This document shows positions 1 through 34,143 of a DNA stretch of 34,143 nucleotides, piece by piece. Under the pieces are notes generated by a model that was not told where the DNA came from, made no database searches, and worked only from the letters and a program-made list of their open reading frames with translations. Each line of letters begins with the position of its first letter. The first letter of the stretch is position 1. Both the position numbers and the translations under genes were made by a program. Origin of the DNA: Alphaproteobacteria bacterium (GTDB taxonomy: Bacteria > Pseudomonadota > Alphaproteobacteria > Micavibrionales > Micavibrionaceae); NCBI GenBank assembly GCA_030426925.1, contig JAUHXT010000016.1, positions 1 through 34,143 on the forward strand, given 5' to 3'.

Positions 1-12
1 ATCTAGTGCGTT

Positions 13-1182
13 ATGGATGCTGTGAAAACCATAAATCTCCCCGATTGGCTGAATATCCCGCAACTCTCTTCGGTGATGGATGCGCTGGGCGGTGACGCCT
101 TGCTGGTCGGCGGTTGCGTGCGCAATGCGCTGATGGGAAAACAGGCTACTGATATTGATATCGCGACAAAACACACGCCCGATACCGTGATGGAAAAAAT
201 GGAAGCGGCAGGCATTAAGACTGTACCCACCGGAATCGGCCACGGTACGGTAACAGCCGTTGCGGACGGCAGGCCGTTTGAAATCACGACCCTGCGCAAG
301 GATGTGGAAACCGATGGCCGCCGCGCGGTTGTCGCTTTTTCCGATAGCTGGGAAGAAGATGCGCAAAGGCGGGACTTCACCATGAACACCCTGTTAATGG
401 ATATGGATGGCAACGTATACGATCCGACCGGGCAGGGGCTGTCGGATCTGGAAGCCCGCCGTGTCATCTTTGTTGGCGATCCCGACCAGAGGATCGCAGA
501 GGATCACTTGCGCATCCTGCGTTTCTTCCGCTTTCACGCATGGTACGGGGAAGGGGAAATGGATTCCGCGGCTCTGGCAGCTTGTGGAAAAGCTGTGGAC
601 AAAATTGGGGATCTGTCCAAAGAACGCATTACACAGGAAGTATTTAAGCTGTTGGCTTCAACCAATGTTTATATCTTAAAAACAATAAATGAAATCAATG
701 TACTGCCGCAATTGTTTCACATGAAACATGATCTGGAAATTTTGAATCGCTATTACGCCTTTGGCGAAATGAATGACATGGCGGCGCTGCTCATCCTCTC
801 CGCTTTCGAAGAAACGCACCTGCAAACACTCGAAACCCGCATGGTGTTTTCCGGCGCGCAAAAGAGAACATTCGCACGCCTTCTGGACGGGGTGCAGACG
901 CTGGATACCGTGAATGAAAAGGATATCAAAAAACTGATCTACCACATCGGCAATGCGGATGCGCTGCAATGCGCGCTGCTCTTCGCGGCGCAGGCAGGCA
1001 CGGACGTGCCGGACGATATCATGCATATCCTGAAAAACTGGCAGGCCCCTGTGTGCCCGCACACCGGGGATGAATTAATAAAGGCCGGGTATGAACCCGG
1101 CCCTGAATTAGGTCAGAAGTTAAAGCAACTCGAAGACGAGTGGCTTACTAACGTGCTAGACGGATCTGATAGCGGACAGTAG
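13..1182 (+). CDS. cca: CCA tRNA nucleotidyltransferase / poly(A) polymerase family
   Basis: Class II nucleotidyltransferase that adds or repairs the 3' CCA of tRNAs. Visible motifs are GG-CVRN (residues 33-38), the metal-binding pair D47-I-D49, RRDFTMN near residue 118 and a basic RILRFFRF segment in the tRNA/nucleotide-binding neck. Length of 389 residues is normal for bacterial class II enzymes. An in-frame TAG at 4-6 makes the ATG at 13 the first possible start. The last 35 bases overlap the 3' end of a convergent small gene. Function in CCA addition is inferred from family; the one tRNA in this window already encodes its CCA, so repair may be the main role. Confidence 0.93.
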   Translation: MDAVKTINLPDWLNIPQLSSVMDALGGDALLVGGCVRNALMGKQATDIDIATKHTPDTVMEKMEAAGIKTVPTGIGHGTVTAVADGRPFEITTLRKDVETDGRRAVVAFSDSWEEDAQRRDFTMNTLLMDMDGNVYDPTGQGLSDLEARRVIFVGDPDQRIAEDHLRILRFFRFHAWYGEGEMDSAALAACGKAVDKIGDLSKERITQEVFKLLASTNVYILKTINEINVLPQLFHMKHDLEILNRYYAFGEMNDMAALLILSAFEETHLQTLETRMVFSGAQKRTFARLLDGVQTLDTVNEKDIKKLIYHIGNADALQCALLFAAQAGTDVPDDIMHILKNWQAPVCPHTGDELIKAGYEPGPELGQKLKQLEDEWLTNVLDGSDSGQ

Positions 1183-1513
1183 CTATATCATTCCCGTTGG
1201 GAACAAATACCCTAATGCGACCGGTAGATTCTCTGCCAAACAGGCATTGAAGAGATGTGTCCTGATGCGGCAGACGGAAAGGATGTTGTCCGTTCATTTG
1301 AACTCTTGCCTCGACTGCAGCATATGTATGTGCGCCGGCCTGAAGGAATTTTCCGCGTGGCCCCACCGTCAGCAGTTCCATGCCAATACCTTTAACGGCA
1401 ATCTCAAGGCGTTCTCTGGATTGCTTTATTGTATTAATAGCACGCTCTGCAAGTATCAAATTAGCCATAGAGCCGTTAGGCACTGTATGACCGTTGTGAC
1501 CGATTGGTTTCAT
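1148..1513 (-). CDS. Hypothetical protein, 121 aa
   Basis: I recognise no family. Support for coding comes from a clean GAGGG ribosome-binding site 7 bases before the ATG, an A/T-rich upstream region suitable for a promoter, and a credible amino-acid composition with an Ala/Glu/Arg-rich helix near residues 17-40. The rest looks beta-rich with no signal peptide or membrane segment. It runs tail-to-tail into cca, overlapping it by 35 bases. The competing plus-strand frame here has no good start signal and an unlikely Cys/His-rich composition. Confidence 0.5.
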   Translation of the reverse strand: MKPIGHNGHTVPNGSMANLILAERAINTIKQSRERLEIAVKGIGMELLTVGPRGKFLQAGAHTYAAVEARVQMNGQHPFRLPHQDTSLQCLFGRESTGRIRVFVPNGNDIATVRYQIRLAR

Positions 1514-1596
1514 AATTTCACCCTCTATTTCTTATTATGAAATCTATATAAGCGAGGATTTATCCAAAAAATAGGTTTTAAGCAAGAAAAAAGTAA

Positions 1597-2499
1597 TTAT
1601 GGCCATTTTACTTCCGGCGGCATGGACATCAGGATGGCATCGGTGTTCCCCCCGGACATCAGCCCGAACTTGGTCCCCCGGTCGTAAATCAGGTTGAATT
1701 CTGCGTATCTGCCGCGCCGTATCAGTTGGTGTTCGCGCTGTTCCGCGCTCCAGTCATCGTTCATATGACGCCGCACCAGCTGGGGATAAATATCCTTGAA
1801 TGCCAGCCCGGTTCCGCGTGTGTAGGAGAAATCGGCCTCCCAGTCACCCGAATCCAGATAATCGAAAAACGTTCCGCCGACCCCGCGCGGCTCGTTCCGG
1901 TGGGGCAGGAAGAAATAGCGGTCGGCCCACGCCTTATGCTCTTGATAATATTGCGGATTATGGGCATCGCAGTTGGCTTTCAGCGCTGCATGGAAATCTG
2001 CCGTATCTGCGTCATCGGGCACCATGGGGGTCAGGTCGGCCCCGCCGCCGAACCATGATTTGGATGTCACAATCATCCGCGTATTCATGTGAACCGCCGG
2101 AACCAGCGGCGATTGCATATGCGCCACAAGCGATATGCCCGCCGCCCAGAACAGCCCGTCTGCCTCTGCGCCCGGTATCTGGCTGCGAAATTCATCGGAA
2201 AATGTGCCATAGACTTCCGAAAAGTTAACGCCGACCTTTTCAAACACACGCCCGCGCATCACCGCCATTTGCCCGCCGCCCTGCAGGTCAGAGCCCGTAT
2301 CCGCCTGGTTGTTCAGGTCCGCGCGCGTCCATGGGGTCATCTCGAAACGCCCCGGCTCCATGTCCTTTTTGGCCGTGCCGCTCAGTTCGTCTTCAATCGC
2401 TTCGAACTCCGCAATAATCTGCGTCTGCAGGTCTTTAAACCAGCTCGCAGCCTGCTTTTTACGGTTGTCCCAAAGGTCGTTGTTTTTTACTGCTTCCAT
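1597..2499 (-). CDS. hemF: Oxygen-dependent coproporphyrinogen III oxidase
   Basis: HemF converts coproporphyrinogen III to protoporphyrinogen IX by two O2-dependent oxidative decarboxylations in haem synthesis. The 300-residue length matches the family. Characteristic stretches include [27 protein letters not shown], the [14 protein letters not shown] segment and the C-terminal [16 protein letters not shown]...[10 protein letters not shown] block, all typical of the HemF substrate pocket. Its start codon lies inside the end of trmL (13-base overlap), so the two are probably co-transcribed and translationally coupled. Having the oxygen-dependent enzyme fits an aerobe with the bc1 complex encoded next door. 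Confidence 0.97.
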
Positions 2500-2936
2500 T
2501 GTGTCTGCCTCAATGCTTCACTTAATACCATGGCGCCTGCGTTTATGACGTTTATCGACCGCGCATCGCCAGCCATTGGTATCGTGACTTTGTGCTTGAT
2601 GCCTTGATGTATGTCAATCGGAACCCCCGCGCTTTCCCGCCCCAGAAGCAAAATATCGCCTTTTTGGAACGAAAAATCCGTGTAGGGCGTATCCGTCTTG
2701 GTGGTCAGCAGCACAACCCGCCCGTCCGCCGCGCCGGAAAAGGTATCCCAGCTGCTGTGGCGTTTGATGTCCAGCAGGTTGTAATAATCCATGGCAGAGG
2801 TCTTGATTTTCCGTTCGTCCCACGGAAAGCCGCACGGTTCGATAATATTCAGCGGAATACCCAGGCACGCGCACAACCGTATGGCAGCGCCGACATTCTG
2901 CGGTATGTCCGGTTGATACATGGCAAGTTCAATCAT
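2487..2936 (-). CDS. trmL: tRNA (cytidine/uridine-34-2'-O)-methyltransferase TrmL
   Basis: Small SPOUT-class methyltransferase that 2'-O-methylates the wobble base of tRNA-Leu isoacceptors using S-adenosylmethionine. The 149-residue length and the landmarks [17 protein letters not shown] near the N-terminus, the [11 protein letters not shown] knot segment and the C-terminal [18 protein letters not shown] helix are those of the TrmL/SpoU family. It is first in a two-gene minus-strand operon with hemF. A possible substrate, tRNA-Leu(CAA), is encoded at 24467, although TrmL genes are widespread. Confidence 0.93.
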
Positions 2937-3142
2937 ATTCGCACCATGTCACACCCTGTTATTTCAGTGCAAGGGAGGAATTGGGACAGAAAAACGCCTG
3001 TTTTTACAGGGCGGTAGTGCAGGGGATATGTGCGTATTTTTATCAAATAAATCTAGCGCTTCCCTCTTGTCTTTCGTATTTATTATGTGGTACTCGCCTA
3101 GAGCGTTTATTTCGTGTGCACGCTTCAAACCTTTTTAAAAAG

Positions 3143-3700
3143 ATGACGACAGATACAACAATGAGCATGGATGAAGATACAAAAGACGGCGGATCACGCC
3201 GTGACTTCCTATATCTGACGGCCGCGGCCTTTGGCGCGGTGGGTACGGGTTCTGTGGCCTGGCCGTTCATTCACCAGATGAACCCGGCAGCGGATACCAA
3301 GGCCTTATCAACGATTGAGGTGGATTTAGCCCCGATTGAACAAGGGCAGGCGATTACAGTCATGTGGCAGGGCAAGCCCGTCTTTATCCGCCACCGCACA
3401 GCCAAGGAAATTGAGGAAGCGCGCACGGTTGATGTTAGTTCCTTACGTGATTCCCAGACGGATGAAGAACGCGTGGAAAAGCCGGAATGGCTTATAATGG
3501 TTGGCGTTTGTACGCACCTCGGCTGTATCCCGCTGGGACAGAAAACCGGTGATGTAAAAGGGGATTACGATGGCTGGTTCTGCCCGTGCCATGGATCACA
3601 CTACGATTCATCCGGCCGTATTCGTAAGGGCCCGGCGCCCAAAAACTTGCCGGTTCCGCCTTATGCGTTCGTCAGTGATACAAAAATAAAGATAGGTTAA
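3143..3700 (+). CDS. petA: Ubiquinol-cytochrome c reductase Rieske iron-sulfur subunit
   Basis: Carries the 2Fe-2S cluster that takes electrons from ubiquinol in the bc1 complex and passes them to cytochrome c1. With the ATG at 3143 the protein is 185 residues. It has a twin-arginine motif SRRDFLYL (18-25) followed by one membrane anchor (about 26-44), then box I CTHLGC (C123, H125, disulfide C128) and box II CPCHGSH (C147, disulfide C149, H150). The frame is open further upstream, but family members begin shortly before the twin arginine, so upstream starts are rejected; ATG at 3161 is an alternative. No strong ribosome-binding site is visible. First gene of petABC. Confidence 0.93.
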
Positions 3701-3715
3701 TGGAGTTTGCCAGTC

Positions 3716-5266
3716 ATGGGTTCAGGAAACAGACAGCCTTTTGATAATCCGGTCATTGAATGGGTAGATTCCCGCCTTCCGGTGTTCACATTGATGAACA
3801 AGGAGTACGGAGTATTCCCGACACCGAAGAATTTCAATTATTTCTGGAACTTCGGCGCCATTGCCATGGTCATGCTGATCCTGATGCTGGTGACCGGCAT
3901 TACGCTGGCCATGCACTATGCTGCGCATACGGATGTCGCATTCTCCAGTGTGGAACGCATTATGCGGGACGTGAATTTCGGCTGGTTGATTCGTTACATG
4001 CACATGAACGGTGCGTCCTTCTTCTTCATTGCCGTTTATATCCATATTTTCCGCGGGCTTTACTATGGTTCATACAAACAGCCGCGTGAGCTTCTCTGGA
4101 TGCTGGGCGTTTTGATCCTGCTGCTGATGATGGCCACGGCCTTTATGGGCTACGTTCTTCCCTGGGGGCAGATGTCTTTCTGGGGTGCGACCGTTATCAC
4201 CAACCTGTTCTCCGCCCTGCCGGTAGTGGGGCCGGGCATCGTGGAATGGCTCTGGGGCGGTTTCGCCGTCGATAACCCGACGCTGAACCGTTTCTTCTCA
4301 CTGCACTATCTGTTGCCGTTTGTGATTTTTGCGGTTGTCTTCCTGCATGTCTGGGCGCTGCACGTCACTGGCTCAAACAACCCCAGCGGTATTGAACCCA
4401 ATGGCCCACAGGACACGATCCCGTTCCATCCGTATTATACGATGAAGGACACGGCCGGCTTGTTGTTGTTCCTGCTGATCTACTGTATCTTCACGTTCTT
4501 TATGCCCAACGCGCTTGGCCACCCGGACAACTATATCGAAGCAAACCCGCTGGTAACGCCTGCGCACATCGTGCCGGAATGGTACTTCCTGCCGTACTAC
4601 GCCATTCTTCGTGCGGTTACGTTTGATACCAACCTGTTCTTGTTGATTGGCCTTGTTTGTGCGGCATATCTTGTGGCCGTCAATCTATGGTTCACGAAAA
4701 AGCCTGAGAACTGCCCGGTTGCGACAACATTCAAAATCCCTGTGCTGCAAGACATCCCGATGAAGGCGCTGGAACCGTTGATGGCGGCTGGCGCTGTTCT
4801 GTTCCTTGGTATAGGCGGCATGATTGCCTTTATGCCGGACATGGGCATGGCCAAGATGATGGATGCGGCTGCACCTGTTCTGGTAGAGGCCAAGCTTGGT
4901 GGTGTGCTGGCAATGTTCGGGTCAATCGCCATGCTGTTTGTCCTCCCGTTTATTGACCGTCACCCTTACCGCAGCGCCGTATTCCGCCCGTGGTTCAAGG
5001 TTGCTGTGCTGCTGCTGACCATTGATTTCTTTGTGCTGACATATGTTGGCGGAAAGCCCGCGGAAGGGCTGTATGTTCTCGTGGCGCAGGCCGCAACAGC
5101 GTATTATTTTGCCTTCTTCCTGGTGATTATACCCTTCCTGAACAAGTTCGAGCCGCGTGTGCCGCTGCCGCCGAGCATCCATCAGTATGTTCTGGACAAG
5201 AAGGCAAAGAAAAAACAGAAGAGTGACGACTACATGAACGCTTTAAAGCCGGAGGCTGCAGAATAA
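3716..5266 (+). CDS. petB: Cytochrome b of the bc1 complex, with an extra two-helix insertion
   Basis: Membrane subunit holding hemes bL and bH and both quinone sites. The ATG at 3716 is chosen because GGAG lies 10 bases upstream; the TTG at 3707 is too close to it. The 516-residue protein has the N-terminal four-helix heme domain with paired histidines (for example HMNGASFFF and HYLLPF/HVWALH), the Qo-site PEWY (287-290) and a standard C-terminus ending [13 protein letters not shown]. Unusually, about 90 residues (roughly 301-391) with two hydrophobic stretches separate the PEWY/AILRAV segment from [11 protein letters not shown], which are nearly adjacent in ordinary cytochrome b. The stop overlaps the petC start. 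Confidence 0.95.
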
Positions 5267-6024
5267 TGAAACTGTTCAGCGCATTTTGTCTGGGCCTTGC
5301 CCTTATGGTTCCTGTTTCCGCTATGGCAGCCGGTGACGCAGAAACGCCGCCGAAACAGCAATGGCATTTTTCCGGCCCGCTCGGAACATATGACCGGGCT
5401 GCCCTGCAACGCGGTTTTCAGGTATACCGTCAGGTATGTTCCGCTTGTCACTCGATGAAACTCCTGTCTTACCGTAACCTCGAAGATCTCGGGTATAGCG
5501 AAGCGCAGGTCAAGGCGATTGCCGGCGAATATACGGTAACCGATGGCCCGAACGATGAAGGGGAAATGTTCGACCGTCCGGCACTGCCGAGCGACCGTTT
5601 CGTTTCGCCATATCCGAATGATGCTGCCGCCAAATACGCCAACAACGGCGCATTGCCGCCAGACATGTCGCTGCTGGCCAAGGCGCGCAAAAACGGCCCT
5701 GATTACATCTATGCTGTCCTGACGGGTTATGAAGAGCCCCACGGCGATACCCACCTGTTGCCCGGTCAGCACTACAACAAATACATGGCCGGCCATGTGA
5801 TTGCGATGGCTCCGCCTCTGTCTGATGGGCTGGTCGCATACGAGGACGGATCAAGCACAACAGTAGACCAATATTCACGCGATGTTTCGGAATTCCTGAT
5901 GTGGGCCGCTGAGCCAAAGATGGAAGCCCGCAAACAGACAGGGGTTAAGGCAATCCTGTTCCTGCTGGCCTTTTTCGGCATCATGTACGCTGTGAAAAAG
6001 AAACTCTGGGCCGGCCTGCATTAA
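5266..6024 (+). CDS. petC: Cytochrome c1 of the bc1 complex
   Basis: Periplasmic c-type cytochrome, anchored at its C-terminus, that accepts electrons from the Rieske protein. Visible are a signal peptide (about 1-22, ending AMAAG), the heme-attachment motif C58-S-A-C61-H62, the probable axial-Met segment VIAMAPPLSDG, and a C-terminal transmembrane helix (about 226-243) followed by a Lys-rich end. Length of 252 residues is normal. The start codon shares one base with the petB stop (TAATG), indicating translational coupling in petABC. Confidence 0.96.
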   Translation: MKLFSAFCLGLALMVPVSAMAAGDAETPPKQQWHFSGPLGTYDRAALQRGFQVYRQVCSACHSMKLLSYRNLEDLGYSEAQVKAIAGEYTVTDGPNDEGEMFDRPALPSDRFVSPYPNDAAAKYANNGALPPDMSLLAKARKNGPDYIYAVLTGYEEPHGDTHLLPGQHYNKYMAGHVIAMAPPLSDGLVAYEDGSSTTVDQYSRDVSEFLMWAAEPKMEARKQTGVKAILFLLAFFGIMYAVKKKLWAGLH

Positions 6025-6085
6025 CCACTCATTTATTAAGGTTATGCTAACATTTTGACGGTTCTAGCGGTCTGAATGGAGGGGT

Positions 6086-6355
6086 ATGGCTAAGCAACTG
6101 ACACCTCGGCAACTGATATTAAAAGCGCGGTTTTACAGGTTTTTTGGGCTTGTTTTCGCCGCTGTTGGGCTGTTCGTCCTGATGGCCGTTTTTTCCTTCG
6201 CATATAAGGGTGACCTGCAACTGATAGCCGAAGAACCGGCCGCTTTTACAATTGTGTTTATACCCTTCCTGCCGTCTTTCGTTCTGGCCTGGATAGCAGA
6301 CCGCGCGACAAAGAAGGCAATCACCATGCTTGAAAATCAGTCAAAGAGTACCTAA
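6086..6355 (+). CDS. Small two-helix membrane protein, 89 aa
   Basis: Unassigned. A GGAGGGG ribosome-binding site sits just before the ATG. The protein has a basic N-terminus, two hydrophobic helices (about 20-41 and 53-69) and a charged tail, so both ends are probably cytoplasmic. It lies 61 bases after petC and 9 bases before the DUF924 gene, so it may be transcribed with either. The position after petABC could suggest a link to the respiratory chain, but nothing in the sequence shows it. Confidence 0.75.
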   Translation: MAKQLTPRQLILKARFYRFFGLVFAAVGLFVLMAVFSFAYKGDLQLIAEEPAAFTIVFIPFLPSFVLAWIADRATKKAITMLENQSKST

Positions 6356-6364
6356 TCTTGGTGC

Positions 6365-6916
6365 ATGAAAAATTCCGCCCCTGATGTTTTGAAATTCTGG
6401 TTCGAAGACACACAGCCGCAACAGTGGTTTCAGGTGAACCCCGATTTTGATGCTGAAATCCGGAACAAGTTCGAGGATATGTACGCCATGGCCGCGCAGG
6501 GGCTGTGCGATGACTGGAAAAACGGGCCGGATGGCTGCCTAGCGCTGTGTCTGCTGCTGGACCAGTTCCCGCGTAATATGTTCCGCGACGATCCGAAAGC
6601 CTTCGCCACCGACAAACAGGCGCTGCTGATAGCCAAACACGCGGTTTCCAAGGGGTTTGATCAGGTGCTGCAACCAATAAAGCGGCGTTTTCTTTACCTG
6701 CCTTATGAGCATAGCGAGCATATCAATGACCAACGCACCTGCGTGGCATTATTCGAAAAAATGAAGGACGAAGATCCGTTGGGCTACGAATACGCGGTCA
6801 AGCACCTGAAAGTCATCGAAAAATACAACCGATTCCCCCACCGTAACGCCATTTTAGGGCGTATGAACACGCAGGAGGAAGAGGAATACCTGGCACAACC
6901 CGGCGCCGGTTTTTAA
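6365..6916 (+). CDS. DUF924 family protein
   Basis: Cytoplasmic all-helical protein of the DUF924 family, whose biochemical role is not established. Family signatures visible here are VLKFWFE near the N-terminus, LCLLLDQFPRNMFRD in the middle, FLYLPYEHSE, and the C-terminal KYNRFPHRNAILGR block. At 183 residues it has the usual family length. It begins 9 bases after the preceding small membrane protein gene, consistent with an operon. Confidence 0.9.
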   Translation: MKNSAPDVLKFWFEDTQPQQWFQVNPDFDAEIRNKFEDMYAMAAQGLCDDWKNGPDGCLALCLLLDQFPRNMFRDDPKAFATDKQALLIAKHAVSKGFDQVLQPIKRRFLYLPYEHSEHINDQRTCVALFEKMKDEDPLGYEYAVKHLKVIEKYNRFPHRNAILGRMNTQEEEEYLAQPGAGF

Positions 6917-7240
6917 GGGAACTTTTTATTGCGCGGCGATTCGTATCGAAAAAACCAATAAACTCATGCGGATAACCTCCTGATATAACTTTAGAATTTT
7001 CTAATCTTAAGGATTTGTTAAGATTTACACCTGTATTCTGGTTAGATAAGCAAAGAAAACTCTGGATAAGAAGGAAAGACATATCTTGTTGATATTAAAT
7101 GCTATTCTCCTTTTATCCACAGCCCCCTACAAGTAGAAATATTCCAATTTCCGCCTGCACTATTTGCAAGCCGGAAAATTTTGTGGGTATGCTTAAGTAT
7201 GACGACATTTTAATAACCCGAACGAAGGAGGAGATCGCCC
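6917..7240. other. A/T-rich intergenic region, 324 bases
   Basis: No convincing gene on either strand. The short open frames here lack ribosome-binding sites and have unlikely compositions. The right-hand part holds a candidate promoter for the DUF465 gene (7164-7193) and its AAGGAGGAG ribosome-binding site. No clear terminator follows the DUF924 gene. Confidence 0.6.
7164..7193 (+). promoter_or_regulatory. Candidate sigma70-type promoter for the DUF465 gene
   Basis: TTGCAA-N18-TATGCT, about 45 bases before the start codon of the DUF465 gene. Both hexamers are reasonable matches and the spacing is acceptable. Inferred from sequence only. Confidence 0.4.
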
Positions 7241-7432
7241 ATGCATTCTCATGCCACACAATCAGTACAGGGACAAAGGTTGGAAGCTTTAAGACGTAAG
7301 CATGCAGCCTTGGACAATATGCTGAAAGATGCGCAAAGAAGGCCTGCAGCGAGTGATTTCGTAATCCAGGATCTAAAGGTTAAAAAGCTGAAAGTGAAAG
7401 ACGAAATCGAAGAAATACGCAGAGTGTCATAA
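7241..7432 (+). CDS. DUF465 (YdcH-like) small coiled-coil protein
   Basis: A 63-residue basic helical protein with the DUF465/YdcH layout: an N-terminal helix with LEALRRKHAALDNMLKDAQ, a short break (RRPAAS) and a second helix VIQDLKVKKLKVKDEIEEI, forming a helical hairpin. Members are common in alphaproteobacteria and are of unknown function. The ATG has a very strong AAGGAGGAG ribosome-binding site. It stands alone, with its own promoter candidate and a strong terminator 23 bases after the stop, so it is probably expressed independently and well. Confidence 0.85.
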   Translation: MHSHATQSVQGQRLEALRRKHAALDNMLKDAQRRPAASDFVIQDLKVKKLKVKDEIEEIRRVS

Positions 7433-7454
7433 GAATTATGAACCTGCATGAAAC

Positions 7455-7485
7455 AAAACGCGGCCCCCGAAGGCCGCGTTTTTTT
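7455..7485. terminator. Bidirectional intrinsic terminator between DUF465 and trcR
   Basis: An 11-bp perfect G/C-rich stem (7455-7465 with 7472-7482) and a 6-base loop, flanked by A on the left and T on the right. It would stop transcription of the DUF465 gene on the plus strand and of trcR on the minus strand. Confidence 0.9.
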
Positions 7486-7511
7486 ATTCTGTTCACGTTA
7501 ACGACGAATTT

Positions 7512-8210
7512 CTAATCGTTGTCGCTATCACTTTTGCTGCCAGATACGAAGTTGGAGAAGTCAAAACCGCCATAAGGCTGATTGTCCATGGACGGCTCAT
7601 CATCTGCCTGCGGCTGGCTCATGCTTTCTTCGAGTTGGCGCTGTTTTTCGGCTTTTACTGCGGCCGGGTCCTTGCCCTGTGCCTTCAAACCCTTGTCAGA
7701 TGCGGTTTCCAGCTCTGCATACGTGCAAAGGCCCAACTCTGCCGGGTGACGCGGTTTAATGTTCGTAATATTGGCGTGTGTCCGTTCACGGATTGCGTTG
7801 ATTGTCGGCTTGGTTGTCCCGACAAGCTTGCAGATTTGTGCATCGGATACTTCCGGGTGGTTTTTCAGAATCCACGCAATCGCGTCCGGTTTGTCTCCAC
7901 GCTTGGAAACAGGTGTATATTTCGGGCCTTTCGCACGAACCTTAATGCTCGGCAGGTCTTTCTGTGCGCTCAGTTTCGGGATATAGGCCGGATCATTGGC
8001 CGCTTTTTCCAGCTGGTCGTCTTCCAGCCCGCTAGGACGTTCGCCAATAATACCGCGCCCGACATCGCCATCGGCCAGCGCCTGAACTTCAATGGAGTGA
8101 AGGCCGGTAAATTCAGCAATCTGCTCGAAGGTCAGGGCAGTGTTTTCCACCAGCCATACGGCCGCTGCCTTCGGTTTCAATAATGTTGGTGCATTTTGTG
8201 CTTTGCTCAT
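7512..8210 (-). CDS. trcR: Cell-cycle transcriptional regulator TrcR (DUF1013)
   Basis: Alphaproteobacterial DNA-binding protein of the DUF1013 family. The N-terminal helix-turn-helix-like block reads KAAAVWLVENTALTFEQIAEF (about residues 13-33), and a second one lies around AIAWILKNHPEVSDAQICKL, followed by GTTKPTINAIRERTH. The C-terminus is acidic and disordered. I start at the ATG at 8210, giving 232 residues; a TTG three codons upstream is possible but less likely. A perfect 7-bp inverted repeat lies about 40-60 bases upstream and may be an operator. Regulatory role is inferred from family naming. Confidence 0.9.
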   Translation of the reverse strand: MSKAQNAPTLLKPKAAAVWLVENTALTFEQIAEFTGLHSIEVQALADGDVGRGIIGERPSGLEDDQLEKAANDPAYIPKLSAQKDLPSIKVRAKGPKYTPVSKRGDKPDAIAWILKNHPEVSDAQICKLVGTTKPTINAIRERTHANITNIKPRHPAELGLCTYAELETASDKGLKAQGKDPAAVKAEKQRQLEESMSQPQADDEPSMDNQPYGGFDFSNFVSGSKSDSDND

Positions 8211-8248
8211 AGGTCCCAATCTTTCTTCAAATCCATACCATAAGGGTT

Positions 8249-8269
8249 TTGAACCGTTCCCAGGTTCAA
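8249..8269. promoter_or_regulatory. Inverted repeat upstream of trcR
   Basis: TTGAACC and GGTTCAA form a perfect 7-bp inverted repeat with a 7-base spacer, 39-59 bases before the trcR start and in the intergenic region shared with the divergent DUF1192-guaC genes. It could be a dimeric regulator site or a leader hairpin. GTTC spacing does not match the alphaproteobacterial LexA box (GTTC-N7-GTTC). Confidence 0.4.
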
Positions 8270-8402
8270 TGATTAAAAAATCGCTATGATTAAGGGAACG
8301 CTAGACAGATAACGCCTTTTTTTGAAAGATGCAAGCTTTTAGCGCTCTTTTCACATAGTCCGTCATGGGGTACTCTATCTGGCCTGAGGAGTGAAAAACC
8401 GC

Positions 8403-8588
8403 ATGTTTGAACACGAATTGCCCAAGAAAAAAAACACCAGTGAGTTCCCAAGGAACCTGGATGGCATGTCCATAGATGAATTGCAGGATTATATCGCCGA
8501 TCTGAAGGGTGAAATCGACCGGGTCGAAGGCGATATTACAAAGAAAAGGGCCAGCCAGAACGCGGCTGCGTCCGTATTTAAATCGTAA
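8403..8588 (+). CDS. DUF1192 family small protein
   Basis: A 61-residue acidic helical protein. The segment NLDGMSIDELQDYIADLKGEIDRVEGDI followed by KKRASQNAAASVFK is the DUF1192 signature, a short coiled coil of unknown function common in alphaproteobacteria. The start at ATG 8403 is chosen because GAGGAG lies 11 bases upstream; an in-frame GTG at 8391 overlaps that site and cannot use it. Only 16 bases separate it from guaC, so the two are likely co-transcribed. Confidence 0.85.
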   Translation: MFEHELPKKKNTSEFPRNLDGMSIDELQDYIADLKGEIDRVEGDITKKRASQNAAASVFKS

Positions 8589-8604
8589 AAGGCGGAAATA
8601 AAGA

Positions 8605-9660
8605 ATGAGAATAGAAGAAGACGTAAAACTGGATTTCAAGGACGTACTGATCCGTCCGAAACGCTCGACACTTGCCAGCCGCAAGGATGTGGACATCAAA
8701 CGCCAGTTTACGTTCAAGTGGAGCGGAGAGAAATTTGACGGTGTTCCTATCGTTGCCGCAAACATGGATGGCGTCGGCACGTTTGCTATGGCAAAAGCGT
8801 TCGAAGAGAACAATCACGGGTTGAGTGTGGCAATAACCAAGCATTACGGAATAGATGCCATAAAGGACTACTACAAAAAGCATGGCGGAGAGCATGTCTG
8901 GTACAGTATTGGTGTTTCGGAAACTGATGAAGAAAAACTGAAAGTTTTCATGAACAGCAAAGTTCAGCAAAACGGCAAAGGCGTTACCAAGATTTGCATT
9001 GATGTTGCAAACGGCTACACGGAACAGTTTGTTGAATATGTTCGCAGGATAAGGGCGGAATATCCGCACCTTACAATTATGGCGGGCAATGTCGTCACCG
9101 GTGAAATGGTCGAGGAATTGATTTTAAGCGGCGCGGATATCGTAAAGGTCGGCATAGGGCCGGGCAGTGTTTGTACCACCCGTAAAATGACCGGTGTTGG
9201 TTACCCGCAGCTTTCGGCAATTATCGAATGTGCGGACGCCGCGCATGGCCTTGGCGGACTAGTCTGTTCCGATGGCGGCTGCACGTCCCCGGGCGATATA
9301 GCGAAGGCCTTTGGCGCAGGCGCGGATTTTGTCATGCTTGGCGGCATGCTGGCCGGTCACGACCAGTCGGAAATGGATGTCGTTGAAACAGGCGGTAAAA
9401 AATACGTCACGTTTTATGGGATGAGCAGTGATACCGCGATGGAAAAACACGCAGGCGGCGTAGCAGAATATCGTGCCAGTGAAGGCAAGACGGTAAAGGT
9501 TCCGTATCGCGGCGATGTGATGGCAACATTACAGGATATTCTTGGCGGCGTTCGCTCGGCCTGTACTTACGTTGGGGCCAGGCGGTTAAAAGAACTGTCC
9601 AAGCGTACAACATTCATTCGTGTCAGCCAGCAGCTGAACACCGTTTTCGGAGACTCGTAA
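8605..9660 (+). CDS. guaC: GMP reductase
   Basis: Reduces GMP to IMP and ammonia with NADPH, returning guanine nucleotides to the IMP pool. The 351-residue protein has the IMPDH/GMPR barrel: [14 protein letters not shown] at the N-terminus, [15 protein letters not shown], the catalytic loop GPGSVCTTR with Cys190, [30 protein letters not shown], and the flap segment FYGMSS. It has no CBS domains, and the length and the [12 protein letters not shown] opening point to GMP reductase rather than IMP dehydrogenase. An AAGGCGG ribosome-binding site precedes the ATG. Confidence 0.93.
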
Positions 9661-9689
9661 TCTGTTTTTAAATTTCCTGACTTGTTTCC

Positions 9690-9718
9690 TTGCACGATAA
9701 AAACCATCGCGCTATTGT
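9690..9718 (+). promoter_or_regulatory. Candidate sigma70-type promoter upstream of the 120-aa gene
   Basis: TTGCAC-N17-TATTGT with ideal spacing, giving a predicted transcription start about 34 bases before the ATG at 9759. It lies in the gap after guaC. Confidence 0.55.
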
Positions 9719-9758
9719 ACAGGCTTATGTGCTTTAGGGAGAAGGAAAGGGACTAGTC

Positions 9759-10121
9759 ATGGATGAAGTTGCCCAGCGGTTAAAGGAAACATCGGACGCC
9801 TGCATGAAGGCTTATGATACCTGGAGCAAAGCTCAGAGCAATGTAGAGCATCGTGAAGCGTTGGCGGAATCTGTGCATGAACTGCGCAAGGTCGCATCCC
9901 GTCTTGAAATTCAAATGGCGGTGAGCGAGCGCGATGAAAGTGTCGCCGAACGTATCAGTATTCCGGAGCATAAAGCTCGCAAGCGCAGGGGTCCTGAAGT
10001 ATCCGACGACGATGTTGGTAACAGCAATGATGATGGTGGTAATGGCGGTAACCGCAGTGGCGGAAACGGTCAGCGTCGTCAACGCTCTCCAAGACGTCCG
10101 AACAAGGCCGCAGAAGGTTAG
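9759..10121 (+). CDS. Small hypothetical protein with basic Gly/Asn/Arg-rich tail
   Basis: A 120-residue protein I cannot assign. Residues 1-65 look like a helical hairpin or coiled coil (AQRLKETSDACMKAYDTWSKA, VHELRKVASRLEIQMA). Residues 70-120 are low-complexity, with a KARKRRG cluster, an Asp/Asn/Gly run and an RRQRSPRRPNK end, a composition suggesting nucleic-acid contact. It has a GGAGAAGGAAAGGG ribosome-binding region and its own promoter candidate. Its stop overlaps the stop of convergent gloB by 4 bases. Confidence 0.75.
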   Translation: MDEVAQRLKETSDACMKAYDTWSKAQSNVEHREALAESVHELRKVASRLEIQMAVSERDESVAERISIPEHKARKRRGPEVSDDDVGNSNDDGGNGGNRSGGNGQRRQRSPRRPNKAAEG

Positions 10122-10837
10122 AAATTATCCTTTTGTGTGCGTAAGGATGCAAACTCCTCCGCACTTTTCGCCATCAGGAATACATTCGTTTTCGTCTCTT
10201 CTTCTATAGTCGATGGAATGGTCGGCGCGCCGTTGTCCCTGATTTTCTTTATCTCTTTTAATCTGTTTGTAATGTCTTGGTTGTCCGGTGCTGCGTGATG
10301 ACAAAACTGCGCATTTGCCAATGTATATTCATGCCCGCAATAAACGCGTGTATCGCCGGGCAGGAATTTCAGCTTTTGTAACGACGTGTACATGTCTTCT
10401 GCACTGCCTTCAAACAGTCTGCCGCAACCCATGGCAAATAACGTATCGCCGGATAGTAAAATTTTACTGTCAGGAAAATAAAAACAGATATGACCGGACG
10501 TGTGGCCGGGTGTTTCTATCACCTGTACATCTTCCCCGCCGAATGTCAGGGCGGATTGCGCGTTAACCGGAATATCAATGCTGGCAATACGCTTCATTTC
10601 AGATTCCGGCCCGATCAGCTTGCATTTACAGTAAGATTTGACAGCGTGGTTACCTGCAACATGGTCGCTGTGATGGTGGGTGTTAAAAATATAGTCGGCA
10701 ATCAGGCTTTTTTGTTTTAATACGCGTACTAGTTCTTCACCGTCACCCGGGTCGATCACCGCGCATTGCCCGTTATCGGCTGTCAGGATGTAGCTGTAAT
10801 TATCTTCCAGAACGGGGACGAGTGTGACTGATATCAT
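10118..10837 (-). CDS. gloB: Hydroxyacylglutathione hydrolase (glyoxalase II)
   Basis: Metallo-beta-lactamase-fold hydrolase that splits S-lactoylglutathione to lactate and glutathione in methylglyoxal detoxification. The metal-binding motif is T53-H-H-H-S-D-H59, followed by VAGN (GGN is more usual). Further ligands lie in ETPGHTSGHI, LLSGDTLFAMGCGRLFEG and CGHEYT. The C-terminal helical substrate-binding domain is present, with 239 residues in total. The start overlaps the upstream methyltransferase stop by 4 bases, so it is the last gene of a three-gene minus-strand operon. Confidence 0.92.
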   Translation of the reverse strand: MISVTLVPVLEDNYSYILTADNGQCAVIDPGDGEELVRVLKQKSLIADYIFNTHHHSDHVAGNHAVKSYCKCKLIGPESEMKRIASIDIPVNAQSALTFGGEDVQVIETPGHTSGHICFYFPDSKILLSGDTLFAMGCGRLFEGSAEDMYTSLQKLKFLPGDTRVYCGHEYTLANAQFCHHAAPDNQDITNRLKEIKKIRDNGAPTIPSTIEEETKTNVFLMAKSAEEFASLRTQKDNF

Positions 10838-11694
10838 GGGCTCACCATATCGCCTATTGCCATTTCCTTGGTGCCGAGTTCGTCGGCAAGGCTACGGTCG
10901 GCGCTACCGGGTCGCAATGGCTGTTGCTGGCTTTCGTGCGGCGCCCATCCAGTCAGGAAAATAATTTCAAAGCTGGCATTCAGCCTTCTGTCGTTATCAG
11001 TGTAGTGGGTGCGGTAATATTCTTCCGCCATATCAAACAAACGAGGGTGGGTTAGCCCTTTTCTGCGTGCGGTGATGATATTGCCCTGTCCCATACCGCG
11101 CAAATCCGCGAACAGTGTTTTGATGTCGGGGTAGGTAACAGTAATGATATCGCTGTCCACAACGGGCAGAGCAAAACCCGCGCGCTGCATCAACCCGCCC
11201 ATTTGCTGTTTATCGGCAAACGGATATACGCGCGGTGATGCGCCGCCGTTTAATGACAATTCCGCCTGCATCAGGCTATCGCGCAATTCATACAATGTCT
11301 CGCCGCCGAACATCGCACCCAAAAACAGACCGTCCGGTTTCAGCGCGTAATTTATTTGTATCAACGCGCCGGGTAAATCGTTTGCGGTGTGTAATGTTAG
11401 ATTGGAAGACAGCAGGTCGATGCTATCCTTGGCAAAGGGCAAAAATTCTTCATCGCCGATGATGTTGCCGCTGTCTGTGTGTCCCATGACGATGGCGGTA
11501 TCGGTAATTGGGCGTGAAAACTCACCAAGCTGCACGGCGACAGGAAAATCACGGGTGATGTCCTGTAAGCGGTCTTGTAATTGGTCACTGGTCCAGTTGT
11601 ACAGGAAATCATGATTGTGAAGAGCAGGTAATGCCTTTGCCCGCCGCTGTATCAGCAAGGCGCGGTCGAAAATATGCGGACGATCGCTATGCAT
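10834..11694 (-). CDS. Class I SAM-dependent methyltransferase, NDUFAF5/BioC-like
   Basis: A 286-residue protein opening with the IFDRALLIQRRAKAL motif typical of bacterial relatives of NDUFAF5. The SAM-binding region is divergent: instead of a GxGxG loop it has AVQLGEF, then a conserved DEEFLPFAKDSIDLLSSNLTLH block and ALKPDGLFLGAMFGG. The substrate is unknown in bacteria; mitochondrial NDUFAF5 hydroxylates an arginine of complex I, so the activity may not be methylation. In other alphaproteobacteria I recall this gene lying beside comF, which agrees with its proximity here. It overlaps both neighbours by 1-4 bases. Confidence 0.85.
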   Translation of the reverse strand: MHSDRPHIFDRALLIQRRAKALPALHNHDFLYNWTSDQLQDRLQDITRDFPVAVQLGEFSRPITDTAIVMGHTDSGNIIGDEEFLPFAKDSIDLLSSNLTLHTANDLPGALIQINYALKPDGLFLGAMFGGETLYELRDSLMQAELSLNGGASPRVYPFADKQQMGGLMQRAGFALPVVDSDIITVTYPDIKTLFADLRGMGQGNIITARRKGLTHPRLFDMAEEYYRTHYTDNDRRLNASFEIIFLTGWAPHESQQQPLRPGSADRSLADELGTKEMAIGDMVSP

Positions 11695-14156
11695 TAGCTT
11701 AGCTCTTTTTTGGAAAAGGATGTCACGTTGTCGGATGATATCTCGCTGGTGCGCGTCGAAACGGGCATGGCCTTGCCTTGCGAATACATCGGCTGCATCG
11801 ATGTTTTGGCAGATAACGCGCTGTCATAACCAATGGCAAAGGTAGTGGCCATGGTCGCAACTTTCAAAAAGCTGTAGTAGTTGTCGAGATACAGCATATC
11901 GCACAGGTTATAAAGCGGCGCGTACTGGCATGGCCCGTGTGTGCGCCCGACTTTTTTCCATCCCGATGCGCCAGCCGTTGAAACGGCAAAAGGATAGATG
12001 CGTTGCGGCGTCATACCGATATGCGTGAAGTATCCTTCGCCCATGCGCGCGACATTTTCGATTTTTACTTCGAACTTCTCGGCAATGTACTTCTTCGCCA
12101 TTTCAAAATTTGTGATGTCTTTCGGCAGCGGAAAGCTGGGGCAGGATACCATATATCCGTTCCCTTTATAGCGTTGCGGGACGGGCAGATATGTTTCGAC
12201 GACACCTGCCATGACTTCACCGCTCAGCTTGCGGGTAAGGGGAAGAACAACCGCGAGGTTCTGTGTCGAATCTTCCTGCATCACAAATTCCATATCGCGG
12301 GAGGCAAGGCCGGTAATGCCACCGGCTTCCTGTCCTTCTTCAACAAAAATGGAATTGACAGTCTTTAACTGTCCGGCGCTGCCCTTGATGTCTTTGTAGC
12401 GGTCGTCATGTTCGGCCAGCTTGTGAATGATTTTTTCCAGCTTGGTGACGTTCTGCGGCTCGCCTTCGTTCAGTCCCATCGGGCAGTCCGCCCACGCGGT
12501 GTAGGGCAGCCCAAGCTTTTCGTATAACGCCATGACCTGGACTTCCAGGCGGCAGGTTGGCAGCAAACCGACACCGGCAGCATCCAGAATGTCCTGCGCA
12601 TCAACATCGCGGATACGCCCGTGCGATGAAAAACCGTTAATATCGTCCAGTATATTTTTCGGGTCGAAATAATTCTTTTCGGTATCAACGCGTAAATATT
12701 TTGTCTCTATCCGCTCATCAATGTAATCGGGTGCGGGATACAACGCGGGACCGTCTTCCAGTTCCGCATCACTGGTGGGGGTCAGGCCCAGATAATCACG
12801 CGCGAACAGCACAAGGCTCTTCCGGTCACCGTCTTTGATGTCGTGCATGGCTTCACCGGGCAGGGCGATGGCTTCGGTCATATGGCCGGACCATTTTTTG
12901 CCGTCAAGGTCGCTGCGGATACGCGGCACAGTGTTCACAAGACCGCGCGGTACGCTTTCATGCACGAATATACGCAGGCGGTTATCAGGCGTGATGTAAT
13001 AGGGCACAATGTCCGTAACTTCCATTCCGCGCGACACGACGTCGATAATCGTTCCTTCAACATCATCGCGCATGGCGGTGATTTTCATGTGGCCTGACTC
13101 TTTACGGGACGGCCTGCGTTCCGTCAGGACGAGGGATTGCTTCTCTCCGACCTTTTGCGCCAGCGCGACAAAGCTTGTCGGCGGTGGGCCTAACGGGTTC
13201 AGCTCTTCATCATACAAACGGAATTTTTTGTCGAACTTTGCCTTGATGTGCTGCTCGTTCCAGTGCGGGGCGGTGTACAGCACGCGCCCGCCAAGGCTGC
13301 GCAGCGTCTTGCGGTAATCCCGTTCGGTATAGAACGTGTATTCGGTATGCATTTCTTCATCCCAGCGTTCGCGGTCGTCTTTACGCAGGATAAATTCATA
13401 TGCCCATTTATGCGGCAGGCGGAACCGGCGTGTACGCGGGAAGCGCGGCGGTAAGTCTTCGAGGTAAAATCCGCCATGGTGCGGGTCCTGTCGCGCGCGC
13501 GCGTTTTCGGAAAAGCGGATCAGCAAATCAACTTCGGACAATCCGTAAATGCCTTCGCCTTTGCCGGGTTCTTCGGGCATCTCCAGAATGACGAACTCGT
13601 CCGGGTCGGGCATCGCGTAATCGCGGATGAAAAACAGCCCGCCGTCTTTCAGCAGTTTTAAATGGCGCTCCAGCGCATCGCGCACCGCCTGTTCGCTGCA
13701 ATGGGTACGGGAATAGGTTTCATGTAGCGAAAAGCGGTTGAGTACGGCATCCAGCGAATTGGGCTGCAGGAAATTTTCCGTGACGTCACCGGCCATAAAT
13801 TCAAGGTTGGGCAGGACATATTTGTCTTTGGCTTTTTTGATAAGGCGCGTATCGCGGTCCAGCCCGATGAAATGATGCTCCGGGTTCATCAGCGCCATGG
13901 CATACGTCACCGCGCCGTCACCGCAGCCTTTGTCCAGAATACGGCTGCCGTTGTCCAAAATCAGGTGCGCCATGGTAAACCATGCCTGTTTCAGCACGGT
14001 ATTCGGCAGTTCTGCAATCAGCGCATCATAGGATGAATCCTCCTGCGGTTCAGAGGCCGGGCCGTCCTCAAAGGGGACAGTATCGTTTACAGCTTGCTGA
14101 ACAGCAGGTTTCATCGCGCTGGCGTGCCTTTGCTTTAGAAAATTTGTTGATGTCAT
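11694..14156 (-). CDS. Methyltransferase fused to two Nudix-like, apparently inactive domains
   Basis: An 820-residue multidomain protein. Residues about 40-210 form a class I methyltransferase with ILDKGCGDGAVTYAMAL (motif I), FIGLDRDT, FMAGDVTENFL and a DGGLFFIRDYAMPDPDEF strand. Residues 210-350 are a conserved-looking extension (LPHKWAYEFILRKDDRERWDEE, FRLYDEELNPLGPP). After that, two segments recall Nudix folds without the catalytic Glu pattern: about 380-500 (VPYYITPDNRLRIF, LARDYLGL-like, YPAPDYIDER) and about 635-745 (AKKYIAEKFEVKIENVARMGEGYFTHIGMTP). Domain assignment of the second half is my reading of pattern only. It is first in the operon with the NDUFAF5-like gene and gloB. Confidence 0.75.
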   Translation of the reverse strand: MTSTNFLKQRHASAMKPAVQQAVNDTVPFEDGPASEPQEDSSYDALIAELPNTVLKQAWFTMAHLILDNGSRILDKGCGDGAVTYAMALMNPEHHFIGLDRDTRLIKKAKDKYVLPNLEFMAGDVTENFLQPNSLDAVLNRFSLHETYSRTHCSEQAVRDALERHLKLLKDGGLFFIRDYAMPDPDEFVILEMPEEPGKGEGIYGLSEVDLLIRFSENARARQDPHHGGFYLEDLPPRFPRTRRFRLPHKWAYEFILRKDDRERWDEEMHTEYTFYTERDYRKTLRSLGGRVLYTAPHWNEQHIKAKFDKKFRLYDEELNPLGPPPTSFVALAQKVGEKQSLVLTERRPSRKESGHMKITAMRDDVEGTIIDVVSRGMEVTDIVPYYITPDNRLRIFVHESVPRGLVNTVPRIRSDLDGKKWSGHMTEAIALPGEAMHDIKDGDRKSLVLFARDYLGLTPTSDAELEDGPALYPAPDYIDERIETKYLRVDTEKNYFDPKNILDDINGFSSHGRIRDVDAQDILDAAGVGLLPTCRLEVQVMALYEKLGLPYTAWADCPMGLNEGEPQNVTKLEKIIHKLAEHDDRYKDIKGSAGQLKTVNSIFVEEGQEAGGITGLASRDMEFVMQEDSTQNLAVVLPLTRKLSGEVMAGVVETYLPVPQRYKGNGYMVSCPSFPLPKDITNFEMAKKYIAEKFEVKIENVARMGEGYFTHIGMTPQRIYPFAVSTAGASGWKKVGRTHGPCQYAPLYNLCDMLYLDNYYSFLKVATMATTFAIGYDSALSAKTSMQPMYSQGKAMPVSTRTSEISSDNVTSFSKKELS

Positions 14157-14258
14157 TTTCTATATTATTGGCTGTCGCTTTTCCAGTGATTTATTCTTTG
14201 ACTAATATATGCAACTCTAAGGTGCTGTAAACCCGAAGCTTTGGAATAAAAGGAAGAA

Positions 14259-14975
14259 ATGAAGGCGGCGCATAAGATACTGGACCTTGTTTTACCGCCA
14301 AGATGCGTGGTGAGCGGGAAGGAAGTGGACCGCCAGGGCATGCTGGCCCCCGATATCTGGGCGGGTTTGCGTTTTATCGCCGCCCCGCAATGCGCGCGCT
14401 GCGGCCTGCCGTTTGATTATGAGGTAGAGGACACGACAGTCTGCGGCGGCTGTATCGAGGATGAACCGGACTTTACCTCCGCCCGGTCCGCGCTGGTGTA
14501 TGATGACGGCTCCCGCGATTTAATCCTGCGCTTCAAACATGCGGACCAGACGCACAGCGTCCTGGCCTTTTTGCCATGGCTGAAAAATGCGGCGGGTGGC
14601 ATGCTGGAAAATGCTGACGTGCTTGTACCCGTGCCGCTGCATCGCTGGCGGCTGCTCAAACGCCGTTATAATCAGGCCGCTGTTATGGCCTGGGCGTTTG
14701 GACGGTATACGGACAAGGCCGTAATACCCGATGCGCTGCTGCGTGTGCGTTCCACCCCGTCACAAGGGCATTTGAAGGCAAAGGAAAGGGCGGACAACGT
14801 CAAGAAAGCCTTCACCGTGAACGAACGCCACAAAAGCAAACTGGCCGGAAAGTCCGTCATTTTAATAGATGACGTTTATACGACAGGCGCGACGGTGAAT
14901 GAATGCACGAAAGCGTTACTGAAAGCGGGCGTAAAGGATGTACACGTCCTGACCTTAGCGCGGGTGGTGAAATAA
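14259..14975 (+). CDS. comF: ComF family phosphoribosyltransferase-like protein
   Basis: A 238-residue ComF protein, related to the competence gene of Bacillus; its role in most proteobacteria is unknown. It shows an N-terminal double zinc-ribbon-like region (LPPRC, CARCGLP, CGGC), VPVPLHRWRLLKRRYNQA, and the PRPP-binding motif VILIDDVYTTGATV. GGAAGAA precedes the ATG. It lies opposite the methyltransferase operon across a 102-base gap. A 120-bp double-palindrome repeat follows, with a T-run that probably acts as its terminator. Confidence 0.93.
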   Translation: MKAAHKILDLVLPPRCVVSGKEVDRQGMLAPDIWAGLRFIAAPQCARCGLPFDYEVEDTTVCGGCIEDEPDFTSARSALVYDDGSRDLILRFKHADQTHSVLAFLPWLKNAAGGMLENADVLVPVPLHRWRLLKRRYNQAAVMAWAFGRYTDKAVIPDALLRVRSTPSQGHLKAKERADNVKKAFTVNERHKSKLAGKSVILIDDVYTTGATVNECTKALLKAGVKDVHVLTLARVVK

Positions 14976-14980
14976 GTGCG

Positions 14981-15100
14981 GCCCTCACCCGGCTCTCGTT
15001 GTTCGCCGACCTCTCCCTAAAGGGAGAGGTTTTGTTTTTGTGCTATCTGATACCTCTCCCTTTAGGGAGAGGTCGTCCCGCGAGGCAGGGCGGGTGAGGG
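14981..15100. repeat. Inverted double-palindrome repeat element, 120 bp
   Basis: The outer ends CCCTCACCC (14982-14990) and GGGTGAGGG (15092-15100) are inverted. Inside are two 22-bp palindromes (15009-15030 and 15052-15073), each with perfect 10-bp arms built on ACCTCTCCCT, with centres AA and TT, so one is the exact reverse complement of the other. The first is followed by a T-rich run and can serve as the comF terminator. The element fills the comF-ubiH gap, ending 1 base before the ubiH stop codon. It looks like a REP/MITE-type dispersed repeat. Confidence 0.8.
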
Positions 15101-15101
15101 A

Positions 15102-16298
15102 TTACGATGGTTTTAACGCATGCATCATCGCTATTTCTTTAAGCATCGGCAACCCATCCAGAGTTTTCAGCCCCAGACGGCGCAGTGCGCGCAAGGTAAT
15201 TTTATCGTTGCTGACAAAGCGGTTCAGCAGGTCAATACCGTAAACCCGGCTCTGGATATCGCCGCGCCGCTGACGTCCGTACGCTTTCAATATCTTTTCA
15301 CTGCCCGCATCTTCACCAACCTGCATGGCGTTCAGCAGGATATCGCTTAAGGATACAACATCGCGTAAAGACAGGTTCAACCCCTGCGCCCCGATGGGGG
15401 ACATGACATGCGCGGCTTCAGCCATCAGCGCACATCGCGGGGCAATCAGCGCATGGGAATGTTGCGTAATAATCGGCCAGACCTGCGGATTGGTGGCGAG
15501 CGTGACTTTGCCCAGCGCACCGCGCGTGCGTTCCTGCAATGCACTTTCGAAATTCTGTTTGTCAAAGCGCATGAACTGGTCTGCGGTGTCATGCTGTTCC
15601 ATCCAGACAACCGCGCTTTGGTGTTGGCCATCCACATCCGGCATGGGAACGGTGGTAAACGGCCCGCCGGGGCGGTGATGTTCGGTGGATACGCCAAGAT
15701 GCGGTTTTGTGTGATTGATAATGCAGGTAATGGCGCTCTGCCCGTAATCCTGTTCGCTGACATCAATGCCGGCAATCGAACGGGTGATGGACCGCCGCCC
15801 GTCAGCGCCGATAATTACCCGCGCTTCAATCTTTGCATCGTCTTCCAGTGTGGCCAGAACTCTGCCGCCATCAACGCAGTAATCTTTCAGCCGGGCAGGC
15901 GCGATATGGTTGATGGTTTTAACGCTCGCAATGGCTTCCACCAGCGCCGCGCGTAAGCGCGCCACCGGCACGTTGTAACCGAAAACATCCAGGCCGATAT
16001 CACGAGCTTCAAAATCAATGATGACGGGTTCCATGCGCTTGCTGCTGTCATCAATGATACGCAAGGTTTCAATAGGCTGGCTGTAATCCGCGACAAAGTC
16101 CCACAGTCCCGCATCTCTCAATATCTGTACCGAACCGTCCCACAGGGCGACGGTCCGCCCGGTCAGCTCCACATCCTTCATCTTGATAACTTTTTCCGTA
16201 TCGATGACGCACACGTTCGCGCCCGCACGTCCAAGCTTCAGCGCAAGGCTTAGCCCCGGGACACCGCCACCGATAATAAGAATATCTGCTGTTATCAT
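15102..16298 (-). CDS. UbiH/UbiF/Coq6-family FAD-dependent monooxygenase
   Basis: Flavoprotein hydroxylase probably acting on the ubiquinone ring precursor. The 398-residue protein opens with a Rossmann FAD motif (DILIIGGGVPGLSLAL), has the VIGADGRRS segment, and a second FAD motif in which the usual GDAAH reads AEAAH, followed by PIGAQGLNLSLRDV. The start ATG at 16298 puts the Rossmann strand at residue 3; the open frame continues upstream only into a repeat. It faces comF tail-to-tail and is divergent from grxC, with a repeat at each end. The exact ring position hydroxylated cannot be told. Confidence 0.88.
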   Translation of the reverse strand: MITADILIIGGGVPGLSLALKLGRAGANVCVIDTEKVIKMKDVELTGRTVALWDGSVQILRDAGLWDFVADYSQPIETLRIIDDSSKRMEPVIIDFEARDIGLDVFGYNVPVARLRAALVEAIASVKTINHIAPARLKDYCVDGGRVLATLEDDAKIEARVIIGADGRRSITRSIAGIDVSEQDYGQSAITCIINHTKPHLGVSTEHHRPGGPFTTVPMPDVDGQHQSAVVWMEQHDTADQFMRFDKQNFESALQERTRGALGKVTLATNPQVWPIITQHSHALIAPRCALMAEAAHVMSPIGAQGLNLSLRDVVSLSDILLNAMQVGEDAGSEKILKAYGRQRRGDIQSRVYGIDLLNRFVSNDKITLRALRRLGLKTLDGLPMLKEIAMMHALKPS

Positions 16299-16308
16299 AA
16301 GTGCTTTT

Positions 16309-16394
16309 ACCACAGAGTTCACAGAGATAAAACGGAGTTTACCGCGCATAAAAAAACTCTGTGCACTCTATGGAAGCTTTGTGTACTCTGTGGT
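16309..16394. repeat. Palindromic CACAGAG-type repeat, copy 1
   Basis: About 86 bp. The left end ACCACAGAGTTCACAGAG is the approximate inverse of the right end, which closes with GTACTCTGTGGT, and an internal ACTCTGTGCACTCT block repeats the unit. It lies between the divergent ubiH-like gene and grxC, 11 bases from the ubiH start. A second copy lies at 19756-19841. Confidence 0.8.
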
Positions 16395-16423
16395 CTTAAA
16401 GAGTAAGAGGAAAGGTTTTTTTA

Positions 16424-16681
16424 ATGGCAAAAGTGGAAATTTATTACTGGACGACCTGCCCGTTCTGCGCCCGTGCCTTGGGCTTGCTGGAGAAAAAGGG
16501 CGTGGAGTACACAGGATACGACATCACGGGCGATGAAGACGCCCGCGCAAAAATGATCGAGCGCACCGGCGGCCCGAAGTCCGTCCCGCAAATTTTCATT
16601 GATGATAAACATATCGGCGGGTGTGATGATATTCACGCGCTTGACGCCAAGGGGGAACTGGACCCGCTTTTAACCGCTTAG
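16424..16681 (+). CDS. grxC: Glutaredoxin 3
   Basis: An 85-residue dithiol glutaredoxin with active site C12-P-F-C15 and the glutathione-binding SVPQIFID and HIGGCDDI segments, characteristic of GrxC. It reduces protein disulfides and mixed disulfides using glutathione. GAGGAAAGG lies before the ATG. The last base of its TAG stop is the first base of the palindrome flanking the GIY-YIG gene. In alphaproteobacteria I recall grxC usually being followed directly by the nitrilase-family gene found here at 17042. Confidence 0.95.
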   Translation: MAKVEIYYWTTCPFCARALGLLEKKGVEYTGYDITGDEDARAKMIERTGGPKSVPQIFIDDKHIGGCDDIHALDAKGELDPLLTA

Positions 16682-16706
16682 CATCCCGGCATAAGCCGGG
16701 ATCCAG
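16681..16706. repeat. Left palindrome flanking the GIY-YIG gene
   Basis: GC, then an 8-bp perfect stem ATCCCGGC / GCCGGGAT (16683-16690 with 16695-16702) around a 4-base loop, then CCAG. It starts within the grxC stop codon and ends 9 bases before the GIY-YIG ATG. The inverted partner is at 17007-17032, and the same ATCCC...GGGAT-CCAG boundary is seen inside uvrA. Confidence 0.85.
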
Positions 16707-16715
16707 AAAAGAACC

Positions 16716-17039
16716 ATGAGCAATCACTATGTTTATATCATGGCCAGCAAAAGAAACGGTACGCTATATACCGGCGTTACAACGGATTTGGTAAGGCGGG
16801 TATGGGAGCACAAAAATAAGGCGATCCCGGGTTTTACAGCCAAGTACAATATTCATATGCTCGTCCATTACGAACATTTTGAGGATTATATGATGGCCGC
16901 GCATCGTGAAAAATGCATAAAGGAATGGAAAAGAATCTGGAAACTGGAATTGATAGAAAAGAATAATCCGGATTGGAATGATTTATATTCAGAACTAACA
17001 GAAGGACTGGATTCCGGCTTCCGCCGGAATGCTGAATAA
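16716..17039 (+). CDS. GIY-YIG nuclease domain protein
   Basis: A 107-residue single-domain protein of the UvrC-type GIY-YIG family (YhbQ-like). The two signature strands appear as YVYIMASKRNGTLYTGVTT (Y5-to-V22 region), with R27-R28 and H32-K33 following on the helix, then YNIHMLVHYE, and a catalytic-type Glu in AAHREKCIKEWKR. The end ELIEKNNPDWNDLY is standard for the family. The final ten residues are encoded by the right flanking palindrome, so the repeat is part of the gene. Flanking inverted palindromes and interruption of the grxC-nitrilase pair suggest an inserted, possibly mobile gene. Confidence 0.9.
   Translation: MSNHYVYIMASKRNGTLYTGVTTDLVRRVWEHKNKAIPGFTAKYNIHMLVHYEHFEDYMMAAHREKCIKEWKRIWKLELIEKNNPDWNDLYSELTEGLDSGFRRNAE
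17007..17032. repeat. Right palindrome flanking the GIY-YIG gene
   Basis: CTGG, then an 8-bp perfect stem ATTCCGGC / GCCGGAAT (17011-17018 with 17023-17030) with a 4-base loop, then GC. It is the inverted counterpart of the copy at 16681-16706 (22 of 26 bases match after reverse complementing). It encodes the C-terminus of the GIY-YIG protein and ends 9 bases before the next start codon. Confidence 0.85.
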
Positions 17040-17041
17040 GG

Positions 17042-17860
17042 ATGAGCAAAATCATGAAAGTGGCCTGCGTGCAGATGACAAGCGGACCGGACATAGAAGA
17101 AAACCTGAAACAGGCCGAAGCCTTCATCCGCGAAGCGGCATCAAAGGGCGCGACCTTTATCAGCACACCTGAAAATACCGATTTCCTGCGCGAGACTTTG
17201 CGCAAATCGCTGGAAACGTCCTTACCCGAGGACGAGCATCCCGGCGTTCCGTTCTTTAGTGATCTGGCCAAGGAACTGGGCATATGGCTGCTTATTGGTT
17301 CAATGAAGGTAAGGTTAGAGCGCAAGATGGCCAACCGGTCCTTTATGTTTGCACCGGACGGCGAGATCGCTGCCCGTTTCGATAAAATCCATTTGTTTGA
17401 CGTGGACCTGCCGACGGGCGAGCGTCACCGCGAAAGCAGTGAGGTAGAAGGCGGCAAGGAAGCTGTGCTGGTTGATATGGACGGCACGAAAGTGGGGCTT
17501 AGCATTTGCTACGACCTGCGCTTTTCTTATTTGTACCGCGATATGGCCAAGCGGGGCGCGCAGATTTTAACAATACCTGCGGCCTTTACCGTTCCAACGG
17601 GGGAAGCGCACTGGAATGTGCTGCAACGGGCGCGTGCGATAGAAACCGGATGCTTCGTGGTATCGGCCGCGCAGGTAGGTGAACATGAAGGTGGGCGCAA
17701 AACCTACGGCCATTCCATTATCGTTGGCCCGTGGGGAGAGGTGATCGCGCAGGCGGGCAAAGAACCCGGCATTATCACAGCAGACCTGGACTTATCCCTT
17801 GTGGAGCGCGCCAGAAGCGCCATTCCGGCCTTGCAACACGACCGCGAGTATGCTTTCTAA
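17042..17860 (+). CDS. Carbon-nitrogen hydrolase, Nit1-like (deaminated glutathione amidase type)
   Basis: Nitrilase-superfamily amidase with the Glu-Lys-Cys triad at E44 (STPENT), K115 (FDKIHLFD) and C156 (ICYDLRF). The IHLFDVD and YDLRF surroundings are those of Nit1/NitFhit-type enzymes, which hydrolyse deaminated glutathione; this specificity is inferred. Length of 272 residues is normal. The ATG at 17042 has AAGG immediately against it; ATG at 17054 (MKVACVQM) has AAGGATGAG at a better distance and may be the true start. The upstream edge is 9 bases from a palindromic repeat. The HerA-like gene follows 5 bases later. Confidence 0.92.
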
Positions 17861-17865
17861 AGTGT

Positions 17866-19422
17866 ATGAGCGATACAAAAGAAGCCATCTATATCGGATC
17901 TGAAACCGATAATTCCGAAAACAAGATTTACTTTCCGCTGAAATGGGGAAACCGCCATGGCCTGATCGCCGGGGCAACGGGAACCGGGAAAACCGTGACC
18001 CTGCAAAACCTGGCCGAAGGGTTTAGCCGTGCGGGCGTACCCGTCTTTATGGCGGACGTGAAAGGCGATTTATCCGGTCTGTGCGAAACGTCTGAAATGC
18101 AGGACTTTCTGGTAAAACGTGCCGAAACGATTGGCCTATCACCTTACAATGGTGAAAAGTTCCCGGTCACCTTCTGGGATGTGTACGGGGAGCAGGGGCA
18201 TCCCGTGCGCACGACGATTTCAGAAATAGGCCCGATCCTGCTGGCGCGTATGCTGGAATTGAATGACACGCAGGAAGGTGTTCTGAATATCGCCTTCCGC
18301 ATCGCTGATGATGAAGGCATGTTGCTGCTTGATCTCAAGGACTTACGCGCACTTCTTATAAATTTAGGTGAGCGCGCGACGGAAATATCCAAAACCTATG
18401 GGAATGTCTCCACCGCTTCGATCGGTACGATCCAGCGTTCGCTGCTGCGTCTGGAGGATCAGGGGGCTGACAAGTTTTTTGGCGAACCTGCGCTCGACCT
18501 GCGCGATTTCTTCCGCACAGACTTCGATGGGCGCGGCGCGGTCAATATTCTGGCGGCGGACAAGCTGATGAATTCCCCGCGCCTTTACGCGACCTTCCTG
18601 TTATGGCTGCTCTCCGAATTGTTTGAGGAACTGCCGGAACAGGGCGATTCCGACAAACCGCGCCTCGTGTTCTTTTTTGACGAAGCGCATTTGCTGTTCA
18701 ACGATGCGCCCAAACCATTGCTGGAAAAGGTGGAGCAGGTGGTGCGCCTGATCCGCTCCAAAGGTGTCGGCGTATTCTTTATCACCCAGAACCCGCAGGA
18801 CATCCCCGAAAGTGTTCTGGGTCAGCTTGGAAACAGGGTACAACACGCGCTGCGCGCCTTTACCCCGCAACAGCAGAAATTCATCAAGGTTGCCGCGACA
18901 ACATACCGTGAAAACCCGAAATTCAAGGTGGAGGAAGTGATCTCCAATCTGGGTGTCGGCGAAGCGCTGGTATCCACGCTGGAAGGCAAGGGCAATCCGT
19001 CGATGGTCGAACGCACGCTGGTGCGTCCTCCTTGCGCGAAATTGGGGCCGGCCGCTCCGGCCGCGAAACAGGCCGCGATGGCGGGCGACGGTGTCGGCGT
19101 CAAATACGATACAACGCAGGACCGCGAAAGCGCCTATGAAATCCTGCAAAAGAAAATGAAAGAAGCCGAAGCGCAGGAAGCAAAGGCAGAAGAAGAAAAG
19201 CCGAAAAAGCGGTCTTCAAACCGTCAGTCGATTGGTGAGGCTGCAGCCAAGTCCGCTGTTCGTGCAATCGCCAGTTCATTGGCCAGACGGTTGGTCACTT
19301 TCGCGACATCGCGGCGCGGACAGCAGTTTTTCCTCAGCAGCGCCCGCAGCATCCTGGGCAATGCCAGGAAGTCCACGCGGTACGCCAGCGCTGAAAACAC
19401 TAAATCTAAGAAAACAGCTTAG
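17866..19422 (+). CDS. HerA-like ATPase, DUF853 family
   Basis: RecA-fold P-loop ATPase of the HerA/FtsK superfamily (DUF853, helicase HerA-like C-terminal type), 518 residues. Walker A is G36-ATGTGKT43, Walker B is [12 protein letters not shown], and an arginine-rich [21 protein letters not shown] motif follows. The segment after about 420 is charged and low in complexity ([19 protein letters not shown]), ending in a basic Ala/Ser/Arg region. Start at ATG 17866 places [17 protein letters not shown] correctly before Walker A. Bacterial function is unclear. Its stop overlaps that of the convergent XRE gene by 4 bases. Confidence 0.9.
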
Positions 19423-19727
19423 GCAATTGCCTCAAGCGAGACATTCAAAGCATCTGCAATGGCTTTCAGCGCGCGGATAGAGCCGTCTTTACGGCCTGTT
19501 TCAATCTCGGTGATATAGGGGCGGGAAATACCGGAGGCCTCCGCCAGATCGCCCTGCGTCATTCCGCGGTATTTGCGCAAAACCTTGATCGGGTGCTTTT
19601 GCCCCAGCGCAAGTTCCTCGCGCACATCATCGGGCAGGTCGTTCGCATGGCTCTGCAGCTCCGTAAACTCGTGCACAGGGACGAGGAAATGCGGCTTTCC
19701 CGAAATATGGATGATGTCATAGGCCAT
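19419..19727 (-). CDS. XRE-family transcriptional regulator
   Basis: A 102-residue DNA-binding protein. Residues about 49-102 form a Cro/C1-type helix-turn-helix ([21 protein letters not shown] followed by [16 protein letters not shown]). The first 48 residues ([21 protein letters not shown]) resemble the N-terminal part of RelB/Phd-style antitoxins with a fused HTH, but no adjacent toxin is seen, so an orphan regulator is more likely. AAAGGA lies 9 bases before the ATG. It ends tail-to-tail with the HerA-like gene. Confidence 0.88.
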
Positions 19728-19755
19728 GGCTGAATGTTCCTTTCAGCGACATTCT

Positions 19756-19841
19756 ACCACAGAGTGCACGGAGTGAAAGAGGGAGTGCACGGAGTTTTTT
19801 ATACCTCTGTGAACTCTTTTTAATTCTGTGTTCTCTGTGAT
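19756..19841. repeat. Palindromic CACAGAG-type repeat, copy 2
   Basis: The left end ACCACAGAGTGCACGGAG repeats once more (GAGTGCACGGAG), and the right half carries the inverse units CTCTGTGAACTC and GTGTTCTCTGTGATT. It resembles the copy at 16309-16394 in unit sequence, length and symmetry. It fills the gap between the XRE gene and the end of the LpxR-like gene. Confidence 0.75.
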
Positions 19842-20906
19842 TCAGAAACGAGTTGTAAGGGTTAGGGAGCCAAACAGGCTGTCATTTTCCTGCCCGTCAA
19901 ATTCCTTCGTCCGGCCTGTGAGCGTATAGGACAGGCGGTAATCGCCGAGCGTCAGCGCCGCGCCGACATTGGCATCACCTACCAGATATTTTTTATCGAC
20001 GCTGTGGCTGTCGGTAAATGTATTCCCGTCCAGGAAGATATTGCGGGCGACTGCGCGCCCATCGACGCCGGCAAAAAGGTACCAGCTCCACCCCTGGTCC
20101 GGTGTTTCAAAATATCCCGTGCCCGGCCCGGCAGGCGCAACGCGCGGCGGCGTATCTTGCAGCACGCCTTGATAGGGACCAAAGGTAAAGTTCACGCCCG
20201 TTCCGGCATAGGTGTAAATATTGCCAAGCGATACATTCACATTCGGTTCGACCGCAACCCGGTAATCTCCCATCGTATGGGCCAGCGCGGCCGGCCAGCG
20301 CCGCCGCCACGACACGATCACACCGGGTTCGAAATCCAGTTGGTTGTCCCACCCCGACGGGTCGCGCGTATCAATCGCATCATGTACAAATTCCTGCACG
20401 GGTTCCGCCATTGCTTCCGGCCCGACAATGCCCAGCGTTAAATCCAGTTCATCCAGATGGTTATCCGTTGCTGTTAACAATCCGATTGAGCCATATAACC
20501 ATCCGGCATAGGGACGGTCATCAGGTTGTAAATTCCGCACTGTGATATCTTCCGGCGTGTACATGTTCTGGCCAAATGTGAAAACCGTGCTGGTCGTCGG
20601 ATTGATGTCAAAGGTCGGGACATAATCAGCCAGCGTATCCATACCCGCCGGAACGCGGGTGGAAGCGTTGAACCATGTCAGCCGCACGCCGTTGGTATAG
20701 GCCTGATCCGTCCCGCCGCCAATGGAATCGTTTTCGAACGAGAAGCTGAGATAATTGACGTTCTTGTTGTCAAAATCTTGCTTTTCTTCATTAAATTTCT
20801 TGGTAAGCTTTGTTTGCGTGTTCGGTTCCGGCGGAATCGGGGCGTCCTGCGCAAATGTGCAAGGCGCAGAAAAAAGAATTACAATAAAAAGTATTCTCGC
20901 AAACAT
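19842..20906 (-). CDS. Lipid A deacylase LpxR family protein (DUF2219)
   Basis: Outer-membrane beta-barrel enzyme of the LpxR family, which removes the 3'-linked acyloxyacyl chain from lipid A. The 354-residue precursor has a signal peptide (about 1-19, ending TFAQ), the N-terminal strand FSFENDSIGG followed by TDQAYTNGVRLTWF, the DRPYAGWLYGSIGL block and a final aromatic barrel strand ending TTRF. The N-D pair in FENDS corresponds to the conserved catalytic pair of LpxR. It could alter the cell's own lipid A. It is divergent from the carboxylesterase gene, only 42 bases away. Confidence 0.9.
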   Translation of the reverse strand: MFARILFIVILFSAPCTFAQDAPIPPEPNTQTKLTKKFNEEKQDFDNKNVNYLSFSFENDSIGGGTDQAYTNGVRLTWFNASTRVPAGMDTLADYVPTFDINPTTSTVFTFGQNMYTPEDITVRNLQPDDRPYAGWLYGSIGLLTATDNHLDELDLTLGIVGPEAMAEPVQEFVHDAIDTRDPSGWDNQLDFEPGVIVSWRRRWPAALAHTMGDYRVAVEPNVNVSLGNIYTYAGTGVNFTFGPYQGVLQDTPPRVAPAGPGTGYFETPDQGWSWYLFAGVDGRAVARNIFLDGNTFTDSHSVDKKYLVGDANVGAALTLGDYRLSYTLTGRTKEFDGQENDSLFGSLTLTTRF

Positions 20907-20948
20907 CCGTGCTTATATAGAGCGTTCATCAAGAGGGATAAAGACAAA

Positions 20949-21611
20949 ATGACCGAATTAGCGACACAGATTTACGAACCAACCCCCGGAATGGAGCCAA
21001 AACAGCTGGTTTTCATGTTTCACGGGCTGGGGGCTAATAGCAACGATATGATGGGTCTGGCTCCGGAACTGGCCAAAAAGCTCCCCAATGCGATTTTTAT
21101 TGCCCCTGACGCACCTTTTGAATGTGATATGGCCGAAGGCATGAAGAACTCCTACCAGTGGTTTTCCATGAAAAGCCGTGACAAAGCGGACTGGGTAAAG
21201 GGAGCGGAGGAAGCGCACAAAATCCTGAACGCATTTATTGATGAAAAACTCGAAGAATATGATCTGACTGACCGCTATTGCGCGATGGTCGGTTTTTCCC
21301 AGGGCACGATGATGGCTTTATACACCGGCCCGCGCCGGCAAAAGGTGATGTCCGGTATTCTCGGCTATTCCGGTGCCCTGATCGGGGAAGAGGAGTTCAG
21401 CGGCGACAATTACCGCCGTCCCGCCGTGCATCTATACCACGGTGAAATGGATATGGTTGTCGCAGTAGATGAGTATAAAGACGCATCAGACAAGCTGGAA
21501 AAACTTGGCTTTCATGTGACGGGTGAAACCTCACCGTTCCTCGATCATTCCATTGACGAGAAGGGAATTGAGAGCGGTGCGAAGTTTCTGGAAGACGTTT
21601 TCTCATTCTAA
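20949..21611 (+). CDS. Carboxylesterase / phospholipase family alpha/beta hydrolase
   Basis: A 220-residue serine hydrolase of the acyl-protein thioesterase/YpfH type. It shows the oxyanion segment FMFHGLGANSND, the nucleophile elbow G-F-S117-Q-G, an acidic residue in YHGEMDMVV and the histidine in FLDHSI. The start at ATG 20949 is chosen because AGAGGGA precedes it and HGLG is then at the normal distance; the frame is open further upstream into the divergent gene. Substrate is unknown; short-chain or phospholipid esters are typical. No signal peptide is seen. Confidence 0.9.
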   Translation: MTELATQIYEPTPGMEPKQLVFMFHGLGANSNDMMGLAPELAKKLPNAIFIAPDAPFECDMAEGMKNSYQWFSMKSRDKADWVKGAEEAHKILNAFIDEKLEEYDLTDRYCAMVGFSQGTMMALYTGPRRQKVMSGILGYSGALIGEEEFSGDNYRRPAVHLYHGEMDMVVAVDEYKDASDKLEKLGFHVTGETSPFLDHSIDEKGIESGAKFLEDVFSF

Positions 21612-21819
21612 CGCAGTTTGCCAATCTGGATGAAATTCGGTCCGAAGCGGAATTTTCAATTTTGAAACAATTTGTAATAATTATGTGAAATTGTTGCGCC
21701 GCATTCAAAGCGGTAGCAGCAAATTTTCATTTATTGTGCGCATGCGGTAAGTACTTGCACATAATAATTATTTTATGAAAAATTATGTCACGGTGGAAAA
21801 GTCTGTGCACATGCAGCAT

Positions 21820-21854
21820 AAAACCCTTGGAAACCCTTTGTTTCCGGGGTTTTT
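21820..21854 (+). terminator. Terminator-like hairpin upstream of the HNH gene
   Basis: AAAACCC pairs with GGGGTTTT and GGAAA with TTTCC, interrupted by a 2-base bulge, followed by a T-run. It may terminate the carboxylesterase transcript, although it is about 210 bases past that gene. Confidence 0.5.
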
Positions 21855-21855
21855 A

Positions 21856-21864
21856 TGGTATAAT
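21856..21864 (+). promoter_or_regulatory. Extended -10 promoter candidate for the HNH gene
   Basis: TGG-TATAAT is a perfect extended -10 element. A weak TTGTTT lies 15 bases further upstream, overlapping the hairpin. Predicted transcription start is about 115 bases before the ATG at 21988. Confidence 0.5.
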
Positions 21865-21987
21865 GAAGTTATCAACAGCGGGATCTTTGCATTCCCTATC
21901 CTAAGATCCCCGGGGCCATTCAGGCCTATTGATACGGTATGAATCGTTTGATGATTGCCCGGAGGAAAAAGGAAGGAGCATGAAAGT

Positions 21988-22557
21988 ATGGACGTATCGA
22001 CCCCGTTAGAGAAGTGCCCGGCATTAGTCCTGAATGCGGACTACAGGCCATTGAGTTATTTTCCATTATCGCTGTGGTCTTGGCAGGAAGCTGTTAAGGC
22101 CATTTTTCGTGAATCTGTGACTGTTGTGTCAGAGTATGACCGTATCGTGCGCTCGCCCGGCATTGAAATGAAGCTGCCGAGTGTGATTGCGCTCAACGAC
22201 TATGTAGTGACGGCGCGCCGTCCCGCGTTTACCAGGTTTAATGTGTTTTTGCGCGATAACTGGAACTGCCAGTATTGCGGCGACAAGTATAAGACAAATG
22301 ATTTGACCTTTGACCATGTGATACCGAAATCCCGCGGTGGCCGATCCACCTGGGACAATATCGTCACATCGTGTCAGGTCTGTAACACCAAGAAGGGCGC
22401 TAAAATGCCCCATGAGTGCGATATGTACCCCCTGCAGGAACCAAGACAACCAACGATCTTTGAACTGCAGGACCAGGGAAAGAGTTTCCCTCCTAACTTT
22501 CTGCATGAAAGCTGGGGGGATTTCCTCTACTGGGATACCGAACTGGAATCCGGCTAA
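21988..22557 (+). CDS. HNH endonuclease family protein
   Basis: A 189-residue protein with a zinc-bound HNH fold: C94-QY-C97, the core D109-H110-VIPKSRGG, N124, and the second knuckle C129-QV-C132-NTKK. The N-terminal part (PALVLNADYRPLSYFPLSLWSWQEAVKAIF) is the standard leading segment of the widespread chromosomal HNH family rather than of phage HNH proteins. The ATG at 21988 has AAGGAGC 9 bases upstream. The role is unknown; these proteins are common and conserved in alphaproteobacteria. Confidence 0.92.
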   Translation: MDVSTPLEKCPALVLNADYRPLSYFPLSLWSWQEAVKAIFRESVTVVSEYDRIVRSPGIEMKLPSVIALNDYVVTARRPAFTRFNVFLRDNWNCQYCGDKYKTNDLTFDHVIPKSRGGRSTWDNIVTSCQVCNTKKGAKMPHECDMYPLQEPRQPTIFELQDQGKSFPPNFLHESWGDFLYWDTELESG

Positions 22558-22629
22558 TTGTTGCCGGGATAAAGTTCACGAAAGGTACCCGGAAGAGGAC
22601 CGAACAACGTTAAACGAAAGGAGGTTGCG

Positions 22630-22983
22630 ATGTTTGGGAAAATATTAGACGTAGGTCACGTGCGATCAACAACGGGAGCCATTTGGTTCTATCTGTTGTC
22701 CTTAACGGTACTGGTGGGTGTTTCCACTACACTGGTGCACTTTTTAGGACTGGCAGGCGTTGTAGACGGTGTAGGAAGCTTCTTTGATGGAGGCGAAATC
22801 CATACACTTATCGGCACAGCCTTTGTAATCCTTGTATCAGGAATGATCCTGTCAGCAAGAGGCATGACAAATGACCTCTACGGCGTAATTCTCGCCGTGC
22901 TCGGCATATACATTTCCTATACAACAGGCGTGATGTTAGGGCTTATCCCGATCGCTCTGCTCACAACTGTAAAAGGCAAGTAG
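22630..22983 (+). CDS. Hypothetical membrane protein, 117 aa
   Basis: A strong AAAGGAGG ribosome-binding site precedes the ATG. The protein has three or four hydrophobic segments (about 16-42, 58-76, 82-101 and up to 112) with Gly-rich turns and is probably in the inner membrane. I recognise no family. A clear terminator follows 28 bases after the stop, so it ends a transcript, perhaps shared with the HNH gene 72 bases upstream. Confidence 0.75.
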   Translation: MFGKILDVGHVRSTTGAIWFYLLSLTVLVGVSTTLVHFLGLAGVVDGVGSFFDGGEIHTLIGTAFVILVSGMILSARGMTNDLYGVILAVLGIYISYTTGVMLGLIPIALLTTVKGK

Positions 22984-23011
22984 TAGGCTTAGCCTTTTAA
23001 ATAACTGAATT

Positions 23012-23041
23012 ACCGGGCGGAGCATATCTGCCCGGTTTTTC
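23012..23041 (+). terminator. Intrinsic terminator
   Basis: ACCGGGC and GCCCGGT form a perfect 7-bp stem with an 11-base loop, followed by a T-run. It ends the transcript of the 117-residue membrane protein. Confidence 0.85.
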
Positions 23042-23066
23042 TATGCAAAAAAAACCTTCAAAACCG

Positions 23067-23095
23067 TTGACTTCCGTGGCTTTGCGCTTTAGTGA
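23067..23095 (+). promoter_or_regulatory. Candidate promoter for the 40-aa membrane protein
   Basis: TTGACT-N17-TAGTGA. The -35 box is strong and the spacing ideal, while the -10 is weak. It lies just after a terminator and about 37 bases before the small gene. Confidence 0.4.
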
Positions 23096-23131
23096 TATGG
23101 ACATAATCACTTATTTGAAGGGCGCACGCAC

Positions 23132-23254
23132 ATGTTTGACGATTTACTAAATTTTGGAAAAAAACGGACACTGAAACAATCCGTCGGATTTTACCTGTTT
23201 TATTTCTTCCTGTTTATGGGAGTGATCGGCTTTGCCGAAATGGCCGGGCTTTAG
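23132..23254 (+). CDS. Small single-span membrane protein, 40 aa
   Basis: A short open frame with GAAGGG 9 bases before its ATG and a promoter candidate upstream. The protein starts with a polar, basic segment (MFDDLLNFGKKRTLKQS) and continues into one aromatic-rich hydrophobic helix (FYLFYFFLFMGVIGF). Its TAG overlaps the dsbB stop by 4 bases, the same tail-to-tail arrangement used by several certain genes in this window, which supports its reality. No family is recognised. Confidence 0.55.
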   Translation: MFDDLLNFGKKRTLKQSVGFYLFYFFLFMGVIGFAEMAGL

Positions 23255-23766
23255 GATTTTTTCCAGAGCAGGCGCATGGATGCATACGCGATAACTGCCA
23301 AACCAAAACAGAAAATCACATTATAATTCGCCATGGACAGGCCAAGGATAGGGTCAGCCCATGGAATTTCGTCACAGCGGACAATTGGCGCAGCCGCGAT
23401 AGAACCCAGGATATCGTTGGGGTCCAGTTCCGGCACATTGCACCCTTCCAGAAAGCTTTTCCACCATAGCCGCTCTACACCGGTGTGATAGAACGCGATG
23501 GCGCTGTTAATCAGAAAACTTGTCCCGATAAAGAACATGCGAATGGCCGTAGCCTTGGATGACTTGTTTGCATGAAACAACCCCAGAAGACCGAACGCAA
23601 TCACAAACCCGTAAGGGTAGCGCTGAATGACGCAAAGGTTACAGGGCGCCAGGTCGAACACATATTGGGCGATGAGCGCCATGCCCAGCGCCGATGCGGC
23701 GATAAACGCCATCCCGCCGGTCATCAGTTTTTCGTTGGTGAGATAAGGGGTAAGCTTCGTAATCAT
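23251..23766 (-). CDS. dsbB: Disulfide bond formation protein B
   Basis: Inner-membrane quinone reductase that reoxidises DsbA. It has four hydrophobic helices and two periplasmic cysteine pairs: C42-NL-C45 in the first loop and C109 / C131 in the second (FLEGCNVPE, VRCDEIPW). The 171-residue length is normal. The four cysteines needed for the DsbB reaction are present. The start overlaps the exoD stop by 4 bases, so it is the second gene of a minus-strand pair. Confidence 0.9.
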   Translation of the reverse strand: MITKLTPYLTNEKLMTGGMAFIAASALGMALIAQYVFDLAPCNLCVIQRYPYGFVIAFGLLGLFHANKSSKATAIRMFFIGTSFLINSAIAFYHTGVERLWWKSFLEGCNVPELDPNDILGSIAAAPIVRCDEIPWADPILGLSMANYNVIFCFGLAVIAYASMRLLWKKS

Positions 23767-24389
23767 AGGACAGACTTTATCATATTTTTGAAAATCTCAA
23801 GCCCTTCCGCCCCGAAATAAAGCGTAAAGCCCACAAGCGCGGACACCCACAGCAATCCTATGACCGCGCCGGCCAATACGGCCAGACCGTCGCGCATGAT
23901 AATCCCGATGGCCATCAGCGCGATGCCAAAGCTCGGCACGGTGTTGGTAAGTGGTACGGGCAGCAGGACCGACAGCGCCATGATAACCCCGCACAGGCCA
24001 ATGATATTCGATGCTGCCCCCTGCGTCATAAAGCCAAGGCGCGGGCGCACCAGGATTTCAAGCCGCTTCATCCACGGCATCGCCTTGTCAATCGTGCCGT
24101 TCAGCATGGCAGTCTTAAGGGATTTTGCCTTTACTTTGTCCGGGAACCAGATGGTGCGCCGCCCCATGGCCTGCTGCGCGCTCAGGAACAATAACGGCAA
24201 GGCAAGGACAGTCCCGTATCCCACGGCCGGCAGGGGCAGGGCGGCCGGTAAGGCAAACAGGAACAGGAAAAATCCGAACCCCCGTTCATGGAAACCTTCC
24301 AGTATCTGGCCGATTGTAACGGTTTCCGCGCCGGCAAAGGCGGATTTCAGGTCGGACAGCAGGGCGGATAAAGAACGGATTTCTGACAT
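23763..24389 (-). CDS. exoD: Exopolysaccharide synthesis ExoD family membrane protein
   Basis: A 208-residue ExoD-type protein with the family's opening [30 protein letters not shown] and the block [15 protein letters not shown], followed by several membrane segments. ExoD was named from Rhizobium exopolysaccharide mutants; its molecular function is unknown. ATG at 24389 is preferred over the GTG at 24431 because family members begin shortly before SLSALLSDL. Neither has a strong ribosome-binding site. The tRNA-Leu promoter overlaps its upstream region on the other strand. Confidence 0.88.
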
Positions 24390-24394
24390 ATCGG

Positions 24395-24423
24395 TTGACA
24401 GTTTTTGGTATAAAACGCTATGT
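24395..24423 (+). promoter_or_regulatory. Candidate promoter for tRNA-Leu
   Basis: TTGACA (perfect -35)-N17-CTATGT, predicting transcription start about 35-40 bases before the tRNA. Confidence 0.6.
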
Positions 24424-24466
24424 CTAGCCACTGTCTACTGCTCATGCAGCACTGTCAATAAGGATC

Positions 24467-24553
24467 GCGGGTGTGGTGAAATTGGTAGACGCGCCAGACT
24501 CAAAATCTGGTGTCCGCAAGGACGTGTCGGTTCAAGTCCGACCACCCGCACCA
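24467..24553 (+). tRNA. tRNA-Leu (CAA anticodon)
   Basis: The acceptor stem GCGGGTG pairs with CACCCGC, with discriminator A and an encoded CCA. The anticodon stem CCAGA/TCTGG encloses the loop CTCAAAA, giving anticodon CAA, which reads UUG. A long variable arm (GTCCGCAAGGAC region) marks it as a class II tRNA, and GGTTCAAGTC is the T-loop. Length is 87 bases including CCA. Preceded by a good promoter candidate. Confidence 0.97.
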
Positions 24554-24651
24554 TCTTCCCCCAACAATTTTGTATTTCCGTATATTTTTTTGCGAAGGGT
24601 TTTTCTTGCCTGCACGTATCTGTGTTGCATAAGAACATAAGGACGAACACC

Positions 24652-25107
24652 ATGACCAGATCACTTTCCCTTTTTGCGGGCGTGTTGGCGCTCGGCATAT
24701 TGGCACCGGCATCGGCGCAGGCCGCTCCGTACTGCCGTGAATTCACCAAGGATATTGTCGTCGGCGGCCGCGTACAGCAAGGTTACGGCACCGCATGCCA
24801 GCAACCCGACGGTTCGTGGCAGGTGGTGAACGAGGCTGTGCCTGACCCGATCGCAAACTCCGCCCCGATTTACGCGGAGCCGGTCTACACGGCCCCCGTT
24901 TATAACAGCGCCCCGGTTTACGTTGAACCGCGCTACGGTTACGAAACCTATTACGCCCCGTATCCACGCCGCAATTACAGCTCCTTTTCCATCAGTATTG
25001 GGGATGGCTGGAAACGCCACGGCCATAGACGCCATCGCGGCCACGGCTGGGGGCATCACAAACGCCACGGCCACCATAAGCATGGTTGGGGACATCACAG
25101 ACGCTGA
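24652..25107 (+). CDS. Secreted protein with His/Arg/Gly-rich C-terminus
   Basis: A 151-residue protein with a signal peptide (about 1-24, cleavage after SAQA), a small Cys-containing region ([23 protein letters not shown]), a Pro/Tyr/Val-rich repeat ([25 protein letters not shown]) and a tail from about 120 composed mainly of His, Arg, Lys, Gly and Trp (units like [14 protein letters not shown]). The tail could bind metals such as Ni, Zn or Cu, or anionic envelope polymers. AAGGACG precedes the ATG. The middle region resembles many short periplasmic proteins of alphaproteobacteria. Confidence 0.8.
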
Positions 25108-25143
25108 GTGCGTTAACCAATAGTCCGGACAACAGACTTGTTT

Positions 25144-25172
25144 TTGAATAATTTCACTCCATATTGTATAAT
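25144..25172 (+). promoter_or_regulatory. Strong sigma70-type promoter candidate
   Basis: TTGAAT-N17-TATAAT with a perfect -10 and ideal spacing, about 36 bases before the start of the 253-residue gene. Confidence 0.65.
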
Positions 25173-25207
25173 TATGGAAATATTTTGGGTGTGGAGTTAT
25201 TTCTTAA

Positions 25208-25969
25208 ATGTCTGAAAAATATAGTATTTCAGTCAGGTCATATCAGGTAATAGGCGTGGGTACGCACTACGCTGTAACTTTTAATGGCCCACAGGGCTCG
25301 TTTGAAATGAACGGCTTTCCACTTGACCCTGAAACCGGAGAAATTGTTTTCGGTGAGGATGGCACAGCTCTGGCGGTTGTTGCAGGCAGATTCGATGGGC
25401 GTCTTCTTGGTGAAGATGTCATATTTGAAACAGAGTCATTCGAAGAATTTGCTGCCAATTTAGGTCAGGCGGTATTAGCGGCCAATGAAATCAACAATTC
25501 TGGTCTAGGCTATAGCCTTCTTGGGCCGAATTCCAACAGTGCGGCCTTCACAATTCTGGAAGCGATGGGACTGGATTATCCCGGCAGACCCGGAGCCATA
25601 GACCCGGGATACGGAACACGACTTTTGGGTGGTCAGACCATTGCGCAAATTCGATCCATAGATCCGGCGCAGCTTATTAATTCTGTGGCTTTGGTGCCGT
25701 CTCTATTTTTAGAAAACGTGGGGCGCGTCATCCGCGAGGTTTTTGGAAGTGGCAAGTTCTTAAATCAGGAAACCAAATTCGGAAACGCAGGCGACGATCC
25801 GCTTTGGTCATCACCATATCTGGAAGCACCAGGTGTACAGCTGACAAAGAATTTTGCCACCGCTGCAAATCCGCTGACTATCGCCGCCACAAATATCAAT
25901 GCATTAAAAGATACACCGGTACTCGATAGGGGTGGTGTATCTCGCGCAGTATCAACGCTCGAGGCCTAA
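25208..25969 (+). CDS. Hypothetical protein, 253 aa
   Basis: I recognise no family. The N-terminal third looks beta-rich (YSISVRSYQVIGVGTHYAVTF, a Gly/Asp-rich turn region), and a GPNSNSAAFTILEAMGLDYP segment near residue 106 is the most motif-like part: a polar NSNS turn followed by a helix. The C-terminal part is Ala/Asn/Leu-rich. There is no signal peptide or membrane helix. It has a strong promoter, a GGAG ribosome-binding site 11 bases before the ATG, and a 4-base tail overlap with the flagellin gene. It may be a single-gene transcription unit. Confidence 0.75.
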   Translation: MSEKYSISVRSYQVIGVGTHYAVTFNGPQGSFEMNGFPLDPETGEIVFGEDGTALAVVAGRFDGRLLGEDVIFETESFEEFAANLGQAVLAANEINNSGLGYSLLGPNSNSAAFTILEAMGLDYPGRPGAIDPGYGTRLLGGQTIAQIRSIDPAQLINSVALVPSLFLENVGRVIREVFGSGKFLNQETKFGNAGDDPLWSSPYLEAPGVQLTKNFATAANPLTIAATNINALKDTPVLDRGGVSRAVSTLEA

Positions 25970-27312
25970 AACAACCGGAAGATCGACTGCTGGCTCTGCG
26001 CATTGAGAGCAAGGGTGGTGATAGCCAGCCGCTGGCGCACCGCGCTGGCCAGCAATTCCGCACCCAGCTGGTTCTGGTCCGCGACAACCAGGTCGTCCGC
26101 CCCGGCCCGCAGGTGGTTGATCGTATTCCGCGAAAAAGTCTGCCGCGTTGTGATAATGCTCAGATCGCTTTGCAGGCTGGAATTATAGGTGCGTAAGAAC
26201 TGCCGCGCTTCGCGGATTTCATCGAACAGCTTAAGCATCTCCGTCTTGCTGAAGAAATTATCGCCCGTCAGTCCAATGCCCAGGGATGACGCGTCAATCC
26301 CGTCTGTCACAAGGCTTTTTGAGCGGTCTTCATCGAAATAGGTAACAAGGTTGTCGCCTTGCAACAGCCCGATCCCGCGGTAATGCGCATCTTCGGTTAT
26401 CTGGTCGATCTGTGACAGCAGGCTTAAGTAATCTTCCCGGTATTCCACGGCACGCGTTGATACGTTGACATCCGGATGCTGGACGAACAGCCCGCCACCC
26501 CATTCGATGATGTAGTTCAGGTTGTTGTTGTTCGGTAAGTCGTTCCATAGGGCATCGGCGCGCAAGTGTGCGAAGTTTTCCGGGTTACCCGGCCCGAAAA
26601 ACTGGTTCGGTTCGCCCGGCGCCCAGTTTTCATACATGCCGTTCACCGCCGACCCGCCGGCCAGTCCTTGCCAGAACTGCTGTCCGGCTTCCGGCCCCGT
26701 AACCCATCGCCACACGCCTTCGACTTCATCGTCACTGCCGCCCAGCCAGCTTGTCGCCGTCAGCAATCCGGCAACCACGTCGTTTTCTGCCTGCGATGTA
26801 ATGGTGGCAAGGTGTCCGGTAATTTCCGGCACACCGTTCAGCTCCGCTTGCTCCGCATTGTCGCGCGCAACATTCCACGGCACAAAATCGGTGGTGTTGG
26901 TGTAAAAGTTGCCGAGTGTGGCGAAATACGCCTTGTCCTGATTCAGGTCGCGGATATATTCCAGCGCGCGCGCATCCGGCGTTTCATCCGTTTTGGGGAA
27001 CAGCTCTAACACCGCTTCGTTCAAAAGCGCTTCGGCGTTGTCGAGGATTTTTAAAATGGCTTCAATTCCGTGGTCGGCTTCTTCGACTGTGCGGATGGAT
27101 GTACCGATCCCGTCCAGCAGCCGTTCAATGTCCGCCGCCCGGTTTTGAAGCGAAAGGGAGGAGAAATAATTTTGTGGATTATCGAGCGCACTGTTGATGT
27201 CTTTTCCAGAAGCCAGCGCATTTTGCAGTTGATCGGTCTCGCGCGACAAATGCTTTGTCGCGGTCAGGATCTGGCGCTGGGAAGCGCTAAGAACTGCCAG
27301 TGAACCCACCAT
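25966..27312 (-). CDS. Flagellin with an inserted C-type lectin-like domain
   Basis: A 448-residue protein. Residues 1-105 match the flagellin N-terminal D0/D1 helices (SASQRQILTATKHLSRE, SALDNPQNYFSSLSLQNRA, ADHGIEAILKIL), and the last 90 or so match the C-terminal helices ending NAQSQQSIFRLF. In between, residues about 134-272 read as a C-type lectin-like fold: GHLATITSQAEN, WLGG (189-192), WRWVTG (201-206), YENWAPGEPN with an EPN motif (234-236), and WNDLP (256-260). No cysteines occur. The filament would thus display the lectin domain outward. The ATG lacks a ribosome-binding site, but a small frame with a strong one ends 8 bases upstream. Confidence 0.85.
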   Translation of the reverse strand: MVGSLAVLSASQRQILTATKHLSRETDQLQNALASGKDINSALDNPQNYFSSLSLQNRAADIERLLDGIGTSIRTVEEADHGIEAILKILDNAEALLNEAVLELFPKTDETPDARALEYIRDLNQDKAYFATLGNFYTNTTDFVPWNVARDNAEQAELNGVPEITGHLATITSQAENDVVAGLLTATSWLGGSDDEVEGVWRWVTGPEAGQQFWQGLAGGSAVNGMYENWAPGEPNQFFGPGNPENFAHLRADALWNDLPNNNNLNYIIEWGGGLFVQHPDVNVSTRAVEYREDYLSLLSQIDQITEDAHYRGIGLLQGDNLVTYFDEDRSKSLVTDGIDASSLGIGLTGDNFFSKTEMLKLFDEIREARQFLRTYNSSLQSDLSIITTRQTFSRNTINHLRAGADDLVVADQNQLGAELLASAVRQRLAITTLALNAQSQQSIFRLF

Positions 27313-27320
27313 GAATAAAC

Positions 27321-27343
27321 TCAGATACTAACCGGATATCTGA
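27321..27343 (-). promoter_or_regulatory. Hairpin just upstream of the flagellin start
   Basis: TCAGATA and TATCTGA are a perfect 7-bp inverted repeat with a 9-base spacer, ending 8 bases before the flagellin ATG. In the mRNA it would fold next to the start codon and overlaps the end of the upstream mini-frame. It may control flagellin translation. Confidence 0.45.
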
Positions 27344-27401
27344 TACAAAAATGGTATGGTGGGCTGATTCCAGAGTGGTTTTCGGCTTTTTCCTGCATCA
27401 T
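27321..27401 (-). CDS. Possible leader peptide upstream of flagellin, 26 aa
   Basis: A short frame starting at a double ATG preceded by TAGGAGATA, a much better ribosome-binding site than that of the flagellin. It ends at a TGA 8 bases before the flagellin ATG, in a different frame, so translation could be coupled through reinitiation. The peptide is polar at first (MMQEKAENHSG) with an aromatic/hydrophobic end. It may only be a translated leader rather than a functional protein. Confidence 0.35.
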   Translation of the reverse strand: MMQEKAENHSGISPPYHFCIRYPVSI

Positions 27402-27650
27402 TATCTCCTATAATTTTTGCAAAAGCGTTTTTCATAAATGTATACCACAGGCCGTGCAATCCTATGCACAGAGTCATGGCAAATTCTACTATACCATTGT
27501 TTTTATGAAGAATATATGAAGGGTCAGCGGGTTTTCAGGGATTTGGACAGAATACCATCGTCGTCATTGCCTCGCTTGGAATGATTGAGGCCAATACGTA
27601 TTTCAGCATTAAATCTTGTAAATATCATAATTATGGTTTTTCCTTAGTAC
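27402..27650. other. Intergenic region between flagellin leader and the orphan gene
   Basis: No gene seen. It should contain the divergent promoters of the flagellin leader (minus strand; an extended -10-like TGG-TATAGT lies at 27488-27496) and of the 27651 gene. A degenerate CGTCATTGC...-type stretch at 27560-27595 recalls proteobacterial dispersed repeats, but the pairing is too weak to call. Confidence 0.4.
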
Positions 27651-28466
27651 ATGGAAGATGCTGATGTAGATGACAAGGGATTGCCGAAAGCGGGGGCAGG
27701 CAAAAAAATTGCGCGAGTTGGTTTGAATGTAGCCAGTTCTATTCCTTTTGTCGGTGGGATTTTGTCGGCCGCAGCAGGGGCTTGGTCTGAAGCTGAACAA
27801 GACGCAGTAAATAAAGTATTCCAGCAATGGATTCAGATGCTTGAAGATGAGTTGCGCGATAAAGCTCAAACAATAGTAGAAATTATGGCGCGCGTAGATA
27901 TTCAGGACGAACGAATTAAAGCAAGAATTGAATCGGATGAATATCAAGCGCTTCTAAAAAAAGCCTTTCATAGCTGGGCAAAAATTGACTCAGAAGCTAA
28001 ACGTCAAAAGATTAGGAATTTACTAAGTAACACGGCAGTTACCAGCGTGTCATCGGATGATGTAGTAAAGCTTTTTATTGATTGGCTAAATACTTATTCA
28101 GATTTTCATTTTGAAGTTATTGGCGAAATATATAGGAGCGGACAAATAACAAGGGGGGAAATATGGAGAAATTTAGGTAGGCCAGATGTAAGGGAAGATT
28201 CTGCTGACGCAGACCTATACAAACTTTTGATAAGTGATTTATCAATCGGTCGAATTATAAGGCAAGAAAGGCAGACGGACTACTACGGTAATTTTGTAAA
28301 AAAACCGACAACCAAGAAGCGCAACGTTGGTGTTAGAGATAATAAAATGAAATCTGCTTTCGATGATGAAGATTATTATGTGCTGACGGATTTAGGTCAG
28401 CAATTTGTCCACTACGCCATGAATGAATTAGTACCAAGAATCGAGTTTAAGGAAGAGGTTGCATAG
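27651..28466 (+). CDS. Orphan protein with Gly-rich hydrophobic N-terminus and winged-helix-like C-terminus
   Basis: A 271-residue protein of no family I can name. Residues about 16-45 contain GLNVASSIPFVGGILSAAAG, a Gly/Ala-rich hydrophobic helix that could enter a membrane. Residues 50-130 are charged and helical (KVFQQWIQMLEDELRDKAQ, KRQKIRNLLSN). Residues about 150-215 (FEVIGEIYRSGQITRGEIWRNLG then LYKLLISDLSIGRIIRQ) look like a winged helix, and the end is YVLTDLGQQFVHYAMNELVP. Codon use is visibly A/T-richer than in neighbours and no good ribosome-binding site is seen, both suggesting acquisition. Could belong to a defence or regulatory function; this is speculation. Confidence 0.8.
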   Translation: MEDADVDDKGLPKAGAGKKIARVGLNVASSIPFVGGILSAAAGAWSEAEQDAVNKVFQQWIQMLEDELRDKAQTIVEIMARVDIQDERIKARIESDEYQALLKKAFHSWAKIDSEAKRQKIRNLLSNTAVTSVSSDDVVKLFIDWLNTYSDFHFEVIGEIYRSGQITRGEIWRNLGRPDVREDSADADLYKLLISDLSIGRIIRQERQTDYYGNFVKKPTTKKRNVGVRDNKMKSAFDDEDYYVLTDLGQQFVHYAMNELVPRIEFKEEVA

Positions 28467-28468
28467 CT

Positions 28469-31459
28469 CTACTCCGCAGCATCTTTCGCGGATAGTTTAC
28501 CCAAAATCGGTTTCAGGTATTGTCCCGTAAAACTACCCTTCGCCTTGGCGATGTCTTCGGGGGTTCCTACGGCAATAATCTTCCCGCCCTTGTGACCGCC
28601 TTCGGGGCCGATATCCAGTATCCAGTCCGCGGTTTTAATCACCTCCAGATTATGTTCGATCACGATGACGGTATTGCCTTTCTCCACCAGGGAATGCAGC
28701 ACCTCCATCAACTTCCGCACGTCTTCGAAATGCAGGCCGGTGGTGGGTTCGTCGAGGATGTAGAGCGTCTTGCCGGTGGAACGCTTGGATAATTCCTTCG
28801 ACAGCTTCACGCGCTGCGCTTCCCCGCCGGACAGCGTCGTCGCCGGCTGCCCGACCTGAATGTATGTCAGGCCGACATCGATCAGCGTTTGCATTTTATC
28901 GCGGATGCTCGGCACCGCTTTGAAAAACACGGCCGCTTCCTCGATCGTCATGTCGAGGATATCGGCAATGGATTTGTCCTTGTATTTAATCTCCAGCGTT
29001 TCGCGGTTATACCGCTTGCCTTTACAGGTTTCGCACTCGACATACACATCGGGCAGGAAATGCATTTCAATCTTGATAACGCCGTCCCCCTGGCACGCCT
29101 CGCACCGTCCGCCCTTGACGTTAAAGGAAAATCGCCCCGGCCCGTAGCCGCGCGCCTTGGCCTCCGGCAGTCCGGCAAACCATTCGCGGATCGGCGTAAA
29201 CGCGCCGGTATAGGTGGCGGGGTTGGATCGCGGCGTCCGCCCGATGGGTGACTGGTCGATATCAATAACCTTATCAAGGAACTCCAGCCCCTGAATGTCC
29301 TTATAGGGCAGGGGATGTTCCCGCGTTTTCATCAGCTTCTGTGACACAGCCTTATACAGCGTATCCAGCGTAAAGGTCGATTTGCCCGAACCCGATACAC
29401 CGGTGACACAAGTAAATGTCCCCAGCGGAATTTCCCCCGTGACGTTCTGCAAATTGTTGCCCGATGCACCGCTGAGTTTCAGCATCGCACCTTTCTTGCC
29501 CTTGCGCCGCTTGGCAGGGACGGGGACTTCCAGCTCCCCGGTCAGGTACTTGGCAGTGATGGATTTTTTGCTCTTCATCACCTCTTTGGGTGTGCCTTCG
29601 GCCACGACTTCGCCGCCATGCACCCCCGCGCGCGGGCCCATATCAATCAAATGGTCGGCGGCGCGGATCGCATCCTCGTCATGTTCGACAACCAGAACCG
29701 TATTGCCGATATCGCGCAGACGTTTCAGCGTTTCCAGCAAGCGGTCGTTATCGCGCTGGTGCAAACCGATGGACGGCTCGTCCAGCACATACAAAACACC
29801 TGTCAGCCCCGACCCGATTTGCGAAGCCAAACGGATACGCTGGCTCTCCCCGCCTGATAACGTCGCGGATGAACGCGACAGCGTCAGGTATTCCAGCCCC
29901 ACATTCATCAGGAACGTCAGGCGGTCGTTGATTTCTTTCAGGATTTTTTCCGCGATCTGGTATTGCTGATTTGTTAACACAATATCGTCATCCCCGCGAC
30001 GCGCGTCAGCGCGTTTAGACGGCGGGGATCCAGCATTGTCAGCAGCTTTGCTGCTGTCTTTTTCCGGATCCCGTTCGTGCAAGCGTCCTTCGGACGCGCC
30101 AACGGGATGACGGGCAAGGTGAGCAAACCAGTTATAGGCATCCTCGATGGAATATTGCGCGACTTCGGCGATATGTTTCTTGTCGATTTTCACGGCCAGC
30201 GCTTCGGGCTTCAAACGGTTGCCGTTACACGCTTCACAGTGCTTGGATGTCTGGTAACGCGATAAATCCTCACGCACGCTGTTACTGTCCGTTTCAATCA
30301 TCCGGCGTTCAAGGTTGGGGATTACCCCTTCGAACGGTTTCTTGTTCTTCCACGTATTCTCTTTGCTTTCATACACGAACTGCACCGTTTCATCGCCGGA
30401 TCCGTACAGGATAATCTCGCGTTGTTCGTCGGTCAGCTTTTCCCACTTGGTCGTGGTCTTGAACCCGAAATGATCGGCCAGGCATTGCAGCGTTTGCAGG
30501 TAATACCCGCCGAATGTCCCCTTGGACCATGGTGCGATCGCCCCGTCTTTTAACGACAGTGATCGGTCCGGCACAACCAGTTCACGGGAGAAGTAGAGCT
30601 GCTCGCCCAGCCCGTCACAGGACGGACATGCCCCGTGCGGCGAGTTAAAGGAAAACAGGCGCGGTTCAATCTCCGCAATCGTAAAGCCGGAGACAGGACA
30701 TGCAAATTTCTCGCTGAAAATTGTCTGCTCGCCGCCATCCGCATTCTCGGCAATGCATAATCCGTCCGCCAGCCGTAACGCCGTTTCAACGGAATCCGCC
30801 AGCCGCGTGGCGATGTCATCCCGAATAACCAGCCGGTCAACCACCACTTCAATGTCGTGTTTCAGCTTTTTATTGAGCGCAGGGACGTCTTCAATCTCGT
30901 ACAGCTCGCCGTCAACCTTGACGCGCTGGAACCCCTTGGCTTGAAGCTCTTTGAATTCCTTGCGGTATTCGCCCTTACGTCCGCGCACGATGGGGGCGAG
31001 AAGATACAGCTTCGTCCCGTCGCCCATCGCCATAATCCGGTCAACCATCTGGCTAACCGTCTGGCTTTCGATGGGCAGGCCTGTGGCCGGGGAATAGGGA
31101 ACACCGACACGCGCCCACAGAAGCCGCATGTAATCGTAAATCTCCGTCACCGTCGCGACCGTCGAACGCGGGTTCTTGGATGTCGTTTTCTGTTCGATGG
31201 AAATGGCGGGGGACAGGCCTTCGATGCTGTCTACATCCGGCTTTTGCATCATCTCCAGGAACTGGCGGGCGTAGGCGGACAGGCTTTCAACGTAACGGCG
31301 CTGCCCTTCGGCGTAAATTGTATCGAATGCAAGGGACGATTTGCCGGAACCGGACAGGCCGGTTATCACGATCAGCTTATCGCGCGGTATATCAATATTG
31401 ATGTTCTTTAAATTATGTTCCCGTGCCCCGCGCACGCTGATTTCTTTCAACATGCCCAT
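28469..31459 (-). CDS. uvrA: Excinuclease ABC subunit A, with an in-frame repeat insertion
   Basis: DNA-damage recognition ATPase of nucleotide excision repair, 996 residues. It has two ABC ATPase halves: Walker [10 protein letters not shown] (34-42) and GVSGSGKST, signatures [14 protein letters not shown] and [14 protein letters not shown], Walker [12 protein letters not shown] and [11 protein letters not shown], and zinc motifs including [23 protein letters not shown] and CETCKGKR. It is about 50 residues longer than typical UvrA because residues about 450-491, between NWFAHL and [16 protein letters not shown], are encoded by a palindromic repeat. ATG at 31453 (MLKEISVRG) is an alternative start. 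No LexA-type box was found upstream. Confidence 0.97.
29986..30113. repeat. Compound palindromic repeat inserted in frame within uvrA
   Basis: Two palindromes in opposite orientation. The first has arms ATCCCCGC (29990-29997) and GCGGGGAT (30022-30029), followed by CCAG; the second is preceded by CCGG and has arms ATCCCGTT (30068-30075) and AACGGGAT (30101-30108). Outer ends are CGTC and GACG. Between them is a short hairpin, CAGCAGC/GCTGCTG. Boundaries match those flanking the GIY-YIG gene at 16681-17032. The element keeps the uvrA frame open, adding about 42 residues. Confidence 0.85.
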
Positions 31460-31499
31460 ATAAATGATGTTTTTTTATAAAAAGGCAAATGAAAAGAAC

Positions 31500-31715
31500 T
31501 TAGCCTTGCCCTGGGACAGGAAGGCCTCTTTGTCTTAAGCCTGCATCGCTTACACCATTTGCAGCTAGCCGTGCTGCTGTTCTTTCAGGGGTCTCGAAAC
31601 CGCCTCTGGGTTTTCTGTCCAAAACTACTTCAGTCTGTATGCTGCCATTGTTTCCACCAAAGGATCTGTGAGGAGTTAAGGGGGTCACGATTGCAGGTTT
31701 GTCGAGGTCGCTCAT
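31500..31715 (-). CDS. Hypothetical protein, 71 aa
   Basis: A polar, Pro/Gly/Arg-rich, probably disordered protein (MSDLDKPAIVTPLTPHRSFGG at the N-terminus, ending GLRQRGLPVPGQG) with no recognised family. It has only a weak GGATAAG before the ATG. It lies upstream of uvrA on the same strand, separated by 40 bases. Composition is credible for a real small protein but support is limited. Confidence 0.45.
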   Translation of the reverse strand: MSDLDKPAIVTPLTPHRSFGGNNGSIQTEVVLDRKPRGGFETPERTAARLAANGVSDAGLRQRGLPVPGQG

Positions 31716-31861
31716 GATCTTATCCAGTCATAAATTACAAAGCAGACTTTATGGCGCACTTTTATGTCGTTTGTCAAACGCTGGTCGTAATATTTGAATA
31801 TTGCTTATGAACAGCAGAACGCTATCTTACTGCGGTAACACCGAAAAGAAGGAGAGATTCC

Positions 31862-32476
31862 ATGTACCAACTCTATTATTTCAAAGGCGCGTGCTCTATG
31901 GCCGTTCATATCATCCTGAACGAAGTCGGTCAGGATGTTGAACTGGTCCCCGGCAAGGACGCATCAGGCGAAAAATCGGCAGAACTTTTGAAAATCAACC
32001 CGCGCGGGCAGGTCCCCGTACTGGTGGAAGGCGGTAATCCGTTATACGAAGGCGCTGCGCAGATTATTTATCTGTGTGAGAAATACAAAAGCGACCTGAT
32101 TCCGGCTTCAGGCTGGGAGCGGGCAAAGGCCTTGCAATGGCTGATGTTCTGTAATGCATCACTGCACCCGGCATATTCCCGCGTGAACATCCTGAAACGC
32201 AACGGCGGTTCGGATGAACAGGTAAAAGCATTCCGCGCGATCACACAGGATATGTGGGATTATGTTGAGAAAAACCTGAAAGCCGAAGGCCCGTATCTGT
32301 GTGGTAAGAATGTGACTGCCGCCGATATCCTGCTGACCGTTATCGGTCACTGGGCGGATCCTGGTGTTTATACATACGGTGAAAAGACAAAAGAACTGTT
32401 CAGCAAGGTTATCGCACGTCCTGCCTATCAGAAGGCTATGGCTGCAGAAGGCGTTGAATATAAAGCTGCGGCCTAA
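31862..32476 (+). CDS. Glutathione S-transferase family protein
   Basis: A 204-residue cytosolic GST, probably beta-like. The thioredoxin-fold N-terminus (LYYFKGACSMAVHIILNE, with Cys11/Ser12 at the active-site position) is followed by INPRGQVPVLVEGG and the glutathione-binding YEGAAQIIYL. The C-terminal helical domain includes VTAADILLTVIGHW, the conserved N-capping region. GAAGGAGAG precedes the ATG. It overlaps the convergent hypothetical gene by 4 bases. Substrate is unknown. Confidence 0.93.
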   Translation: MYQLYYFKGACSMAVHIILNEVGQDVELVPGKDASGEKSAELLKINPRGQVPVLVEGGNPLYEGAAQIIYLCEKYKSDLIPASGWERAKALQWLMFCNASLHPAYSRVNILKRNGGSDEQVKAFRAITQDMWDYVEKNLKAEGPYLCGKNVTAADILLTVIGHWADPGVYTYGEKTKELFSKVIARPAYQKAMAAEGVEYKAAA

Positions 32477-32793
32477 AGACCGAGCAGGAAGCGGGCGGCC
32501 GGGTTTGCATCGATTTGCTGCTGGAATGAATACAGGTCGCCTTCGCGAATAATCCGGTCCGCTTCGGCCTGCGCAAATTCTTTAGGGGTCATGTCGGAAG
32601 CCGGCTCGATATTTTTGAATTCTTCAAACGGGTCGATTTTTGGCGCTGATTTATCGCCGCCATAAACATGGATCGTGGCGCTTTGCATGGTAATGGCAAC
32701 ACCATTATCGTCTTTATTGGTAAACGCAGTGAGACTGAGAATCTGCACAAGAATGAATGAGAAAATCGCACATTCGAAAATCAGTTTCGCCAT
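32473..32793 (-). CDS. Hypothetical protein with N-terminal membrane anchor, 106 aa
   Basis: Residues about 3-24 (KLIFECAIFSFILVQILSLTAF) form a signal peptide or membrane anchor. The rest is acidic and helical, with KIDPFEEFKNIEPASDMTPKEFAQAEADRIIREG as its main body and a C-terminal LLGL. It was not assigned to a family. The gene stops 4 bases into the end of the GST gene. The ribosome-binding site is weak (GGGTATTT). It is divergent from ssb. Confidence 0.65.
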   Translation of the reverse strand: MAKLIFECAIFSFILVQILSLTAFTNKDDNGVAITMQSATIHVYGGDKSAPKIDPFEEFKNIEPASDMTPKEFAQAEADRIIREGDLYSFQQQIDANPAARFLLGL

Positions 32794-32914
32794 AGAAATA
32801 CCCGTTTTTACCCTGTTCAGCCCGCCTGGCCGTTATTATCTTTCTATTATAGCGTGTTAGGTTTAAATCAGACCTAAATTTTGGATAAAATTTTATCTAT
32901 TTGCCATCAAGGCT

Positions 32915-32941
32915 TTGAAAATCCTGTGTCTGCGTTATAGT
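32915..32941 (+). promoter_or_regulatory. Candidate promoter for ssb
   Basis: TTGAAA-N15-TATAGT, 31 bases before the ssb start. Spacing is shorter than ideal, but both hexamers are good. Confidence 0.45.
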
Positions 32942-32971
32942 GGGGCTATACAAACAAAAGGAAGTGTAATT

Positions 32972-33439
32972 ATGGCTGGCAGTGTCAATAAAGTTATTTT
33001 GGTTGGAAATCTTGGAAATGACCCGGATGTGCGAACAATGCAATCGGGCGACAAGGTTGTAAACCTGTCCATTGCAACGTCAGAAAACTGGAAGGATAAA
33101 AGCTCCGGGGAACGCAGGGAAAAGACGGAATGGCACCGCGTGGTGGTTTTCAATCAGGGGCTGGTCAATGTCTGTGAAAACTACCTGAAAAAAGGTTCGA
33201 AAGTGTATATCGAAGGGCAGCTTGAAACCCGTTCATGGGAACAGGATGGCCAGAAAAAATACACGACCGAGGTGGTTTTGCGCCCCTTCCGCGGCGAATT
33301 AACCATGCTGGATTCCCGCAATCAGGGCGGCGGAAGCTTCGCCAACGGCCCGCAGGATAATTATTCATCCGGCGCTCCGGCTATGGCCGCAAATGGCCCG
33401 GCACCTGTTGACGAACTTGAAGACGAAATCCCGTTTTAG
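32972..33439 (+). CDS. ssb: Single-stranded DNA-binding protein
   Basis: Tetrameric OB-fold protein that coats single-stranded DNA in replication and repair. With ATG 32972 the protein is 155 residues and starts [21 protein letters not shown]. It shows [25 protein letters not shown], then a Gly/Asn-rich linker and the acidic C-terminal tip DELEDEIPF that contacts partner proteins. AAAGGAAG lies before the ATG; the upstream extension of the frame is non-coding. The acidic tip codons overlap a promoter candidate for the next gene. Confidence 0.96.
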
Positions 33440-33446
33440 ATATAAT
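33417..33446 (+). promoter_or_regulatory. Promoter inside the ssb 3' end, predicting a leaderless DUF2059 mRNA
   Basis: TTGAAG-N18-TATAAT (perfect -10), with the -10 ending 5 bases before the DUF2059 ATG, so transcription should begin at or within a base of the start codon. Confidence 0.5.
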
Positions 33447-33451
33447 AGATC

Positions 33452-33940
33452 ATGCGCTTGTTTCTGACATTACTTGCTGTTTTGACGATATCGCCTGCGT
33501 ACGCACAGGACGCTGAGACGTCGGCTGACACGGTAGAGGAGGCGGCAACGACGGATGCGGCGGATGATCCAACCTATGAACGTCGGCTGGCACTGGCTAA
33601 AGAAATGCATGAAATCTGGCCGGTGCGTTTGAAAGTTGAAAGTGCGCTGGACCGTGCAGCCAGGGGTGCGCCACCGCAAAGGCGTGCAGCCTTCAAAGCG
33701 GCCATGCGCCATGCCATTAAATTCGAGGTTTTGGAAGAAGAATCCATTGACGCCATGGTGAAGATTTTCACGACCGAAGAACTGCAGGAGATGGTGGCGT
33801 TCTACGGCTCACCAACCGGGCGTTCCATCAGCGCGAAAATTGATGAATATCAATCCGAACTCTCCCCGTCTTTCACCCGCATGATGGACAAGGCCCTGAT
33901 GGACGTTAAAACCGGCTCCGCCCCCGGCAATATCCAGTAA
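33452..33940 (+). CDS. DUF2059 family exported protein
   Basis: A 162-residue protein with a signal peptide (about 1-18, ending AYAQ), an acidic low-complexity linker (DAETSADTVEEAATTDAADD) and a helical DUF2059 domain (about 40-155), including the typical FTTEELQEMVAFYGSPTGRSI stretch. The family function is unknown; it is thought to act in the periplasm. No Shine-Dalgarno sequence precedes the ATG, 12 bases after ssb; instead a strong -10 lies just upstream. Confidence 0.9.
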   Translation: MRLFLTLLAVLTISPAYAQDAETSADTVEEAATTDAADDPTYERRLALAKEMHEIWPVRLKVESALDRAARGAPPQRRAAFKAAMRHAIKFEVLEEESIDAMVKIFTTEELQEMVAFYGSPTGRSISAKIDEYQSELSPSFTRMMDKALMDVKTGSAPGNIQ

Positions 33941-34055
33941 ATATCCGTGGTGAAAAACCATTGAAACTGCATGGTTTCCGCTTGTTTTGACCTGCCGGAA
34001 TTGCTATCAAAATAGATAGATTCACGAACCCAATGAAAAGAAGTAGAGACGCCAG

Positions 34056-34143
34056 ATGAGCGATACTGATAACGCCGTGCCGGAAGGCCCAGAAGTCCCA
34101 ACAATTACGATAGAACAGGAAATGCGTCAGTCCTATCTGGACT
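34056..34143 (+). CDS. gyrA: DNA gyrase subunit A, 5' end only
   Basis: The first 29 codons of an open frame that runs off the window. MSDTDNAVPEGPEVP is a variable leader, followed by TITIEQEMRQSYLDY, the conserved start of bacterial GyrA, and the next residues are cut off. Position downstream of ssb agrees with gene order I recall in other alphaproteobacteria. The start has AAGAAGTAGAGA upstream. Function: ATP-dependent negative supercoiling with GyrB. Confidence 0.88.
   Translation, partial: MSDTDNAVPEGPEVPTITIEQEMRQSYLD

Follow-up and report, generated by a model that had tools for sequence, protein, structure and literature searches.

Flagellins that carry a functional domain in their central hypervariable region have been described before. 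A survey of 26,587 flagellins recorded 61 different domains in this region, and flagellinolysin, a metallopeptidase-bearing flagellin that the original prediction had named as precedent for a functional insert, is indeed of this kind (Eckhard et al. 2017, PMC5595980). The protein described here, a flagellin from a Micavibrionaceae genome, likewise bears an inserted, presumably functional domain in this region, but whereas the insert of flagellinolysin is a gluzincin metallopeptidase with an HExxH motif (PMC5595980), the present one is a C-type lectin-like domain (CTLD) and the protein is without HExxH. The top-ten domain table of the survey contains no lectin and its main text no words starting with 'lectin' or 'carbohydrate' (PMC5595980); a C-type lectin may still be among the 61 domains of its full list. 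A second point of comparison is the RTX protein GMV2456 of Micavibrio aeruginosavorus (1238 amino acids, 18 repeats), which carries a lectin domain and for which the authors suggest a role in prey recognition and adhesion (PMC3189940). Like our protein, it places a lectin-like domain in a Micavibrio, and two CTLD-bearing RTX proteins of our own genome (C56 and C97) look to be of the same kind; the difference is that its authors predict type I secretion and describe an RTX-repeat build (PMC3189940), while the protein under study is a flagellin without RTX nonapeptide repeats (GGxGxD count 0). No report of a C-type lectin flagellin was found in the open-licence literature searched.

Conglutinin is a calcium-dependent lectin, and the carbohydrate-recognition domain (CRD) of animal-type C-type lectins has two conserved disulfides. 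The collectin CRDs, namely those of mannose-binding protein C and conglutinin, have the same fold and the same EPN, E and WND pattern as the domain described here; in contrast to them, this domain is cysteine-free, bacterial and borne on a flagellin, and in a structural overlay it is ~25% identical to mannose-binding protein C. The cell-surface flagellin of Sphingomonas sp. A1, which we take to be the protein of PDB 3k8v and which is said to bind alginate, is also a flagellin relative tied to polysaccharide binding; it is not known to have a CTLD.

The window (the whole stretch of DNA analysed, 34,143 nucleotides) contains the lectin flagellin as a single minus-strand gene of 448 codons plus stop, which occupies exactly the interval originally proposed, 25966-27312 (Table 1); read on the plus strand in the same frame, this interval holds 11 stops. 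The translated protein contains every landmark that had been listed for it (GHLATITS, WLGG, WRWVTG, NWAPGEPN and WNDLP). No clear ribosome-binding site was seen at the ATG and no striking repeats were found around the gene, and the neighbouring ORFs, at 25208-25969 and 27651-28466, could be assigned neither by Pfam, with nothing above cut-off, nor by NCBIfam, with no useful match.

Table 1. Coordinates of the lectin flagellin gene and its parts within the window.
Feature	Coordinates	Strand	Basis
Flagellin gene with inserted C-type lectin-like domain, 448 residues	25966..27312	-	Profiles, predicted model, overlay
N-terminal flagellin core, residues 1-105 (D0/D1 helices)	26998..27312	-	Flagellin_N 15-100; model helices 10-34, 46-104
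Cysteine-free C-type lectin-like domain, residues 125-275, D2/D3 position	26488..26940	-	Lectin_C; 1kza overlay; own-genome related modules
EPN motif, residues 234-236, mannose-type calcium-site motif	26605..26613	-	Invariant 8/8; aligns with conglutinin EPN
Glu245, counterpart of E in conglutinin PEN	26578..26580	-	Invariant 8/8; conglutinin alignment
WND motif, residues 256-258, N and D the two presumed calcium ligands	26539..26547	-	Invariant 8/8; conglutinin alignment
C-terminal flagellin core, residues 283-448	25969..26466	-	NF009330 285-447; Caulobacter matches 290-448; helices 283-311, 356-447

The protein is best read as a true flagellin subunit in which a bacterial C-type lectin domain without cysteines has taken the place of the outer variable domain. 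Three Pfam profiles had been put forward for checking this: PF00669 (Flagellin_N) matched with an E of 3.5e-8 and 34 bits against a cut-off of 26.6, and PF00059 (Lectin_C) also scored over its cut-off (residues 165-268, E 3.2e-5, 25.1 bits versus 22.6), whereas PF00700 (Flagellin_C) gave no match at E <= 10. The flagellin model NF009330 covers residues 285-447 and gives the whole protein an E of 2.8e-46 and 158.3 bits (its whole-protein cut-off of 614 is not reached), the flagellin model NF011295 gives 147 bits, under its own cut-off, and Caulobacter flagellins match residues 290-448 (phmmer, 2.5e-6 to 3e-6). Both termini resemble those of other flagellins of the family. In the AlphaFold model, the lectin domain is flanked by helices 10-34 and 46-104 on one side and by helices 283-311 and 356-447 on the other, and when this predicted model was compared with known structures in VIA-align, the helical core overlaid the filament flagellin of Roseburia (9hpz, 2.0 Å over 187 residues, model residues 45-409) and H. 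pylori FlaA (9ygu, 2.3 Å over 194 residues). The same model overlays both C-type lectins and flagellin filaments, and so the D1 core is in two halves with the lectin between them. Taken with the Flagellin_N, NF009330 and Caulobacter matches, the filament overlay bears out the earlier statement that the N- and C-terminal flagellin helices are intact, and the modelled position of the insert between the core helices agrees with the outward D2/D3 place assigned to it. FlhA, the flagellar export gate, is encoded in the same genome (E 3.2e-257), and therefore export by the flagellar route is possible.

The protein was modelled from an alignment of 41 rows, comprising the window protein, 7 orthologs and 33 lectin pieces taken from lectin-only loci of the genome scan described below. 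The resulting AlphaFold model has a mean pLDDT of 83.9 and a pTM of 0.63, and its ten-residue block means of pLDDT range from 87 to 98 across residues 121-270. Structure prediction, set beforehand as the test on which the lectin claim could fall, returned a C-type lectin fold: the best Foldseek match in the PDB was the carbohydrate-recognition domain of CLEC10A (E 1.1e-8), and in VIA-align the predicted model overlaid mannose-binding protein C with its mannose disaccharide (1kza) at 1.1 Å over 115/115 residues (Z 19.2). The lectin-like region had been placed at residues 134-272, which is correct to within a few residues; we use 125-275. The Lectin_C profile found no match in 14 control genomes. 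None of the eight family lectin flagellins contains a cysteine, and so the domain was not filed as an animal-type CRD. A viral origin of the domain was rejected, a viral structure library having returned general CTLD matches only.

Aligned by sequence, the NWAPGEPN...PEN...WND of the window lectin falls on the NWADGEPN...PEN...WND of conglutinin, and the EPN, E and WND residues are presumably the ligands of calcium site 2. This alignment supports the proposal that EPN and WND are calcium-site motifs, and it indirectly suggests that they come together at one site, as the conglutinin-aligned motifs fall inside the stretch that overlays 1kza. In all eight family lectin flagellins found, one of which stops early, E234, P235, N236, E245, W256, N257 and D258 are invariant. 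Over the full set of 41 rows, in which these eight are joined by the 33 pieces from other proteins, P235, E245, W256 and D258 remain invariant, while E234, N236 and N257 are kept in at least 90% of the rows.

The lectin flagellin is not the sole flagellin of its genome, a point on which the original prediction had asked for a check: at least three more were found, there being four Flagellin_N genes above cut-off with the lectin flagellin included. One own-genome flagellin has the common kind of surface domain and is cut by a contig end, and two LamG flagellins lie in tandem (Laminin_G_3 at 2.8e-14 in one, the domain of the other being 57% identical). A fifth Flagellin_N match, under the cut-off, resembles FlgL by eye. 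For the family as a whole we used a set of 78 flagellins, obtained from 85 ORFs with both core matches after duplicate removal (5 one-core ORFs were excluded); it is non-random, being drawn from the own-genome flagellins, the order-wide matches and chosen regions, with odd lengths and good assemblies favoured. Pfam placed Laminin_G_3 in 19 of these 78, Flagellin_IN in 18 and Lectin_C in 8, and a third surface domain, with a core like PEISAIGFDND, was present in 12 of them. This third domain had no Pfam match in the two flagellins inspected singly, and its best PDB profile match had an E of 0.97. A core tree was built with residues 106-282 left out, 'common type' being the default label for flagellins without the other three domains. 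In it, the 39 flagellins without the three domains form one clade (SH-aLRT 99), and among the other 39 the lectin, LamG and third-domain types are mixed, with 7 label changes where the minimum is 4 and the shuffle mean 35. Because the labels mix across the core tree, a quick one in which many forks are weakly supported, the surface domain has probably been swapped on related cores.

Matches over both core and lectin were found in at least 8 of 142 genomes of the order, the window's own included and one of them cut short by a stop. Two complete genomes of ~2.5 Mb (G045 and G046) had no lectin-flagellin match among the matches listed; each contains a single lectin frame (1246 codons in G045, 1244 in G046), near the published 1238 of GMV2456. 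Of the 142 genomes, at least 47 have Lectin_C, for the most part in frames with lengths from 645 to 3332 codons (one frame, in G011, has 538), a figure that is a lower bound: our own genome shows 2 matches in it and 4, all with E < 1e-5, when searched alone with a looser E limit, and the lectin flagellin of G050 is omitted from it.

Beyond the order, 84,980 species genomes were scanned with the eight-row alignment by means of two peptide patterns that lie within the lectin, which confirmed 220 places. As the patterns are lectin-only and the best 80 of the 220 places were examined, more lectin flagellins may exist. Whole-protein matches among these best 80 of 220 came from seven family records. 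The same 80 places held 46 CTLD-bearing ORFs of up to 900 amino acids; leaving aside the seven family flagellins and another ORF at L146, the remaining 38 were scanned for Flagellin_N, which was found in 5. At five Verrucomicrobiota loci among the best 80 of 220, the same lectin is borne by ORFs that satisfy the Flagellin_N as well as the Flagellin_C profile; Lectin_C falls under its cut-off in two of them (L150, E 0.031; L135, E 0.00075), and in the remaining three it is not matched at E <= 0.01. A model of one of these proteins, of lower confidence (pLDDT 74.2), overlays filament subunits as well as C-type lectins (1kza, 1.6 Å over 112 residues). A flagellin match was found in 97 of 384 drawn genomes of the Verrucomicrobiota class, and of two further matches inspected there, both extending along most of the length, the one in G327 (L184) showed no CTLD-like insert by eye, while the one in G422 (L179) did. 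In a quick CTLD tree the eight family lectin flagellins split in two and the five from Verrucomicrobiota stand apart; AU tests reject neither one clade of eight (p 0.9) nor one of thirteen (p 0.775), the constrained tree being better both times, and so we do not claim independent lectin origins.

Overall, these observations are best explained by a filament-borne lectin flagellin that binds sugar via its calcium site, an explanation that we consider likely. Its export, assembly, calcium and sugar binding and biological target we infer as follows. The lectin flagellin would most likely be exported via the flagellar apparatus, the absence of cysteine fitting an export without disulfide formation, and would be co-assembled with the cell's other flagellins. 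Each assembled subunit would expose one lectin on the filament surface, and a filament, or part of a filament, would present many copies. The domain would bind a mannose-, GlcNAc- or fucose-type sugar through one calcium held by EPN, Glu245 and WND. A single site of this kind would be weak, but the many copies together would give a firm attachment, still dependent on calcium, to surfaces coated with glycans. Possible targets are prey cells, algae, particles and biofilm; the lectin flagellin could mediate adhesion to prey, host or surface, and the flagellum may double as a sugar-gripping organ. M. aeruginosavorus expresses its flagellar genes during the attack phase and shuts them down after attaching (PMC3189940). 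By analogy, in an organism of similar lifestyle a filament with lectins would come into play in that phase, when contact is first made. Counting against this explanation is the distribution described above: with 8 of 142 order genomes among the matches listed, and one copy broken by a stop, the trait appears patchy and dispensable. The same holds for the absence of a listed match from the two ~2.5 Mb genomes, for the Opitutia insert considered below and, at the window gene, for the want of both a clear ribosome-binding site and the sigma54-like site that precedes 3 of 8 lectin flagellins.

The lectin might bind glycans of the cell itself or of its kin, in filament bundling, self-aggregation or biofilm, and not those of prey or host. 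The sequence gives no indication of the ligand, and the same type of module occurs in RTX proteins; we regard this alternative as possible, if on the unlikely side.

More doubtful is the idea that the lectin fold is a sturdy surface domain only, serving as antigenic mask, spacer, filament stiffener or protein-protein contact, with no sugar bound. Many natural CTLDs bind no sugar, and LamG and the third domain also occupy the same flagellin position. By eye, the insert of an Opitutia flagellin (L179, in G422) is CTLD-like but lacks EPN and WND, so that carrying a CTLD does not commit a flagellin to sugar binding at this site. Yet a non-binding scaffold would be expected to lose the site residues, as L179 did, whereas they are invariant in 8/8 family members, and the Verrucomicrobiota lectin flagellins of the scan all (5/5) have EPN, E and WND. 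The degree of conservation argues in the same direction: across the 7 full-length family members (21 pairs), mean pairwise identity is 0.61 in the lectin, 0.53 in the N core and 0.475 in the C core, and so the lectin exceeds the flagellin core in conservation, contrary to what a surface domain free to drift would show.

It is improbable that the protein is a flagellin relative working outside the filament, either as a flagellin-like adhesin, secreted or on the cell surface, or as a protein of the hook-filament junction. Its match to the FlgL model TIGR02550 would fit the latter, but this match is weak (20.1 bits versus a cut-off of 127.2); the NF009330 and NF011295 scores, 158 and 147 bits, lie far over it even if under their own cut-offs, and a separate FlgL-like gene was seen directly downstream of an FlgK-like ORF (C26, both by eye). 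The missing PF00700 match, the title of PDB 3k8v ('bacterial cell-surface flagellin') and the fact that no further flagellar gene was recognised among the window ORFs when these were read by eye have similarly to be set against termini that are conserved like those of other family flagellins and a helical core that overlays filament subunits. CTLDs are common in diversity-generating retroelements, and an Asn-rich loop, NNNNLN, comes after WND in the window lectin; the domain is nevertheless very improbable as the variable protein of such an element, which we disfavour since 321 bases of the lectin, used as query against all 111 contigs of the genome, brought up no near-copy fit to be a template, all other matches being of 26 bases or less.

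Returning to the filament-borne lectin, its module is shared with proteins of another build. Large proteins of the same genome, built on RTX or cadherin repeats and presumed to be adhesins, also contain all three surface-domain types. The RTX protein C56 has a CTLD that is 49% identical to the window lectin, and further CTLDs are in the RTX protein C97 and the cadherin-repeat protein C72; the GGxGxD count is 14 in C56 and 18 in C97. The third domain occurs in C97, where it shares 57% identity with its counterpart in a family flagellin. At two contig ends (C36 and C79) a partial LamG lies beside RTX repeats, with 46 and 52% identity to the flagellin domain; LamG rests here on sequence matches, Laminin_G_3 having no Pfam match at E <= 0.01 in these pieces; apart from the RTX repeats, the Pfam matches in them were to EipA, under cut-off, in C36 and to an H-type lectin domain in C79. 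Two ORFs that by eye resemble membrane-fusion proteins adjoin the cadherin-repeat protein C72.

In a CTLD tree of 102 rows, from which matches of fewer than 95 query positions and duplicate loci were dropped, the family flagellin lectins fall in one set (support 96) with lectins of the family's large proteins and some Planctomycetota RTX lectins. The family seems to exchange surface modules between presumed adhesins and flagellins. The insertion of domains into flagellins is already known, and it is this exchange with adhesin-like proteins that is the more novel part. Tentatively, and with more doubt than confidence, we propose a modular, sugar-reading Micavibrionaceae flagellum, in which interchangeable lectin, LamG/concanavalin-type and third-domain flagellins trade domains with RTX adhesins, and different filaments, or stretches of them, carry different glycan specificities that hold prey or surfaces in the motile phase; a similar recruitment would have taken place in Verrucomicrobiota.

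The Micavibrio family includes an epibiotic predator of other bacteria. An intact, conserved sugar-type site on a flagellin from such a family makes flagellar glycan recognition directly testable with one recombinant domain. The related modules in large surface-type proteins of the same genome hint at the origin of the flagellin inserts, and the natural lectin-flagellin fusions show insert boundaries that a filament may tolerate. There is also a consequence for flagellin surveys, such as the one cited above, which required PF00700 (PMC5595980). In the 78-flagellin set this profile was matched at E <= 0.01 by 41 proteins and not by the other 37, some of them incomplete, and so surveys based on it would miss many of the family's flagellins.

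Lastly, we looked at upstream sites, in an exploratory count with a sigma54 pattern that was loosened after a first look. No sigma54-like site was found upstream of the window gene. Such a site was present upstream of 3 of 8 lectin, 4 of 18 LamG, 1 of 12 third-domain and 1 of 38 other flagellins, where shuffles, which preserve single-base composition only, give an expectation of 0.06 to 0.15 per class. The single positive among the other flagellins, L021, is itself of the LamG type.

In the window flagellin's own genome, a tandem pair of flagellins carries LamG/concanavalin-type surface domains, and the end of an RTX protein on contig C79, matching an H-type lectin, also holds the tail of a LamG-like domain; the remaining half of this RTX protein may lie on contig C36. 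A further, unnamed domain of ~155 residues is common to an RTX protein of the same genome and 12 family flagellins (L040-L051). It has a core like PEISAIGFDND, with ..DDD.. further on, and gave no Pfam match in those of the proteins that were scanned one at a time, and no PDB match.

Sigma54-like sites were noted 5' of the flagellins in loci L052, L055, L070, L074, L014, L015, L016, L044 and L021. Some flagellins of the lectin, LamG or third-domain surface type have such a site upstream, and it was found in none of the remaining flagellins looked at, the surfaces of which hold none of these domains.

No clear ribosome site precedes the ATG of the window flagellin gene. The 26-codon ORF immediately upstream, itself preceded by AGGAGATA, could possibly encode a leader peptide or provide translational coupling. 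Neither of the two plus-strand ORFs flanking the gene gave a family match above the cut-off.

Features in the window and elsewhere in the same genome
Feature	Location	Strand	Remark
26-codon ORF	window 27321-27401	minus	stop 8 bases 5' of flagellin ATG
Flanking ORF	window 25208-25969	plus	4-base overlap with flagellin stop
Flanking ORF	window 27651-28466	plus	other side of flagellin
Tandem flagellin pair	L006:2846-4429 and 4610-6199 (C49)		LamG/concanavalin-type surface domains
RTX protein end	L165:19-1686 (C79)	minus	H-type lectin match, 3.5e-8
RTX protein	L160:1508-6919 (C97)	minus	unnamed third domain

In other genomes, the Opitutia flagellin (L179, genome G422) carries a CTLD-like insert devoid of both EPN and WND, perhaps a natural example of a degenerate site, and the lectin flagellin of genome G012 (L013/L081) has an early TAA that closes its frame after residue 327, reflecting either a decaying copy or an assembly error. 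The Verrucomicrobiota with lectin flagellins (G142-G146) each hold 6 to 10 Flagellin_N places, several of which sit in open frames ~940-2100 codons long that possibly encode very large flagellins.
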